Below, one piece after another: positions 1 through 64,000 of a stretch of 64,000 nt of DNA. Position 1 is the first letter of the stretch. Each line of letters begins with the position of its first letter. A program made the position numbers and the translations under genes. The notes under the pieces were generated by a model, which worked only from the letters and a program-made list of their open reading frames with translations, was not told the origin of the DNA and ran no database searches. The stretch lies in the NCBI GenBank assembly GCA_947454485.1, contig CANGJJ010000008.1, positions 1-64,000 of the forward strand, written 5' to 3'. This DNA comes from Beijerinckiaceae bacterium. GTDB lineage: Bacteria; Pseudomonadota; Alphaproteobacteria; Rhizobiales; Beijerinckiaceae.

Positions 1-152
1 ACCCGTCACAGCCAAGTCTCGATCCCCTCATCCGTCCGCGTCGCGGCCACCGTCTCCCAACGGGAGAAGGCATGCGCGCACAAGGCTTCGGTCATTGAGA
101 AAGAAGCCGCTGCCCGATTGCGTCTGCTCAGCCGCCGTCGTAACACTCCCCC

Positions 153-668
153 ATGCCGTTCTACTTTGCCTATGGATCCAATATGGATGTCGCTGCCATG
201 GCGCAGCGTTGCCCGCGCTCGCGGGTGATTGGGCCGGCGCGATTGGCGCGCCACCGCTTCACCATCATGAAAGAGGGCTTTGCCACGGTGGTGCGTGATC
301 CTCAGGCCATGGTGCATGGGCTGTTGTTTGATCTGGCGCTCGCCGATATTCCCGCCCTCGACCGCTATGAGAATGTGGCGGGTGGCCTCTATCAAAAAGT
401 CACGCAGCCGGTGCTGCGCGCCAGCGGTGGTCCGGCGCGCGCGCTTGTTTATGTCGGGCGCTCGGCAGAGACGCGCGGTGCGCCCATTCGCCCGGGCTAT
501 ATGGAAGGGGTTGTGGCCGCGGCTGAGGCGCTCGGCTGTCCGCGTGACTATCTGACTTATCTGCGCAGCTTTGTGCCAGGCCTTGCGCAGGCAGATGCAG
601 GCGCGCAGCCGCAGCGTCGTGCGATCAAATATACAGGCAAGCCGCTCTTTGGTGATGCCGATGAGTGA
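153..668 (+). CDS. gamma-glutamylcyclotransferase-like (AIG2/GGCT fold) protein
   Basis: The 171-residue protein opens with the FAYGSNMD signature that binds the gamma-glutamyl group in the AIG2/GGCT family, and its length suits a single-domain member. The central LDRYENV stretch resembles the family region that carries the catalytic glutamate. Members cyclise gamma-glutamyl amines or peptides to 5-oxoproline in the cytoplasm; the substrate here cannot be read from sequence. The 3' end overlaps the acylphosphatase gene by 8 bases, so the two are probably co-transcribed. The start chosen is the ATG directly before the YGSN motif; the upstream 150 bases hold nothing I can support as a gene, and no clear Shine-Dalgarno sequence is visible. 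Confidence 0.82.
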   Translation: MPFYFAYGSNMDVAAMAQRCPRSRVIGPARLARHRFTIMKEGFATVVRDPQAMVHGLLFDLALADIPALDRYENVAGGLYQKVTQPVLRASGGPARALVYVGRSAETRGAPIRPGYMEGVVAAAEALGCPRDYLTYLRSFVPGLAQADAGAQPQRRAIKYTGKPLFGDADE

Positions 669-942
669 GCGCCGGCATGTTCGCATTTTTGTTGCGGGCC
701 GTGTGCAGGGTGTCGGCTTTCGCAACTTCGTTGCACATGAAGCCTCGCAGCGTCCGCTCGATGGTCATGTGCGCAATCTTGCCGATGGTCGCGTTGAGGC
801 TGTGTTTGGTGGCACGCCCGATGATGTGGCGGCGCTATGCGAAGCCTGTGCACGCGGGCCCTACCAAGCGCGCGTTGATGCGATGCAAGTTGTCGAGGCT
901 GATGCCATTGCGCCGGGCAGTGGCTTTGTCGTGTTGCGCTAG
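661..942 (+). CDS. acyP: acylphosphatase
   Basis: Acylphosphatases hydrolyse carboxyl-phosphate bonds in small acyl phosphates. The protein (about 93 residues) has the family core: [13 protein letters not shown] near the N-terminus, with the phosphate-binding loop and catalytic arginine, followed by the [15 protein letters not shown] segment containing the catalytic asparagine. Two in-frame starts exist, ATG at 655 and ATG at 661; both overlap the stop of the upstream cyclotransferase-like gene, which suggests translational coupling. The 3' end overlaps the convergent lipB gene by 4 bases. Length and motifs are ordinary for the family. Confidence 0.9.
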
Positions 943-1625
943 TCGGTGGTGTCACCAAACTGCGCTTCGAAAGCCTGACGCAAAGCAATATCAACATCGG
1001 GCATGGTGACAGGTAGGCCAAGATCAACAAGGCTTGTGACGCCGTAATGTTGCTCGGCAATGCCGCAAGGCACGATGCCGCGAAAATGCGACAGGTCAGG
1101 TTCGACATTCAGCGAAATGCCGTGGAATGTGACCCAGCGGCGTACGCGTATTCCCAAAGCTGCAATTTTGTCTTCAGCCATCTTGCCATCAAGACCACGC
1201 GGCTTGTCGGGACGTTGCACCCAAACACCCACGCGCCCCTCGCGGCGCTCACCCGTCACATTGAAAGCAGCGAGTGTGTTGATGATCCAGGCTTCGAGCG
1301 CGCAGACAAAGGCGCGCACATCCTGCTTGCGGCGGCGCAGATCGAGCATGACATAAGCGATGCGCTGGCCGGGGCCGTGATAAGTATATTGGCCGCCACG
1401 TCCCACCTCATGTACCGGGAATCGGTTGTCGAGCAGATCGCCGGCCTTGGCCGAGGTGCCAGCGGTGTAAAGCGGGGGATGTTCGAGGAGCCAGATGAGT
1501 TCGGGGGCCTCGCCCGCCGCAATGGCCTCAGCCCGCGCCTCCATCGCTGCCAGGGCCTCCTGATAGGGGACGAGGCCGGACGCAATGCGCCATTCCACCG
1601 GATTTCCGGGGGTCATGGGGAACAT
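939..1625 (-). CDS. lipB: lipoyl(octanoyl) transferase LipB
   Basis: LipB moves the octanoyl group from acyl carrier protein to the lipoyl domains of 2-oxoacid dehydrogenases and the glycine cleavage H protein, the first step of endogenous lipoate synthesis. Visible family marks are [28 protein letters not shown], the EDKIAALGI segment with the conserved lysine, TFHGISLNV, and PCGI with the catalytic cysteine. I chose the ATG at 1625 (228 residues) over a TTG at 1667: an AGG-containing ribosome site lies about 8 bases upstream and the usual N-terminus of the family begins here. It converges on the acylphosphatase gene with a 4-base overlap. Confidence 0.93.
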
Positions 1626-1802
1626 GGTCACGCCTGAGGCGCGCGGTGGGGTCGGGCAACTGTCCAAAGCAGGGTCTCTCGCTTGGTGACTTTCTACACC
1701 AGAAGCTATGAAAAACGGAAAAGCGTGACTGAAGCCTTGTCACGGCGGGGGTGATTTGTTAGTCACGCGCCTGCCGGTGATGGGCTTGCCCATCGTCCCT
1801 TT

Positions 1803-1889
1803 GCGGTCGTGGCGGAATTGGTAGACGCGCTAGCTTGAGGTGCTAGTTCTTTAACCGGAGTGGAGGTTCGAGTCCTCTCGACCGCACCA
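1803..1889 (+). tRNA. tRNA-Leu (anticodon GAG)
   Basis: An 87-nt cloverleaf of class II type. The 7-bp acceptor helix is GCGGTCG with CGACCGC, followed by an A discriminator and an encoded CCA. The D arm contains AATTGGTAGACGCGC. The anticodon arm is CTAGC-TTGAGGT-GCTAG with GAG at 1837-1839. A long variable arm follows, then the T arm GGAGG-TTCGAGT-CCTCT. The gene stands alone between lipB and a convergent oxidoreductase gene and has its own terminator directly downstream. Confidence 0.97.
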
Positions 1890-1891
1890 AT

Positions 1892-1925
1892 CGAAACGGC
1901 GCCCTAGCGGGCGCCGTTTCGTTTT
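1892..1925 (+). terminator. Rho-independent terminator of tRNA-Leu
   Basis: A perfect 13-bp stem (1892-1904 with 1909-1921), a 4-base loop and TTTT begin 3 bases after the tRNA CCA end. The mirrored AAA content means it may also work for the minus-strand direction, but the U-tract is best on the plus strand. Confidence 0.92.
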
Positions 1926-1937
1926 AGCGCGATCCCT

Positions 1938-2786
1938 TTATCTCTTGGCTTCTTTGAGGAAGGCGCTCAGCGCCGCACTCTCGCGCTGGTCGCCCGCATG
2001 GTCTGCCGCCATCCGCTCATAAAATTCCGCCGCTGCTTCAAACAATTTGGCTGCCGCCGGATCATCGCGCACGAAATCGGCAATCTCCCGCATCTCAGCC
2101 ACCCAGCGATAGGCCTTGGCATACATGCCCGGCGTCTGGCGCTGGAACCATGCGGTGAGGTCGGGCTGGCTTTCGGCCACTTCGCTGGCAAGGCCGCGAT
2201 CAGCGCCTGCGCGCGTGGCCGCCAGCATCATCATGGAGCTGAGCGCGGTGAGACCCTTGGTAATGCCCGCATAGGACATTTTGAGCGCCGAGGCGGCTCC
2301 CACAGGCCCATCCATGATGCGGATGTCGAGCCCATGGTCGCTCAGCACGCTCACATATTCAGCGGCGGGGCCTGAGCAATAAAAGGCGGGGCCCTCATAG
2401 CCAGCCTTGGGCGGGCCACCAATGATGCCGCCATCGGCAAAGGGGGCATCCGTCTGCGCGATCACTTCCGCAATGAGCGCGACGGTCTGCGGGCTCACCG
2501 CATTCATATCGGCAAAGACAGGCTTGCGGCTGGCAGCCTTGAGATGCGGGGCCATGCGCTGTGCAAAGGCCAGAGCCTCGCCAGGAGGCACGATGGAGAG
2601 GATGAGGTCAGCCTCCACCAGTGCGGCATCTGAGACGGCCTCCATGCCTGCCTCAGCCGCGCGGGCGGCGCTGGCGCTGCTGCGGCCCTCCACAGAGGTC
2701 ACAACGCGCGCGCCACCTTTGACAAGGGCCGCGCCTGTGCCTGCGCCCATTGCGCCTTGCGCCACGACTGCCACTGTTATGCTCAT
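1938..2786 (-). CDS. NAD(P)-binding 6-phosphogluconate dehydrogenase-like protein (DUF1932)
   Basis: The 282-residue protein has an N-terminal Rossmann domain, with a VVAQGAMGAGTG nucleotide-binding loop and the ILSIVPPGEA and FADMNAVSP strands of the 3-hydroxyisobutyrate/6-phosphogluconate dehydrogenase superfamily. An all-helical C-terminal domain of DUF1932 type follows, with LKMSYAGITKG at the position of the catalytic lysine in relatives. This supports an NAD(P)-dependent oxidoreductase acting on a hydroxy acid; the substrate is unknown. The start is the internal ATG before SITVAVV, seven codons downstream of the longest possible start. It is a single gene convergent with the tRNA and divergent from the DUF599 remnant. 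Confidence 0.82.
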   Translation of the reverse strand: MSITVAVVAQGAMGAGTGAALVKGGARVVTSVEGRSSASAARAAEAGMEAVSDAALVEADLILSIVPPGEALAFAQRMAPHLKAASRKPVFADMNAVSPQTVALIAEVIAQTDAPFADGGIIGGPPKAGYEGPAFYCSGPAAEYVSVLSDHGLDIRIMDGPVGAASALKMSYAGITKGLTALSSMMMLAATRAGADRGLASEVAESQPDLTAWFQRQTPGMYAKAYRWVAEMREIADFVRDDPAAAKLFEAAAEFYERMAADHAGDQRESAALSAFLKEAKR

Positions 2787-2907
2787 CTGCAATCCCCCTG
2801 AAGGCATTTAGCCTAGCAGGCTGTGGTCAGCGGCTCCAGTTGCCGCATAGGGGCAGGGGACGCATCTTGAGGGGACTCGAATCGTCCTTTGTGGCAAGTG
2901 AGGATCC

Positions 2908-3612
2908 ATGACCGCACTCTCCATCCTCGACCTGACCGCTTTGGGTCTCTTCCTTGCCAGCTGGGCTGCTTATTCGAGCGCCGTGCGTCATGGCTTTATG
3001 GGCCAGCGTGGCCTCAATGATGCGATGAATGACTAACGCTTCTTGTGGATGCAGGAGATGTCAATGCGCGAGGCGCGCATGGTCGATTCCTCCATCATGG
3101 GTAGCCTGCAAAATGGCGCGGCTTTTTTCACCTCCACTTCGCTGATTGCGGTGGGCGGTGCCATCACCTTGCTGCGCGCCACCGATGACATGTTGCGCAT
3201 CTTTGCTGATCTGCCGCTGGGTCTCGTTGTGGATCGCACTTTATGGGAAGTGAAGGGTCTCGGCCTGTTGCTGATCTTTGGCTATGCCTTTTTCAAATTT
3301 GCCTGGGCCTATCGCCTGTTCAATTTCGCCGCCATTCTGGTTGGTGCAACGCCTGCGCGCATGACGGATGATATTCCCGCGCGTGAGGCCATGGTGCGCC
3401 GTGCAGCGCGGATGAATATGGTGGCAGGTAGTCACTTCACACGCGGCCAGCGCGCCTTCTTCTTCGCGCTGGCTTATCTGGGTTGGTTTCTGGGTCCGTG
3501 GGTTTTTATGGTCGCGACTTTGGCGGTCATCTATGTCATGTGGGCGCGACAGTTCCGATCCGATGCGCGTCGCGCTTTGGAAGATGATGGTGAGATGGGC
3601 CAAAAGACATGA
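2908..3612 (+). pseudogene. DUF599 membrane protein gene interrupted by an in-frame TAA
   Basis: The ATG at 2908 opens a frame that reads MTALSILDLTALGLFLASW, a first membrane segment, then GLNDAMND, then TAA at 3034-3036. After the stop the same frame continues with RFLWMQEMSMREARMVDSSI and three more hydrophobic segments to TGA at 3610-3612. In the DUF599 family the first helix is followed without a break by an aromatic-rich stretch and WM.EM..RE.R.VD, so the two parts belong to one gene and TAA most simply replaces a tyrosine codon. No other lesion is visible. A truncated product could start at ATG 3049 or 3061 but would lack helix 1. The 3' end overlaps the DUF3253 start in ATGA. Confidence 0.75.
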
Positions 3613-3911
3613 GCGAGCAGCAACAGGACAAGGCCCCAAAAGCGGATCGCAAGCCGCTTGAAGATGTGATTTTGGCTCTGTGCCATGAGCGCGGTGCAGA
3701 TAAATCCATCTGCCCGACCGATGCAGCCAAAGCCTTTGCTGCCGCGCGCGGCGAAGATGATTTGGCATGGCGGCGCTGGCTCTCGCAGGTCCGTGCAGCC
3801 GCCATTGGTCTGGCCCGTCAGGGCAGGCTCGTCATCTATCGCAAAGGCAAGCCTGCCGACCCCGATGATTTTCGCGGTGTCTATCGGCTTGGCCTGCCGC
3901 GTAGCGAATAA
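3609..3911 (+). CDS. DUF3253 domain protein
   Basis: A 100-residue cytoplasmic protein of the DUF3253 type: a small winged-helix-like domain with ICPTDAAKAFA, WRRWLSQVRAAAIGLARQG and LVIYRKGKPADPDDFRGVYRLGL. No biochemical function is established for the family that I know of. The start overlaps the end of the DUF599 frame (ATGA), so it was probably translated by coupling with that gene; the stop in DUF599 may therefore affect its expression. It abuts the convergent aldo/keto reductase gene with no spacer. Confidence 0.82.
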   Translation: MSEQQQDKAPKADRKPLEDVILALCHERGADKSICPTDAAKAFAAARGEDDLAWRRWLSQVRAAAIGLARQGRLVIYRKGKPADPDDFRGVYRLGLPRSE

Positions 3912-4766
3912 TCAGCGATCCCACTGCGGCGCGAAGGATGGATTGACCATCCGCCCATCTGCACGCGCCATGCCATGCAAGGCGCGCATCTCCTCATCGC
4001 TCAGCGTAAAGCCGAAGACATCGAGATTTTGCAGCTGATGCGCTTTGCTCGATGATTTGGGGATCGCCGCTACATCTGGTTGCTGCAGATGCCAGCGCAT
4101 GATGACCTGCACAGGCGCAACACCATGCGCCTTGGCAATGCGGGTGATGGTGGGATCTTGCATCAACTGACCTTTGCCGATCGGGCAATAAGACACGAAG
4201 GTGATGCCATGTTGGTGGCAGGCCTCGATCAGTTTGGCTTGCGACAAGAGCGGATGATATTCGCACTGATTGGTGGCGAGCCTCTCACCATGATCAGCGG
4301 CCAGACGCACGGCGTCATGGAGCAATGCAACGGGGAAATTCGCGACACCGATATTGCGCGCCAGCCCCTTCTTCTTCACCTCGCACAGAGCCTTGATGGA
4401 TTGCGCGAGAGGAATGGCGGGATTGGGCCAATGGATGAGCAGCAAATCGACAGCCTCGACCTGCAAGCGCTTCACACTGTCAGCCGCTGAGGCTTGCAAA
4501 GTGCCAGCACCAATATCGCTGGGCAGGACTTTGGTGGTGACGAACACCTCGTCACGCTTGAGGCCACTGGCGCGCAGCCCTTCGCCGACCTCGCGCTCAT
4601 TGTCATACATGACGGCTGTGTCGAGATGGCGATAGCCAAGGCTCAGGCCATCAGCGACAGCGCGCGCACAGTCCGCACCGCGCATCTGCCATGTGCCAAG
4701 GCCAATGGCGGGGATCTGCGCGCCATTGGCGCTGCGACGGGGTGTGAGGGCGGCCAGATCGGTCAT
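3912..4766 (-). CDS. aldo/keto reductase (2,5-diketo-D-gluconate reductase-like)
   Basis: The 284-residue protein carries the full catalytic tetrad of the aldo/keto reductase superfamily: D49 and Y54 in HLDTAVMYDNEREVG, K79 in TTKVLP and H112 in LLIHWP. The C-terminal part includes VSYCPIGKG and the IPKSSSKAHQLQN segment that binds NADPH. Such enzymes reduce aldehydes and keto sugars with NADPH in the cytoplasm; the substrate here is not determined. It lies 11 bases downstream of the glutathione transferase gene on the same strand, so the two probably share a transcript, which would fit a role in carbonyl detoxification (inference). Confidence 0.9.
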   Translation of the reverse strand: MTDLAALTPRRSANGAQIPAIGLGTWQMRGADCARAVADGLSLGYRHLDTAVMYDNEREVGEGLRASGLKRDEVFVTTKVLPSDIGAGTLQASAADSVKRLQVEAVDLLLIHWPNPAIPLAQSIKALCEVKKKGLARNIGVANFPVALLHDAVRLAADHGERLATNQCEYHPLLSQAKLIEACHQHGITFVSYCPIGKGQLMQDPTITRIAKAHGVAPVQVIMRWHLQQPDVAAIPKSSSKAHQLQNLDVFGFTLSDEEMRALHGMARADGRMVNPSFAPQWDR

Positions 4767-4777
4767 GGGTCTGCTCG

Positions 4778-5395
4778 TCAGGACAGAGGAAGAAGGAGAA
4801 TGTCTTTCGCCCCATCGCGTTGCAGCACAGCTTCATACCAGCGCTGCACATGGGCGCGGGCTTTGCGCTCCATCGGCAGATGCAAATAGCGATGAACGCC
4901 CGGCGCGAGTGCGCAATCAGCTATGGTGAAGTGATCGCCGCCCAGCCATTTGGTTTGGCCCATGCGCGCATCCAGAATATCCATGGCGCGTTCGGTGCGC
5001 TCGCAAGCGGCAGCGAATTCTTTCTCACCAATCGTGCCGGGACTGCGCACGAGATTCCAGAAGACGGTGGTGAGGGAGGGATTGTGGACGGTTTGCTGCC
5101 AATCCATCCAGCGCTCAGCCTCAGCGCGCTGGCGTGCTTCAAGCGGCCACAGACTGCCCGCTGCGTGTTGTGAGGCGAGATAGCGCACAATGACATTGGA
5201 TTCCCACAACGTGAAATCGCCATCCTGCAAAGTTGGCACATTCGAATTGGGATTCATCGCCATATAATCGTCGGTCTTGACGACACCAAATTGCATGCCC
5301 GCATCATGGCGCACGAAGGGCAGGCGCAGCTCGTTCAGGCACATCAGCACCTTTTGCACATTCAGCGAATTGGTGCGGCCCCATAATGTCAGCAT
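4778..5395 (-). CDS. glutathione S-transferase family protein
   Basis: The 205-residue protein begins MLTLWGRTNSLNVQKVLMCL, a thioredoxin-fold N-terminal domain. SNVPTLQDGDFTLWESNVIVRYL is the usual glutathione gamma-glutamyl binding region with the cis-proline and the ES pair. The helical C-terminal domain contains HFTIADCALAPGVHRY. It probably conjugates or isomerises small electrophiles with glutathione. The start at 5395 is supported by GGAGG six bases upstream; a longer frame to 5443 lacks this. It is followed after 11 bases by the aldo/keto reductase. Confidence 0.9.
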   Translation of the reverse strand: MLTLWGRTNSLNVQKVLMCLNELRLPFVRHDAGMQFGVVKTDDYMAMNPNSNVPTLQDGDFTLWESNVIVRYLASQHAAGSLWPLEARQRAEAERWMDWQQTVHNPSLTTVFWNLVRSPGTIGEKEFAAACERTERAMDILDARMGQTKWLGGDHFTIADCALAPGVHRYLHLPMERKARAHVQRWYEAVLQRDGAKDILLLPLS

Positions 5396-5414
5396 CGTTT
5401 CCTCCGAGATCTTG

Positions 5415-5813
5415 TTAGTCTTGGCCGCGCAGTCGGCGCCCATAGCGCGTCAGATTGGCGGGCAGGGCATTGGCATCAGCGGCCCAAGCGAGCAGATCAG
5501 TTTCCCCGACGCTCGCGCCCGCTTGAAACTCAGGCCCGTCCTGACGGTCGAGTGCGAGACGAAAGATTGGCGCGCCTTGTGCAATCGCGCCTGCGAGCTT
5601 GCCAAAGCCCGCGCGCATCATCTGCATGCCTTGTGTATATTGGTCGAGCTGCGCATAGCGCGCCATGGCTTCGAACAGGCCAAAGCAATAGCCAAAGACC
5701 CAATCGTCTTCGGTCACATCCTCACGAGTCAGATTGCCCGCTTCCAGCTGCACACCCAGCAGGGAGGATCCGATATTGGCCAGCGTGTCGATACGGTCGA
5801 GATTGTCAGTCAT
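5415..5813 (-). CDS. hypothetical protein
   Basis: I do not recognise this 132-residue protein. It is acidic in the N-terminal half (NLTREDVTEDDWVFGYCFGLFEAM), has a methionine- and glycine-rich centre (YTQGMQMMRAGFGKL) and no signal peptide or membrane segment. It sits 19 bases upstream of the glutathione transferase gene on the same strand and just downstream of the GH25 lipoprotein gene, so it may belong to a short minus-strand operon. Codon use matches its neighbours and the frame is not the shadow of another gene. Confidence 0.7.
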   Translation of the reverse strand: MTDNLDRIDTLANIGSSLLGVQLEAGNLTREDVTEDDWVFGYCFGLFEAMARYAQLDQYTQGMQMMRAGFGKLAGAIAQGAPIFRLALDRQDGPEFQAGASVGETDLLAWAADANALPANLTRYGRRLRGQD

Positions 5814-5834
5814 ATACCAACACTAACACGCAGA

Positions 5835-6617
5835 TTATCTGCCAACAAAGGCCAGCCATTGTTCGTGGTCGCCCGCAAAAGCGTTCTTGTCCACATTGCC
5901 GCGAATGCCGGCCACCTGCGCATCAGACTGATATTGCCAGAAATGCCAGATCCGTTTGCCATAGCGCACCTGCGGCGAATGTTTGGTGGAGCGCACCCAA
6001 ATTGGATAGTCCTCCAATTCGCTGGGATGCAGGATGTGCTCGTAGAAGTCGACGGTGGTGTAGATCACCGGGCGCTTGCCGTAGTGAGCCTCCATCGCAT
6101 TCAGCATCTGGCGGATCTCGGGGATCACGCTGCCGCGTTCCAGACGGCGCTTGCAGCTTTTGGACTCAGGCGTCGCCTCGACATCCAGAACGGGCGGCAA
6201 AGCGTCCGGATCATTGGGCACGGTTCGGAAGAAATTGGCCATCTCTTCGCGCCACGGGCGGCACCAATAAACGAAGTGATAGGCGCCACGCTTCAGGCCA
6301 ACCGATTTCGCGCCCGCCCAATTCTGCGCAAAACGTGCATCCACATGGTCACCGCCTTCGGTCGCCTTGAGATAGGCAAAGCGCACGCCGCTGCTGCGCA
6401 CAGCCTGCCAGTCAATGTCGCCCTGATGATTGGACACATCAATCCCGTGAATGGGGAAGTCATGGGGATAGGGGCCAGTGAATTCACTCTTGGCCGGACG
6501 GATCGAGCCCGTTCGATCTGCGAAAGGCACGGCGGTCCCGCAAGCCGAGAGGCTGAGGGCGAGGCACAGGGCCAGCACAGGATTGCGGAGGCGGAGGAAA
6601 TTGCGCTGCTTCATCAT
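5835..6617 (-). CDS. glycoside hydrolase family 25 (lysozyme-like) lipoprotein
   Basis: GH25 enzymes cleave the beta-1,4 bond between N-acetylmuramate and N-acetylglucosamine. The mature domain shows the family blocks GIDVSNHQGDIDW, FAYLKATEGG, AYHFVYWC, PPVLDVEATPE with the DxE catalytic pair, PVIYTTVDFYEHIL and IWHFWQYQSDAQVAGI. The N-terminus is a lipoprotein signal: a basic start, a hydrophobic stretch and the lipobox LSLSAC with the modified cysteine at residue 26. The 260-residue length is normal. Two adjacent ATG codons (6617 and 6614) are possible starts. A role in wall remodelling on the periplasmic side of the envelope is likely. Confidence 0.9.
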   Translation of the reverse strand: MMKQRNFLRLRNPVLALCLALSLSACGTAVPFADRTGSIRPAKSEFTGPYPHDFPIHGIDVSNHQGDIDWQAVRSSGVRFAYLKATEGGDHVDARFAQNWAGAKSVGLKRGAYHFVYWCRPWREEMANFFRTVPNDPDALPPVLDVEATPESKSCKRRLERGSVIPEIRQMLNAMEAHYGKRPVIYTTVDFYEHILHPSELEDYPIWVRSTKHSPQVRYGKRIWHFWQYQSDAQVAGIRGNVDKNAFAGDHEQWLAFVGR

Positions 6618-6660
6618 GGATGTGACGTAATCCACGAGGGGGTAACGATCAGTTAACAGG

Positions 6661-8070
6661 TCAGTAGAGGCCAAACCAAAGTGTGGCGATTCCCAAGAAG
6701 GCGAAATTGCCGACCACATCGGTCACGGTCGTGACAAAGGCACCCGAGGAGACGGCAGGGTCATAGCCGAGCTTGTCGAGGGTGAGGGGGATGAGAATGC
6801 CCCCCAAGGCGCCGCAGACCAGATTGGCGACCATGGCAAGGCCGATGACGATGCCGATTCCCGTGCTGGCAAACCAGATGCCTGCGCCAATGCCAGTCAG
6901 AATGCCAAAGGCCACGCCATTGAGCAGGCCGACGGAGACTTCGCGGATGGCAACGCGCGAGGCATTGTTGGCGGAGAGTTCGCGTGTGGCGAGGGCGCGC
7001 ACGGCCACCGTCATGGTCTGGGTGGCCGCATTGCCGCCTTGCGAGGCAACGATGGGCACGAGGACGGCCAGAGCCACCATCTTTTCGACCTGTCCTTCGA
7101 ACATGCCAATCACGGAGGAGGCGAGGAAGGCGGTGACGAGATTGACGAAGAGCCAGGTGAAGCGGCTGCGCGTAATCCACAGGACGGTGGAGGAGAGATC
7201 TTCGCCCGCGCTCACGCCGCCGAGCGCTTTGATATCCTCTTCGGCCTCTTCCTCGATGACGTCCACGATGTCGTCAATCGTGATGACGCCCACAAGGCGA
7301 CCATCATCATCCACAACGGGTGCCGACACGAGATTGTAGCGTTCGAAGACGCGCGCGACCTCTTCCTGATCTTCTTCGACATGGACGGAGTGACGCTCTT
7401 GCATCAACTCCACAAGCTGTGCCGAGCGACGCGCCCGCACCAGCTTGTCGAGAAAAACATTGCCTTCGAGGTGATGGGTTGGATCGACGATGAAGACTTC
7501 GAAGAAGCTGTCGGGCAGATCATCATCCACCGCCTCGTGAATATGGTCGAGCATCTGCCCAACCGTCCAGAAGGGCGGCGCGGTGAGCACGGTCGTCTGC
7601 ATGAGACGGCCAGCAGAGCGTTCGGGATAGTCGAGTGACCGGCGCAGATTGGCGCGGTCCATTGGCGACATGGCCTCGAGAATCTCGGCCTGATCTTCCT
7701 TGTCGAGGTCTTCGAGAATGGCGACGGCGTCATCACTCTCAAGCTCGCTCATACCCTCGACGACGGTCTCGGTGGGGAGTTCGTCGAGAATCTCCTCACG
7801 GACCTTGTCATCGACTTCCGTCAAGGCCGCGAAGTCGAATTCTCGCCCCATCAGTTCGATAAGACGAGGACGGTCATCGTGATCGAGCGCTTCAAGCAGG
7901 CCACCCAGATCCGCCTCATGCAGATCGCCCGCAAGCTCGAGAACGCGCGCCGTATCGCGCGCTGTGATGGCTTGTGTGACCAGTTCGACGAAGGCGAGGT
8001 TGAGATCGCCGTCTTCATCGCGCAGGCTGCGGGGATCGGACGTCGGATTTGTGGAGGCGACCTCTGCCAT
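6661..8070 (-). CDS. mgtE: magnesium transporter MgtE
   Basis: The 469-residue protein has the MgtE layout: an acidic N-terminal helical domain (roughly residues 35-135, with repeated LEALDHDD and LEDLDKEDQAEILEAM units), a CBS pair (about 140-265, including LVGVITIDDIVDVI), a connecting helix, and a C-terminal membrane domain of about five helices. The pore-region signature VPIVASQGGNAATQT and the later PLTLDKLGYDPAVSSGAFVTTVTD are present. It is a channel-like Mg2+ importer of the inner membrane gated by intracellular Mg2+ at the cytoplasmic domains. It is divergent from the deacetylase gene; no M-box-type leader is visible in the 90-base gap. Confidence 0.95.
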   Translation of the reverse strand: MAEVASTNPTSDPRSLRDEDGDLNLAFVELVTQAITARDTARVLELAGDLHEADLGGLLEALDHDDRPRLIELMGREFDFAALTEVDDKVREEILDELPTETVVEGMSELESDDAVAILEDLDKEDQAEILEAMSPMDRANLRRSLDYPERSAGRLMQTTVLTAPPFWTVGQMLDHIHEAVDDDLPDSFFEVFIVDPTHHLEGNVFLDKLVRARRSAQLVELMQERHSVHVEEDQEEVARVFERYNLVSAPVVDDDGRLVGVITIDDIVDVIEEEAEEDIKALGGVSAGEDLSSTVLWITRSRFTWLFVNLVTAFLASSVIGMFEGQVEKMVALAVLVPIVASQGGNAATQTMTVAVRALATRELSANNASRVAIREVSVGLLNGVAFGILTGIGAGIWFASTGIGIVIGLAMVANLVCGALGGILIPLTLDKLGYDPAVSSGAFVTTVTDVVGNFAFLGIATLWFGLY

Positions 8071-8160
8071 GGCGCACCGATCAGGTTTCGAGGGTTTTGT
8101 GGTACTTACGGGCGAAGCTTCGCCGAGGCAATCGCCAGCTGAGGCAAAAGGTGGGTTTTC

Positions 8161-9051
8161 ATGATCTTTCTGAGGCGCGTGACGATCTTGTTACTGTGCG
8201 GGCTGGTGACTGCGCCAGCTCTCGCGCAGACCTGCCCTGACCCGCAGGCGCTTGGCACCTCGCGGGTGCTCGAGATCAATCCAGCCGGCGGGCTCAAAGT
8301 CGGGCTGAAATCCTATCCACAAACTCTGGCCCTGCAGCGCGGTGAAGTGGTGCTGACCTTTGATGACGGGCCTTTGCCTGCAACCACAGGCCCTATTCTC
8401 AAGGCGCTGCGCGATGAATGTGTGCGGGCTACATTCTTTTTGGTGGGCCGTAATGCACAGACGCAGGGCCCCTTGCTGCGCCGTGCGCTTGCCGATGGCC
8501 ATACGCTTGCCCATCACACGATGACGCATCCCCATGCGACCCTGCGCGGCTTGCCCCCTGATCGCGCGCTCGAAGAGATCACGGCTGGATTACAGGCCGA
8601 TGACAAAGCCGCTTATGGGCAAGCGAGTAGCACGCCGCGCGTCCCCTTCTTCCGCTATCCCGGCTTTGCCGATACGCCGCATCTCAATGCATGGGCAGCT
8701 GATCATGGCGTGGCAATCTTCGGTGCTGATCTTTGGGCTTCGGACTGGCAGGAGATGAGCTCTCAGCAGACTATGGATCTCTTGCTCCAGCGTCTGGATA
8801 TATTGGGCAAGGGGATCATTCTGCTCCATGACACGCGCCCGCAGACCGCCAAAATGGTCCCCGCTTTGCTGCGGGCCTTGAAGGCCAAGGGCTATCGCGT
8901 GGTGCATATGGTGCCTGGCTCGCAAGTCGCGCCGCTTGAGACAGCCCCTGCGGGGTGGCGCTCGGAGACTGAGGCCAATATTGCGCAGGTCAACAAGAGG
9001 CAGGGCGCGCAGCGTCGCTCTGGTCAGCCGCCCGCGCCTGCGGCACACTGA
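8161..9051 (+). CDS. secreted polysaccharide deacetylase (NodB homology domain)
   Basis: The 296-residue protein begins with a cleavable signal peptide ending in APALAQ. The NodB domain follows, with motif 1 TFDDGP, the metal-binding HTMTHP, the RYPGF arginine motif and ILLHDT near the end. CE4 enzymes use a metal to remove N- or O-acetyl groups from peptidoglycan, chitin or similar glycans; the substrate here is unknown. The C-terminal 40 residues are low-complexity, rich in Gln, Arg and Pro. It stands alone after a divergent gap with mgtE and 28 bases ahead of an SDR gene on the same strand. Confidence 0.9.
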   Translation: MIFLRRVTILLLCGLVTAPALAQTCPDPQALGTSRVLEINPAGGLKVGLKSYPQTLALQRGEVVLTFDDGPLPATTGPILKALRDECVRATFFLVGRNAQTQGPLLRRALADGHTLAHHTMTHPHATLRGLPPDRALEEITAGLQADDKAAYGQASSTPRVPFFRYPGFADTPHLNAWAADHGVAIFGADLWASDWQEMSSQQTMDLLLQRLDILGKGIILLHDTRPQTAKMVPALLRALKAKGYRVVHMVPGSQVAPLETAPAGWRSETEANIAQVNKRQGAQRRSGQPPAPAAH

Positions 9052-9079
9052 GCCGCGATTGAAGCAGGGGGATATTGTG

Positions 9080-9829
9080 ATGAGCAAGATTGCACTTGTG
9101 ACAGGTGGTGGCTCGGGTATTGGCCGCACGGCCTGTCTGTCTTTGGCAAGCGCTGGTTTTCATGTCGTTCTCATTGGGCGCCGTCTCGAACCGCTGGAAG
9201 CTGTTGCACATGACATTCGCAAAGAAGGTGGCGAGGCTCTGCCCCTGACCTGCGACATTGCTGATGCGGCGCAAGTGGCCGATGTGTTTGCCACCATTGC
9301 CAAGCGCTTTGGTCGGCTCGATCTGTTGTTCAACAATGCCGGGCTTTTTTCGCCCCCCGGTTTGCTGGAAGATGTTGAGATCGCGAAATGGAAAGCGGTG
9401 GTTGATGTCAATCTCAACGGTGCTTTTTATTGCACACAACATGCCTTCCGCATGATGAAAGATCAGAGCCCGCAGGGGGGACGCATCATCAACAATGGGT
9501 CGATCTCTGCCCATGTGCCGCGCCCCAATTCGGCCGCCTATACTGCAACCAAACATGCGATGACAGGCTTGACGAAATCCGCCGCGCTTGATGGCCGCAA
9601 ATACAATATCGCGGTGAGTCAGATCGACATTGGCAATGCCGAGACCGAAATGACCGCGCGGATGAAAGATGGCGTGCCACAGGCTGATGGCACCTTGGCT
9701 CCCGAGCCGTTGATGGATCTCAAATATGTCGGCGATGCCTTGGTCTATATGGCCGGCCTGCCGCTTGAGGCCAATGTTCAGTTCATCACCGTCATGGCCA
9801 CGAAAATGCCCTTCATCGGGCGAGGCTGA
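9080..9829 (+). CDS. short-chain dehydrogenase/reductase (SDR)
   Basis: A 249-residue classical SDR. Visible are the cofactor loop TGGGSGIG, the NNAGLF motif, the INNGSISAHVP strand with the catalytic serine, and the YTATKHA catalytic tyrosine and lysine. An arginine pair (IGRRLE) after the second strand suggests NADP preference, which is inference. The substrate is not predictable; the C-terminus ends in a short hydrophobic strand (QFITVMATKMPF). The chosen ATG at 9080 sits next to the Rossmann loop as in relatives; the longer frame from 8936 overlaps the deacetylase and is not used. Confidence 0.9.
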   Translation: MSKIALVTGGGSGIGRTACLSLASAGFHVVLIGRRLEPLEAVAHDIRKEGGEALPLTCDIADAAQVADVFATIAKRFGRLDLLFNNAGLFSPPGLLEDVEIAKWKAVVDVNLNGAFYCTQHAFRMMKDQSPQGGRIINNGSISAHVPRPNSAAYTATKHAMTGLTKSAALDGRKYNIAVSQIDIGNAETEMTARMKDGVPQADGTLAPEPLMDLKYVGDALVYMAGLPLEANVQFITVMATKMPFIGRG

Positions 9830-9892
9830 GCCTTCTGTGCATGAATGATCAGGGGCCTTTGCGATCAGGGCAGGGCGGGCTAGAACCCTGCC

Positions 9893-10330
9893 ATGCCTTT
9901 GCATCTGATCAAACTTTGTGTCGGCGCCGAGTCCATCAAAGACCATGAGGACTGGGTCAAGCTCAGGCTTGCCCAGAAAAAGGCGGCTGGCGAACCGGTG
10001 GAACAGACCCATCGCACCCGCATGGTCCCCAAGCGCGTGGACGAATTGCTCGACGGCGGCTCGCTCTATTGGGTGATCAAGGGGCAGGTCGCGGCGCGGC
10101 AGGAGATCCTGGACATTCGCCCCTTCACCGATGGGGAGGGCATCTCGCGCTGCCATATCGTGCTCAAAAACAAAGTCATTCCCGTCATGCCCCGGCCGCA
10201 GCGTCCCTTTCAGGGCTGGCGCTATTTGCCCGATCATGAAGTGCCGGAAGATCTGAAAGCCGGGGCCGGTCAGGTGGCTGAAATGCCCGAGACACTGCGC
10301 CGCGAATTGCGAGAACTGGGCCTCCTCTAG
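9893..10330 (+). CDS. DUF1489 family protein
   Basis: A 145-residue protein matching the alphaproteobacterial DUF1489 pattern: MPLHLIKLCVGAES at the N-terminus, THRTRMVPKR, GSLYWVIKGQV, ISRCHIVL and PRPQRPFQGWRYL. No function is established for the family to my knowledge. It has no signal peptide or membrane segment and lies between an SDR gene and a binding-protein gene on the same strand with about 60 bases on either side, so operon membership is unclear. Confidence 0.85.
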   Translation: MPLHLIKLCVGAESIKDHEDWVKLRLAQKKAAGEPVEQTHRTRMVPKRVDELLDGGSLYWVIKGQVAARQEILDIRPFTDGEGISRCHIVLKNKVIPVMPRPQRPFQGWRYLPDHEVPEDLKAGAGQVAEMPETLRRELRELGLL

Positions 10331-10390
10331 CCCATTTGCCAAAGCAGGCTTGCCTCTGGCATCTTCGCCACAAATCGGGAGGGCGGCTGA

Positions 10391-11392
10391 ATGCGCATTT
10401 TGATGAAGCTTGGGATTGCTCTGGCCCTTGGTGCGGCCCTGTCATTCCCTGCAGTCGCGCAGGATGTCTATAAGGACAAGACGATCACAATCATTGTCGG
10501 CTTCACGCCCGGCGGTGGTTATGACGCCTATGCGCGCCAACTCGCCCGTTTCCTGCCCGATCATATTCCCGGCAAGCCCAATGTCATTGTGCAGAATATG
10601 CCCGGTGCCGGCAGTCTGACAGCCGTGCGCGCTGTGGGTACGACGCAGCCCAAAGACGGCACGGTGATGGTGATCTTCAATCCCGGCCTCATCACCCAAT
10701 CCGTCGTTGAGCCTGAAAAAGTGCCGATTGATTTCAAGCGCTATGTCTTTGTGGGCACGGCGACGGCTGATTTTCGCGTCTGTTATGGCTATGGGCCCAA
10801 CGGCGTGAAGACATGGGAAGAGATGATGAGCCGCAAAGAGTTCATCATCGGTGGTACGGGCAAGGGCTCGGGTAATTATGTGAATGGCGCGACCCTGCGT
10901 GAAGTCTTCAACGCGCCCGTCAAACAGATCCTCGGCTTTCCCGGTTCCGCCGAGCAGCGCCTTGCCATGGAGCGCGGCGAGCTTGATGGGGATTGCGGCA
11001 CATTCTCGAGCATTCCTGACGGCTGGATCCGTGACAAACGTATTTGGCCCTTCGTGCGCTTCACGCAGGAGAAGCCCGCCGAAATTCCAGACAGCGCTCG
11101 TTTCATCGGTGATTTTGTGACGCGGCCCGAGCAGCGCGACGTTCTGTCGGTTCTGACGGCTGATGAATTGGGGCGGCCCTTTGCGATGTCGCGTGATGTG
11201 CCAGCTGAGCGGCTTGCCATTCTGCGCAAGGCTTTCGATGCGCTGATGGCCGATAAGAGTTTCCGCACCGAAATGGCGCGGCTGCAATTGCCGATCTATC
11301 CGCTGAGCGGACCGCAGTCTGATGAGGTCGTGGCCAAGATGCTGCAGGTTCGCCCGGATGTGGCAGCCCGCGCTCGCAAGATCTTTGAATGA
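10391..11392 (+). CDS. tripartite tricarboxylate transporter (TctC/Bug) type binding protein
   Basis: The 333-residue protein has a signal peptide (MRILMKLGIALALGAALSF, cleavage after AVAQ). The mature part is a Bug/TctC-like periplasmic fold with ITIIVGFTPGGGYDAYAR, VIVQNMPGAGSLTAVRAV and an aspartate-rich region (RGELDGDCG). Such proteins bind carboxylates or similar small anions for TctAB-type importers. No TctA or TctB membrane gene is adjacent, so it is an orphan receptor here. A GGGAGG sequence precedes the ATG closely. The next gene, 67 bases on, encodes an unrelated J-domain protein. Confidence 0.82.
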   Translation: MRILMKLGIALALGAALSFPAVAQDVYKDKTITIIVGFTPGGGYDAYARQLARFLPDHIPGKPNVIVQNMPGAGSLTAVRAVGTTQPKDGTVMVIFNPGLITQSVVEPEKVPIDFKRYVFVGTATADFRVCYGYGPNGVKTWEEMMSRKEFIIGGTGKGSGNYVNGATLREVFNAPVKQILGFPGSAEQRLAMERGELDGDCGTFSSIPDGWIRDKRIWPFVRFTQEKPAEIPDSARFIGDFVTRPEQRDVLSVLTADELGRPFAMSRDVPAERLAILRKAFDALMADKSFRTEMARLQLPIYPLSGPQSDEVVAKMLQVRPDVAARARKIFE

Positions 11393-11459
11393 GGCGTGAC
11401 TTGCGCATCAGGCCCCACGGCACGATGTTCAGGGCCTGCCTGTCTGGAGCTGCGCATCC

Positions 11460-12164
11460 GTGATTGTTCAATTGGTTGGTGTGATCGCCCTCGGGGTGAT
11501 CCTTTGGTACGCCAAGACCGCTTATGAAGCCGCTGACCCGGCCAAGCTCGCCCGCTATGCCAAGCCGGCGGGCGGTCTGGCGATTTTGGCGCTGGCGGTA
11601 TTTTTGTTCACGCGCGGCCATACCGAGATCGCGCTCGCTGTGGCGGGCTTTGGTCTCTACCAGATGGGGATTGTGAAGACGCACCGGCTGGGGGCGCTCT
11701 TTGGCGGCGGCGATGAGCCTGCCTCGCATATGCGCTCAGCCCTGATTGAGATGGTGGTGGAGCGCTCAGGGGCCATGTCAGGCACTGTGCTGGCTGGCCC
11801 CTATATGGGGCGCAATCTTGATGAGCTGCCGCAAGATGTTTGTATGTCGATTTGGCAATTGTGCCGAAGCGAAGATCCCTTCGGCGCGCAATTGTTAGAG
11901 GCTTATCTCGACCGCCGGTTTACCGGTTGGCGTCCGACAGGCGAGGATGATGCCAACGCGCGGGGCATGAGCCGTGTCGCGGGTTCGGTGACCGAGGATG
12001 AAGCCTATGAGATCCTGGGGCTTGCGAAGGGCGCCTCGCGTGAAGACATCGCGCGAGCCCATCGCGCGCTGATGAAGAAACTCCATCCCGATCACGGGGG
12101 GACGACGGCCCTCGCGGCCCGCGTCAATGAGGCTAAGTCCGTCTTGATGCGCAAACATAGTTAG
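11460..12164 (+). CDS. membrane-anchored J-domain protein
   Basis: The 234-residue protein has two N-terminal hydrophobic segments (IVQLVGVIALGVILWY and about residues 38-60), a middle soluble region, and a C-terminal J domain (about residues 178-232) with DEAYEILGL, the HPD motif in KKLHPDHGG and ARVNEAKSVL. The arrangement resembles inner-membrane DnaJ-type co-chaperones of Tim14/DjlA style that recruit DnaK to the membrane. The start is GTG at 11460; no ATG precedes the first membrane segment. Client and pathway are not predictable. Confidence 0.82.
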   Translation: MIVQLVGVIALGVILWYAKTAYEAADPAKLARYAKPAGGLAILALAVFLFTRGHTEIALAVAGFGLYQMGIVKTHRLGALFGGGDEPASHMRSALIEMVVERSGAMSGTVLAGPYMGRNLDELPQDVCMSIWQLCRSEDPFGAQLLEAYLDRRFTGWRPTGEDDANARGMSRVAGSVTEDEAYEILGLAKGASREDIARAHRALMKKLHPDHGGTTALAARVNEAKSVLMRKHS

Positions 12165-12215
12165 CTCCCGTACGCGATACATAGTCAGGAAAACGCCTGA
12201 CCTGCGGAAGTTCCG

Positions 12216-13667
12216 TCAGTTCTTCGTGGCGAAGCAGGCGATGCCTGAGCGCTTGAGAGATTTACACGCTGCTTCCGCATCGCTTTCGCTCAAGCCTGCA
12301 AAACGTGCGCGATAGAGAGTTTCGCGTCCGCGCTGCACTTTCTCCGTGAAGGGTTTTGCCTTTTGCAAATTGGCAGCGCGGCTGCGCGCCTTTGCCAGAA
12401 GTTCATTGGCCTTGGCCGGATTATCCGACGCACCAATCTGGATCATCATGCCGCGCGGCAGAGCTGTCTTGCTCGTCTCCACCTTGGGCGATTGGGGAAC
12501 GCTGGTCTCAGCCTTTGCAGCCACAGTCTTCTGCGGCTTTTGCAGTGAGCCAAAAGCCGCGCGTGTTGTCGTGGGCGTTGCGCTGGCGGTTGCAGCTGCT
12601 CTGGTGGATCCATCAGCGCTGCTGGGGATCGAGGCTGTGCTGTCAGGCGCATTGGCGATCACAGCGGGGCGTGCGCGCTCGCTCGCAGGTGCATAGGCCA
12701 TCGGGGCCAGAACAGGCGCGGCAGTTGCGCGTGTATCGGCCGGGGCTGTGGCTTCGGCCACCATGGTTGTCTTGTTGGGCGATGCACCGTCGATATGTTT
12801 GATGATCAAGCCTGCCATCACGCGATCACGCTGCGGGCCGCTGGTGCCACCAAGGACAACCGACACGATGCGGCGATTGCCGCGCTTGGCGGAGCTGAGC
12901 AGATTGAAACCAGAGGCGCGCGTATAGCCCGTCTTGATCCCATCCACGCCTTCGACATTGCCGAGCAGGCGATTGTGATTGCCAATCACGCGGCCACGGA
13001 ATGAGAAAGAGGGCGTCGCGAAATAAGCATAGTAGCGGGGAAAGCGTTCCTGAATGGAGCGACCCAGAATGGTCAGATCACGCGCGGTGGTCACTTGACG
13101 CGGATCAGGCAGGCCCGATGCATTGGCGTAATTGGTACGCGTCATGCCGATACTATGCGCCTTTGCCGTCATCATCTGCGCAAAGCGTGCCTCAGAGCCG
13201 CCGACCGCTTCGCCGATCGCGGCAGCCACGTCATTGGCTGATTTCGTCACGATAGCTTTGATGGCCTCTTCGACGGTGATGCTGTCACCGGGACGAAGTC
13301 CCAGCTTGGAAGGTGCCATCGAGGCGGCATGTGAGGAGATCTCGATCTCGTCATTGAGCTTGAAGCGGCCCTTTTCGAGCTGTTCGAAGAGCATATAGAG
13401 CGTCATCACCTTGGTGACGGAGGCGGGGTGACGCAGCTCATTCTCGCGGTCAGCATGGAGGACGCGGCCCGTATTGGCGTCAACGACCATGGCTGCATAA
13501 GAGGGGGGCAGGAAGCCACTGGCAGCGGCAGGCGAGCGACGATGCTTTTTGCGGCTCTTTGCATCCGCATCGTTCATTCCGGTGACTAGAAAGGCGCTGG
13601 CGAGGCCGCAGAGGGCCAAAACAGACAGGACGCGCCCCCGCGAGGCGCCTGCTGGAACCACTGACAT
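12216..13667 (-). CDS. D-alanyl-D-alanine carboxypeptidase with C-terminal SPOR domain
   Basis: The 483-residue protein has a signal segment (LSVLALCGLASAFL) and a basic stretch. A peptidase S11 domain follows, with the active-site motifs SVTK (SxxK), SAND (SxN) and KTG in GIKTGYT. After a low-complexity Ala/Thr/Pro linker, the last 75 residues look like a SPOR domain (MMIQIGASDNPAKANELLAK and YRARFAGLSESDAEAAC), which binds denuded glycan strands at the septum. It trims the terminal D-Ala of peptidoglycan stems in the periplasm. I chose the ATG at 13667 over a GTG ten codons upstream. Confidence 0.9.
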   Translation of the reverse strand: MSVVPAGASRGRVLSVLALCGLASAFLVTGMNDADAKSRKKHRRSPAAASGFLPPSYAAMVVDANTGRVLHADRENELRHPASVTKVMTLYMLFEQLEKGRFKLNDEIEISSHAASMAPSKLGLRPGDSITVEEAIKAIVTKSANDVAAAIGEAVGGSEARFAQMMTAKAHSIGMTRTNYANASGLPDPRQVTTARDLTILGRSIQERFPRYYAYFATPSFSFRGRVIGNHNRLLGNVEGVDGIKTGYTRASGFNLLSSAKRGNRRIVSVVLGGTSGPQRDRVMAGLIIKHIDGASPNKTTMVAEATAPADTRATAAPVLAPMAYAPASERARPAVIANAPDSTASIPSSADGSTRAAATASATPTTTRAAFGSLQKPQKTVAAKAETSVPQSPKVETSKTALPRGMMIQIGASDNPAKANELLAKARSRAANLQKAKPFTEKVQRGRETLYRARFAGLSESDAEAACKSLKRSGIACFATKN

Positions 13668-13776
13668 ACGCTGACCCCGACTCAAACTTCGGGCCACTTA
13701 GCGTGGCCCAATCAACACATAGGGTCAGAGTAGGGTCTCTGGGTTACGCCCGGGTTAATGGATTGAAATCTGGAGC

Positions 13777-13828
13777 TTTGCTGCATCGCAAAATATCAGT
13801 TGACTTTTTTGTGCAGTGCACCTAAAAC
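13777..13828 (+). promoter_or_regulatory. phasin promoter with two palindromes (candidate PhaR sites)
   Basis: TTGACT at 13800-13805 and TAAAAC at 13823-13828, 17 bases apart, form a plausible sigma-70-type promoter. Two inverted repeats with TGCA cores are present: TTTGC-N6-GCAAA at 13777-13792 and GTGCA-G-TGCAC at 13811-13821, the second lying inside the spacer. PhaR repressors of phasin genes in alphaproteobacteria bind TGCA-rich repeats, so these are candidate operators. Confidence 0.5.
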
Positions 13829-13891
13829 CCAAACCACGCGAAGGAGAACTGTTTCGGCCCTCGCCATGTGCAACTTGTGGGGATTGTTACA

Positions 13892-14233
13892 ATGTTCAAG
13901 AACATCGAAGACATGCAGAAGTTCGGCAAGGATCAGTTCGAAGCTGCCAATCAGGCCGGCGCCGCCTGGACCCGTGGTGTCCAGCAGATCGCGACCGAAG
14001 CCAGCGAATTTTCCAAGAAGTCGGTGGAAGCCACGACGGGCCTCGTTGAGAAGCTCATGGGCGTGAAGAGCATCGACAAGGCGATCGAAGTCCAGAGCGA
14101 CTTCGCCAAGCAGAGCTATGAGACCTTCGTGGCCCAGAGCTCGAAGATGGGTGAACTGTTCACCAACCTCGCCAAGGACAGCTTCAAGCCTGTCGAGGAA
14201 GCTTTCTCCAAGGTCCAGACCTTCGGAAAGTAA
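13892..14233 (+). CDS. phasin family protein
   Basis: A 113-residue, almost wholly helical protein of the phasin type: FKNIEDMQKFGKDQFEAAN, then an amphipathic run with VEATTGLVEKLMGVKSIDKAIEVQSDFAKQSYE and VEEAFSKVQ. Phasins coat polyhydroxyalkanoate granules and limit their size; some members have other helper roles. The ATG at 13892 is preceded by GGGGATTG and gives the usual N-terminus. It is monocistronic, with a promoter at 13800 and its own terminator at 14262. Confidence 0.9.
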   Translation: MFKNIEDMQKFGKDQFEAANQAGAAWTRGVQQIATEASEFSKKSVEATTGLVEKLMGVKSIDKAIEVQSDFAKQSYETFVAQSSKMGELFTNLAKDSFKPVEEAFSKVQTFGK

Positions 14234-14261
14234 TCTTTTTCAAGGGTTTCAACCCTCAGAC

Positions 14262-14286
14262 GGCCCGGCCTTGTGCCGGGTCTTTT
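14262..14286 (+). terminator. Rho-independent terminator of the phasin gene
   Basis: An 8-bp stem (14262-14269 with 14275-14282, one G-U pair), a 5-base loop and TTTT, about 30 bases after the phasin stop codon. Confidence 0.85.
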
Positions 14287-14466
14287 GCGTTTTGGGGCTA
14301 GGGCTGAGCTCTAACTGTCATTTGAGCATGTATCCATCGCAAGACCCCACTGGCGAACTGGCCCTCGGGTTAATAGATTAGTTGGCAGGGACGGGGCCAG
14401 ACCGATGATCGGGAGGCTCGCCATTGAGGACAAAGCGGTGCGACCTATTTGGCTGTCGGGACAGGA

Positions 14467-14901
14467 ATGACAGACGTGAACTTCCAGTTTTCGGCTCGCA
14501 ACAGTTTTGCGCCTTCCAGCCTGCCTCAGGCTGCTGGAGGCGGCACGGTATTTGCTGCGCGTGAACCGCGTAAAGCTGGTGAAGGTGGCACGGGGCAGGG
14601 CTCTGGCTCTGGCACGGCTGTCATCACCCGCACACGCACGCAAACGCGCAAGCCCAGCATGTACCGGGTCTTGTTGCTGAATGACGACTATACGCCGATG
14701 GAATTCGTGGTGACCGTGCTGCGCAAATATTTCAACAAAGGCACCGAAGAGGCCAGTCGTATCATGCTCCATGTGCACAAGCATGGCGTGGGCGAATGTG
14801 GCGTCTTTACCTATGAAGTGGCTGAGACAAAGGTCACTCAGGTGATGGATTATGCGCGCAAGCATCAACATCCCCTGCAGTGCATCATGGAGAAAAAGTG
14901 A
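14467..14901 (+). CDS. clpS: ATP-dependent Clp protease adaptor ClpS
   Basis: ClpS binds the N domain of ClpA and delivers N-degron substrates to ClpAP. The C-terminal 85 residues carry the fold with [17 protein letters not shown] (the N-end residue pocket), [21 protein letters not shown] and a final CIMEKK. About 60 residues before it are a Gly/Ser/Thr-rich extension, longer than in enterobacterial ClpS but common in alphaproteobacteria. The ATG at 14467 follows a GGGACAGGA stretch; a TTG six codons upstream is the alternative. clpA follows 260 bases downstream on the same strand. Confidence 0.93.
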
Positions 14902-15161
14902 GAGCGGGTGACGCAACGGCCACAAGATTGACTGTAACGATAAGCATGGAAATGGCCGCAGGGGCCATTGCCGCAGCCGTATCCAGGCGTATCATGGGTG
15001 CGGCGTTCGAAGGGGGGCGCGTATGATGTTCTTGCGCCCAAGCGTCGCTGAACTGACCAATGCCAGTGAAATGCCAGCCGCGAGGCCGAAGGCAGTGAAT
15101 CTTGGTTCACTCGTTCCCAGCCCTTGCAAGGAAACCTCGAACGCAAAGGGTGGGAGCAGCA

Positions 15162-17660
15162 ATGCCGTCCTTTTCTCGTAATCTCGAACAGTCCCTGCAT
15201 CGCGCGCTCGCTGTCGCCAATGAGCGCCGCCATGAATATGCAACTCTTGAGCATCTGCTGTTGAGCTTGCTGGATGATACGGATGCGGCCGCTGTGATGC
15301 GCGCCTGCTCGGTGGATCTGGACGCCTTGCGCAAGAGCCTCGTCGAATATGTCGAGAACGAGCTCGAAAATCTTGTCACTGAGGGCCGTGAAGATGCCAA
15401 GCCGACGGCTGGCTTCCAGCGTGTCATTCAGCGCGCCGTCATTCATGTGCAATCGTCAGGTCGCGAAGAGGTCACAGGCGCCAATGTGCTTGTGGCGATC
15501 TTTGCTGAGCGCGAGAGCCATGCCGCTTACTTCCTGCAAGAGCAGGATATGACGCGCTATGACGCCGTGAATTACATCAGTCACGGTATCGCCAAGCGTC
15601 CGGGCATGAGCGACGGCACCAAAGCACCGCGCGGTGCTGAGGAAGAGCCCGAGGCTCGCGAGCCGCGCGACCGTAATGAGCCCCCTGGCGATGGCAAAAA
15701 GAAAGACAGCGCGCTTGATGCTTATTGCGTGAACCTGAACAAGAAGGCCAAGGAAGGGCGGATTGATCCGCTGATTGGCCGTGAGGCTGAAGTGCAGCGC
15801 ACGATTCAGGTTCTGTGCCGTCGCCACAAGAACAATCCCTTGCTGGTGGGCGATCCTGGCGTCGGCAAGACGGCGATTGCTGAAGGCCTTGCGCGCAAGA
15901 TCACCAAGGGCGAAGTGCCTGAAGTGCTCGCCAATGCGACCGTCTTCTCTCTGGATATGGGCTCGCTTCTGGCGGGTACGCGCTATCGCGGCGATTTCGA
16001 AGAGCGCCTGAAGCAGGTGATGAAAGAGATCGAGCAGCACAAGAGCGCGATCCTGTTCATTGACGAGATCCACACCGTCATCGGTGCTGGCGCGACCTCA
16101 GGTGGCGCGATGGATGCGTCCAATCTGTTGAAGCCTGCGCTGGCGCAAGGCTCGCTGCGCTGCATCGGTTCGACGACCTATAAGGAGTACCGCCAGTACT
16201 TCGAAAAGGATCGCGCGCTTGTGCGTCGCTTCCAGAAGATTGATGTGAACGAGCCCTCGATTGAGGATGCTGTGGAGATCATGAAGGGGCTGAAGCCTTA
16301 CTTCGAAGAGTTCCACAAAGTTCGCTACACCAACGAGGCCGTGAAGGCTGCGGTGGAATTGTCGGCGCGCTATATCAACGATCGCAAATTGCCCGATAAG
16401 GCGATTGATGTGATCGACGAGACAGGCGCATCGCAAATGCTGCTGCCCGAGGCCAAGCGCAAGAAGACCATCGGCATCAAGGAGATTGAGGCGACGATTG
16501 CGACCATGGCGCGCATTCCGCCCAAGACCGTATCGAAGGATGATGCTGAGGTGCTCGAACATCTCGAGGCTTCGCTGCGCCGTGTGGTCTATGGTCAGGA
16601 CAAGGCGATTGGTGCGCTCACCTCTGCGATCAAGCTCGCGCGTGCGGGCTTGCGCGATGGCGAAAAGCCGATTGGCTCTTATCTGTTCTCCGGCCCGACC
16701 GGCGTTGGCAAGACCGAAGTCGCCAAGCAATTGGCCTCCGCGCTTGGCATCGAACTGGTGCGCTTTGATATGTCCGAATATATGGAGCGGCACACTGTGT
16801 CGCGCCTCATCGGTGCACCTCCCGGCTATGTGGGCTTTGATCAAGGTGGCCTGCTGACCGATGCCATCGACCAGCATCCCCATTGCGTCTTGTTGCTCGA
16901 CGAAATCGAGAAGGCGCATCAGGATCTCTACAACATCCTGTTGCAGGTCATGGATCACGGCAAGCTGACGGATCACAACGGAAAACAGATCGACTTCCGC
17001 AATGTCATCCTCATCATGACAACCAATGCGGGCGCGTCGGATATGGCCAAGGCTGCCTTTGGCTTCACGCGCACCAAGCGTGAGGGCGAAGATCTGGATG
17101 CGATCAATCGTTTGTTCACGCCTGAATTCCGTAACCGTCTTGATGCGGTGGTTGGCTTTGGCCATCTGCCTACCGAAGTTATTTCGAAGGTCGTCGACAA
17201 ATTCATCATGCAGCTCGAAGCACAGCTTGCAGACCGCGCTGTCAGTATCGAATTGTCGGATGAAGCGCGTCAGTGGCTCATCGAAAATGGTTATGACCAG
17301 GCGATGGGTGCACGCCCGATGGCGCGCATCATTCAGCAGACGATCAAGACGCCGCTCGCCGATGAATTGCTCTTTGGCCGCTTGAAGAATGGCGGCACGG
17401 TGCGGGTTATCGTGCGCGAAGATGAGGGCCAGAAGGTCATTGGCTTCGTCTTCCCTGAAGGGCCGGTCCTGCCGCGTCCTGACAAGGAGCTGGTGGAATC
17501 CACCAAGAAGCGTGTGCGGGCTGAGCCTGAAGTGCGGGCCAAGGCCAAGCGCGGTGGCAAGCCGCCGCAGGGCAAATCACCCGAAGGTCCGACCGGGGAT
17601 GATGATCCCAAGGGCAAGGGCGGCGGTCGCACCGTTCCCAAAGTCCCTCTCAAGAACTGA
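15162..17660 (+). CDS. clpA: ATP-dependent Clp protease ATP-binding subunit ClpA
   Basis: The 832-residue AAA+ unfoldase of ClpAP. It has an N domain (residues 1-145, [26 protein letters not shown]), a first AAA module with Walker [10 protein letters not shown] and the [12 protein letters not shown] Walker B, and a second with [15 protein letters not shown] and LLDEIEKAH. The ClpP-binding loop region and a ClpA-type C-terminal helical domain follow. The last 60 residues are an acidic/basic low-complexity tail ([19 protein letters not shown]) longer than in E. coli. The start ATG at 15162 has GGGAGCAG upstream. A terminator hairpin follows the stop. Confidence 0.96.
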
Positions 17661-17669
17661 CGAGATTGC

Positions 17670-17694
17670 AAACCGGGCCTTTGAGGCCCGGTTT
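17670..17694 (+). terminator. terminator-like hairpin after clpA
   Basis: A perfect 10-bp stem (17670-17679 with 17685-17694) with a 5-base loop begins 9 bases after the clpA stop. The 3' arm ends in GTTT but the following tract is CTTCAT, so the U-run is short. Confidence 0.7.
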
Positions 17695-17752
17695 CTTCAT
17701 GGGGCGGGCGCTTGAGATTGACGCCCTGTCAGCGCGGCGGTTAATGGGCGGC

Positions 17753-18805
17753 ATGGCAACAGAAGATCTGATTTGTGAACGTCGCGGCGCAGCCGGTTTT
17801 GTGGTCCTCAATCGGCCGCAAGCTCTCAATGCGATTACTCCTGGCATGGTCGATGCGCTCGAAGAGGCGCTGATCGCTTGGGCGAATGACGACACTATTG
17901 AGCGCGTGGTGATTTGCGGCGCAGGCGAGCGCGCCTTTTGCGCGGGCGGCGACATTCGCCTTGTTCATGATCTGGGCAAGGCTGGGCGTTTTGACGAGCA
18001 GCGCGCATTTTATGCGCATGAATATCGCGTCAATCGCATGATCGCGCGTTATGCCAAACCCTTTGTTGCTTTGCTCGATGGCTATGTCATGGGCGGGGGT
18101 GCTGGTGTCTCCATTCATGGGTCGCATCGCATTGCCAGCGAGCGCATGGTCTTTGCGATGCCCGAAGTTGGCATCGGCTTTTTCCCTGATGTGGGCGCAA
18201 CGGCTTTTCTGCCGCGCTTGCCTGATGCGATGGGGACTTATCTTGGCGTCACGGGCGCAAGGATCACCACGGGCGATGCGATTGCTTTGGGGATTGCGCA
18301 GGCCCATGTGCCATCCGCGCACTTTGGCGAACTCAAGCGCGCGCTGGAGGGCAGGGGTGATACGGATGCGATGATTGACGCCTTTGCATGCGAGCCCCCG
18401 CCAGCCAAGCTCCTCGCGCATCGTCAATTGATCCGCGAGGCTTTTGCTGCGGGCGATGTCGCGACCATGTTGCAAGTGCTGGGCAAGGCCGTCGAGGTGG
18501 GCGATGATTTTGCGCGACAGACGCTTGCCCTGCTGCGGGCCAAATCACCCACCAGCATTGCGATTGGCCTTCGTCAGTTGACGCGCTCGCCGCTCACGAT
18601 CGAAGAGGCGCTGCGGCTCGAATATCGGCTCGTCAGCCGCGTCTGCCGTTGGCCAGATTTCTATGAGGGCATTCGCGCCGTGATCATCGACAAGGACCAG
18701 AAGCCGACTTGGTCGCCCGCGCGTCTTGAGGATGTCGATATGAGCCGCGTTGAGGCTGCCTTTGCGCCTCTGCCCGATGATCTCGTCTTTGCGGGAGAGG
18801 ACTGA
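17753..18805 (+). CDS. 3-hydroxyisobutyryl-CoA hydrolase (enoyl-CoA hydratase/isomerase family)
   Basis: The 350-residue protein is a crotonase-fold enzyme. The N-terminal core has GFVVLNRPQALNAI, AFCAGGDIR (oxyanion hole) and YVMGGGAGVSIHGSHR, followed by FAMPEVGIGFFPDVGAT with the catalytic acidic residues. The long C-terminal part and the LEYRLVSR region match HIBCH-type hydrolases of valine breakdown rather than simple hydratases. It hydrolyses 3-hydroxyisobutyryl-CoA in the cytoplasm. The chosen ATG at 17753 has GGGCGG directly upstream. Its stop overlaps the next gene in TGATG. Confidence 0.9.
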   Translation: MATEDLICERRGAAGFVVLNRPQALNAITPGMVDALEEALIAWANDDTIERVVICGAGERAFCAGGDIRLVHDLGKAGRFDEQRAFYAHEYRVNRMIARYAKPFVALLDGYVMGGGAGVSIHGSHRIASERMVFAMPEVGIGFFPDVGATAFLPRLPDAMGTYLGVTGARITTGDAIALGIAQAHVPSAHFGELKRALEGRGDTDAMIDAFACEPPPAKLLAHRQLIREAFAAGDVATMLQVLGKAVEVGDDFARQTLALLRAKSPTSIAIGLRQLTRSPLTIEEALRLEYRLVSRVCRWPDFYEGIRAVIIDKDQKPTWSPARLEDVDMSRVEAAFAPLPDDLVFAGED

Positions 18806-19251
18806 TGTTGCGTCGCCCCCAGAAGAATGGCCGTAACGATCTTCGCGGCGAATCAATCAATCTGGCGCAAGAGAGCGGCGCCCATCACCGCTGGAATTTT
18901 GCCCTGACCGCCTATATGCGCGTCCTCGCGCTTGGCTGGATGCTGCTGGGTCTGCTCGAATGGTGGAAGATTTTGGCACCGGGCGCGATCCCAATTGATG
19001 CGATGCCCATGGCGCTGGCGGTGGCCATTGTGTTCTTTGCGGTGGCGGATCTTCTGGCGGCTGTGGGTCTGTGGATGGCGACCGCTTGGGGCGGGGTTTT
19101 ATGGCTTTTCTCGGCCTGTGCGGCGATTATCGTCTCGCTCTTCATGCCCGGATTTCGCTTTGACGGCACGGTGGCCATGACCATCAATCTTCTGCTGATC
19201 ATGGTCTATTTCATCCTGAGCTGGCGGGCGGCTTTGGAGCGCGACAACTGA
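18805..19251 (+). CDS. small four-helix membrane protein (possibly DUF6163)
   Basis: A 148-residue protein with a polar N-terminus of about 30 residues and four hydrophobic segments (about residues 35-54, 67-90, 92-113 and 122-142). It contains LGWMLLGLLEWWKIL and VADLLAAVGLWMATAWGG. It resembles a small membrane family seen beside HIBCH-like genes in Hyphomicrobiales, probably DUF6163, though I am recalling this and could not check. Function is unknown. Its ATG overlaps the stop of the upstream hydrolase gene (TGATG), so the two are translationally coupled. Confidence 0.75.
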   Translation: MLRRPQKNGRNDLRGESINLAQESGAHHRWNFALTAYMRVLALGWMLLGLLEWWKILAPGAIPIDAMPMALAVAIVFFAVADLLAAVGLWMATAWGGVLWLFSACAAIIVSLFMPGFRFDGTVAMTINLLLIMVYFILSWRAALERDN

Positions 19252-19457
19252 CTGTGGCGCTTTTGCCACGTTGGCGCTGCTTGTCAGGATTAAGGCAGGT
19301 TGCGCCATAAGCGCCACAAAACAGCCTGACTGTTCCGTCTTTTTTAACATTCACCGTGTTAGGCCATGCCACTGTGGGCGGTCTCTCCCGGCCCATGGTG
19401 GCGTGTATTTGGCGGGCGTTTGCCGCATAGGTCATCCAACTGGAGTGGTCTGAGATC

Positions 19458-20816
19458 ATGAAGAGCTTTTCTGTGTCCCGGCGACTGTTTGCTCAGGGCC
19501 TTGCCACGACGAGCCTCACCGCTCTGGTCGGCTTGCGCGCCCTTGATGCGCAGGCAGCTCCCGTTGACGGCTTCACGGGTCAGGCTGAGTGGGAGCAGAA
19601 ATACGACGCTGACTCATCTCTGCAGGCGCGTCGCACCACCACGCCTTTGCTCTCCAGCCAAACGGTCGCGCAGACCGAGGCCGCCATTCAGCAGTATCGC
19701 GATCTTGTCGCGCGCGGTGGTTGGCAGGGCGTTCCTGCTGGTCAGTCACTGAAGCTCGGCTCGAAGGGCAATGCCGTTGTGGCGTTGCGTCGTCGTCTCA
19801 TCGTCTCTGGCGATCTTGAAGAGAGCGCCGGTCTGTCGCCCGTGTTCGATTCTTATGTGCAGGCGGCTGTGCGCCGCTTCCAGGCTCGTCATGGCATTGG
19901 CTCGACCGGTGTTGTCGCGCAGCAGACCTTCCAGGCGCTCAATGTGCCTGTGCAAGAGCGCTTGCGTCAGCTCGAACTCAATCTTGTTCGCCTGCGCAGC
20001 TTCTCAGGCAATCTGGGCGCGCGCTTCATCACCATGAATATCCCCGCTGCCGCGGTGGAGACGGTGGAGAATGGTCAGGTCTTTACCCATCACGCCGCTG
20101 GCGTTGGCAAGATCGATCGTCAGTCACCCGTCATGCAGGCCAAAGTGGTTGAAGTGAACTTCAACCCCTTCTGGACTGTGCCTGTGTCGATCATCCGCAA
20201 GGATCTGATCCCCAAGATGCAGGCAGATCCCAACTATCTCACCGAGAACAAGATCCGCGTGATCGACAAGAGTGGCAATGAAGTGCCGCCCACAGCGGTG
20301 AATTGGAACTCGATGGATGCGGTCAATTATCGCTTCCGTCAGGATCCGGGCGCTGATGTGAATTCGCTGGGTGTCGTGCGCATCAATATTCCCAATCCGC
20401 ATGGCGTTTACATGCATGACACGCCCGCCAAAGGCATCTTTGGCGATGACTTCCGCTTTGTGTCGTCGGGTTGCGTGCGCGTGCAAAATATCCGCGACTA
20501 TGTGGCGTGGATCCTCAAGGACAATCCGAACTGGAGCCGCGACCAGATCGATGAGGCGATCCGCTCAGGCGCCCGTATTGACGCGCGTCCCGCTCAGCCT
20601 GTGCCAGTCTATTGGGTCTATGTGACCGCATGGGCCAATGACGGCCTCGTCCAGTTCCGCGAAGACATCTATCAGCGCGATGGCTTTGGCTCTGGCATGG
20701 CCACTTTGCAGCCGACCGTCGAGCCCAGCCTCGATGGCGCCGAGCCGCCTGCGGCCATTCCCACAGGCTCAACCCGCCCCCGCGCGGGCGTCCTGCCGCC
20801 CATGGCGGATGACTGA
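19458..20816 (+). CDS. L,D-transpeptidase with peptidoglycan-binding domain (LdtD/YcbB type)
   Basis: The 452-residue protein starts with a Tat-like signal (SRRLFAQG then a hydrophobic run ending AQA). A peptidoglycan-binding domain 1 follows (about residues 95-160, LKLGSKGNAVVALRRRLIVSG and VQAAVRRFQARHGI). The YkuD catalytic domain (about 190-370) has MHDTPAKGIF and the active-site motif SSGCVRV with the nucleophilic cysteine. LdtD-type enzymes make meso-DAP to meso-DAP (3-3) crosslinks in the periplasm, using tetrapeptides produced by D,D-carboxypeptidases such as the one at 12216. The C-terminal 50 residues are Pro-rich. A strong terminator follows. Confidence 0.92.
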   Translation: MKSFSVSRRLFAQGLATTSLTALVGLRALDAQAAPVDGFTGQAEWEQKYDADSSLQARRTTTPLLSSQTVAQTEAAIQQYRDLVARGGWQGVPAGQSLKLGSKGNAVVALRRRLIVSGDLEESAGLSPVFDSYVQAAVRRFQARHGIGSTGVVAQQTFQALNVPVQERLRQLELNLVRLRSFSGNLGARFITMNIPAAAVETVENGQVFTHHAAGVGKIDRQSPVMQAKVVEVNFNPFWTVPVSIIRKDLIPKMQADPNYLTENKIRVIDKSGNEVPPTAVNWNSMDAVNYRFRQDPGADVNSLGVVRINIPNPHGVYMHDTPAKGIFGDDFRFVSSGCVRVQNIRDYVAWILKDNPNWSRDQIDEAIRSGARIDARPAQPVPVYWVYVTAWANDGLVQFREDIYQRDGFGSGMATLQPTVEPSLDGAEPPAAIPTGSTRPRAGVLPPMADD

Positions 20817-20835
20817 TCTGCCTCCACGCGACAGT

Positions 20836-20866
20836 AAAAAGGCCCGGCTTTGTCCGGGCTTTTTTG
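20836..20866 (+). terminator. Rho-independent terminator after the L,D-transpeptidase gene
   Basis: GCCCGG (20842-20847) pairs with CCGGGC (20854-20859) across a 6-base loop, flanked by AAAAAG and TTTTTT. The A/T symmetry means it can work in both directions. Confidence 0.9.
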
Positions 20867-20870
20867 CGCC

Positions 20871-20897
20871 TTGAATTATACCTCTCAGAGGTATAGT
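20871..20897 (+). promoter_or_regulatory. operator/promoter of the toxin-antitoxin pair
   Basis: A perfect inverted repeat, TATACCTCT-C-AGAGGTATA (20877-20895), lies 27 bases before the toxin start. TTGAAT at 20871 and TATAGT at 20892, 15 bases apart, could be the promoter, so the -10 element would overlap one operator half-site. This is the usual design for autorepression by the XRE antitoxin. Confidence 0.72.
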
Positions 20898-20922
20898 TTA
20901 TCGCTGTTTCGAGGATCATTCA

Positions 20923-21315
20923 TTGCGCATATTTCAGACACGCTGGTTTGCGCGGTTTTCGCGCAAGGAGGGGATCGGTGATGCATTGCTCACGGATGCC
21001 ATCCAGCGGGCTGAGCGCGGAATGATTGATGCCGAGCTGGGCGGAGGTTTGATCAAACAGCGTGTGGCGCGCCCATCGCGCGGGCGCTCATCAGGCTGGC
21101 GGACATTGATTGCCTTCCGCTCGGGTGAGATCAGCGTCTTTCTCTACGGGTTCGCAAAGAGCGCGCGTGACAATGTGGATGCGGATGAACTGGCCGATCT
21201 AAAGACGCTGGCAGGGTACTTCTTGACGCTGCGCGAGGACGTTTTGAAACATTTGCTGATGTCGGGCGATTTGGTTGAGGTAAGCGATGACGAGCCGGAA
21301 AAAGACCTTTCGTAG
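20923..21315 (+). CDS. type II toxin of the RelE/HigB superfamily
   Basis: The 130-residue protein begins MRIFQTRWFARFSRKEGIGD, and its GRSSGWRTLIAFR and ISVFLYGFAKSARDNVDADEL blocks are typical of the RelE-like toxin group encoded upstream of an XRE antitoxin. Such toxins are mostly ribosome-dependent mRNA endonucleases. The start is TTG at 20923 with GAGG eight bases upstream; no ATG is available before the first strand. Its 3' end overlaps the antitoxin gene by 29 bases. Toxin-first order is as in higBA. Confidence 0.85.
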   Translation: MRIFQTRWFARFSRKEGIGDALLTDAIQRAERGMIDAELGGGLIKQRVARPSRGRSSGWRTLIAFRSGEISVFLYGFAKSARDNVDADELADLKTLAGYFLTLREDVLKHLLMSGDLVEVSDDEPEKDLS

Positions 21316-21613
21316 CCCTCTCTCAGAAGCGATCCACGAGACTGCCACGGGTCTTCATCGAGCGGGCGTGTTCGATCACACAACCATGCGCCGGTTCGAT
21401 GCGAGTTGCCTTGTGAAGGTGGAGCCTCTCGCGCCTGAAGATATTTTGCGGCTGCGTGTCAGGGCAGGCGTGAGCCAGAGCGTCTTTGCCCTCGCGCTCA
21501 ATGTGAAGCCAAAAGCTGTCAGCGAATGGGAGCGCGGAGAGAAGCGGCCCAGCGGGACCGCTTTGAAGCTGTTGTCGCTGGTTCGGCAGAAGGGTTTCGA
21601 GGCGATTTTGTGA
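21287..21613 (+). CDS. XRE-family antitoxin
   Basis: The 108-residue partner of the upstream toxin. The C-terminal half is a helix-turn-helix of Cro/C1 type (DILRLRVRAGVSQSVFALALNVKPKAVSEWERGEKRPSG). The N-terminal half, with FDASCLVKVEPLAPEDI, is the likely toxin-neutralising part. It would bind the palindrome at 20877-20895 and repress its own operon. Reading frames overlap by 29 bases, so synthesis is coupled to the toxin. glyA follows 213 bases downstream on the same strand with no obvious terminator between. Confidence 0.87.
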   Translation: MTSRKKTFRSPLSEAIHETATGLHRAGVFDHTTMRRFDASCLVKVEPLAPEDILRLRVRAGVSQSVFALALNVKPKAVSEWERGEKRPSGTALKLLSLVRQKGFEAIL

Positions 21614-21826
21614 CCCTCGCAAACTGCCCTGCTTAAGTCAGATGGGCCAAGGTTTTAGGTGGCTGTGAGAAGGGGGTGCGGCAGGGTGTCCGCAGCCTTC
21701 CACCGCGCCAAGGGTCATGCTATGGGCAGGGACCTTCGGGCTGGGCGAGTCTATATATTGTGGGCTGCCGGGCCTCTTCCGCCATCTTCCACCCGCCGCC
21801 ATGCGGCCGAACCAGTCGGGCCCCAG

Positions 21827-23101
21827 ATGATCTCGAACACGTTCTTTGGCGCTAGCCTCGCCGAATCGGATCCCGAAATTGCGCGTTCCATCTCTCTCGA
21901 ACTCGGTCGCCAGCGCGATGAGATCGAGTTGATCGCCTCTGAGAATATCGTCTCGCGCGCCGTGCTCGAGGCGCAGGGTTCGGTGATGACCAACAAATAT
22001 GCGGAGGGCTATCCGGGCCGCCGCTATTATGGCGGTTGCCAATATGTCGATATCGCAGAGAGCCTCGCTATCGAGCGCGCCTGCAAATTGTTCGACTGCA
22101 AATTCGCCAATGTGCAGCCCAACTCCGGCAGCCAAGCGAACCAGGCTGTGTTTCTTGCTCTGCTGCAGCCGGGCGACACATTCATGGGTCTTGATCTGGC
22201 CGCGGGTGGCCATCTCACGCATGGCTCTTCGGTCAATATGTCGGGCAAATGGTTCAAGCCTGTCAGCTATGGTGTGTCACGCGACACGCAGCGCATCGAC
22301 ATGGATGAGGTTGAGCGCATTGCGCAGGAGCATAAGCCCAAGCTCATCATCGCGGGCGGTTCTGCTTATGCACGTGTGTGGGACTTTGAACGCTTCCGCA
22401 AGATCGCAGATTCTGTCGGCGCATTCTTGCTCGTTGATATGGCGCATTTCGCGGGTCTTGTGGCGGGTGGCGCGCATCCCTCGCCATTCCCCCATGCGCA
22501 TGTTGTGACAACCACGACGCATAAGACGTTGCGTGGTCCGCGCGGTGGTCTCATCCTCACCAATGACGAAGACATGGCCAAGAAGATCAACTCTGCGATC
22601 TTCCCCGGTCTGCAGGGTGGCCCCTTGATGCATGTCATCGCGGCCAAGGCGGTTGCTTTTGGTGAGGCGCTGCGTCCTGAGTTCAAGCTCTATGCCAAGC
22701 AGATTGTCGACAATGCCAAGGCGCTTGCCTCTGCTGTGCAGGCAGGTGGCTTTGATCTTGTCACCGGCGGCACCGATAATCATTTGATGCTGGTTGATCT
22801 GCGCTCGAAGAAAATCACTGGCAAGGCGGCAGAAGCTGCGCTCGGCCGTGCGCATATCACTTGCAACAAGAATGGCGTTCCCTTCGATCCTGAAAAGCCG
22901 TTTGTCACCTCTGGCATTCGCCTTGGCACGCCGGCGGCTACGTCGCGCGGCTTTGGCACGGATGAGTTCAAGCAGGTCGGCGCTTTCATCGTCGAGACAC
23001 TCGATGGTTTGGCCAAGAATGGCGAGACCGGCAATGGCGCGGTGGAAGAGGCCGTGAAGGCGCGCGTGAGCGCACTCACCCAACGCTTCCCGATCTACTG
23101 A
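21827..23101 (+). CDS. glyA: serine hydroxymethyltransferase
   Basis: A 424-residue PLP enzyme that converts serine and tetrahydrofolate to glycine and 5,10-methylene-THF. It shows [49 protein letters not shown] and [15 protein letters not shown], with the PLP-binding lysine in THK. The ATG at 21827 matches the family N-terminus. A nine-codon reading frame (21801-21830) ends in TGA overlapping this ATG (ATGATC), which could couple or tune initiation; this is only an observation. No riboswitch fold was recognised in the 213-base leader. It heads the operon glyA-nrdR-ribD-ribE-ribH-nusB-thiL. Confidence 0.97.
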
Positions 23102-23114
23102 GCCAGGTGGACAC

Positions 23115-23609
23115 ATGCGTTGCCCTTATTGCGGCAGTCTTGAAACACAGGTGAAGGACTCGCGTCCCACAGAGGATGCGTCGTCCATTCGCCGTCGTCG
23201 TGTGTGTCCTGATTGTGGTGGCCGTTTTACAACTTTTGAGCGCGTGCAATTGCGCGAGCTGACGGTTGTCAAAAAGTCCGGCCGCCGTGTGCCCTTTGAT
23301 CGCGAAAAACTCATGCGCTCGCTCGAGATCGCCTTGCGCAAGCGCAGTGTTGATCCCGAGCGTGTCGAGCGCATGGTCAATGGTGTCGTGCGCCAGCTCG
23401 AAAGCCAAGGCGATAGCGAGATCCCCAGTGATCGCATCGGCGAATTGGTGATGGAGGGTCTGCGCTCTCTCGACAGTGTGGCTTATGTGCGTTTCGCCTC
23501 GGTCTATCGCAACTTTGGCGAGGCGCGTGACTTTGGTGTGCTGGTGGATGAACTGGCGAGCGATGATGATGAAGGGCCGCGCTCCGCATCCGCCACGGGC
23601 GACACATGA
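23115..23609 (+). CDS. nrdR: transcriptional repressor NrdR
   Basis: The 164-residue protein has an N-terminal zinc ribbon ([20 protein letters not shown]) and an ATP-cone domain ([20 protein letters not shown]). NrdR senses ATP/dATP and represses ribonucleotide reductase genes. The length is slightly above the typical 150 residues because of an acidic tail ([11 protein letters not shown]). It lies 13 bases after glyA, and its stop overlaps the ribD start (ATGA), the standard alphaproteobacterial arrangement. Confidence 0.96.
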
Positions 23610-24739
23610 CGTCGCGGTTTGATAGAAACAACGTTCCTGATGAAGCGCGTGATGCTGCCTTTATGGCAGCTGCTGTCACTCATGGTCGTCGCGGCCTTGG
23701 TGTCACAGCGCCCAATCCTGCTGTTGGCTGTGTCATCGTCAAGGATGGTGTGATCATCGCGCGCGGCTATACGCAGCCCGGCGGTCGCCCTCATGCTGAA
23801 ACAGAAGCATTGCGTATGGCAGGCGAGGCGGCGCGTGGAGCAACGCTTTATGTGAGCCTCGAGCCTTGCAGCCATTTTGGTGTGACCGGTCCTTGCGCCC
23901 ATGCCATCGTGCAATCGGGCGTTGCGCGCGTTGTCTCTGCCATTGAAGATCCCGACATTCGCGTTGCGGGTCGTGGCCATGCGATGATTGTCGAAGCTGG
24001 CATTGGCCTTCGTGTGGGCGTTGGTGCATCAGCTGCACGGCGTGCCAATCTCGGCCATATTATGCGCATCACCGAAGGTCGCCCGATGGTGACTTTGAAG
24101 CTCGCGCAAACCGCCAATGGTTTTGCCGGTGTGCAAGGCCAGCGCCTTCTCATCACCGATGAAGCGGCCAATGGCCGTGTGCAGATGATGCGCGCTATGC
24201 ATGATGCGGTGATGGTGGGTATTGGCACTGTGCTGGCCGATGATCCACAGCTCACCGTGCGCCTTGCCGGTCTTGAACAGCGCAAGCCCCTGCGGGTGGT
24301 GCTCGACTCGAAATTGCGCCTTCCGCTTGGCTCCAAGCTCGCCTTGAGCGCCAAGGATCATCCCATCCTCGTGATCTGCGCGAGTGAGGCGCCCGTAGAG
24401 CGTCAGAGCGCGCTTGAGGCGCAAGGTGTTCTGGTGGCGCGTGTTGAGCGTGACGCCAAAGGCCATCTTGATCTCAAGGCAGCGCTCAAACTGCTCGGCC
24501 AACGCGGTATCACGCGCGTGCTGAGCGAGGGCGGTCCGACATTGGGCGCCGCCTTGATTGAACAAGGGCTGGCGGAAAAGGTTGTGATCTTTACCTCCCC
24601 GCGCAGCTTTGAGGGGCAGGGCGGCCTGGCTGCTTTGGCCGCTCATCCGCGCAGCCTGTTGACGCAAAGCAACTGGCGTATGAGCGCAGAAGGTCATGCG
24701 GGGCCTGACAGCTTCGTCCAGTACGAGAGGATTATTTAG
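23606..24739 (+). CDS. ribD: bifunctional riboflavin deaminase/reductase RibD
   Basis: The 377-residue enzyme carries an N-terminal deaminase domain with the zinc motif HAETEAL and [16 protein letters not shown], and a C-terminal NADPH-dependent reductase domain ([39 protein letters not shown]). It carries out the second and third steps of riboflavin synthesis from GTP. It overlaps nrdR by 4 bases and is followed without spacer by ribE. Confidence 0.95.
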
Positions 24740-25345
24740 ATGTTCACGGGTCTCGTCACGGATGTGGGTCGCGTCGTTTCGATTGAAGATCGCGGAGAGC
24801 TGAAGCGCATTCGCATCGAGACGAGTTACGACGTGAAGGAGATCGCGCTCGGCGCCTCCATCGCTTGCTCTGGTCCTTGCCTGACCGCTGTTGCCTTTGG
24901 CCAGCAAGATGGTCGCAACTGGTTTGAGATTGACGCGGCGGCTGAGACTTTGGCGCGCACCAGCGTTGGTCAGTGGAAGCCCGGCACGCGCATCAATCTG
25001 GAGCGCTCCTTGACCATTGGCGCGGAGCTGGGTGGCCATATCGTCACCGGCCATGTGGATGGTCTGGGCATCATTGAGGCGCGCACCGATTTTGATGGCA
25101 TGTCGCGTTTTGAAATTCGCGCGCCCCATGAACTCTCCCGTTTCATCGCTGAGAAGGGCTCGATCTGTCTTGATGGCACATCGCTCACCGTCAATAGCGT
25201 TGAGGGCGATGTCTTCTCGGTTCTGCTCATCCCCCATACTTTGTCTGTGACCACCTGGGGTGATCGCAAGCAGGGCGACAAGCTCAATCTCGAAGTGGAC
25301 CTGATGGCGCGCTATGCGGCCCGCCTGATGCAGGCGAAAGACTGA
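24740..25345 (+). CDS. ribE: riboflavin synthase alpha subunit
   Basis: A 201-residue protein with the two-fold repeated lumazine-binding barrel: MFTGLVTDVGRVVS at the N-terminus and a second copy starting near GAELGGHIVTGHVDGLG. It dismutates two molecules of 6,7-dimethyl-8-ribityllumazine to riboflavin and the pyrimidinedione precursor. The ATG follows the ribD stop directly. A 104-base gap with two GC-rich hairpins (about 25359-25373 and 25386-25412) separates it from ribH; neither has a U-tract and no FMN riboswitch pattern is visible. Confidence 0.95.
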   Translation: MFTGLVTDVGRVVSIEDRGELKRIRIETSYDVKEIALGASIACSGPCLTAVAFGQQDGRNWFEIDAAAETLARTSVGQWKPGTRINLERSLTIGAELGGHIVTGHVDGLGIIEARTDFDGMSRFEIRAPHELSRFIAEKGSICLDGTSLTVNSVEGDVFSVLLIPHTLSVTTWGDRKQGDKLNLEVDLMARYAARLMQAKD

Positions 25346-25449
25346 TTCCAAGGTCGATTGAGGCCCCATGAGGCCTCTTCAGTCCCAGCCCCGCTTGCGC
25401 CGGGCGGGGCTGATCTCTATGCAAGGTCTCCAAGACAGGACTGATCCCC

Positions 25450-25920
25450 ATGGCCGAAGCTCAACGTTCGCTGCAGACCTATTCCGCCCCCGGCGCTCGC
25501 TTCCTCATTGTTGAGGCGCGCTATTATGACGGTATTGGCGATATGCTCCTCAGCGGTGCCACGCGCGCGCTCGAAAAGGCTGGTGCCACTTACGAGGTGA
25601 TCGGTGTGCCCGGCGCACTCGAAATTCCCGCTGCCATCAAGATTGCGCTGCAGAGCGGCGCTTATGCTGGCGCTGTGGCGCTGGGCTGCGTGATCCGTGG
25701 CGAGACCTATCATTTCGAAATCGTGGCGGGTGAGAGCTCGCGCGCCATCATGGATCTGACGGTGAATGAGCAATTTGCCATCGGCAATGGCATTCTCACC
25801 ACTGAGGACGAGGAGCAGGCGATCGTGCGCGCAGATCCTGCCAAGGGTGACAAGGGCGGTGATGCTGCTCGCGCGGCCCTGTCACTGCATCTTCTCAAGC
25901 AAAAATACGGGACGCGCTGA
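25450..25920 (+). CDS. ribH: 6,7-dimethyl-8-ribityllumazine synthase
   Basis: The 156-residue protein condenses 3,4-dihydroxybutanone phosphate with 5-amino-6-ribitylaminouracil. The family marks [47 protein letters not shown] (with the catalytic histidine) and [13 protein letters not shown] are present. Subunits usually form pentamers or 60-mers. The nusB start follows its stop with no spacer, the usual ribH-nusB linkage. Confidence 0.95.
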
Positions 25921-26376
25921 ATGTCACGCGAACATCGCGCCAATGCCCGCCTTGCTGCTGTGCAGGCGCTCTATCAGATGGATGTTGCTGGCAAGGGCCT
26001 CAATGAGATCCTCGCTGAATTCGAGACCTTCTGGATTGGGCGCGAAGTTGAGGGCGAGCTTTATAAGCCCGCCGAGATCGATTTCTTTCGCGATGTTCTC
26101 AATGGCGTGTTGAAAGATCAGCGCGAGCTTGATCTGCAGGTCGATGCGACGTTGCAAGAAGGCTGGCCGTTGCGCCGTGTGGAGGCTGTCATGCGCGCGG
26201 TGTTGCGCGCGGGCGCTTATGAACTCAAGAAGCGCAAGGACATTCCTGCGCGTGTTGTCATTACCGAATATGTGGATGTGGCCGCTGCCTTCCTTGCGAA
26301 GGATGAAGTGGGCATGACCAATGCTGTGCTCGATGCTCTGGCGCGCAAATTGCGCGCGGAGGATTTCGAGGGCTGA
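25921..26376 (+). CDS. nusB: transcription antitermination factor NusB
   Basis: The 151-residue all-helical protein opens EHRANARLAAVQALYQMDV, and its C-terminal half contains LRAGAYELKKRKDIPARVVITEYVDVA, both diagnostic. NusB with NusE (S10) binds boxA RNA in rRNA leaders to support antitermination. It is immediately downstream of ribH; thiL follows after 11 bases. Confidence 0.95.
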   Translation: MSREHRANARLAAVQALYQMDVAGKGLNEILAEFETFWIGREVEGELYKPAEIDFFRDVLNGVLKDQRELDLQVDATLQEGWPLRRVEAVMRAVLRAGAYELKKRKDIPARVVITEYVDVAAAFLAKDEVGMTNAVLDALARKLRAEDFEG

Positions 26377-26387
26377 AGGAGAGCGCC

Positions 26388-27368
26388 ATGGGGCCTGTCA
26401 GCGAAGACGATTTGATCGCGCGCTGGTTCGCACCCATCGCAGGCCCTGCCGCCCTTGGCCTCAAGGACGATGCAGCTTGCCTGACACCGCCTGCGGGCCA
26501 AGATCTCATCATTACCAAAGATGCACTTGTCGCTGGTGTGCATTTCTTTGCCGAGGATGCAGCCGCCTCCATTGCGCGCAAAGCCTTGCGCGTGAATGTC
26601 TCGGACCTTGCGGCCAAAGGCGCGCAGCCTGCTGGCTTCTTGTTGGCTCTGGCTTTGCCGGTAGAGACGCAGGCATCATGGCTTGCAGAATTTGCGCGGG
26701 CTTTGGGTGAAGATGCCAAGCTCTGGCACATTCCATTGATGGGCGGCGATACGGTCAAAACGCCGGGGCCTTTGATGGTGAGCATTACGGCGCTGGGCTT
26801 CGTGCCGCAGGGTCAGATGGTCGCGCGCACATCCGTGCAGCCGGGCGATGCGATTTATGTCTCAGGCACGATTGGCGATGCCGCGCTTGGCTTGCAGCTG
26901 CGCTTAAACCCTGAGCGCTTTGCAACCTTGAGCGATGAGGCGCGCGCGCATCTGGCGCAGCGCTATCTTGAGCCGCAGCCGCGTTTGGCGCTGGCGTCCG
27001 TTTTGCGCGCTCATGCGAGCGGGGGCATGGATGTGTCTGATGGTCTGGTGGGCGATCTCACCAAGATGATGACGGCCTCGGGCGTCAGCGCGCAGATCAA
27101 TCTTGATCTTGTGCCACTGTCTGAGGCTGCGCGCGCGGCCATCGCAGCGGATGAGAGCCTGTTGGAGACCGCGCTCACGGGCGGTGATGATTATGAGCTG
27201 TTGGTGAGCATTCGCCCCGATCAAGCGGGAGCCTTTGAGGCGGCTGCGGCAAGGGCAGGCATTCGTGTGGCGCAGATCGGTCATGCGCTGGCAGGGCAGG
27301 GTGCATCACAATTTACGCGCTCGGGTCATGCGATTTCCTTTGAACGCGGCAGTTTTAGCCACTTCTGA
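26388..27368 (+). CDS. thiL: thiamine-monophosphate kinase
   Basis: The 326-residue enzyme phosphorylates thiamine monophosphate to the diphosphate. PurM-like features are LKDDAACLTPPAGQDLIITKDALVAGVHF, RKALRVNVSDLAAKGAQP, PLMGGDTVKTPGPL, MDVSDGLVGDL and TGGDDYELLV. It is the last recognisable member of the glyA operon; the AGGAGAG upstream of the ATG is a good ribosome site. No TPP riboswitch is seen, as expected for an internal operon gene. Confidence 0.94.
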   Translation: MGPVSEDDLIARWFAPIAGPAALGLKDDAACLTPPAGQDLIITKDALVAGVHFFAEDAAASIARKALRVNVSDLAAKGAQPAGFLLALALPVETQASWLAEFARALGEDAKLWHIPLMGGDTVKTPGPLMVSITALGFVPQGQMVARTSVQPGDAIYVSGTIGDAALGLQLRLNPERFATLSDEARAHLAQRYLEPQPRLALASVLRAHASGGMDVSDGLVGDLTKMMTASGVSAQINLDLVPLSEAARAAIAADESLLETALTGGDDYELLVSIRPDQAGAFEAAAARAGIRVAQIGHALAGQGASQFTRSGHAISFERGSFSHF

Positions 27369-27472
27369 GCGGAACAGGCTCAAGAGTTGTGCATTGCTGA
27401 TTTGTTCGTCTGGGTTGTTGTAGCCGCCCTTTTGTGGCAGGAAGCAGCCTCACCTCAAGACAATGGATCAAA

Positions 27473-27895
27473 ATGCCAGCTTTTACTGGACACAATTTTC
27501 AAGACCGTCAGGCTTCGGCTGCCAAGGCCAAGCAAGCCCTCCTCGAGAAATTCCGTTCCCGCCCCCCCGCAGATGATCCAGCCGTGCAGCAGCGCGAAGC
27601 AGAACGTCGTGCCGTGGTCGAAGCGCGCAACAAGCGCGAAACTGAACGTGCCGAACAGCGTCGTATCCAGCTGGCAGCAGAAGAAGCTGCACGCAAGGAG
27701 GCTTTACGCCGTGCTGAAGAAGAGCGCGTCGAGCGCGAGGCGCGCGAAGCTGCAGAAGCGGCCCAGAAGGCCGTTGACGATGCTGAGCTCATCGCCATGG
27801 TCGAAGCTGAGAAGAAGGCCGAGCGTGATGCACGCTATGCCGCCCGCAAGGCGCGCAAGGCCGACCGTAAGGGCGAAATCCAGCGCTATCGCTAA
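27473..27895 (+). CDS. DUF6481-like coiled-coil protein
   Basis: A 140-residue, highly charged protein. After MPAFTGHNFQDRQASAAKAK, residues 35-135 form one long helix rich in Glu, Arg and Ala (ERAEQRRIQLAAEEAARKEA), predicted to be coiled coil. The N-terminus resembles a family in Hyphomicrobiales that I recall as DUF6481; function is unknown. The ATG at 27473 gives that N-terminus. It sits alone between thiL and azlC on the same strand with about 50-100 bases on each side. Confidence 0.78.
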   Translation: MPAFTGHNFQDRQASAAKAKQALLEKFRSRPPADDPAVQQREAERRAVVEARNKRETERAEQRRIQLAAEEAARKEALRRAEEERVEREAREAAEAAQKAVDDAELIAMVEAEKKAERDARYAARKARKADRKGEIQRYR

Positions 27896-27948
27896 ACCAG
27901 CCTTGCCTATCAGCAGCGGATCGCGCACCGTCATCTCGTGAGGGATGA

Positions 27949-28704
27949 ATGAGCGAATCCGCTGTTGCATCGCATGTTGAGGATCTTGGCGGCAAAAGTC
28001 GCAGCCAATGGTTTTGGGCTGGTGCGTGGTCTGCCATGCGCGGGCCTATGCTTGTGGTGGCCATCAGCCTCATTGGCGTTGGCGGCCTTGCGCGGGACGC
28101 AGGCTTCTCCATCGACATTGCGATTGCCTCTACCATCCTCATCTGGGCTGGCCCTGCACAGGTGCTGTTCTTTGGCGCGGTTGCGGCGAAAGCCTCCTGG
28201 GCAGTGATCGCGCTGTCGATCTCGATCTCCTCGGTGCGCTTCGTGCCGATGGTCGTGTCGCTGCTGCCGATGCTGCGCACACGGCGCACCAAACTCATCA
28301 CGCTTCTGTTTGCCGCGCATTTTATTGCTGTCACCGTCTGGGCTGAGGGCATGCGTCGCTTGCCCGGCATCGCGCGCGATGGGCGCCTGCCTTACTTCTT
28401 CGGCTTCTCCTTCATTTGTATTCTGGGCACGTCGCTGTCGACCGCGCTTGGCTATGTGCTGGTGGGTGAATTGCCGATGGCTTGGGCGGCGGGGCTGTTG
28501 TTCATGTCGCCGATCTATTTCATCGCAACTTTGGTGCGCAATGCGCGCCAGCCACTCGACCGCTACGCACTGGCTCTGGGGCTGGTGCTGGCGCCTTTTA
28601 CGGAAGCTTTCGCACCCAAGGGGCTTGATCTGGTTGTGCTGGGTCTGGTGGGCGGCACAGGGGCTTGGGTGATTGCACGCTCTGTTCATGGGAGAGCGCA
28701 ATGA
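27949..28704 (+). CDS. azlC: AzlC family branched-chain amino acid exporter, large subunit
   Basis: The 251-residue membrane protein has about six to seven hydrophobic segments with the AzlC pattern: GAWSAMRGPMLVVAIS, IASTILIWAGPAQVLFFG and ISSVRFVPMVVSLLPML. AzlCD pairs export branched-chain amino acids in the cases studied; other substrates are possible. The stop overlaps the azlD start (ATGA), so both subunits are made together. Confidence 0.88.
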   Translation: MSESAVASHVEDLGGKSRSQWFWAGAWSAMRGPMLVVAISLIGVGGLARDAGFSIDIAIASTILIWAGPAQVLFFGAVAAKASWAVIALSISISSVRFVPMVVSLLPMLRTRRTKLITLLFAAHFIAVTVWAEGMRRLPGIARDGRLPYFFGFSFICILGTSLSTALGYVLVGELPMAWAAGLLFMSPIYFIATLVRNARQPLDRYALALGLVLAPFTEAFAPKGLDLVVLGLVGGTGAWVIARSVHGRAQ

Positions 28705-29051
28705 ACCCCGCGCTCGACAGTGGCCTGTGGCCTTGGGTGGTGCTGATTTGCTTTGGCTTCCTGCCCAGCGAATTCTGGCGGCTGATCTCTGTCTTTCTCG
28801 CGCGCGGGCTTGATGAACATTCGCCCTGGCTGATCTGGATCAGAGCCGTCGCCACAGCTTTGCTCGCGGGTGTTGTCGCCAAATTGCTGCTCTCGCCCAA
28901 TGGTGCATTGGCTGTTTTGCCTTTGTGGGCGCGTGTGGGGCCGCTGGCGCTGGGCATGGCGGCTTTCTTTGTGTTTCGCCGCTCGGTCTTCGCCGCCATC
29001 CTTGTGGGACAGGCGGCGATCATCAGTGCGGGCTATTGGGTCGCGGGCTAA
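28701..29051 (+). CDS. azlD: AzlD family transport protein, small subunit
   Basis: The 116-residue hydrophobic protein has the AzlD size and about four membrane segments (WPWVVLICFGFLPSEFWRL at the start, then IRAVATALLAGVVAKLL). It is the obligatory small partner of AzlC. The ATG at 28701 overlaps the azlC stop. Its own stop is 2 bases from the convergent HIT gene stop. Confidence 0.85.
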   Translation: MNPALDSGLWPWVVLICFGFLPSEFWRLISVFLARGLDEHSPWLIWIRAVATALLAGVVAKLLLSPNGALAVLPLWARVGPLALGMAAFFVFRRSVFAAILVGQAAIISAGYWVAG

Positions 29052-29053
29052 CT

Positions 29054-29473
29054 TTAAAAAGCTGCGCGGATGCGCTCAGCATAATCTGCAAGGACCTCGG
29101 GCTTTTCCATCTTGCCGGTGTGCGGGCGCAGCTCCACCCCATCCCAGCGCGGCAGGACATGCATATGCATGTGAAAGACGATCTGCCCGCCTGCGGGCTC
29201 ATTGTGTTGACGCAGCGTCAGGCCATCGGCCTTCATCGCTTTACAAACGGCGGCGGCGACAAGCTGCACGCGCTCGAAAAAGGGGCCGGTACTATGGGGC
29301 GGCATATCGAGCAGGGTGCGCGCTGCGACTTTGGGGATCACCAGCACATGGCCCTCGGTTTGGGGCATCACATCCATGAAGGCGAGGACGACATCATCCT
29401 CATAAACCTTGGTGGAGGGAATCTCCCCGCGCAGAATCTTGGCGAAGACATTGTTGGTGTCATAGGCAGTCAT
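29054..29473 (-). CDS. HIT family protein
   Basis: The 139-residue protein is a histidine-triad hydrolase of the HINT/Hit branch: NVFAKILRGEIPSTKVYEDD, LAFMDVMPQTEGHVLVIPK and the triad HMHMHVLP. It probably hydrolyses nucleoside phosphoramidates or acyl-AMP species. The start at 29473 has GGAG six bases upstream; a longer start at 29506 overlaps the upstream stop (TGATG). It is the last gene of the minus-strand run RidA-GDPD-MFS-FemAB-like-HIT. Confidence 0.9.
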   Translation of the reverse strand: MTAYDTNNVFAKILRGEIPSTKVYEDDVVLAFMDVMPQTEGHVLVIPKVAARTLLDMPPHSTGPFFERVQLVAAAVCKAMKADGLTLRQHNEPAGGQIVFHMHMHVLPRWDGVELRPHTGKMEKPEVLADYAERIRAAF

Positions 29474-29502
29474 GATCGGCTCCGGCTGTCTTGTCTGTCT
29501 CA

Positions 29503-30720
29503 TCATTCGCCCTGCTGCAGCTCGCCTTTACGGAACGGCGTGTGCTCGGCATAGGCCTCGATAACCTGTTCGATCTGCGCGCGCTCATGGCGCAGAAATT
29601 CGGCCACGGCCTGTTCAAGGCGCGGGTCGGCGATGCGATGGGCTGAATAAGTCTCGACCGGCTCATAGCCGCGCAGGAGCTTGTGCTCTCCTTGCGCGCC
29701 CGCCTCAACGCGCTTCAAGCCGCGCGACAGGGCAAAGTCGATGGCCTGATAATAGCAGACCTCAAAATGCAGGAAGGGGTGCTCTTCGACACAGCCCCAA
29801 TTGCGCCCATAGAGCGCATCATCGCCGATAAGATTGAGGGCACCCGCAATATAGCGCCCCTCGCGCTTGGCCATGATGAGCAGAACGCGCTCTGCCATGG
29901 TCTGCCCCAGCAGGGAGAAGAAGCGGCGGTTGAGATAGGGCGTCCCCCATTTGCGCTGCCCCGTATCCATATAGAACTCGAAGAAGGCATCCCAATGAGC
30001 CTCGCTCAGATCTTTGCCTGTGACCCATTCAATCTCGATCCCGCTTGCCAGCGCATCTTTGCGCTCGCGGCGGATGGCTTTGCGCTTGCGCGAGGCGAGC
30101 GAATTCAAAAAGCCCTCGAAGTCGCCATAGCCACGATCGAAGAAATGGAACTGCTTGTTCGTGCGCTTCAGAAAGTCGCGCTCGCCCAGATCTTCATATT
30201 CTTGCTTGGTGCAGAAAGTGACATGGGCTGAGGAGGCGCTCGTCTTCTCCATCAAAGCATCAAGCCCTGCGATCAACATGGCGCGTGCCTTGGCCTCTTG
30301 CGCGCCGGGCTTCACCAGCAAGCGCCGTCCGGGTGCGGGCGTGAAGGGAACGCAGACTTGCAGCTTGGGATAATAATTCCCGCCCGCACGTTCGTAAGCA
30401 TCCGCCCAGCCATGGTCGAAAACATATTCGCCATAGCTATGCGTCTTCACATAACAGGGCGCGCAGGCGAGCAATTCACCCTCAGCAGTTTCCACCAACA
30501 GATGCGCGCCGCCCCAACCCGTTTTGGCAATGGCCGAGCCTGATGCTTCGCAGCAGTTCAAAAAAGCATGTGTTATGAAGGGGTTGAACCGCTCTTCTTG
30601 ATATTTTGAATCGGGTTGTTGAGAGTCTGAATCCGCCGGATTGGCACAAGCATCCCATTTCGCAGGATCAATCTCTGCGAGGGAGCGGGCTATGCGGATG
30701 GTCAGATCAGCTGATGGCAT
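29503..30720 (-). CDS. FemAB-like GNAT-fold N-acyltransferase (DUF482)
   Basis: The 405-residue protein matches the peptidogalycan biosynthesis/DUF482 group: FNPFITHAFLNCCEASGSA, ACAPCYVKTHSYGEYVFDHGWADAYER, YYPKLQVCVPFTPAPGRRLLV, FLNSLASRKRKAIRRER, and a C-terminal GAQGEHKLLRGYEP. The fold is that of FemX/GNAT acyltransferases; the acceptor is unknown. Such genes often neighbour HIT and RidA genes in alphaproteobacteria, as here. I chose the ATG at 30720; a TTG seven codons upstream is possible. Confidence 0.85.
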   Translation of the reverse strand: MPSADLTIRIARSLAEIDPAKWDACANPADSDSQQPDSKYQEERFNPFITHAFLNCCEASGSAIAKTGWGGAHLLVETAEGELLACAPCYVKTHSYGEYVFDHGWADAYERAGGNYYPKLQVCVPFTPAPGRRLLVKPGAQEAKARAMLIAGLDALMEKTSASSAHVTFCTKQEYEDLGERDFLKRTNKQFHFFDRGYGDFEGFLNSLASRKRKAIRRERKDALASGIEIEWVTGKDLSEAHWDAFFEFYMDTGQRKWGTPYLNRRFFSLLGQTMAERVLLIMAKREGRYIAGALNLIGDDALYGRNWGCVEEHPFLHFEVCYYQAIDFALSRGLKRVEAGAQGEHKLLRGYEPVETYSAHRIADPRLEQAVAEFLRHERAQIEQVIEAYAEHTPFRKGELQQGE

Positions 30721-30786
30721 CGAACAACGCGAGGGTTTCAAGAAACATAGGTTCGTTGCCCCACCAGCTCAAGGATGCTCGTTCGA

Positions 30787-32061
30787 TTAAAACCGCCCCG
30801 AGGCTGAGGGGTGGCGGGCAAAGAGGCGGGCGACGACCACGCCGGTGGCGGCGATGAGGAGCAGGTTCAAGATCAGCCAGCTCTGGCCGACATGATGAAC
30901 ACCATAGCCGAAGACAATGGGGCCAACGGCCTGACCTGAGAAGAAGCAGAAGGAATGCATCGAGAAAGCGGAGGCGCGCGCATTGGGAGCAAGTTCCGCC
31001 ACTTCTGCCTGAACGCTGTTGTGCAACATCATGAAGCCAAAACCTGTGACGACAAAACCTGCCGTCATGGCCTGCCATGGGGCGAGCAGCGCCATGCCAG
31101 CAAGGCCAACGCTGGAGAGCAAGCCACCCGCGCTCATCATCTGTGTGCGGCGGAAGTTGCGCAGAATATAGGGTAGGGCCAAAGTGTAGAGCAGACCGCC
31201 AACGCCAAAGCCCGCCAGAATGAAGCCTGCCTCGCGCGCTGTGCCAAGGCCGTGGCGCTCGAGCGTCTCGCCGATATAGGGCGTGGCGCCATAGACGGCG
31301 ATGGATTCCAGAAAGACCGTGCCAAAGCAGAACCATGATTTGGGATTGGCAAAGACGCTGCGATAGCTGGCGGTCGCATTTGAGATGCGGATATGGCCGG
31401 TCGGATTTTCGCGCGGGGGCTCACGCAGGAGCGCCGTTGCGCCGATGGCTGCGGCAAAGGCTGTGGCGGCGGCGATATAAAGAAAGCTGCGCCAGCCCAA
31501 AGTCACCGCCATGATGCCAGCCGCGCTCGCGCCAAAGATGATGCCGCTGAGGCCGGCGGTCAAAAAGCGCCCGATGACGAGCTGGCGTTGCTGGGGTGGG
31601 TAACGGTCGCCCAGAATGGCCATGGTGACTGGCACGATACCGCCTGCGGCAACGCCGCTCAGAAGCCGGAAGCCAAGCAGAGCTTCAAAGCTTTGCGAGA
31701 AGATGCAGCCAACAAGGCAGAAGGAGAGCAGCCAAAGGCAGGATTTGAGCACCCGCGTCTTGCCATAGAAATCGCCGATGGGGCCGAGGATCGGCTGGCT
31801 AAGCGCATAGGGGAAGGCATATGCGGAGGTGAGCAGGGCTGCGGTCGTGATCTCGACCGAAAAGTCCCGCGCGATCATGGTCAGCAGCGGGTCCATGGAG
31901 CGGTTGGAGAGCGAGCTCGCCAGACCGCACAGAATGAAGACGAAAAACAGCACCAGCACGACCCTTCGGTTAGGTTCTGTGTAGGTGCAGGGGCTTGGCC
32001 TGTAAACCGGCGATGTGTCACGCCTGCGGGCGAAAGCCTTCAAAGACGATCTGATCGGCAA
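30787..32061 (-). CDS. MFS transporter
   Basis: A 424-residue maximum frame with 12 hydrophobic segments and major facilitator motifs: PILGPIGDFYGKTRVL (motif A) after helix 2, FRLLSGVAAGGIVPVTMAILGDRYPP and GRFLTAGLSGIIFG. It resembles drug:H+ antiporter-1 family efflux pumps; the substrate is unknown. The 5' end is uncertain: the longest frame overlaps the glycerophosphodiesterase gene by 44 bases and its first 30 residues are not family-like. The true start may be a GTG near 31960, just before helix 1. It interrupts an otherwise small-enzyme gene run. Confidence 0.82.
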   Translation of the reverse strand: MPIRSSLKAFARRRDTSPVYRPSPCTYTEPNRRVVLVLFFVFILCGLASSLSNRSMDPLLTMIARDFSVEITTAALLTSAYAFPYALSQPILGPIGDFYGKTRVLKSCLWLLSFCLVGCIFSQSFEALLGFRLLSGVAAGGIVPVTMAILGDRYPPQQRQLVIGRFLTAGLSGIIFGASAAGIMAVTLGWRSFLYIAAATAFAAAIGATALLREPPRENPTGHIRISNATASYRSVFANPKSWFCFGTVFLESIAVYGATPYIGETLERHGLGTAREAGFILAGFGVGGLLYTLALPYILRNFRRTQMMSAGGLLSSVGLAGMALLAPWQAMTAGFVVTGFGFMMLHNSVQAEVAELAPNARASAFSMHSFCFFSGQAVGPIVFGYGVHHVGQSWLILNLLLIAATGVVVARLFARHPSASGRF

Positions 32062-32782
32062 AAGTCAGGGCTTTGGCCTGATCCTGCGGGCTGCGCACGG
32101 TCCAGATAGTGAGGGGGCGGCGAAGCCCGTTCCGCCACAGATGGGGCGTGCTGTGGGGCAGGTCGCGCAGATTCCAGGACAGGAAGTCGGGATTGGTCTC
32201 ATTGAGATGGGAGAGCTCAGCCAAGTGCTGGCGCTCCTGAAGGGGCAGATGCGCCCATTCATCTTCGGGGCGGTCGTAATGGGCCTGCGCGACAATGCCC
32301 AGAGCTACATGATTGATGCGTAAAGCTGATTGTTTGGCGCGCAGGAAGGCCATGACGGCGGGGTCGAAACTCTCCAGTGCCAATGGTCCTTGATAGAGCG
32401 CGGCCGCCTGAGCGACACGACGTGCCAAGCGCAGATCGCCATCAAAGGCGCTTTTGATTTCGCACACCAGCGGCACACGCCCATCAATGAGCGACAGCAA
32501 TTGTTGAATCGTTGGAATCGTTTCGCCGCTCTTCAAGAGAATTTGCGTGAGCTGTGCGGCGTCATAATCTGCAAGGCGGCCATGATGCGATGTCAGGCGC
32601 TCCAATGTCGCATCATGAAACACAATGGCCTGCCCATCGCGCGAGAGCTGCACATCGCATTCAATCGCATAGCCAGCCTCGATGGCTGCGCGCGCGGCAC
32701 CAAGACTATTCTCGATCCGCGCGGCGCCATCATGCAAGCCGCGATGGGCGATGGGGTGAGCGGTCAGCCAGCCAAAGCTCAC
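32018..32782 (-). CDS. glycerophosphodiester phosphodiesterase
   Basis: The 254-residue TIM-barrel enzyme has the GDPD signature PIAHRGLHDG, then ENSLGAARAAIEAGYAIECDVQLSRDGQAIVFHDATLERLT containing the metal and catalytic residues, and WTVRSPQDQAKAL near the C-terminus. It hydrolyses glycerophosphodiesters to glycerol-3-phosphate and alcohol. It lacks a signal peptide, so it is cytoplasmic (UgpQ-like). Its start overlaps the RidA stop (ATGA). Confidence 0.92.
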   Translation of the reverse strand: MSFGWLTAHPIAHRGLHDGAARIENSLGAARAAIEAGYAIECDVQLSRDGQAIVFHDATLERLTSHHGRLADYDAAQLTQILLKSGETIPTIQQLLSLIDGRVPLVCEIKSAFDGDLRLARRVAQAAALYQGPLALESFDPAVMAFLRAKQSALRINHVALGIVAQAHYDRPEDEWAHLPLQERQHLAELSHLNETNPDFLSWNLRDLPHSTPHLWRNGLRRPLTIWTVRSPQDQAKALTFADQIVFEGFRPQA

Positions 32783-33240
32783 TTGAGTTCCACCATGGCC
32801 TCGACTTCGACAGCCGCACTCATGGGCAAATGCGCACCAACCGTGGTGCGGGCATGGCGGCCGGCCTCGCCAAACAGATCGACCATAAGATCAGAGGCGC
32901 CATTCATGATCGCGGGCAGGGTGGTGAAGCTGGGCGCTGCATTGATGAAACCGCCCAGCCGGACGATGCGCTTCACATGGTCGAGATCGCCGGTGGCGGC
33001 TTTGATCTGCGCGATAACATTGATGGCGCATTGACGCGCGGCGGCGCGGCCATTGGCCTCATCAACCTCAGCGCCGATTTGCCCCTTGAAGGGTGCGGGC
33101 AGCTGACCGTCGACCAGCGGCAGCTGGCCCGAGATCACCAGCAACGAACCGGTGAGGACGAAGGGCACATAATTGGCAACAGGCACCACCGGGACCGGCA
33201 GGATAATGCCCATATCCTTGAGGCGGGTTTCGATACTCAT
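32779..33240 (-). CDS. RidA family protein
   Basis: A 153-residue protein of the YjgF/YER057c/UK114 group (the longer subfamily): VPFVLTGSLLVISGQLPLVDG, AAARQCAINVIAQIKAATGDLDHVKRIVRLGGFI, and VDLFGEAGRHARTTVGAHLPMSAAVEVEAM with the arginine used for imine hydrolysis in RidA. These proteins deaminate reactive enamines/imines or related intermediates. The ATG at 33240 has GGGAGCTGACC upstream. It is the first gene of a minus-strand run. Confidence 0.9.
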   Translation of the reverse strand: MSIETRLKDMGIILPVPVVPVANYVPFVLTGSLLVISGQLPLVDGQLPAPFKGQIGAEVDEANGRAAARQCAINVIAQIKAATGDLDHVKRIVRLGGFINAAPSFTTLPAIMNGASDLMVDLFGEAGRHARTTVGAHLPMSAAVEVEAMVELK

Positions 33241-33367
33241 GGTCAGCTCCCGACAAATCAGCGATGATGGAGAGTGCGGGCTTGCAGGCGGATCAGCAAA
33301 CCGTATTTTCGCCATGGGGAGGTTGCATAGAGCAGCTCTCTTGTCGCGCCAAACGGGGTTGGTTCCG

Positions 33368-34207
33368 ATGCCGAGCTTTTCGAAGTCCCTTATTGCCGCC
33401 TCCTTCGGCGCGCTCTGTCTGGCAGCCCCGGCGCTGGCGCAGGCAGCCAAGCCCGGCCCAATGCCCTTCCTGCCTCATCGCGCGGTCTATGATCTGAGCC
33501 TGGCGCGCACCACTGGCACGGGCGGCCCTGCTGCCGTGCGCGGGCGCATCGTTTATGAATTCTCCGGCTCAGCCTGCGAGGGCTATGTCACGACCTTCCG
33601 CCAGATCACCGAGATCCAGATGGATGAGGGCGGGGCGCGCAGCTCTGATATGCGCTCCTCGACCTTTGAAGAGGGCGATGGTTCGGCCTTCCGCTTCAAG
33701 ACCGATAATTTCGTTGATGGCCGTTTGGTGGAAAGCGTGGATGGTCGCGCAAGCCGTGCCAAGGATGGCGCACTCTCTGTCTCACTTAACAAACCCGCCA
33801 CGGCCAAGAGCGATTTTGCACCCGGCCCGATCTTCCCCACCGCGCAGATGTTTCATGTGCTGGATGCCGCCAAAAAGGGCGAACGCGCAACCGAGGTTCC
33901 CGTCTTTGATGGCGGCGATGGCGGCATGAAGATTTTCGACACGACCAGCATCATTGGCAATGAGCTGAAACGCGCCCCCAGCGATGCGAGCCTTGCCAAT
34001 GCCGCTGAGTTGAAGAATGTGCGCCGCTGGCCTGTGACGGTGAGCTATTTCGATCAGAAGAAGACGGAGTCAGAGCCCAATTACACGCTCTCCTTTGATC
34101 TGTATGAAAATGGCGTTTCGGGCGCGTTGAAAATCAACTACGGCAATTATTCGCTCAATGGCACTGTGTCGAAGTTTGAAGTGCTGCCGCAAAAGGGCGG
34201 CTGCTGA
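33368..34207 (+). CDS. eipB: EipB-like cell envelope integrity protein (DUF1849)
   Basis: The 279-residue protein has a signal peptide ending APALAQA and a DUF1849/EipB domain (LPHRAVYDLSLARTTG, YEFSGSACEGYVTTFRQ, DGRASRAKDGALSVSL, NYTLSFDLYENGVSGALKINYGNYSLNG). EipB of Brucella is a periplasmic beta-spiral protein needed for envelope integrity, stabilised by one disulfide between its single N-terminal and C-terminal cysteines. Here the corresponding cysteines are C70 and the very last residue, C279. The gene is monocistronic, divergent from ridA. Confidence 0.88.
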   Translation: MPSFSKSLIAASFGALCLAAPALAQAAKPGPMPFLPHRAVYDLSLARTTGTGGPAAVRGRIVYEFSGSACEGYVTTFRQITEIQMDEGGARSSDMRSSTFEEGDGSAFRFKTDNFVDGRLVESVDGRASRAKDGALSVSLNKPATAKSDFAPGPIFPTAQMFHVLDAAKKGERATEVPVFDGGDGGMKIFDTTSIIGNELKRAPSDASLANAAELKNVRRWPVTVSYFDQKKTESEPNYTLSFDLYENGVSGALKINYGNYSLNGTVSKFEVLPQKGGC

Positions 34208-34223
34208 AGGGGCTGAGCAAAGC

Positions 34224-36299
34224 CTAGCGAGGCTTTTTGCTCAGCACACCTTTGGTGGTGAATTTGTGCGCGCCGTCTTTGCGCAGGCTTGATTTGGGCG
34301 CGACGCGACGACCTTCGCCGCCCAGACCCGTTCCTGCCGGCTGCCATGTTGGCACGAGCTGATGTTTGCCCGGACCAATCAAATCAGCGCGGCCCATGGC
34401 TTTGAGTGCATCGCGCAGCACGGGCCAATTTTCTGCATCGTGATAGCGCAAGAAAGCCTTGTGCAGGCGGCGCTGGCGCAGGCCCTTCACCGCATCGACA
34501 GGCTCAGAGGCACCGCGACGCACCGGCTTCAGCGGATTAAAGCCGCTGTGATACATCGCGGTTGAAAGCGCCATGGGTGAGGGCAGATAGGTCTGCACCT
34601 GATCCGCGCGATAGTTGTTTTTCTTCAGCCAGAGGGCGAGATTCATCATGTCCTCATCGCTGGTGCCCGGATGGGCTGCGATGAAATAGGGGATGAGGAA
34701 GTATTTCTTTTTGGCCGCTTGCGCGGCTGCATCAAAGATCTCTTTGAAACGATCATAAGAGCCAATGCCCGGCTTCATCATCTTGGAGAGCGGGCCGTCT
34801 TCGGTATGTTCGGGCGCGATCTTCAGATAGCCGCCGACATGGTGCTCCACCAATTCGCGGATATAGGTCGGACTGCGCACGGCCAGATCATAGCGCACGC
34901 CAGAGGCGACCATGACTTTCTTCACACCGGGGATCGCGCGCGCTTTGCGATAAAGCTGGATCAGCGGATCGTGACTGGTGTCGAGATTTTTGCAGATGTC
35001 GGGATAGACGCAGGAGGGACGACGGCACAAAGCCTCCGTCTCTTTGTCCTTGCAGGCGATGCGATACATATTCGCGGTCGGTCCACCCACATCCGAAATG
35101 ATGCCGGTGAAGTCTTTGGATGTGTCGCGAATGGTTTCGATCTCGCGCAGGATCGAACCTTCAGAGCGCGATTGAATGATGCGGCCTTCATGCTCGGTGA
35201 TGGAGCAGAAAGAGCAGCCACCAAAGCAACCACGCATGATGGTGATCGAATGGCGGATCATCTCCCAAGCGGGGATCTTCGCATCGCCATAGCTGGGATG
35301 GGGCGCGCGTGCGAAGGAGAGTTCATAGACCGCATCCATCTCCGCCATGGTGAGGGGAATGGGCGGGGCTGTCAGCCACACTTCCTTGTCGCCATGGCGC
35401 TGGACGAGCGGGCGCGCATTGCCCGGATTGCTTTCACGATGCAGAACGCGAGAGGCGCGCGCATAGGCTTCGCGGTCGCCAGCCACTTGCTCATAGCCCG
35501 GCAAGCGAATGACGCTTTTCTCGCCATCATCCTGCGAGCGCTTTCGCTGGCGGCCTTCGTCGGGCGCATCAAGATCATCAGCGGGATATTCGACAAAGCC
35601 TTCGGGCGTAGCATCGCGCACGATGGCAAGGCCGCGAATGTCGGAGAAGTCTTGCTTGATGCCGCCCTTGGCGATGCGATGCGATACTTCGACCAAAGCG
35701 CGCTCAGCATTGCCATAGAGCAACAGATCGCCCTTGGCATCGAGCAGAATGGAGCGACGCACTTTGTCGGACCAATAGTCATAATGAGCGATGCGGCGCA
35801 GCGAGGCTTCGATACCGCCCAGCACGATCGGCACATCAGGAAAGGCTTCGCGGCAGCGCTGCGCATAAACAACCACAGCGCGGTCCGGGCGTTTGCCGCC
35901 TTCACCGCCGGGCGTATAGGAATCGTTGTGGCGCAAGCGACGGTCAGACGTATAGCGATTGACCATCGAGTCCATATTGCCGCTGGTCACGCCAAAATAG
36001 AGATTGGGTTTGCCAAGCACTTTATAAGGCGAGGCATCGCGCCAATCAGGCTGCGCGATAATGCCAACGCGAAAGCCTTGCGCTTCAAGCAAGCGACCGA
36101 TGATCGCCATGCCGAAGCTGGGGTGATCAATATAAGCATCGCCCGTAACGAGGATGATGTCGCAGGAATCCCAGCCAAGCTCGTCCATCTCCTGCCGGGA
36201 CATCGGCAAGAAGGGGGCTTTCCCAAAACGCTGCGCCCAAAATTTCCGATAGGAAAAGAGAGGTTTTGCGCTGGTGGCTTCTGCAACGATCAGGCTCAA
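34224..36299 (-). CDS. YgiQ family radical SAM protein
   Basis: A 691-residue protein. The N-terminal third contains [20 protein letters not shown] and [16 protein letters not shown]. The radical SAM core follows with the [4Fe-4S] motif CFGGCSFC in [20 protein letters not shown], then YPDICKNL and [18 protein letters not shown]. The basic C-terminus is typical of the family. A biochemical role is not settled to my knowledge. The gene is convergent with eipB (16-base gap) and about 90 bases downstream of dinB. A 554-residue frame on the opposite strand is its shadow. Confidence 0.93.
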
Positions 36300-36391
36300 A
36301 CAGGGCGCTCCGCTAGCAAGGATGCAGTCCAGTAGGCGGTTTTGTGAGCTTCGGTCAATGGGGTGGGCGCGTTAGCTATCCCCGGGCGAGA

Positions 36392-37672
36392 TCAACTTTT
36401 GCGCGGCCCGCCGTCAAAAGCGATGCCTTTGATCACGGCGGCGGCGCCAAACTTCGCTCGCAAAGCATCAACCGCCGCTTCGGTCTTTTTGTCCTTCTGC
36501 ACGCGCTGGTCGACGAGGTCGCCATGGTCGGCCTCATCGGCCCCAGTGAGATCACTCAGCCCTACGCCGATCAGACGAAAGCGCGTCCCATCAGTCTCGC
36601 GCTCCAAAAGCTCGCGGGCATTTTCAAAGATCCGCGTGGCGAGCTGGGTCGGCTCATGCAGCATGCGCGCTCTGGTGCGTGTCTTGAAATCAGCAGTCTT
36701 GAGTTTGAGGGTCAGGCTGCGGCCCGCAACCTCGCTCTGCTTCAATCGAGCTGAGACTTTCTCGCTCAAGAGATAGAGCACACGGGTGAGCGTGTCGGCA
36801 TCGGCAATGTCGTCCTCGAAGGTGGTTTCTGCCGAGACGCTTTTGGCATCGCGCTCGGGCTCGACCTTGCGTTCATCAAGACCGCGCGCCAGCTTCCACA
36901 ACCGTCCACCTTCAGGCCCCAGACGGCGATAGAGTTCGCTGTGATCAGCGCGCTGCAAATCCGCAATCGTATGGAAGCCTTCTTGCTGCAAGCGCTCTTG
37001 CGCAACTTTGCCAACGCCCCAGATGGCGCCGACCGATTTGGGTGCGAGCACTTCCATCGCCTGCGCTTTGCCGATCACCGCAAAGCCGCGCGGCTTGTCC
37101 ATATCGGAGGCCATCTTTGCGAGGAATTTGCAATAGCTCAAACCCACTGAAACCGTGATGCCAATTTCATCTTCGACATATTTGGCAAAACGCGCGAGGG
37201 TCGCAGCGGGCGAGGCTTCATGCAATTTTTGCGTACCTGACAAATCCAGAAAGGCTTCGTCAATCGAGAGCGGCTCCACCAAAGGTGTGAGCGCCAACAT
37301 CAAGCCACGGATTTGGCGGCCGACATAAACATATTTGCCCATGTCGGGGGGAATGACGACGGCCTGCGGGCAAAGCTCCAGCGCTTTATACATCGGCATG
37401 GCTGAGCGCACGCCGCTGATGCGCGCAATGTAGCAGCAGGTGGAGACAACACCGCGCTTGCCACCGCCGATGATTAGCGGCTTGTCGCGCAGGCTGGGAT
37501 CATCACGCTTTTCAACGGCAGCATAGAAAGCATCGCAATCAATATGCGCGATTTCCAGTTGGTGCAGTTCATCATGATCGAGAATGCGCGGTGAGCCGCA
37601 GGCTGTGCAACGCCTTGCGCCGCGCGCCAGCGGGGTCAGGCAGTCACGACAAAGGGCGAGGGGCTCGCTCAT
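36392..37672 (-). CDS. dinB: DNA polymerase IV (Y family) with N-terminal zinc ribbon
   Basis: The 426-residue polymerase has the Y-family catalytic sites [14 protein letters not shown] (D45, D47) and [13 protein letters not shown], the thumb helix-hairpin-helix region ([14 protein letters not shown]), and a little-finger domain. It extends damaged templates in the cytoplasm. The first 35 residues carry CxxC-x10-CxxC (C8, C11, C22, C25), a likely zinc ribbon absent from E. coli DinB but found in alphaproteobacterial forms. Its start overlaps the DUF3572 stop (ATGA). No LexA box was recognised. Confidence 0.94.
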
Positions 37673-37971
37673 GCGCCCCAGTCAAATCTCGGCCCTGCGA
37701 GCACTTGTCGCGCGCGCTCAATGTCAGCAGGATCATGCGCGCCATTGGCCGCAAAGGCGAGCAGCAGGCTTTCATCGGTGACGAGATGATCGAGGACGGC
37801 TGCCAGAAAGGCAGGATCAGCAGCGACCGCGCGCAGATTGGAAATGTCGATCCCTGTGAGGCTGAGGAAAGGCTCCAGCCGTTCAATGTCGCTCGCCAGA
37901 AAGCCCAGCGCCTCAATCGCGAGGCCCTGCGCCCATTCAGTTTTGGCAGCGGCAGAGGAGTTCGTTTTCAT
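37669..37971 (-). CDS. DUF3572 family protein
   Basis: The 100-residue protein fits DUF3572: [25 protein letters not shown] and [35 protein letters not shown]. It is small, helical and cytoplasmic with no assigned function. In alphaproteobacteria it usually lies between divK and dinB, as it does here apart from the intervening VOC gene. The ATG at 37971 overlaps the VOC stop and its stop overlaps the dinB ATG, so three genes are chained by ATGA overlaps. Confidence 0.85.
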
Positions 37972-38885
37972 CACGGCAAAGCATAGCCTGATTTGGAAAA
38001 TTCGACGAGATTTTGAATCCGGTGCCAGCGCTTTGTATGGGGCGGTGTGACACCCCAATGATCGAGCCGACCGACAGGCCATTTCCAGAAGTCGGGGCCG
38101 TGGAACTCATAGGTCTCGTCGATCTGTTCGACATCGCAAGTATATTCGAGCGGGAATTCTTCTGGCCCGGCGAAATAGGCAAAAGCATTATTGCCCGGCC
38201 CATGGCGGCCAACGCCCCATTCAATCGGATAGCCCGCATCAATCATCCGGCCCGCGCCGCGCATGACGCTTTCAAGATCGGGCAGCTCAAAGGCAACATG
38301 GTTGAGCGTATCGGCGGGTGCTTTGCAGATGACGATGGCGCTGTGGTCAGTGCTGTCGGCATTGTAGAAGAATTGCGGGCCTGAATTATCAACGAGGCGG
38401 CAGCCCAGCAGATCGCTCAGCAGTCCATGCAAGACGGGCTGATCGGCCGTGTTGAGATTCACATGGGCGATCCTGTAGGGCCGGTCGGCGATGCGCGCAT
38501 CATCCTTGTGGTCATTGGCATCGCTGATGATCGCAAAGCAGCGGCCCGCCTGATCCTGAAAGCCAAAGCCATAGCCACCGGCGGGGCCTTTGAGCGCATG
38601 GGGCGAATCGCATGTGAGGCCCGCGCCAGCGATTTTGCCATGCAGCGCATCGACTGTGGCGCGGTCGCGGGCATTCAGGCTCACGCGGCGCATCTGCTGC
38701 GGGCCTTTGGCGGGGGTGAGGGCGAGGATGTGGTGGAAGCTGGAGGTGCCCCGGAAATAAAGCGTCTCGCCGTCTTGGGCGATCTCGCTCAAGCGCCAGA
38801 CATCACTATAGAATTTGGCGGCACGGGGGAGGTCAGCCACCGCAACCTCGATCGAGCGGATGCCCGTGATGCTCAAACGCGCCAT
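37971..38885 (-). CDS. VOC family protein, extradiol dioxygenase-like
   Basis: A 304-residue protein with two vicinal-oxygen-chelate modules. The N-terminal one starts IRSIEVAVADLPRAAKFYSDVW. The C-terminal one has candidate metal ligands H in IAHVNLNT, H in LNHVAFELP and E in PLEYTCDVE, the two-His/one-Glu pattern of type I extradiol dioxygenases. A ring-cleaving or related oxygenase activity on an aromatic substrate is possible but not proven. I chose the ATG at 38885, with GGGGAG seven bases upstream. The 3' end overlaps DUF3572. Confidence 0.85.
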   Translation of the reverse strand: MARLSITGIRSIEVAVADLPRAAKFYSDVWRLSEIAQDGETLYFRGTSSFHHILALTPAKGPQQMRRVSLNARDRATVDALHGKIAGAGLTCDSPHALKGPAGGYGFGFQDQAGRCFAIISDANDHKDDARIADRPYRIAHVNLNTADQPVLHGLLSDLLGCRLVDNSGPQFFYNADSTDHSAIVICKAPADTLNHVAFELPDLESVMRGAGRMIDAGYPIEWGVGRHGPGNNAFAYFAGPEEFPLEYTCDVEQIDETYEFHGPDFWKWPVGRLDHWGVTPPHTKRWHRIQNLVEFSKSGYALP

Positions 38886-38996
38886 AATCATGCTCCCCAA
38901 AGCTGCAAAGCTACCCCTTCGGGCCTTCGGATTCGGATTTTGTCAAGGAAGGTCTGGCACTAGGGAGTAGGGCGGTGGCGCCCTGAGGGACATCTG

Positions 38997-39365
38997 ATGA
39001 CCAAGACCGTGATGATCGTCGAAGACAATGAGCTGAATATGAAGCTCTTCAACGATCTGTTGGAGGCCCATGGCTATGCCACCGTGCAGACGCGCAGCGG
39101 CAAGGAGGCCGTGGGGCTGGCGCGCGCGCATAAGCCCGACCTCATCCTCATGGATATTCAGCTGCCTGAGATTTCGGGGCTGGATGTGACCAAAGAGCTG
39201 AAGGCCGATGCCGAGTTGCGCCATATCCCGGTCATTGCCATCACCGCCTTTGCGATGAAGGGGGATGAGGAGAAAATCCGGCAGGGGGGCTGTGAGGCCT
39301 ATCTGTCCAAGCCCATTTCCGTCGCGAAATTTCTGGAAACGGTGAAGAACTATCTGGGCGGCTGA
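38997..39365 (+). CDS. divK: single-domain response regulator DivK
   Basis: The 122-residue receiver domain starts [26 protein letters not shown], with the phospho-acceptor aspartate in [16 protein letters not shown], the switch region AITAFAMKG and the lysine in AYLSKPI. Sequence and length match DivK, the polarity and cell-cycle regulator that acts with PleC/DivJ and DivL upstream of CtrA. In Caulobacter and many relatives pleD follows directly; here no pleD is found before rpmG, only the RNA candidate. Confidence 0.92.
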
Positions 39366-39402
39366 TGAGCCGTTGCATTTCTGGGCGGTGGCGCTAGCGT
39401 CG

Positions 39403-39571
39403 CATCAGATGTGAATACCCTACGGAGAGCCAGGTCCGCCGCATCTCCTGGGTCCGTGGGGTCGGCCGGCTGGCGGGGGTAGGAGTGGCCTCCTCAACCC
39501 CGCTGGTCGGCCACCATCTGCCCTTGATGGCTGAAACGAAAAAAGGCGCCCGAATGGGGCGCCTTTTTCGT
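39403..39571 (+). ncRNA. candidate structured small RNA between divK and rpmG
   Basis: No protein frame fits here, but the sequence folds well. CAGATG (39406-39411) pairs with CATCTG (39515-39520) as a closing helix. Inside lie hairpin A (CGGA/CCAGG, 39423-39434, with CCTGG/TCCG, 39447-39456) and hairpin B, a 15-bp helix 39464-39478 with 39498-39512 containing three G-U pairs and capped by AGGAG-TGGC-CTCCT. A strong terminator ends it at 39571. TTGCAT (39373) and TAGCGT (39395), 16 apart, may be the promoter. I cannot assign a family: it lacks the SRP RNA tetraloop core, and tmRNA and RNase P are excluded by size. Confidence 0.5.
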
Positions 39572-39572
39572 T
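39535..39572. terminator. bidirectional Rho-independent terminator
   Basis: AACGAAAAAAGGCGCCC pairs with GGGCGCCTTTTTCGTT (one bulged A) around a GAAT loop. It ends both the plus-strand RNA candidate and the minus-strand rpmG transcript, whose stop codon is at 39588. Confidence 0.93.
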
Positions 39573-39587
39573 AGGAGATCCAAGATC

Positions 39588-39755
39588 TTACTTGATCTTG
39601 GTTTCCTTGAATTCGACATGCTTGCGGGCGACGGGATCATATTTCTTCATCGCCATCTTGTCGGTCTTGGTGCGTGCATTCTTCGACGTGACGTAGAAAT
39701 AGCCCGTGTCAGCGGTCGAGAGCAGCTTGATCTTGATATTGGCGGCCTTGGCCAT
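39588..39755 (-). CDS. rpmG: 50S ribosomal protein L33
   Basis: A short frame that translates to 55 residues beginning [20 protein letters not shown] and ending with VEFKETKIK, a textbook L33. It lacks the zinc-binding cysteine pairs (a C-minus type form, as usual in proteobacteria). AGGAT precedes the ATG by 7 bases. The gene is single, facing divK across the RNA candidate, with the bidirectional terminator 16 bases after its stop. Confidence 0.95.
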
Positions 39756-39888
39756 GGTCGTAATCCTGACTGATGCCCGAGGGGCGGAAGCTTTGCCATT
39801 GCTGGCTTAGCCGCAAGCGCGCAAGCCCCGGCTGATTTGGGGGCACCATACGGATGGGGCGTCCCAAGTCAAGCCGGTTTGGCGGTTT

Positions 39889-40314
39889 TCAGGGCGGTGA
39901 AGGGGCGGTTTGCGGCGGCAAAGTCGCGGGCGCCGCCTCGGCCTTGTCGAAGCCATGCATCCGCAGCGCCCATTGCAGGCCGATGAGGGCGCCTTTGACC
40001 CGTGGCAGCAGCCAGAGGGAGAGGGCGATTGTGAGGGCCGGCCAGACGAGGCTGTGGAGCCAGAGCGGCCAAAAGTAATCGCGCTCCTCCACGAAGAGGA
40101 TGCCTGCGCCCACCACATGGCCCACAATGAAGATGGTGAAATAGGGCGGTGCATCATCAGCACGGTGATGGCTCAGCTCTTCCCCGCAGGCGGGGCAGGC
40201 GTCCGACACTTTCAGATAGGCATGGAAGATGCGGCCCTCGCCACAGGCCGGGCAGCGGCCCGCAAAGCCACGCTTTATTGATTGCCACTTGTCGCGCGCT
40301 GTGTGTGCCGTCAT
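39889..40314 (-). CDS. DUF983 zinc-ribbon membrane protein
   Basis: The 141-residue protein opens with a cytosolic zinc ribbon (GRCPACGEGRIFHAYLKVSDACPACGE) and two hydrophobic helices (YFTIFIVGHVVGAGILFV and HSLVWPALTIALSLWLLP). This is the DUF983 layout; function is unknown. Its ATG overlaps the rnr stop (ATGA), so it is coupled to rnr. The rnr-DUF983-rpmG order is widespread in Hyphomicrobiales. Confidence 0.88.
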   Translation of the reverse strand: MTAHTARDKWQSIKRGFAGRCPACGEGRIFHAYLKVSDACPACGEELSHHRADDAPPYFTIFIVGHVVGAGILFVEERDYFWPLWLHSLVWPALTIALSLWLLPRVKGALIGLQWALRMHGFDKAEAAPATLPPQTAPSPP

Positions 40315-42689
40315 CTCGACCTGCCTTTGGGCTTGCCCCTTTTGGGACCAGCCTTCTTACCACGTCCGCCAAAATTTTCGCGCGGCACCCTGTCGCGGTG
40401 CTTGCCACTTTTGGAGGAGAGCGCGCCAGCGGCTCGGCGATTTTTACCCTCGCTCAGCATTTCAAAGCGCATCGCACCGGCAAAGGGCGAGACCTCGACG
40501 AGTTTGACCTCGACCATATCGCCAAGGCGATGCATCTCGCCCGTGCGGCTGCCGATCAAAGCATGCAGCGCTTCGTCATAGCGGTAGTAATCATGGCCGA
40601 GCGTGGCCGCGGGGATGAAGCCATCGGCCCCTGTCTCGCTCAGCTTCACGAAGAGACCAACCTTTGTCACGCCCGCAATGCGCGCGGCAAAAGTTGCGCC
40701 GACTTGATCGGCCAGATGCGTTGCAATGAGGCGATCCACTGTCTCGCGCTCGGCTGCCATAGCGCGTCGCTCAGCAGCGGAGATGCGTGCAGCAATTTCG
40801 GCAAGCTCATCTGCGCCCATGTCGGGCAGGCCGTCGGGTCCAAGATCCAGCGCGCGAATGAGCGCACGATGAACGATGAGATCTGCATAGCGGCGAATGG
40901 GCGAGGTGAAATGTGCATAGCGGCGCAGATGCAAACCAAAGTGGCCGTAATTCTCATTCGTATATTCAGCCTGCGCCTGCGAGCGCAACACTACCTCATT
41001 CACCACATGCTCATGTTCGGTGTCGCGCACACGCGCCAGAATGAGATTGAAATGCTGCGGGCGCAAAGCCTCGCCTTTGGCGACTTTGATGCCGAGCGTG
41101 GCGAGAAATTCTGACAGCGCTGTGATCTTCTCCAGCGAGGGCTCGTCATGGGCGCGGTAGATGAGTTGCTGGCGCTTCTCCTCCAACGTCTCAGCAGCAG
41201 CGACATTGGCGAGGATCATGCATTCTTCGATGAGCTTATGCGCATCAAGACGGGCGGGCGTCACAACACGGTCCACCGAGCCATCCGGCTTCAGCAAGAT
41301 CTTGCGCTCGGGCAATTCCAGATCAAGCGGCGAGCGCTGCGCGCGCTCAAGTTTCAGCGCGTCATAACAAGCCCACAGGGGGCGCAATACGCTTTCAACA
41401 ATTGGCGCTGTGATGTCATCGACCTGACCATCAATCGCGGCTTGCGCCTGCGGATAGGCAAGCTTGGCCGCGCTTTTCATCATGATGCGATGGAAGCTAT
41501 GGCGTAATTTGCGGCCATGTTTGTCGATGATCATCCGCACTGCCATGGCGGGACGATCTACCTGCGGGCGGAGCGAGCACAGATCATTCGAGATGCGCTC
41601 GGGCAACATCGGCACGACGCGGTCGGGGAAATAGACCGAATTGCCGCGATCTTGCGCTTCGCGGTCGAGTGGCCTGCCGGGGCGCACATAGGCGGCGACA
41701 TCCGCAATCGCCACCGTCAGGATAAAGCCGCCGACATTGGTGGGGTCAGGATCGGGCTCTGCATGGACAGCATCGTCATGATCTTTGGCGTCGGCCGGAT
41801 CAATCGTGACGAGGGGGAGTTTGCGCCAATCTTCGCGCCCGCCCATAGTGGCCTCGCGCGCGCTTTCGGCCTCGGCCAAAGTGTCGCTGCGAAATGCGTT
41901 CGGGATATTATGCGTGTGAATGGCGATGAGGCTGATGGCGCGCTCGCTCTTCAAGGAGCCCAAACGCTCTTTGACTTTGGCTGTTGGCAAACCAAAGCGG
42001 CCATGGCGCACAAGATCGACAGCGACAAGATCGCCGTCTTGAGCTTCGCCCTGCTGGCCTTCGGGAATGTCGAGTTCGCGGGGCTGGCCTTTCTTCACAA
42101 CGGGAATGAGGCGACCGCCACCCTGCGGCATGGCGCGATAGACGCCGAGCACTTGCGTGCGCGCTTTGGAGATGAGTTTGATGACGCGGCCCGTATAGGC
42201 GGGCGCGCCATGTTCGGGCGCGCGCACAGCCTCCGCGCGAATGAGCGCGCGATCGCCAACACCGGGCACAGGCTCACCGGGGCGCGGGCGGCGTGACATG
42301 CGCACATGAATACGCGGCGCGGGGCCAAGCTCGTCACTGTCCCATTCAACTGGTTCAGCCAGCAATTCACCATCACGGTCGCGGGTCAGAATATCAGCGA
42401 GGACCACATCAGGCAGGGCACCTGATTTGTGCAAAGTGCGGCCACGGCGCTCGACCGTGCCCTCTTCTTCCAGCTCTTTGAGGATGCGCTTCAGCCCGAT
42501 CTTGTCGGAACCGCGAAGACCAAAGGCGCGCGCGATTTCGCGTTTGCCAATCTTGGCAGGATGAGCCGCGCCGGATTTTTGCGCCGCATCGCGTTCGCGC
42601 GCGATGAAGGCGAGAATATCCTCACGAGAGGGAAGGGGCGTCTCGCCTTGCACTGAAGGCGTGCGCCCAGAAGAGATCTTTCTAGCCAA
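40311..42689 (-). CDS. rnr: ribonuclease R
   Basis: The 792-residue 3'-5' exoribonuclease has an N-terminal helix-turn-helix (REIARAFGLRGSDKIGLKRIL), cold-shock domains, the RNB catalytic domain with TIDPADAKDHDDAVHAEPD (metal-binding aspartates) and FTSPIRRYADLIVHRAL, an S1 domain near residue 665, and a basic tail (GGRGKKAGPKRGKPKGR). It degrades structured RNA and takes part in trans-translation quality control. The start is TTG at 42689; no in-frame ATG is near and the ribosome site is weak. Confidence 0.95.
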   Translation of the reverse strand: MARKISSGRTPSVQGETPLPSREDILAFIARERDAAQKSGAAHPAKIGKREIARAFGLRGSDKIGLKRILKELEEEGTVERRGRTLHKSGALPDVVLADILTRDRDGELLAEPVEWDSDELGPAPRIHVRMSRRPRPGEPVPGVGDRALIRAEAVRAPEHGAPAYTGRVIKLISKARTQVLGVYRAMPQGGGRLIPVVKKGQPRELDIPEGQQGEAQDGDLVAVDLVRHGRFGLPTAKVKERLGSLKSERAISLIAIHTHNIPNAFRSDTLAEAESAREATMGGREDWRKLPLVTIDPADAKDHDDAVHAEPDPDPTNVGGFILTVAIADVAAYVRPGRPLDREAQDRGNSVYFPDRVVPMLPERISNDLCSLRPQVDRPAMAVRMIIDKHGRKLRHSFHRIMMKSAAKLAYPQAQAAIDGQVDDITAPIVESVLRPLWACYDALKLERAQRSPLDLELPERKILLKPDGSVDRVVTPARLDAHKLIEECMILANVAAAETLEEKRQQLIYRAHDEPSLEKITALSEFLATLGIKVAKGEALRPQHFNLILARVRDTEHEHVVNEVVLRSQAQAEYTNENYGHFGLHLRRYAHFTSPIRRYADLIVHRALIRALDLGPDGLPDMGADELAEIAARISAAERRAMAAERETVDRLIATHLADQVGATFAARIAGVTKVGLFVKLSETGADGFIPAATLGHDYYRYDEALHALIGSRTGEMHRLGDMVEVKLVEVSPFAGAMRFEMLSEGKNRRAAGALSSKSGKHRDRVPRENFGGRGKKAGPKRGKPKGRSR

Positions 42690-42781
42690 TGGATCATCCG
42701 CGCGAGGGAGGATTCGAGCCTCGCAGGTTACACTATGTGGTTGTCAGGTGGCGGAAAATCCAGATCTTGGAGCGGGGCAAC

Positions 42782-42805
42782 AAAAAGCCCCGCCAGAGCG
42801 GGGCC
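42782..42805 (-). terminator. minus-strand terminator after the PemK/MazF-like gene
   Basis: GCCCCGC (42787-42793) pairs with GCGGGGC (42798-42804); on the minus strand the hairpin is followed by five T residues (the AAAAA at 42782-42786). It lies between the MazF-like gene and rnr and would separate their transcripts. Confidence 0.8.
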
Positions 42806-42918
42806 TTTCGGACCTGACAATATCTAGGCGTCCTCTGTGGCTTGTCATTGCCTGTTGAGGCGCCTGCCCAGCGAACTGGGTCTTAATGCCCGACGACCGG
42901 GTACTTCATTAATCTATA

Positions 42919-43326
42919 TCAGCTGGGCTCGATTTTCAAGCGATCGAGGCCGAGGCCCTTCATCACAGCGACGCGGACGCCATCAAGGTCTTGCATTGAA
43001 AGGTTGGGTATTTCCCATTTTCGCCGACCAACTTTAAAGCCCTGGAGCCTGCGCAGTGAGACATTCATAACAAGATCGCACTTGGCCCAAGTTTCCAAAT
43101 CGTCGGATTCTTTTGGATGATAGTTTTTGCTCAGTCGATAGCAGTAAGGCATTGAGTGTAGTGGTGCCGTTAAGCTGATGGGAACGACCGCAACCAATCC
43201 CGCTCTGTATGGAAGCTTCGGCGAAATCACAATCACGGGACGAATTTTGTTGATCTCGGGTTCTTTCAAATCCGAGAAATCGCCAACAAGAACTTGTCCC
43301 ATCCGAGGGTGAAATGGAATGGACAT
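42919..43326 (-). CDS. PemK/MazF-like protein without adjacent antitoxin
   Basis: A 135-residue protein with the PemK/MazF barrel pattern: MSIPFHPRMGQVLVGDFSDL, EINKIRPVIVISPK, VAVVPISLT and DLETWAKCDLVMNVSLRRLQ. MazF toxins are sequence-specific mRNA interferases. This longer variant is usually found without a partner, and none is visible: only about 75 bases separate it from topA. Its codons are plainly richer in A and T than those of its neighbours, and it sits between topA and rnr, which are usually adjacent, so acquisition by transfer is likely. The start could also be ATG 43362 or 43302. Confidence 0.83.
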   Translation of the reverse strand: MSIPFHPRMGQVLVGDFSDLKEPEINKIRPVIVISPKLPYRAGLVAVVPISLTAPLHSMPYCYRLSKNYHPKESDDLETWAKCDLVMNVSLRRLQGFKVGRRKWEIPNLSMQDLDGVRVAVMKGLGLDRLKIEPS

Positions 43327-43401
43327 GAAAATCAATTTCAAAAACGAAAACGCGCGGTCCATTATGACCGTGCGTCTTAATTCCGCAATGACCCTTTAGG
43401 C

Positions 43402-46233
43402 TCACGCTTTCTTCTTCACCGCAGCCTTCTTCACCGCAGCCTTTTTGGCCGGAGCTTTCTTGGCGGAAGCCTTTTTCGCAGGTGCTTTCTTAGCAGCAGA
43501 TTTCTTTGCAGCGGCCTTCTTCGCCGGTCCCTTGCGGATGGCTTTCTTGTCGGGACCGCCCTTGTCGTCGATCCATTGGATCGCATCTTCCAGCGTTACG
43601 CTTTCAGGTGACTGATCTTTGGGGATCGTTGCATTGACTTTGCCATGGCTGACATAAGCGCCATAGCGACCATCGCGCACGCTGATGATGCCGCCGAGGG
43701 GATGTTCACCCAAGACGCGGCCACCACCGGGTGCACCTGAGGCGCGCGCTTTCAGCAATTCGACAGCCTGTTCGAGCGTCAGATCATCAGCCTTTGTCCC
43801 CTTGGGGATATTTGCATTGACCTTGCCGTGATTGACATAGGGGCCAAAGCGTCCAGCCTTCACCGAGATCATGCCGCCATCAGGATGCGCGCCGAGTTCG
43901 CGCCCCGGTGCGGAATTGCCGAAGCGTCCGCCGCCCTGTTCTTTGGTGATGATGAGATCAACCGCGCGGTTCGCGCCGATCTCCAGAACATTGTCGTCGC
44001 GCGTCAGGCTTGCATAGACTTTGCCATGCTGCACATAGGGGCCAAAGCGCCCGATATTGGCAAGAATCGGCTCGCCGCTTTCAGGATGTTTGGCAACTTC
44101 GCGCGGCAGTGACAACAGACCGATGGCCTCTTCGAGTGTCAGTTCTGCTGCGCTCATGCCACGCGGGATCGAGGAGCGCTTGGGCTTCTCACCTTCGCCA
44201 CGCTGCACATAGGGGCCAAAGCGCCCATCGCGCACAGAGATCTCTTCGGCGGTTGTGGGGTCTTCACCCAAAACGCGCACACCGGGGCGATCACCATCTG
44301 CGCCGGGTGCTTCGCCGGAGGCAGCTTGCGCGAGCGTGCGGGTGATTTTGCACTCAGGATAATTTGAACAGCCGATGAAGGCGCCGAATTTGCCGAGCTT
44401 CAAAGACAGGCGTCCCGTCCCGCAAGAGGGGCAAGCGCGCGGATCAGACCCATCTTCCTTGGCGGGGAAAATATGCGAGCCCAGCATATCATTGAGGCTG
44501 TCGAGAACCTGCGTGGTGCGCAGCTCTTTCGTGCCTGCAATGGCCGCTGCAAAATCTTGCCAGAAGTCGCGCAGCAACTGTTTCCAGTTCATCGTATGGC
44601 TGGCGACTTCGTCGAGTTTTTCTTCGAGATCCGCGGTGAAATTATATTCCACATAGCGCGCGAAGAAGCTCTCCAGGAAGGCCGTGATCAGGCGGCCCTT
44701 GTCCTCGGGCACGAGACGCTTCTTGTCGATGCGCACATATTCGCGCTCACGCAGCACAGCCAGTGTTGATGCATAGGTCGAGGGGCGACCGATGCCCAAT
44801 TCTTCCATGCGCTTGACCAAAGTGGCTTCGGTATAGCGCGGCGGCGGTTCGGTGAAATGCTGGGTGGCTTCGATCTTCTCACGGGTGAGTGGATCGTTCG
44901 CCGCCATGGGCGGCAGGCGGCCACCTTCTTCATCATCCTCGTCGTCTTTGCCTTCCTGATAGAGTTTCAAGAAGCCATCAAAGCGCACAACCTGACCTGT
45001 AGCGCGCAGCTCAAGACGCTTGTAGGGCGAGCCAGCTGCAGCCACATCGGCGATGATCTCAACCGTGGTGCGCTCAAGCTCGGCGGACTCCATCTGGCTT
45101 GCGATGGTGCGCGTCCAGATGAGGTCATAGAGCGCGGCCTGTTCGCCTTCGAGCGAAGGGCCAATCTGTTTGGGCAATTGCGACGCATCGGTCGGGCGAA
45201 TGGCCTCATGGGCCTCTTGCGCATTCTTTTGCTTGGATGTGTAGCGACGCGGTGCATTGGGCACATAGCGATCGCCATAAACAGAGCCGATCACATTGCG
45301 CGCAGCTGCAATGGCCTCGGGGGCCATGTCGACGCCATCGGTACGCATATAAGTGATGATGCCCGCTTCATAGAGACGCTGGGCGATCTGCATCGTGCGC
45401 GCAGGCGCAAAGCCCAATTTGCGCGAGGCTTCCTGTTGCAGGGTCGAGGTGGTGAAGGGCGGCCAGGGATTGCGGCGCGCGGGCTTGGCCTCGACACTCA
45501 GCACAGAGAATTTGGCGTCATCGAGCGCTGATTTGAACGCGGCCGCCTCTTTGCCCTCGCCAATATCAAGGCGAGTGATCTTTTTGCCATCAGCACCGGT
45601 CAGGCGGGCGATGAAGGCGGCATTGTCGCGGGTCTTCATATGCGCGGCGAGCGACCAATATTCGCGGGTGACGAATTTCTCGATCTCTGTCTCGCGGTCG
45701 CAGACAAGGCGAAGGGCGACCGATTGAACACGGCCAGCTGAGCGCGCGCCCGGCAATTTGCGCCACAGGACGGGGGAGAGATTGAAGCCCACGAGATAGT
45801 CGAGGGCGCGGCGGGCGAGATAGGCATCCACCAAAGCATCATCAATCTGCCGGGGATGTTGCATCGCCTCCAGAATGGCGCTCTTGGTGATCGCGTTGAA
45901 CACAACGCGTTCGACCTTCTTGTCCTTCAGAACCTTTTTGGCGCGCAGGATTTCCAGCACATGCCAGGAGATGGCCTCACCCTCGCGATCCGGGTCGGTT
46001 GCCAGAATGACTTTGTCGGCATCCTTGACCGCCTTGGCGATGTCAGAGAGGCGCTTGGCGGCCTTGCTGTCCACTTCCCAACGCATGGCGAAATCATCGT
46101 CCGGATCAACCGATCCATCCTTGGCCGGCAAATCGCGCACATGGCCGAAGGAGGCGAAGACCTCATAGTCCCGCCCTAGATATTTGTTGATCGTCTTGGC
46201 CTTTGCCGGGGATTCGACGATGACAATGTTCAT
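43402..46233 (-). CDS. topA: DNA topoisomerase I
   Basis: The 943-residue type IA enzyme relaxes negative supercoils. It has a Toprim domain (MNIVIVESPAKAKTINKYLG, ATDPDREGEAISWH), the active-site tyrosine in GIITYMRTDG, one C4 zinc finger (CPSCGTGRLSLKLGKFGAFIGCSNYPEC), and four C-terminal repeats of the GRFGPYV..GK type. The last 45 residues are a Lys/Ala-rich tail of KKA-type units, similar in composition to the H1-like protein at 57597. The ATG at 46233 starts the Toprim domain as in relatives. A hairpin-rich leader precedes it. Confidence 0.96.
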   Translation of the reverse strand: MNIVIVESPAKAKTINKYLGRDYEVFASFGHVRDLPAKDGSVDPDDDFAMRWEVDSKAAKRLSDIAKAVKDADKVILATDPDREGEAISWHVLEILRAKKVLKDKKVERVVFNAITKSAILEAMQHPRQIDDALVDAYLARRALDYLVGFNLSPVLWRKLPGARSAGRVQSVALRLVCDRETEIEKFVTREYWSLAAHMKTRDNAAFIARLTGADGKKITRLDIGEGKEAAAFKSALDDAKFSVLSVEAKPARRNPWPPFTTSTLQQEASRKLGFAPARTMQIAQRLYEAGIITYMRTDGVDMAPEAIAAARNVIGSVYGDRYVPNAPRRYTSKQKNAQEAHEAIRPTDASQLPKQIGPSLEGEQAALYDLIWTRTIASQMESAELERTTVEIIADVAAAGSPYKRLELRATGQVVRFDGFLKLYQEGKDDEDDEEGGRLPPMAANDPLTREKIEATQHFTEPPPRYTEATLVKRMEELGIGRPSTYASTLAVLREREYVRIDKKRLVPEDKGRLITAFLESFFARYVEYNFTADLEEKLDEVASHTMNWKQLLRDFWQDFAAAIAGTKELRTTQVLDSLNDMLGSHIFPAKEDGSDPRACPSCGTGRLSLKLGKFGAFIGCSNYPECKITRTLAQAASGEAPGADGDRPGVRVLGEDPTTAEEISVRDGRFGPYVQRGEGEKPKRSSIPRGMSAAELTLEEAIGLLSLPREVAKHPESGEPILANIGRFGPYVQHGKVYASLTRDDNVLEIGANRAVDLIITKEQGGGRFGNSAPGRELGAHPDGGMISVKAGRFGPYVNHGKVNANIPKGTKADDLTLEQAVELLKARASGAPGGGRVLGEHPLGGIISVRDGRYGAYVSHGKVNATIPKDQSPESVTLEDAIQWIDDKGGPDKKAIRKGPAKKAAAKKSAAKKAPAKKASAKKAPAKKAAVKKAAVKKKA

Positions 46234-46654
46234 TCCATATGCCCCTGGGTCAGCCGTATCCGGCGCAATCCTCAGAGCGGGACGGGGCTCGCCACAGCTT
46301 GGCAAGGCCCCGCCGTCTGTCTCGGCGCGGGGCCGGAAAATGGGGAAACCCGGGGCATGTGTCAAATGGGCCGGTTTTTTGAAGGCCGCCGGTGGGTGGG
46401 TGCGGCGGCGCTTTTGGTCGGGTTTGGGAGCCCCGGGACAGCCCCTCGGGAGCCCCGGAAAAGCAGGGCCGCTACCCATGTAGCGGGACCAGAAAAAGGC
46501 CCGCCTGCGGGCATTTCTGTCCCAAGGATTGCTGCACCATTATATATATGTGTGCACCCGTCAGGACGCGCCTGATGAACAGGGGAGACAAGGGGGCCTG
46601 TTTCCGCGAAACTGGCTCCAGCGGTCGATCCGGTCGCCCCACTGTTCAGGGCCA
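46234..46654. other. divergent intergenic region topA/CLC with hairpins
   Basis: 421 bases with no supported gene. On the minus strand (topA direction) there is a terminator-like hairpin GCCCGC-AG-GCGGGC followed by CTTTTTC (46496-46516), a perfect 7-bp hairpin (46470-46476 with 46481-46487), and two direct copies of a CGGGGCTCCC block (about 46430-46460). An AT-rich TATATATAT stretch at about 46542-46550 could hold promoters. The arrangement might be a regulatory leader of topA; this is speculative. Confidence 0.4.
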
Positions 46655-48418
46655 ATGTCGCAACTACCCTCCAAGGCCTTCCACCGCCTGTTCCCATTTT
46701 GGCTGCGCGCCTTTGTACGCGGTCGCGAGGTCGGTTTGGTGGCGGTGGCCTGTGTGGTTGGGCTGGTGTCTGGTCTCTTGGTCGCGGGCCTGTCGGCGGC
46801 CTCCCAATTGGCCCATGAGGTCGTCTTTGGCCTCGCCCGGCATCAATATTTGTCCATTGCTGAAGGGGTTGTCTGGTGGCGGGTCTTTCTGGCCCCCTTG
46901 GGCGGTGCTTTGGTTCTGGCCGCGCTCACCTGGTGGGCGGGCAAGCGCTTTGCCGGCCGCATGGCCGATGCGATTGAGGCCAATGCGCTGAATGGGGGCC
47001 GCCTGTCGATGGGCGGGAGCCTTTACATCACGCTGCAGACTTTCATTTCCAATGCCTGCGGGGCAAGTGTGGGGCTTGAGGCGGCCTATACGCAGATCTC
47101 CTGCGCCTGTGCCTCTGTGTTCGGACGTGGTCTGGCAGCCCGGCGCATGGATATGCGCTTGCTGGTGGGCTGCGGTGCTGCGGGCGCAATTGCAGCAGCC
47201 TTTGGCGCCCCGCTGGCGGGGGCCTTCTATGCCTTCGAAGTGGTGCTGGGTGCTTATAGTGTTGGCTCATTGGTGCCGGTCGCGGCCAGCGCCATTGTCG
47301 CCTCTTTCGTGTCCAAACCGCTCATCGGCCATGACCTGCTCGTCATGCCTGCGGCGATGGAGACTTTGCAGCTAGCCGACTATGGCCATGTGATGGGTCT
47401 GGCGGTGATCGTCGCGCTGGCGACCGTTGCCTTGATGCGCGGTGTCGCGGTGGTCGATACGCTTTTTTCCAAGACCTCTTTGCCGGTGGCTTTGCGTCCC
47501 TTGATCGGCGGCGTTTTTGTAGGTGGCATGGCGGTGATCACACCGCAGGTCATGGGCTCTGGCCATGGTGCGCTGGCCCATAATCTGGCGCAGTCCACAC
47601 CGCTGCTGATCCTGGCCAGTGTGATTTTGCTCAAAGCCATGGCATCGGCCGTGTCGCTGGGGGCGGGCTATCGCGGTGGTTTGTTTTTCGCCTCTTTGCT
47701 GCTGGGTTGCATGATGGGGCGGCTCTATGTTGAGGGCGTCTCGCAGCTCATTCCGATCAATCTGTCGGTGGGCACGGCGGCGGTTGCGGCTATGGCGGCT
47801 TTTGGCACCGGGGTTTTGGGCTCGCCTGTCACGATGACGGTGCTTGCGCTCGAGATGACGGGCAATTTTGATGTGACGGCGGCCTCCTTCATGGCCTGCG
47901 CTATCTCGGCGCTGATCGTGCGCACTATCTTTGGTTATTCTTTCGCGACCTGGCGTTTTCATCTGCGCGGCGAAACCATTCGCGGCCCCGCCGATGTGGG
48001 TTGGATGCGCGAGCTGACGGTGGCCAAATTGATGCGCAAAGATGCGCGCAGCCTGCCGCAGGATGTGACCATTGCCGCCGCGCGCGATCTTTTCCCACAA
48101 GGTGGCGAGCGGCAATTCTTCCTCCTCAATAAAGAGGGGCATTATGCCGGCACAGTCCTGACCGCCGATCTGCATTTGACGCCGCTGCCTGCGGGGGGAA
48201 GCGTCGCCCAGTTGGCGCTACCCAATGGGGTCTGCCTGACCCCGCAGATGGCGATCCGCGAGGCGCTGGATATTTTCGAGCGCAGCGAAACCGATGTTCT
48301 GCCCGTTCTTGATGAGCCGGGGCAGGGCCATGTGCTGGGCTTGCTGACCGAGGCCCATGCTTTGCGCCGCTATGGGGAGGAGCTTGAGCGGCGGCATCAG
48401 GCAGTGATCCGTGGCTGA
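46655..48418 (+). CDS. CLC-type chloride channel/antiporter with CBS domains, divergent filter
   Basis: The 587-residue protein has CLC topology (about 18 helices in residues 20-440) and a C-terminal CBS pair (about 460-580). CLC landmarks are partly altered. The GREGP motif appears as GLEAAYTQ at 140-147, keeping the gating glutamate as E142 but losing the Arg/Lys and Pro. GSGIP is not recognisable, with RLSMGGSLYI in that region. The third motif reads YRGGLFFASLLLG. VLGSPVTMTVLALEMTGNFD near the end of the membrane part is standard. Transport of anions other than chloride is possible. The ATG at 46655 lies just before helix 1. Confidence 0.85.
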   Translation: MSQLPSKAFHRLFPFWLRAFVRGREVGLVAVACVVGLVSGLLVAGLSAASQLAHEVVFGLARHQYLSIAEGVVWWRVFLAPLGGALVLAALTWWAGKRFAGRMADAIEANALNGGRLSMGGSLYITLQTFISNACGASVGLEAAYTQISCACASVFGRGLAARRMDMRLLVGCGAAGAIAAAFGAPLAGAFYAFEVVLGAYSVGSLVPVAASAIVASFVSKPLIGHDLLVMPAAMETLQLADYGHVMGLAVIVALATVALMRGVAVVDTLFSKTSLPVALRPLIGGVFVGGMAVITPQVMGSGHGALAHNLAQSTPLLILASVILLKAMASAVSLGAGYRGGLFFASLLLGCMMGRLYVEGVSQLIPINLSVGTAAVAAMAAFGTGVLGSPVTMTVLALEMTGNFDVTAASFMACAISALIVRTIFGYSFATWRFHLRGETIRGPADVGWMRELTVAKLMRKDARSLPQDVTIAAARDLFPQGGERQFFLLNKEGHYAGTVLTADLHLTPLPAGGSVAQLALPNGVCLTPQMAIREALDIFERSETDVLPVLDEPGQGHVLGLLTEAHALRRYGEELERRHQAVIRG

Positions 48419-48493
48419 GCTGGAGAACTCTGTGGGCTTGATCAAGGGTCTGCCTTGCCACTGGGGCCACGCCCGGCCTATAGAAGCGCCTTA

Positions 48494-49444
48494 ATGGCTG
48501 CACCTCGCTCTCCCATCATCTTCCCGCACCGGCATCTGCTCGGGATCGAACATCTGTCCGCGCCGGACATCATCCAGATTCTGGATGTGGCGGAGGAGGC
48601 GGTGGCCCTGTCTCGCAAGGTCGAGAAAAAGCGCCATGTGCTGAGCGGGCGCACGCAGATCAATCTCTTCTTTGAAAACTCCACCCGCACGCAGGCCTCG
48701 TTCGAGATCGCCGGCAAGCGGCTGGGTGCCGATGTCATGAATATGTCGGTCGCAAATTCGAGCGTGAAGAAGGGCGAGACGCTGATTGATACAGCCGTCA
48801 CGCTCAACGCCATGAGGCCCGATATTATCATCGTGCGCCATCATCAATCAGGCGCTGTCGATCTTCTCGCGCGCAAGGTGGATTGCTGCGTCGTCAATGC
48901 AGGCGATGGCGCGCATGAACATCCCACCCAAGCTCTGCTCGATGCGCTCACCATTCGCCGTCGCAAGGGCCGGATCGAGGGACTGACCGTTGCCATCTGC
49001 GGCGATGTCGCCCATTCGCGCGTCGCCCGTTCCAATATGCTGCTGCTTGCCAAGCTGGGCGCGCGTGTGCGCGTTGTTGGCCCCTCGACTTTGCTGCCCG
49101 GTGGTATCGAGCGCATGGGCGTTGAGGTGCATCGAGATATGCGCGAAGGCATCAAGGACGCCGATATTGTCATGATGCTGCGCCTGCAGCTCGAGCGTAT
49201 GAGCGGGGCCTTTGTGCCGAGCCTGCGCGAATATGCTCGCTTCTTTGGTCTTGATGAGGCGATGCTCGCCCATGCCAAGCCCGATGCGCTTGTCATGCAT
49301 CCAGGCCCGATGAATCGCGGTGTCGAGATCGACAGTGCGGTGGCTGATGGGCCGCGCTCGCTCGTCACCGAGCAAGTCGAGATGGGCGTTGCTGTTCGCA
49401 TGGCGGTGCTCGAAGCCCTCGCGCAAAACTTGCCCAAAGGATGA
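48494..49444 (+). CDS. pyrB: aspartate carbamoyltransferase catalytic subunit
   Basis: The 316-residue enzyme condenses carbamoyl phosphate and aspartate, the first committed step of pyrimidine synthesis. It has the carbamoyl-phosphate loop [42 protein letters not shown] and [11 protein letters not shown]. No regulatory PyrI is near. The ATG at 48494 is chosen; a longer frame starts at 48455. It overlaps pyrC' by 4 bases (ATGA), as in organisms where ATCase forms a dodecamer with a dihydroorotase-like subunit. Confidence 0.96.
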
Positions 49445-50739
49445 GCGCGCCGATGACAAAGCCACTCGCTCTGATCAATGCGCGCCTGATCGACCCTGTT
49501 GCGGGGACTGAGACGCGCGGTGGTGTGCTGATCGCCGATGGCCTCATCGCGGATGTTGGCACATCGCTCACCAAGGCCAATCTGGGCGGTGATGTTGAGG
49601 TGATCGATTGCCTTGGCGATGTTGTCGCGCCCGGCCTTATTGATATGCGCGCCTTTGTGGGCGAGCCCGGCGCTGAACATCGCGAGACGATTGCAAGCGC
49701 CAGTGCGGCTGCGGCGGCTGGCGGTGTGACCACGATTGTCTCCATGCCTGATACGCAGCCGGTGGTGGATGATCCTGCCGTTGTTGATTTTCTGAAACGT
49801 CGTGCGCGCGATACAGCGCGTGTGCGCGTTCTGCCCTCAGCGGCCATCACCAAAGGCCTCAAGGGCAAAGAGATCGCTGAGCTTGGTCTGTTGCAGGAAG
49901 CTGGCGCGATTGCATTCAGCGATGGCACCCATTCGATCCGCAACACGCAAGTGATGCGCCGCGCCATGACCTATGCGCGCGACTTTGATGCACTCATCAT
50001 GCATTTCGCGCAGGATGAAGATCTTGCGGGCAGTGGCGTCATGAATGCCGGTGAGCTTGCAACGCGTCTTGGTCTTGGCGGTATTCCGGTTGAGGCTGAG
50101 GCGATCGCGCTCGACCGCGATATGCGCCTCGTCAATATGATCCGTGGCAAATATCACGCGGCGATCATCAGCGCGCGGATGTCGGTTGAGATTATGGCGC
50201 GCGCGAAAGAGGCGGGCCTGCCCGTCACCTGCGCGACCTCCATCAATCATCTCACTTTGAACGAAAACGACATCGGCAATTATCGCACCTTCTGCAAAGT
50301 CTCGCCGCCGCTGCGTCATGAACTTGATCGCGAAGCTTTGGTCGAGGCACTGTCGTCTGGCCTCATTGATGTGATTGTGTCGGATCACAATCCGCAAGAT
50401 GTCGAAACCAAGCGTCTGCCTTTTGGCGAAGCTGAGAATGGCGCGATTGGTCTTGAGACCATGTTGTCAGCTGCGATCCGCCTTGTTCATGCAGGGCAGG
50501 TCTCTTTGCCCCGCCTGATTGCGGCCATGACCAGTCGGCCCGCTGAAATTTTGGGTTTGCCACAAGGCCGCTTGGCCAAGGGCACGCCCGCGGATCTCAT
50601 CCGCTTTGATCCTGATGAGCCTTATGTGCTTGACCCTGCACTGCTTCATTCGCGCAGCAAAAATACGCCCTTCGATGAGGCGCGTATGGAAGGCCGCGTG
50701 AAACTGACGCTGGTTGCAGGTGAAAAGGTCTGGGGCTAG
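49441..50739 (+). CDS. pyrC': dihydroorotase-like protein PyrC' lacking the HxH metal motif
   Basis: A 432-residue amidohydrolase-fold protein. Active dihydroorotases have DxHxHxR after the first strand; here the aligned segment is [13 protein letters not shown], so both histidines are gone (R70 and F72). Later landmarks are also altered or partial ([22 protein letters not shown]), although SDHNPQD remains. This pattern matches the inactive PyrC' proteins encoded next to pyrB in Pseudomonas, which hold the ATCase complex together. A true dihydroorotase should therefore be elsewhere in the genome. The stop lies 10 bases before plsY. Confidence 0.88.
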
Positions 50740-50748
50740 GATTTGCCG

Positions 50749-51342
50749 GTGGATCTTCTCAACGCCCTTCCCGGATTGCTGCTCGGCTATGTGCTCGGCT
50801 CCATTCCCTTCGGACTCTTGCTGACCAAGGCAGCAGGGATCGGCGACATTCGCAATATTGGTTCGCAAAATATCGGCGCAACCAATGTGCTGCGCACGGG
50901 CCGCAAAGATCTGGCGGCTGGTACCTTGGTGCTCGATGCGTTGAAGGGCACCGTTGCTATTCTCATCGCTGCTCATTTTCTGAATGAGGATGCGCGTTTG
51001 GCGGCAGCCTTTGGCGCCTTTATCGGCCATCTCTTTCCGGTGTGGTTGAAGTTCAAGGGCGGCAAGGGCGTGGCAACTTATTTGGGTTGCTTGCTGGGCC
51101 TGTGGTGGCCGTCTGCCTTTGTCTTTGCTGTCTTTTGGCTCGGCTCTGCCAAACTGTTTCGTTATTCTTCGGCCTCAGCCTTGATTGCTGCGGCCGTGAC
51201 GCCTCTGGCTTTTTTTATGACACAGCAATTCTCCGAAGGAGTGCTGGTCGCTATTCTTTCCATCCTGATTTTTATTTCGCACCGCGCCAATATTTTGCGC
51301 CTGCTCTCAGGAACGGAAAGTAAAATCGGCCAACGATCTTGA
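50749..51342 (+). CDS. plsY: acyl phosphate:glycerol-3-phosphate acyltransferase PlsY
   Basis: The 197-residue inner-membrane enzyme acylates glycerol-3-phosphate with acyl phosphate, starting phospholipid synthesis. Its three conserved motifs are [24 protein letters not shown] and [13 protein letters not shown], set between about six membrane segments. The GTG at 50749 has AGGA seven bases upstream; a TTG at 50743 is too close to that site. The stop overlaps the dprA start. Confidence 0.94.
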
Positions 51343-52574
51343 GCGGCCCGCTCGCTCGCTTGAGCGATCAGCAGCGTCTGGATTGGTTGCGATTGATCCG
51401 CAGTGAAAGCGTCGGCCCGCAAACATTTCGCGCCCTCATCAATCGTTATGGCGGGGCAGGGGCTGCGCTCAAAGCTCTGCCTGATTTGGCCGCGCAGCGT
51501 GGCCGCGCCATCGCCATTCCCGATGAACAGACCTGTGCGCGCGAAATAGAGGCGCTGGCGAAACTCGGCGGTTCGTTGATAGCGCTTGGCGAAGAGATCT
51601 ATCCGGCTCGTTTGCGCGCTATTCATGGTGCCCCACCTCTGATTGCGGTGAAGGGCGATGTGTCTGTGCTCAGTCGCCCGATGCTCGCGGTGATCGGCTC
51701 GCGCAATGCCTCTGCAGCGGGGCTTGCCTTTACAGAACGCGTTGTGCGCGACTTGGGCGCAGCTGGCATTGTGATTGTGTCGGGGCTGGCGCGCGGTGTG
51801 GATGCGCGCGCCCATCAAGCCAGTTTGGCGACGGGCACGATTGGCGTTTTGGGCGGTGGTCTTGATCGCATCTATCCGCCCGAACATGGTCAACTTGCGC
51901 AGGATCTTTGCGCGCATGGTTTGCTGATGTCGGAGATGCCGCTGGGCTGGGAGGCGCGGGGTCGCGATTTTCCGCGTCGCAACCGCATTGTTGCGGGCTT
52001 GTCTTTGGGGACTTTGGTGATTGAGGCCTCGCGTGGCTCTGGCTCTTTGATCACGGCAAAATTTGCAGCCGAACAGGGGCGTGAGATTTTCGCTGTGCCC
52101 GGATCGCCGCTCGATCCGCGCGCGGAGGGCACCAATCAATTGCTGCGCGATGGTGCAGTGCTGTGTACGCGCGCGCAAGATGTGCTCGATATTGTGCTGC
52201 CGATTGTGGAGCAGGGCCCACCGCGCGATGATCTGTTTGGCGAGCGTGTGCAGGCGCAGCCCAGCGAGCCTTTGTGGGATGAGCTCGATCTCATCTATGA
52301 CGGGGATATTCCCCAAACCATTCCGGGTTTGGCATTTAATGAGCCCGAGCAGTATTTGACGCAGATCGCGCCCGCCATTGCCACGCGCCAGCGCGATATG
52401 GAGGCGTTGCGCGCGCGCATTGAGGCTCTGCTGGGTCCATCCCCTGTAGGGCTCGATGATCTTGCTCGCGCAGCACAAGCCTCGATTGCTGATGTGCGCA
52501 GCATTTTGCTCGAGCTTGAACTGTCTGGGCGCATTGAGACCTCTGGCGGCGGGCTCATCTGCCTCAAAGTTTAG
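51339..52574 (+). CDS. dprA: DNA-processing protein DprA
   Basis: The 411-residue protein has an N-terminal SAM-like region ([24 protein letters not shown]), the Rossmann core with [43 protein letters not shown] and [12 protein letters not shown], and a C-terminal winged-helix domain ([22 protein letters not shown]). DprA loads RecA on incoming single strands in transformation. The start is TTG at 51339 inside the plsY stop. In relatives topA follows; here topA lies on the other side of the pyr genes. Confidence 0.93.
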
Positions 52575-52779
52575 TGTTGGCGCGTTCCTCTTCGGCGATG
52601 CGCCGGGCCTCGGCTGCCGCCATGGCCAAAAGATAGGCGAGCAGTGAGAAGCGCTCCTGTTGAGCCATCGATGCCAGTTCCTCTGACAGATGGGCCACAT
52701 AGGCGGCGGTGTCGCGACGGCTTCTCGTTGTGGTCTCGTGCGGGGGCTTTGCGCCATCCCCGCCTCTGACTTTGGCCAT
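52564..52779 (-). CDS. small hypothetical helical protein
   Basis: A frame of 71 residues from ATG 52779 (85 from 52821). It reads MAKVRGGDGAKPPHETTTRS, then a helical part AAYVAHLSEELASMAQQERFSLLAYLLAMAAAEARRIAEEE. The spacing of Leu and Ala suggests an amphipathic helix pair. Similar short proteins occur near dprA and ruvX in Hyphomicrobiales as I recall, but no function is known. It overlaps the convergent dprA end by 11 bases. Confidence 0.65.
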   Translation of the reverse strand: MAKVRGGDGAKPPHETTTRSRRDTAAYVAHLSEELASMAQQERFSLLAYLLAMAAAEARRIAEEERANTKL

Positions 52780-52843
52780 ATTCAGCAGCTCCCAACTGGG
52801 AGCCACTATTGCCATGGCCAAGTTAACGGGTGGAAAAGATGGC

Positions 52844-53326
52844 TCAGGTCTGGCGCGAGAGGGCGGTCAGCCGGTCGAGCGCGCCCTGCAAAATATAGGC
52901 TGCGGCCATACGGTCGACCACTTCGGCCCTTTTGGCGCGCGAAGCGTCTTGGTCGATCAGCGAGCGGGTGACGGCGGCGGTCGACAGGCGCTCATCCCAG
53001 AAAACGAAGGGCAGGGGCGTCAGGGGCGCACAGCTGCGGATGAAGGCGCGGGTAGCCTGCGCGCGCGGGCCTTCGCTGCCATCCATATTCAGCGGCAGGC
53101 CCATGACGAAGGCCTGCACCTCATGCCGGCGGGCCAGATCAATCATCCGCTGCGCATCTTTGGTGAATTTCACCCGTTGGATTGTCTCCAGAGGGGAGGC
53201 GATGCGGCGCTCCACATCCGACAGCGCAAGACCGATGGTCTTGGTGCCAAGGTCGAGCCCCATCAACCGCCCGTAGCGGGGCAGGCGAGGCGAGAGTTCT
53301 TCAATGGTGAGGAGCTGGCCGGTCAT
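52844..53326 (-). CDS. ruvX: Holliday junction resolvase-like YqgF/RuvX
   Basis: The 160-residue RNase H-fold protein contains [15 protein letters not shown] with the first catalytic aspartate, [35 protein letters not shown] and a final acidic site in [12 protein letters not shown]. Roles proposed for YqgF/RuvX include pre-16S rRNA 5'-end processing and Holliday junction resolution. The gene is divergent from gatC, a conserved arrangement in alphaproteobacteria. Confidence 0.93.
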
Positions 53327-53439
53327 GGGTCTCGCCTAGCACCAATCGCCCCGCTTGGCCACGCGCGCGATCTGTTTGCCTGCGCAAAGGCGAAAATGAT
53401 ATAGGCACAGCCTCCCGCTTCTTCTGCATTGGAGCCTTC

Positions 53440-53727
53440 ATGTCCGTCGATCAGGCGACTGTCCGCCGCATCGCTCATCTCGCTCGTATCGCTGTCAGCG
53501 ACGAAGAGGTGCCCCATCTCCAGAATGAGCTGAACGCCATGCTCGCTTTCGTCGAAGAGCTGAGCGCTGTCGATGTGGAGGGCGTCGAGCCCATGACCTC
53601 GGTCATTCCGATGAAGATGGTCTGGCGCAAAGATGCTGTGACTGATCATGCAGGTGCCTCGACTGTCGTTGGCAATGCGCCGGTCAGCGAAGACCACTTC
53701 TTCACCGTGCCCAAGGTTGTTGAATAG
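53440..53727 (+). CDS. gatC: aspartyl/glutamyl-tRNA amidotransferase subunit C
   Basis: The 95-residue subunit wraps GatA and GatB in the GatCAB complex. It shows [39 protein letters not shown] and the C-terminal FFTVPKVVE. It begins the gatC-gatA-gatB series, 113 bases from divergent ruvX, so the promoter is probably in that gap. Confidence 0.95.
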
Positions 53728-53775
53728 CTCTTGCTGTTCCACCGCACGCTTTTCTGCATCTGAGAGATTTTCAAC

Positions 53776-55293
53776 ATGACTGATGTGACCCGCCTCACCC
53801 TTGCTGAAGCGCGTGATGCGTTGCAGAGCAAAAAGCTCTCCGCCACGGAGCTGACGCAGGCTCATCTGAGCGCCATCGAAAAAGCGCGTGCGCTGAATGC
53901 TTATATTGTTGAGACGCCCGATCAGGCGCTCGCCATGGCCAAAGCCTCGGACGAAAAGCTCGCCAAGGGGCAGGGCGGTCCTCTAGAAGGCATTCCGCTG
54001 GGCATCAAGGATCTCTATGCCACCAAGGGTGTGCATACCCAGTCTTGCAGTCACATTCTGGATGGCTTCAAGCCCGCTTATGAATCCACCGTCACGTCGC
54101 AGCTGTGGCGCGATGGTGCGGTGATGCTCGGCAAACTCAATATGGATGAGTTCGCCATGGGCTCGTCGAATGAGACCTCTTATTATGGTCCCGTGGCTTC
54201 GCCCTGGTTGCCTAAGGGGCGCGATGGTGCATGGGCGCGCCAGCAACTTGCGGGCGACAAGAAGGGCCTGCTGGTTCCCGGCGGTTCATCGGGTGGCTCT
54301 GCGGCGGCTGTTGCTGCGCATCTGTGCCTTGGTGCAACGGCGAGCGATACGGGTGGCTCCATTCGTCAGCCCGCCGCCTTCACCGGCACGGTGGGCATCA
54401 AGCCGACCTATGGTCGTTGCTCGCGCTGGGGCATGGTGGCCTTTGCCTCCTCGCTCGATCAGGCCGGCCCCATCGCGCGCACCGTGCGCGACTGCGCGAT
54501 CATGCTGCGCTCTATGGCGGGTCACGATCCCAAAGATGCGACCAGCATTGATGCGCCTGTGCCCAATTATGAAGAGAGCCTTGGCCGCTCCATCAAGGGC
54601 AAGAAGATCGGCATCCCGAAAGAATATCGCGTCGAAGGCATGTCAGCGGAGATCGAGAAGCTGTGGTCGGATGGTATCGCCTTTTTGAAGGCAGCGGGTG
54701 CGGAGATTGTCGACATCTCCTTGCCCCATACCAAGACCGCGCTGCCCGCTTATTATATTGTCGCCCCTGCCGAGGCCTCGTCCAATCTCGCGCGCTATGA
54801 TGGTGTGCGCTATGGGCTGCGGGTGCCGGGCAAAGACATCAGTGACATGTATGAGAAGACGCGCCGCGCCGGTTTTGGCTCGGAAGTGCGTCGCCGCATC
54901 ATGATCGGCACCTATGTGCTCTCGGCTGGTTATTATGATGCTTATTATGTGCGCGCGCAGAAGATCCGCACGCTCATCAAGCGCGACTTTGAGCTTGCCT
55001 ATGCGCAGGGCATTGATGCGATCCTGACGCCGGCCACGCCCTCTGCGGCTTTCGGCATTGGCGAGAAGGGCTCGGCTGATCCGGTTGAGATGTATCTCAA
55101 CGACGTCTTCACCGTGACGGTGAATATGGCGGGCCTGCCCGGCATCGCAGTGCCTGCGGGCCTGTCGGCTGATGGTCTGCCGCTTGGCCTGCAGCTGATT
55201 GGCCGCCCCTTTGATGAAGAGACTTTGTTCTCCATCGCGGGGGTCATTGAAGAGGCCGCTGGCCGCACCGTGTTGCCGCAAGCTTGGTGGTGA
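53776..55293 (+). CDS. gatA: aspartyl/glutamyl-tRNA amidotransferase subunit A
   Basis: The 505-residue amidase releases ammonia from glutamine for transamidation of Glu-tRNA(Gln) or Asp-tRNA(Asn). The Ser-Ser-Lys triad regions are visible: [14 protein letters not shown] (K77), [16 protein letters not shown] and [14 protein letters not shown], plus [26 protein letters not shown]. It lies 48 bases after gatC and 69 before gatB. The presence of gatCAB implies indirect aminoacylation for Gln and/or Asn. Confidence 0.96.
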
Positions 55294-55362
55294 GCGCGCT
55301 CAACCCGCTCGACGCCTTTCCTGTTTTCCGCGCCCCGCGCGACAACTGACGGACCAAAGTCC

Positions 55363-56835
55363 ATGAACGCAGCTGCCAAGCCTTCCAAGCTCATCAAGGG
55401 CGCCACGGGCGACTGGGAGATCGTGATCGGCATGGAGATCCATGCGCAGGTCACTTCGCAGTCCAAGCTCTTCTCAGGTGCCTCCACCGAATTTGGTGGC
55501 GACCCCAATGACCATGTCTCTTTGGTGGATGCGGCCATGCCCGGCATGCTGCCCGTCATCAATGAAGAGTGCATCAAACAGGCCGTGCGCACAGGCCTTG
55601 GTCTGAAGGCGCAGATCAATCTGCGCTCCACCTTTGACCGCAAGAACTACTTCTACCCCGATCTGCCGCAGGGCTATCAGATCTCGCAGTTCAAGAGCCC
55701 CATCGTGGGCGAGGGCGTGGTGATCGTTGATGTCACGCCAACCGAGCAGATCACCGTCGGTGTTGAGCGTCTGCATCTGGAACAAGATGCGGGCAAGTCG
55801 CTGCATGACCAGTCCCCCACCGACAGTTTCGTCGATCTCAACCGCTCAGGTGTGGCGCTGATGGAGATCGTGTCGAAGCCCGACATGCATTCCGCTGATG
55901 AGGCCAAGGCCTATGTGTCGAAGCTGCGCACCATCCTGCGCTATCTGGGCACCTGCGACGGCAATATGGAGCAGGGCAGTCTGCGCGCTGACGTGAATGT
56001 CTCCGTGCGCCGTCCCGGTGAGCCGCTGGGGACACGCTGCGAGATCAAGAACGTCAACTCCATCCGCTTCATTGGCCAAGCCATCGAAGTGGAAGCGCGC
56101 CGCCAGATCGGCATCATCGAAGATGGTGGCAAGATTGATCAGGAGACGCGTCTGTTTGATCCAGGTCGCGGCGAGACACGCTCCATGCGCTCGAAGGAAG
56201 AGGCGCATGACTATCGCTACTTCCCCGATCCCGATTTGCTGCCGCTCGAATTCGATCAGACTTTCGTCGATGATCTGGCGCGCGGTCTGCCCGAATTGCC
56301 GGATGAGAAGAAGGCCCGCTTCATGCGCGACTATGGCCTGCCGGCCTATGATGCAGGTGTGCTCGTGATGGAGCGCGCATCGGCGGACTTCTATGAAGAG
56401 ATCGCCAAAGGCCGCGATGCCAAGGCTGCAGCCAACTGGGTCATCAACGAATTGTTCGGCCGTCTCAACAAAGAAGGTCTCGATATTACCGCCTCGCCTG
56501 TTTCAGCTGCACAGCTTGGTGCCATCGTCGATCTCATCGGCGAAGGCACAATATCTGGGAAGATCGCAAAGGATCTGTTCGAGATCGTGTGGATGGAGCG
56601 CGGTGCAGATCCGCGCGCGCTGGTCGAAGAGCGCGGCATGAAGCAGGTCACGGACACCGGCGCGATTGAGGCTGCGGTGGATGAGATCATCGCTGCGAAC
56701 CCGGACAAGGTTGAGCAGGCGAAGGCAAAGCCCACCATGCTGGGATGGTTTGTCGGACAAGTGATGAAGCAAACCGGCGGTAAGGCGAACCCGCAAAGCG
56801 TTAACGATTTGCTGAAGCGAAAACTCGGCATCTGA
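55363..56835 (+). CDS. gatB: aspartyl/glutamyl-tRNA amidotransferase subunit B
   Basis: The 490-residue kinase-like subunit phosphorylates the misacylated tRNA and receives ammonia from GatA. Diagnostic are [68 protein letters not shown] and [18 protein letters not shown], with a C-terminal YqeY-like tail domain. The stop is followed after 6 bases by a perfect 9-bp hairpin (56842-56865) lacking a U-tract. Confidence 0.96.
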
Positions 56836-57596
56836 TCTGTTGGCGACGCGCATCATCGCGTCGCCGACCACTTCAAGAGCTGCATCACGCGTCGTTGATC
56901 GCGTCTCAAGTGCACCACACACACCACTCAATTGCACGTCGATTGCACCCCGCGCGCACCGTTTTTACGCATGCGATTCCAACCCTGCGAATCGCGTCAG
57001 TGCGCGATTCTGTTCGCGACGCACCTTTTTGAGGGCTCCGAAAAGCTCAAAATCGACCCTCTCACAAATTTTTTTTTTGGGTGTGTCAGAACGCCTACAC
57101 TCCCGGTTGTGGATGCCTGATTGATAGCTGGCGCGGGGGGCTTGCTCTGTGCGGCGAGCTCTGACTCATGCGGCCTGATTTGCCCGCGATGATCCATGCT
57201 CATGCGCCGTTGGCGCTTCATCTGCGAGCCCGATCAAGGGCGTTGATGCAGGCTGATGCTGCGCGTGAAGTCAATAAAATTAGGCATTTTTGATTGTCTG
57301 CTTGTTTTGCAGCCCAGTTGCGGCGGTCTTGGCCACAGGCAGCGCGGGGCCATGGGCGCAAGGCGCGCTGCGGGCTCTCATGGCGCGCGCGGCGGCGCTC
57401 GAAAGCAACCGCAATGCCCGTTGCTTAGAGCGCGCGCGGCGATGCGCATGAGGTGCAGATCAGGGCGCTCGAAACACTGTTGAGCGGCGATTCAGCCGAA
57501 TGCACTCTTGCATGAGAGATGAACCGCGCTACGCTAAGCGTGCCTGTTGTCGGCGGTCATATCGACGCGCCGATTGTTAATCAGAGGGGACCTCAG
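56836..57596. other. long non-coding gap before the H1-like gene
   Basis: 761 bases without a supported gene. It begins with a perfect hairpin GGCGACGCG-CATCAT-CGCGTCGCC (56842-56865) after gatB. Around 57067-57085 there is a run of ten T residues followed by GGGTGTGTC, unusual for this GC-rich DNA. The segment 57300-57480 is very GC-rich with many GCGCGC runs. Promoter elements of the H1-like gene must lie here, but I cannot place them. Short open frames (for example 57256-57483) show no protein-like features. Confidence 0.5.
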
Positions 57597-57923
57597 ATGG
57601 CCAAGGCAACGACTAAGCGTAAGCCGGCGAAGAAGACCGCCGCGAAGAAGACCGCTCGTAAGGGCGCTGCTAAGAAGACCGCTCGTAAGGGCGCTGCTAA
57701 GAAGGCTACCAAGAAGGCAGCCAAGAAGACCGTCCGCAAGGGCGCAGCCAAGAAGAGCGTTCGCAAGACCGCTGCTAAGAAGGCTACGAAGAAGGCCACC
57801 AAGAAGGTTGCCAAGAAGACCGCTCGCAAGAGCACTGCCAAGAAGGCTACCCGCAAGGTCGCCAAGAAGGGCGCTCGCAAGACCGTTCGCAAGGCGAAGG
57901 TCGCAGCTCCTGCTGGTAACTAA
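57597..57923 (+). CDS. histone H1-like Lys/Ala-rich DNA-binding protein
   Basis: A 108-residue protein of almost only Lys, Ala, Arg and Thr, built of repeats such as KKTARKGAA, KKATKKAAK and KKVAKKTARK, ending VAAPAGN. This is the composition of bacterial H1-like/Hc1-type nucleoid proteins, which bind DNA without sequence preference through the basic tail. There is no globular domain. The ATG at 57597 has AGAGGGGACC upstream. Codons within the repeats are nearly identical, so the gene is prone to slippage and length change. The gene is monocistronic. Confidence 0.85.
   Translation: MAKATTKRKPAKKTAAKKTARKGAAKKTARKGAAKKATKKAAKKTVRKGAAKKSVRKTAAKKATKKATKKVAKKTARKSTAKKATRKVAKKGARKTVRKAKVAAPAGN
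57645..57698 (+). repeat. tandem 27-bp direct repeat inside the H1-like gene
   Basis: Two identical 27-bp copies, 57645-57671 and 57672-57698, each encode KKTARKGAA. Related imperfect copies continue to about 57890. Confidence 0.95.
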
Positions 57924-58035
57924 TTAACAGGGCTGACGGGCGCTTTCGCTCTCGTCAGGCTGACTGCAAAGTCACCCGTGCCGCTCTTCGAGAGATCGAA
58001 GGGCGGCATCGGCGTTTCTGGGGGCCAGTTTCGGA

Positions 58036-58365
58036 TCAGCGCTGGCTGGTGGGATGACGCGCGCGGCAGGCTTTGAAGAAGTCCTTCCACAAAAGACCGG
58101 TCGTCTTCCCGAGTTTCTTCAGTTCATCCCATTCCTGACCGCAATCGCGGTGCACCGCCCGCCATTCCTGCGGTGTCAGGCTTTCAAGCGGTGGCGGCTC
58201 TGGGGTTTTGGGGGCCAGATCGCGGCCTTGCGCCAGCGCTGCCGTGTTCAGCGCCATAAGCCCCGCCACAGCCCAGCATAGCAGCGGGACCGTTTCGCAC
58301 AGTGATGGGCTGTGATGGGCGAGGGGGCGTTCCAGGGTTGCATCTCTTTGTTGCAGCGAGGGCAT
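58036..58365 (-). CDS. small secreted protein with C-x3-W...C motif
   Basis: A 109-residue protein from ATG 58365. The N-terminal part has a signal-like stretch (LLCWAVAGLMALNTAALAQ), then a Pro-rich linker (APKTPEPPPLESL), then a compact C-terminal motif: DCGQEWDELKKLGKTTGLLWKD followed by FFKACRAR, i.e. two cysteines spaced by about 26 residues with conserved Trp, Lys-x2-Gly and Phe. This C-x3-W-x3-K-x2-G-x-T-x-G-x2-W-x2-F-x2-C-R pattern recurs in small periplasmic proteins of Hyphomicrobiales; function is unknown. The first 30 residues before the signal are atypical, so the real start may be internal. Confidence 0.7.
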   Translation of the reverse strand: MPSLQQRDATLERPLAHHSPSLCETVPLLCWAVAGLMALNTAALAQGRDLAPKTPEPPPLESLTPQEWRAVHRDCGQEWDELKKLGKTTGLLWKDFFKACRARHPTSQR

Positions 58366-58617
58366 ATCGCTCTGTGCCTGTGTGTCGCGGCGCGTCTTCG
58401 CGGTCAAGCATGTGGGGGCGCATTCTGCCTCAGCAATGGCGGCAAACAGGTTCGAAAGATTGTGGAGAACTATATCCGCGCTCGTCAGCACTCCGGGGTC
58501 GCTGGCGCGGTAGTGGCGGGGCATATGCCCCCATCGCATTCGCGCTGGCGCGTCTCGTGTCGAAACGATAATCTTCTCCCAGTTTTGCGGGCCTTGCGCC
58601 CGTCAGGGGGGAGTTAC

Positions 58618-59724
58618 ATGACGAGCCGTCGTTCTTTTGTGGCAGGCAGCCTCGCCGCCACCGCCGCCTTCTCCACGAGCCGCTTTGCTTTTGCGCAGAG
58701 CCTGCCTGCTGGCTACCCCGCCGACTATGCCGCTCTCATCGCAAAGGCGAAGAGCGAGGGCCGCGTCGCCATCTATACATCCACTGATGAATCGCAGGGT
58801 CAGCCGCTCGTCGAAGCTTTCAAACAGACCTATGGCATCGGCGTTGACTACAACGGGCTTGGCACGACCGATGTCTATAACCGCGTCATCAGTGAAGGTG
58901 CTGCCGGTCAGATGGGGGCCGACATTGCTTGGACGAGCTCCATGGATTTGCAGATGGTGCTCGCGCAAAAGGGTCTGCTAGAGACCTATGTCTCGCCCGA
59001 AGCGCCGAACCTGCCCGCCGCCTCGCTCTATAAGAACATCGTCTATGGCACATCCATTGAGCCAGTCGCGATGCTCTATAACAAGAACCTGCTGAAGCCT
59101 GAATGGGTCCCCAAGACCCGTGCCGAACTGGTGAAGCTGCTGCAGGAGCATGGCAAGGAGCTGAAGGGCAAGATCGCCTCTTTCGATCCTGAAAAGAGCG
59201 GCATTGGTTTTCTGCTGGCACAGACCGATCTTGCGAGCACATCCTCCTTCTGGGATCTGGCCAAGGCCTTTGGTGCGGCCGAAGGCAAGGTCTATGGCGC
59301 GTCAGGCGCGATGCGCGAGAAGGTGGTCTCGGGTGAGCAATGGCTCGCCTTCAATGTCATTGGCTCTTATGCGCTGCAGTGGCAACGCGAGTCGCCTGTG
59401 GTGGGCGTGTCATTCGCCAGCGATTATACGGCGGCCTTCCAGCGCGTGGCGAGCGTGACCAAGGGCGCGCCCCATCCGGCTGCCGGTCGTCTCTTCCTCG
59501 ATTTCATGCTGTCTGAGCGCGGTCAGTCCTTGCTGGCCAGCAAGGGCGTGCCGCCGCTGCGCATGGGCTACAAAGGCCCGCTTGATGCGGATGAGATGAA
59601 CAAGCTCACCGGCGGCAATATGAAAATCATCCCCGTTGATGAGAAGCTCGCCAACAATATGGCTCCGCGCTTCCGGGCCGACTTCTTCCAGCAATGGAAG
59701 AAGGCCATGCGCGGCGAAGGCTGA
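58618..59724 (+). CDS. ABC transporter substrate-binding protein, ferric iron-type
   Basis: The 368-residue protein has a twin-arginine-like signal (TSRRSFVAGSLAATAAF, cleavage after FAFAQ) and a class II periplasmic binding fold. GRVAIYTSTDESQGQPLVEAFKQTYGI is typical of the Fe3+/thiamine/spermidine group (AfuA/FbpA). Iron(III) is the most likely ligand class given the permease type, but the iron-ligating tyrosine pair was not confirmed. GGGGGGAG lies upstream of the ATG. The stop overlaps the permease start (TGATG). Confidence 0.87.
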   Translation: MTSRRSFVAGSLAATAAFSTSRFAFAQSLPAGYPADYAALIAKAKSEGRVAIYTSTDESQGQPLVEAFKQTYGIGVDYNGLGTTDVYNRVISEGAAGQMGADIAWTSSMDLQMVLAQKGLLETYVSPEAPNLPAASLYKNIVYGTSIEPVAMLYNKNLLKPEWVPKTRAELVKLLQEHGKELKGKIASFDPEKSGIGFLLAQTDLASTSSFWDLAKAFGAAEGKVYGASGAMREKVVSGEQWLAFNVIGSYALQWQRESPVVGVSFASDYTAAFQRVASVTKGAPHPAAGRLFLDFMLSERGQSLLASKGVPPLRMGYKGPLDADEMNKLTGGNMKIIPVDEKLANNMAPRFRADFFQQWKKAMRGEG

Positions 59725-61427
59725 TGAGCAGCACCGCAAGGTTGCAGCCTCGGGCTGAGATGAGGGGGTATCGCCTTGCGGTGATCGCCGCACTCGTCCT
59801 GTTCGTGATGACGCCCGTCGGCCTCATCATCTATCAGAGCTTTCTCGATGCGCCCTTCTTCGACAAGACCTCCCGCTTCAGTCTTGAGGCCTATGACTAT
59901 GTCGTGACGGACCCTGAATTCTGGTCAGCGTTCGGCACAACGGCCATCTTCGCCTTCGGCATGGTAGCGGTCGCTGTGCCCTTGGGCGCGCTGCTCGCCT
60001 TCTTGCTGACGCGCACCGATCTGGCGGGCAGGCGCTGGCTCGAGCCCATCGTCCTCGTGCCTATGTTCCTCTCTTCCATCGTGCTCGCCTTTGGCTATTC
60101 GGTCGCGGTGGGACCATCAGGCTTTGTGTCGCTCTGGCTCAAGGAGACTTTGGGCCTGCGCCTGTGGAGCATCTACAGCCTTGGGGGCATGATCCTCATC
60201 GGTGGGCTCAGTCACGTCCCCAATGTCTATCTCTATGTCTCCTCGGCCATGCGTAGCCTGCCCTCGGATTTGGAGGAGGCCGCGCGCGCTTCGGGCGCGA
60301 GCATCTGGCGCGTTTCGCTGGATGTGACGCTGCCCATGGTGCTGCCCTCGCTGATCTTCGCGGCAGCCCTCAATCTGCTGCTGGGTTTTGAGACCTTCGG
60401 CATTCCTTTGGTGCTGGGTGATCCCAGCGGCATCGTCGTTTTGACGACCTATATCTACAAAGTGAACGGCATTTTCGGGACGCCGACCTATCACGTCATG
60501 GCGGTGGTGGCGGTGTCGCTCATCCTCGTCACTTTGCCGCTGGTCTATGTGCAGCGCTTGCTGCTGCGCAATGCACGTCGCTATGCGGCTGTGGGTGGCA
60601 AGGGCGCGCGTGCAGCCCCGCTGCGGCTGGGTGCTTCGGGGCAATTGATTGCTTGGGGCTTGATTGGCCTTTGGCTCACCGTCTCTGTACTCATGCCCAT
60701 TGGCGGCATCAGCGTGCGCGCTTTCGTCAATGCATGGGGCGAGGGTGTGCGGCTGAGCGATCATCTCACCGTCTCCCATTTCGCCCAATTGATGGAAACG
60801 CCGAGCCTGTTTCGCGGCATTTTGAACACGCTGGCTTTGGCCGTCATTGGCGGGGCTTTTGCAGTGGCGATCTATCTGATGATCGGTCTTGCCGGACACA
60901 GAAACAAAGGCCCCAGTGGCGCGCTGCTGGATTATATGGTCCTGCTGCCGCGCGCTCTGCCCGGCATTATCATCGGCCTTGCCTTCTTCTGGGTCTTTTT
61001 GTTCGTGCCCTTCCTGACGCCGCTGCGCCCGACTCTGGTGAGTCTGTTCGTTGCTTATCTGATTGTCGGCCTGTCCTATGGGCTGCGCATCATTCAGGCG
61101 ACTTTGTTGCAGGTCGCCCCTGAACTTGAAGAGGCCGCGCGCACGAGCGGGGCGAGTATGGCGCGCAGCTGGCGCGATGTCGTTGTGCCGATCATCCGCC
61201 CCGGCCTTGTGGGCGCTTGGTCGCTCATCATGATCGTCTTTCTGCGCGAATATGCCACCGGCATTTATCTGATGGGCGTTGGCACCGAGGTCATGGGCAC
61301 GCTGATGGTCTCGCTGCTCACCTCGGGCGCGATGGACCAGATCGCGGCGCTGGCCTTTTTGAGCATCATCTTTACTGCAGCGGGGCTTGGACTCGCCCTG
61401 CGGCTGGGGGCTCGCATTCATGACTGA
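59724..61427 (+). CDS. ABC transporter permease, FbpB-type fused two-domain
   Basis: A 567-residue inner-membrane protein with about 12 membrane helices in two homologous halves, each with an EAA loop for contact with the ATPase: LEEAARASGASIWR in the first half and LEEAARTSGASMARSW in the second. The fused form is typical of ferric-type importers (FbpB/AfuB). Its 3' end overlaps the ATPase gene by 8 bases, so the three transport genes form one operon. Confidence 0.9.
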   Translation: MSSTARLQPRAEMRGYRLAVIAALVLFVMTPVGLIIYQSFLDAPFFDKTSRFSLEAYDYVVTDPEFWSAFGTTAIFAFGMVAVAVPLGALLAFLLTRTDLAGRRWLEPIVLVPMFLSSIVLAFGYSVAVGPSGFVSLWLKETLGLRLWSIYSLGGMILIGGLSHVPNVYLYVSSAMRSLPSDLEEAARASGASIWRVSLDVTLPMVLPSLIFAAALNLLLGFETFGIPLVLGDPSGIVVLTTYIYKVNGIFGTPTYHVMAVVAVSLILVTLPLVYVQRLLLRNARRYAAVGGKGARAAPLRLGASGQLIAWGLIGLWLTVSVLMPIGGISVRAFVNAWGEGVRLSDHLTVSHFAQLMETPSLFRGILNTLALAVIGGAFAVAIYLMIGLAGHRNKGPSGALLDYMVLLPRALPGIIIGLAFFWVFLFVPFLTPLRPTLVSLFVAYLIVGLSYGLRIIQATLLQVAPELEEAARTSGASMARSWRDVVVPIIRPGLVGAWSLIMIVFLREYATGIYLMGVGTEVMGTLMVSLLTSGAMDQIAALAFLSIIFTAAGLGLALRLGARIHD

Positions 61428-62472
61428 TCTTCGTGTCTCGGGCGTCGAGAAATGGCTCGGCGGCAATCATATCCTGCGCGGGGCGAGCTTTGAGGCGAGC
61501 CGGGGCAGCATCACGGCGCTGCTTGGCGCATCGGGCTCTGGCAAGACGACGCTGCTGCGCTGCATTGCAGGTCTCGAACAGCCCGAACTGGGCCGTATCG
61601 ATATTGGCGGCACTTGCGTGCTCAATGGCGAAGAGGGGCTCGCCTTGCCGCCGGAGAAGCGCAATATCGGCCTCGTCTTTCAATCTTACGCTTTGTGGCC
61701 GCATCGCACTGTCTTTGACAATGTCGCCTATGGGCTGACATTGCGCGGCATCACCGGGCGCGATGCAGAATTGCGGGTCTTTGGCATTTTGCAAAAGCTC
61801 GGCCTGTCCCATCTTGCCGAGCGCTATCCCGATCAGCTTTCAGGCGGCCAGCAACAACGTGTCGCCATTTGCCGCGCGCTCGTCTATCAGCCTCGCGTTT
61901 TGTTGATGGATGAGCCTCTCTCCAATCTCGATGCCAAGCTGCGCGAAGATGCGCGCTACTGGATTCGCCAGCTCATTCTGGAGCTGGGCATCTGCGCCAT
62001 CATGGTCACGCATGATCAGTCCGAAGCGCTCGCCATGGCTGACCATATTTTGCTTCTGGAGAATGGCGTGATCGTGCAGTCTGGTACGCCGATGGAGATC
62101 TATTCGCAGCCTGAAAGTTTCTATGCGGCGGATTTTCTGGGCACCAACAATGTGCTGCTGGGCAAGCTGGCTGAGGGGGCTGCGATTGGCGGGGATGACT
62201 GGCAGCTGCGCGGTGTGCGGCGCGGGCAGGTGACGGGCGGGCTCGGCGAGAGCGCACGCGCTGTGGTGCGCACCGAGCGTATTCGCATCGTGGATGGTCC
62301 CGGTGACAACCATCTTGAGATGCAGCTCGACGCTTGTCTGTATCTGGGCAGTCATTGGGAATATCGCCTAACGCGCGGTGGTTTGGCCATCAAGGCACAT
62401 GGCGACCAGCCGCTGCCCCCTGGTCCGGTCTGGTGCGCGATCGCCCCTGAGAGCGTCTGGATCTTTGGGTAA
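61420..62472 (+). CDS. ABC transporter ATP-binding protein, ferric/spermidine type
   Basis: The 350-residue ATPase has Walker A GASGSGKTT, the Q-loop FQSYALWPHRTV, the signature LSGGQQQR, Walker B VLLMDEPLSNLD and the H-loop VTHDQSEAL. The C-terminal 110 residues form a TOBE-like domain (QLDACLYLGSHWEYRLTRG). It powers the upstream permease and binding protein. It is the last gene of the operon; the next 318 bases are non-coding. Confidence 0.92.
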   Translation: MTDLRVSGVEKWLGGNHILRGASFEASRGSITALLGASGSGKTTLLRCIAGLEQPELGRIDIGGTCVLNGEEGLALPPEKRNIGLVFQSYALWPHRTVFDNVAYGLTLRGITGRDAELRVFGILQKLGLSHLAERYPDQLSGGQQQRVAICRALVYQPRVLLMDEPLSNLDAKLREDARYWIRQLILELGICAIMVTHDQSEALAMADHILLLENGVIVQSGTPMEIYSQPESFYAADFLGTNNVLLGKLAEGAAIGGDDWQLRGVRRGQVTGGLGESARAVVRTERIRIVDGPGDNHLEMQLDACLYLGSHWEYRLTRGGLAIKAHGDQPLPPGPVWCAIAPESVWIFG

Positions 62473-62790
62473 GTGAGCCTTTGGCGCTGGCTCGCGTTGG
62501 CGAGCTATGGCGCGACCCACGCATAGGCCCAGAGGCGACCAGTGTCTGTGCGGTGGTGCTGCGGTTCGTCTCTTGGGGGCGCTATACACGGAACGCGCGC
62601 TGCCTCTGTGCGTCCTGCGGCCAATTGTCCCAAAAAGAACCTGCTGCCTTGAGGCTCTTTGCCCCTGAATCTTGGGGCCTCACGCGATGGTCGTGGCAAA
62701 ATGTGCTTTTTTTGGCACAAAGTTTTTGACAGCCTGCCCTTATGTGTAGACTCTGTGCGCAACGAGTTCTGACCCCGCAGAGGATGCGCT
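62473..62790 (+). promoter_or_regulatory. non-coding gap with candidate promoter of the cox-type genes
   Basis: 318 bases without a gene. TTGACA at 62726-62731, followed 15 bases later by TAGACT at 62747-62752, could be the promoter of the downstream operon; the spacing is short. I see no terminator with a U-tract after the ABC operon. Confidence 0.35.
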
Positions 62791-63648
62791 TTGAAGCCGG
62801 CCCCCTTTACACTTCATCGCCCGAGTGATGTGGCCGAGGCCGCCCAGCTCCTGACCCGATTTGCAGACGACGAGGTTCGTATTCTGGCGGGCGGGCAAAG
62901 TCTCGTTCCCATGATGGCCTTTCGTCTGGCACGCCCCGGCCACCTCATCGACATCAATGGTCTTGGCGAGCTTGCACAGATCACGCAGAGCGATGGCGCC
63001 ATCGAGATTGGTGCCTTGGTGCGGCACAATGATATTGCGAGCGCTGAGATTGAGGGCGCAACGGGCGCCTTGTTGAAAAAGGTGATGCCCAATATCGCGC
63101 ATCACCCGATCCGCGCTCGCGGCACGATCTGCGGCAGTCTTGCCCATGCTGATCCGTCTTCCGAATGGTGTTTGAGCGCGGCCACGCTTGATGCGGTCTT
63201 GTTGGCTCGCAGCGCAACCGGCAAACGCGAGATCGCAGCGCGTGATTGGTTCACGGGTGCAATGTCCACCAGTTTGCAGGCCGATGAATTGCTGACAGGC
63301 GTGCGCTTGCCTGTGCTGCCTGAAGGGACGCGCTTTGGCTTTCAAGAGTTCTCGCGTCGCAAGGGCGACTTTGCAATCTGCGCGGCTCTTGTGGTCTTTG
63401 AGATCCATTATGGCGTGATCGAAGAGGCGCGCATCGGCATCGGCGGAGCGGAGGATCATCCGCGCCGCATTGCAGAGGGCGAGGCAGTGCTCAAAGGCCA
63501 GAGGCCGAGTGCTGAACTCTTCGCGCGCGCGGGTGCAGCCGTGGCGGCTGCGCTCGATCCGATGGAAGATCACAGCACCAAGGCGGCCTATCGCCGAGAT
63601 TTGGCCTGCGACCTTGTTGAAGGCGCATTGCAGGAGGCCGCGCGATGA
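62791..63648 (+). CDS. molybdenum hydroxylase FAD-binding subunit (CoxM-like)
   Basis: The 285-residue protein is the medium subunit of a xanthine dehydrogenase/CO dehydrogenase family enzyme. FAD-binding motifs are ILAGGQSLVPMMAFRLARP and the TICGSLAHADPSSEW segment; KGDFAICAALVVFEI and GIGGAEDHPRR are further landmarks. It passes electrons from the 2Fe-2S subunit to the acceptor. The start is TTG at 62791 with AGAGGA upstream; an ATG at 62784 is out of frame. It overlaps the next gene by 4 bases. The order M-S matches coxMSL. Confidence 0.9.
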   Translation: MKPAPFTLHRPSDVAEAAQLLTRFADDEVRILAGGQSLVPMMAFRLARPGHLIDINGLGELAQITQSDGAIEIGALVRHNDIASAEIEGATGALLKKVMPNIAHHPIRARGTICGSLAHADPSSEWCLSAATLDAVLLARSATGKREIAARDWFTGAMSTSLQADELLTGVRLPVLPEGTRFGFQEFSRRKGDFAICAALVVFEIHYGVIEEARIGIGGAEDHPRRIAEGEAVLKGQRPSAELFARAGAAVAAALDPMEDHSTKAAYRRDLACDLVEGALQEAAR

Positions 63649-64000
63649 GCAAGATCGCTGTTTCATTCACGCTCAATGGCCGCAAGGTCGAGGTTGAGGT
63701 CGAGCCGCGTCGCACTTTGGCGGATGTGATCCGCGATGATTGTGGCCTCACGGGTACTCATACGGGCTGCGAACATGGTGTGTGCGGCGCTTGCACCATT
63801 ATCGTCAATGGGCAGACGGTGCGCTCCTGTTTGATGTTTGGTGCGCAGGCTGAGGGGGCAGAGATTCGAACCGTCGAATCTTTGAGTGCGGGCGACACAT
63901 TGCATCCGCTGCAAGAGGCTTTCGTGCAACATCATGGCCTGCAATGCGGTTTCTGCACCCCGGGCTTTTTGATGCTCGCTTGCGGGACTTTGGAGGCCAA
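63645..64000 (+). CDS. molybdenum hydroxylase 2Fe-2S subunit (CoxS-like), partial
   Basis: The first 118 residues are visible; the gene runs off the window. The N-terminal plant-type ferredoxin cluster is bound by GCEHGVCGACTIIVNG and a further Cys in RSCLMFG. The second cluster of the family begins with LQCGFCTPGFLML. The start codon at 63645 overlaps the CoxM stop (ATGA). The large molybdenum subunit (CoxL-type) is expected immediately downstream, outside the window. Confidence 0.92.
   Translation, partial: MSKIAVSFTLNGRKVEVEVEPRRTLADVIRDDCGLTGTHTGCEHGVCGACTIIVNGQTVRSCLMFGAQAEGAEIRTVESLSAGDTLHPLQEAFVQHHGLQCGFCTPGFLMLACGTLEA

What the first reader, a model, noticed from the sequence alone, without database searches (positions are those of the whole stretch)
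39403..39571. Structured RNA candidate in the divK-rpmG gap
Seen: a closing helix (39406-39411 with 39515-39520), a two-part hairpin (39423-39456), a 15-bp G-U-containing helix (39464-39478 with 39498-39512) with a capped inner stem, and a strong terminator at 39535-39572. G-U pairs in place of G-C within a long helix suggest selection on structure rather than chance. No coding frame fits. I could not assign it to SRP, tmRNA, RNase P or any riboswitch I know; 6S RNA cannot be excluded.
Basis: partly seen in the sequence, partly recalled or inferred. Interest (0 to 1): 0.62.

Follow-up and report, generated by a model that had tools for sequence, protein, structure and literature searches.

The report
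EcpR1, a known cell-cycle small RNA
The structured RNA between divK and rpmG is EcpR1, an already described small RNA that represses cell-cycle genes in rhizobia and their relatives, so the finding is real but ordinary.

Summary
The structure is real and already known. Window 39415-39517 (+) matches Rfam RF02500 (Atu_C6, "EcpR1") over the full model at 84.6 bits, gathering score 60. EcpR1 is a trans-acting sRNA characterised in Sinorhizobium meliloti, where it lies between divK-pleD and rpmG and represses gcrA and dnaA through its loop 1 (PMC4414408). The same RNA is found in 49 of 61 genomes searched, own included. The loop-1 core CAGGTCCGCCGCATCTCCTG is exact in nearly all copies read. The long second stem shows strong compensatory change: 11 of 15 pairs change on both sides. 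Its outer closing helix is not in the minimum-energy fold and its flanks are not conserved. In 12 of 29 congeners the gcrA leader carries a perfect 12-nt complement of the loop, where control windows reach 10 nt at most. That supports the known mechanism in this genus. In the window's own genome that gcrA site is degraded, and no dnaA site stands out. The locus here also lacks pleD. Already known; low interest.

The parts
39415..39517 (+). EcpR1 sRNA core (Rfam RF02500, full-length match)
   Evidence: 84.6 bits, gathering score 60, model 1-113/113
39417..39462 (+). SL1 hairpin: outer stem 39417-39426/39453-39462, inner stem 39430-39434/39447-39451
   Evidence: minimum-energy fold; 99-100% of cells paired in 34 related sequences, mostly invariant
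39431..39450 (+). Loop-1 core CAGGTCCGCCGCATCTCCTG, which holds the target-binding (seed) region of S. meliloti EcpR1
   Evidence: exact in nearly all the EcpR1 copies read; function from PMC4414408
39464..39512 (+). SL2 hairpin: 15-pair stem 39464-39478/39498-39512, capped by 39481-39485/39490-39494, with the UCCUC motif in its apical part
   Evidence: 11 of 15 pairs with changes on both sides, 93% of cells paired
39535..39572 (+). Intrinsic terminator hairpin AACGAAAAAAGGCGCC...GGCGCCTTTTTCGTT; symmetrical, so probably shared with convergent rpmG
   Evidence: folds at -26.1 (+) and -24.3 (-) kcal/mol, with a U tract on either strand
38997..39365 (+). divK (single-domain response regulator), upstream neighbour
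   Evidence: Pfam PF00072 E 9.5e-27; 75-86% identical to its best relatives, mostly Hyphomicrobiales
39588..39755 (-). rpmG (ribosomal protein L33), convergent downstream neighbour
   Evidence: Pfam PF00471 E 5e-16

Best explanation
This is the EcpR1 (SmelC291 / Atu_C6) trans-acting small RNA of a Hyphomicrobiales (Rhizobiales) bacterium. It is probably transcribed on its own from the divK-rpmG gap and ends at the 39535-39572 terminator (inferred). It folds into SL1 and SL2 (shown by covariation and conservation). It acts by pairing the invariant GC-rich loop of SL1 with mRNA leaders, gcrA above all, to lower their translation or stability (shown in S. meliloti; inferred here). The outcome would be slowed cell-cycle progression under stress or starvation (inferred from S. 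meliloti).
For: Full-length Rfam match above the gathering score, the only copy in the genome. 49 of 61 genomes searched (own included) carry it, 46 of them above cut-off, with 0 of 14 control genomes matching. Same neighbours, with divK upstream and convergent rpmG downstream, in most loci where both could be seen, as reported for S. meliloti. Loop 1 is exact in nearly all copies and the SL2 stem covaries. In 12 of 29 congeners the gcrA leader holds the perfect complement TGCGGCGGACCT, mostly near -103 from the AUG, and 15 of 29 hold 10 nt or more. Control windows reach 10 nt at most, in 145 of 20000. An EcpR1 homologue next to rpmG is transcribed in Methylosinus sporium (PMC12403871).
Against: In the window's own genome the gcrA site reads TGCGACGGTTCA, only partly complementary. 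gcrA ranks 27th and dnaA 55th by duplex energy among the start regions compared, which were mostly window genes. So targeting of these two mRNAs in this strain is not shown. No transcript data were available, and the simple promoter scan found nothing upstream.
Confidence: 0.97

Rival explanations
1. It is a true EcpR1 homologue by descent, but in this species it has shifted its main targets away from gcrA and dnaA.
For: Own gcrA site is degraded, and relatives L127, L135 and L136 also lack the 12-mer. Loop 1 stays invariant.
Against: Partial complementarity remains in the own gcrA leader, and a second weak site (CGCAGCGGACG, about -58) exists. Only two targets were examined, and duplex energies alone predict poorly.
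Confidence: 0.25
2. It is a 6S RNA or a novel structured RNA class.
For: Long hairpin and low folding energy.
Against: Rfam assigns EcpR1 over the full length. No 6S match appears even at E 10.
Confidence: 0.01
3. It is only a 3' processing product or terminator region of the divK transcript, with no trans action.
For: It begins about 50 nt after the divK stop codon, and no sigma-70-like promoter was found by the simple scan.
Against: In S. meliloti it is an independent, stress-induced unit (PMC4414408). Here loop 1 is invariant across genera and complementary to gcrA leaders, and the distance to divK varies from about 70 nt to over 2 kb.
Confidence: 0.05

Closest known systems
EcpR1 (SmelC291/Sra33/SmrC10) of Sinorhizobium meliloti; Rfam RF02500 Atu_C6
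   Same: Two-hairpin architecture, invariant SL1 loop UCCGCCGCAUCUCCU, UCCUC motif in SL2, divK upstream and rpmG downstream, a Rho-independent terminator, and gcrA-leader complementarity in congeners
   Different: pleD is missing between divK and the RNA. The own gcrA site is degraded. The SL2 loop motif is partly closed by a 5-pair cap.
6S RNA
   Same: A long hairpin in an intergenic gap
   Different: No Rfam match to 6S. Two independent hairpins rather than one rod with a central bubble (6S architecture from own knowledge).

Membership tests
EcpR1 (RF02500) | Covariance-model score above the gathering score over the full model | tested here: met
   84.6 against 60 bits, positions 1-113/113
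EcpR1 (RF02500) | Conserved SL1 loop UCCGCCGCAUCU | tested here: met
   Present inside the 39431-39450 core and in nearly all the copies read
EcpR1 (RF02500) | SL2 with a variable but paired stem and a UCCUC loop motif | tested here: met
   11 of 15 stem pairs with double changes; UCCUC present
EcpR1 (RF02500) | Synteny: divK(-pleD) upstream, rpmG downstream and convergent | tested here: met
   Met except that pleD is absent between divK and the RNA
EcpR1 (RF02500) | Loop 1 pairs with gcrA and dnaA mRNA | tested here: inconclusive
   Perfect 12-nt gcrA match in 12 of 29 congeners; degraded in the own genome; no standout dnaA site
EcpR1 (RF02500) | Stress-induced independent transcript | not testable with these tools
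   No RNA-seq data for this organism
6S RNA | Rfam 6S model match | tested here: not met
   No 6S match up to E 10

The most novel reading that the evidence does not exclude
In this subclade EcpR1 keeps its loop unchanged while the gcrA site decays and pleD is lost from the locus, so the sRNA has changed its main target without changing its seed.
Probability: 0.15. Interest if true: 0.35.

Novelty: already known. Interest (0 to 1): 0.12.

Why it matters
It removes a false candidate for a new RNA class. It adds a modest comparative point: the EcpR1-gcrA pairing has a 12-nt perfect site in many members of this genus and has decayed in the window's own lineage.

Tried and rejected
6S and other RNA families: no match above a gathering score apart from EcpR1 and one tRNA elsewhere. 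Loop-mRNA duplex energies for the own gcrA and dnaA: not better than shuffles (gcrA) or other genes, so not used as support. A first search of gcrA limited to 60 nt upstream missed the site near -103, which appeared at 200 nt. The first null for complement length was contaminated by the gcrA sites themselves and was redone on dnaA loci. The first dnaA anchoring pattern failed for most loci and was replaced.

Full report
What is there. The gap between divK (38997-39365, +; Pfam response regulator) and rpmG (39588-39755, -; Pfam L33) holds a strongly folding stretch. 39403-39571 folds at -98.7 kcal/mol, z -7.4 against dinucleotide shuffles. The fold has two hairpins followed by a terminator. The terminator hairpin is almost symmetrical, with a U tract on both strands, so it can also serve the convergent rpmG.

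Identity. cmscan of the window gives RF02500 Atu_C6 (EcpR1) at 84.6 bits, gathering score 60, over the full model. It is the only copy in the genome. Of 61 genomes (own plus relatives), 49 match and 46 pass the cut-off, with none of 14 control genomes matching. The divK relatives come mostly from Hyphomicrobiales, and most carry the same RNA 3' of divK or further downstream. EcpR1 was described in S. meliloti as a stress-induced trans-sRNA between divK-pleD and rpmG, with SL1 loop UCCGCCGCAUCU and an SL2 of variable stem with a UCCUCG motif (PMC4414408). Its family was already known in Xanthobacteraceae, Beijerinckiaceae and Hyphomicrobiaceae (PMC3927594). A homologue next to rpmG is transcribed in Methylosinus sporium (PMC12403871).

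Structure under selection. In 34 aligned relatives (A1) 96.5% of cells pair. 11 pairs show changes on both sides, all in the SL2 stem, and no shuffle reaches any of the measures. Sliding the partner by 1-3 columns drops pairing to 32-52%. SL1 is nearly invariant, so it gives no covariation but shows sequence constraint.

Mechanism. In S. meliloti, loop 1 pairs with the gcrA leader (upstream end of a 122-nt leader) and with dnaA sites over the RBS and start codon, repressing both (PMC4414408). In the window's genus the gcrA leader contains TGCGGCGGACCT, the exact complement of AGGUCCGCCGCA, in 12 of 29 congeners, mostly at -101 to -106. In all, 15 of 29 have 10 nt or more. Random 230-nt windows from dnaA loci reach 10 nt at most (145 of 20000). 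The congeners are related, so these are not independent counts. In the own genome the corresponding position (after the shared CGTG) reads TGCGACGGTTCA, and duplex energies for gcrA and dnaA do not stand out. No dnaA site longer than 8 nt was found in the genus. The gcrA mechanism is therefore supported for the genus and inferred for this strain; a dnaA site was looked for and none stood out.

Local difference. In most relatives divK lies 1.5 kb or more upstream of ecpR1, room for the pleD gene described in S. meliloti. Here, and in some 15 other loci, divK lies directly upstream. That the intervening gene is pleD in each relative was not checked. The three GGDEF regions found in the own genome belong to other proteins. 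Two were scanned with Pfam and carry no receiver domain. The third reads as a GGDEF-EAL protein by eye. So pleD may be absent from this genome.

Verdict. A known sRNA in its known place. Interest is low.

Noticed in passing
window 39365-39415 and G000 C1 (L114-L116): pleD is missing between divK and ecpR1, and none of the three GGDEF regions in the genome looks like PleD (REC-REC-GGDEF), so this diguanylate cyclase may be lost. Several congeners also lack a gene between divK and ecpR1.
   Followed up: partly
L112 (own gcrA leader), about 110 nt upstream of the AUG: The EcpR1 site conserved in much of the genus (TGCGGCGGACCT) is degraded to TGCGACGGTTCA in the window's genome; relatives L127, L135 and L136 also lack it.
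   Followed up: partly
window 38960-38996, upstream of divK: The divK start region ranks 2nd of those compared for duplex energy with EcpR1 loop 1 (-24.6 kcal/mol). divK was tested in S. meliloti because of its position and not confirmed as a target (PMC4414408).
   Followed up: no
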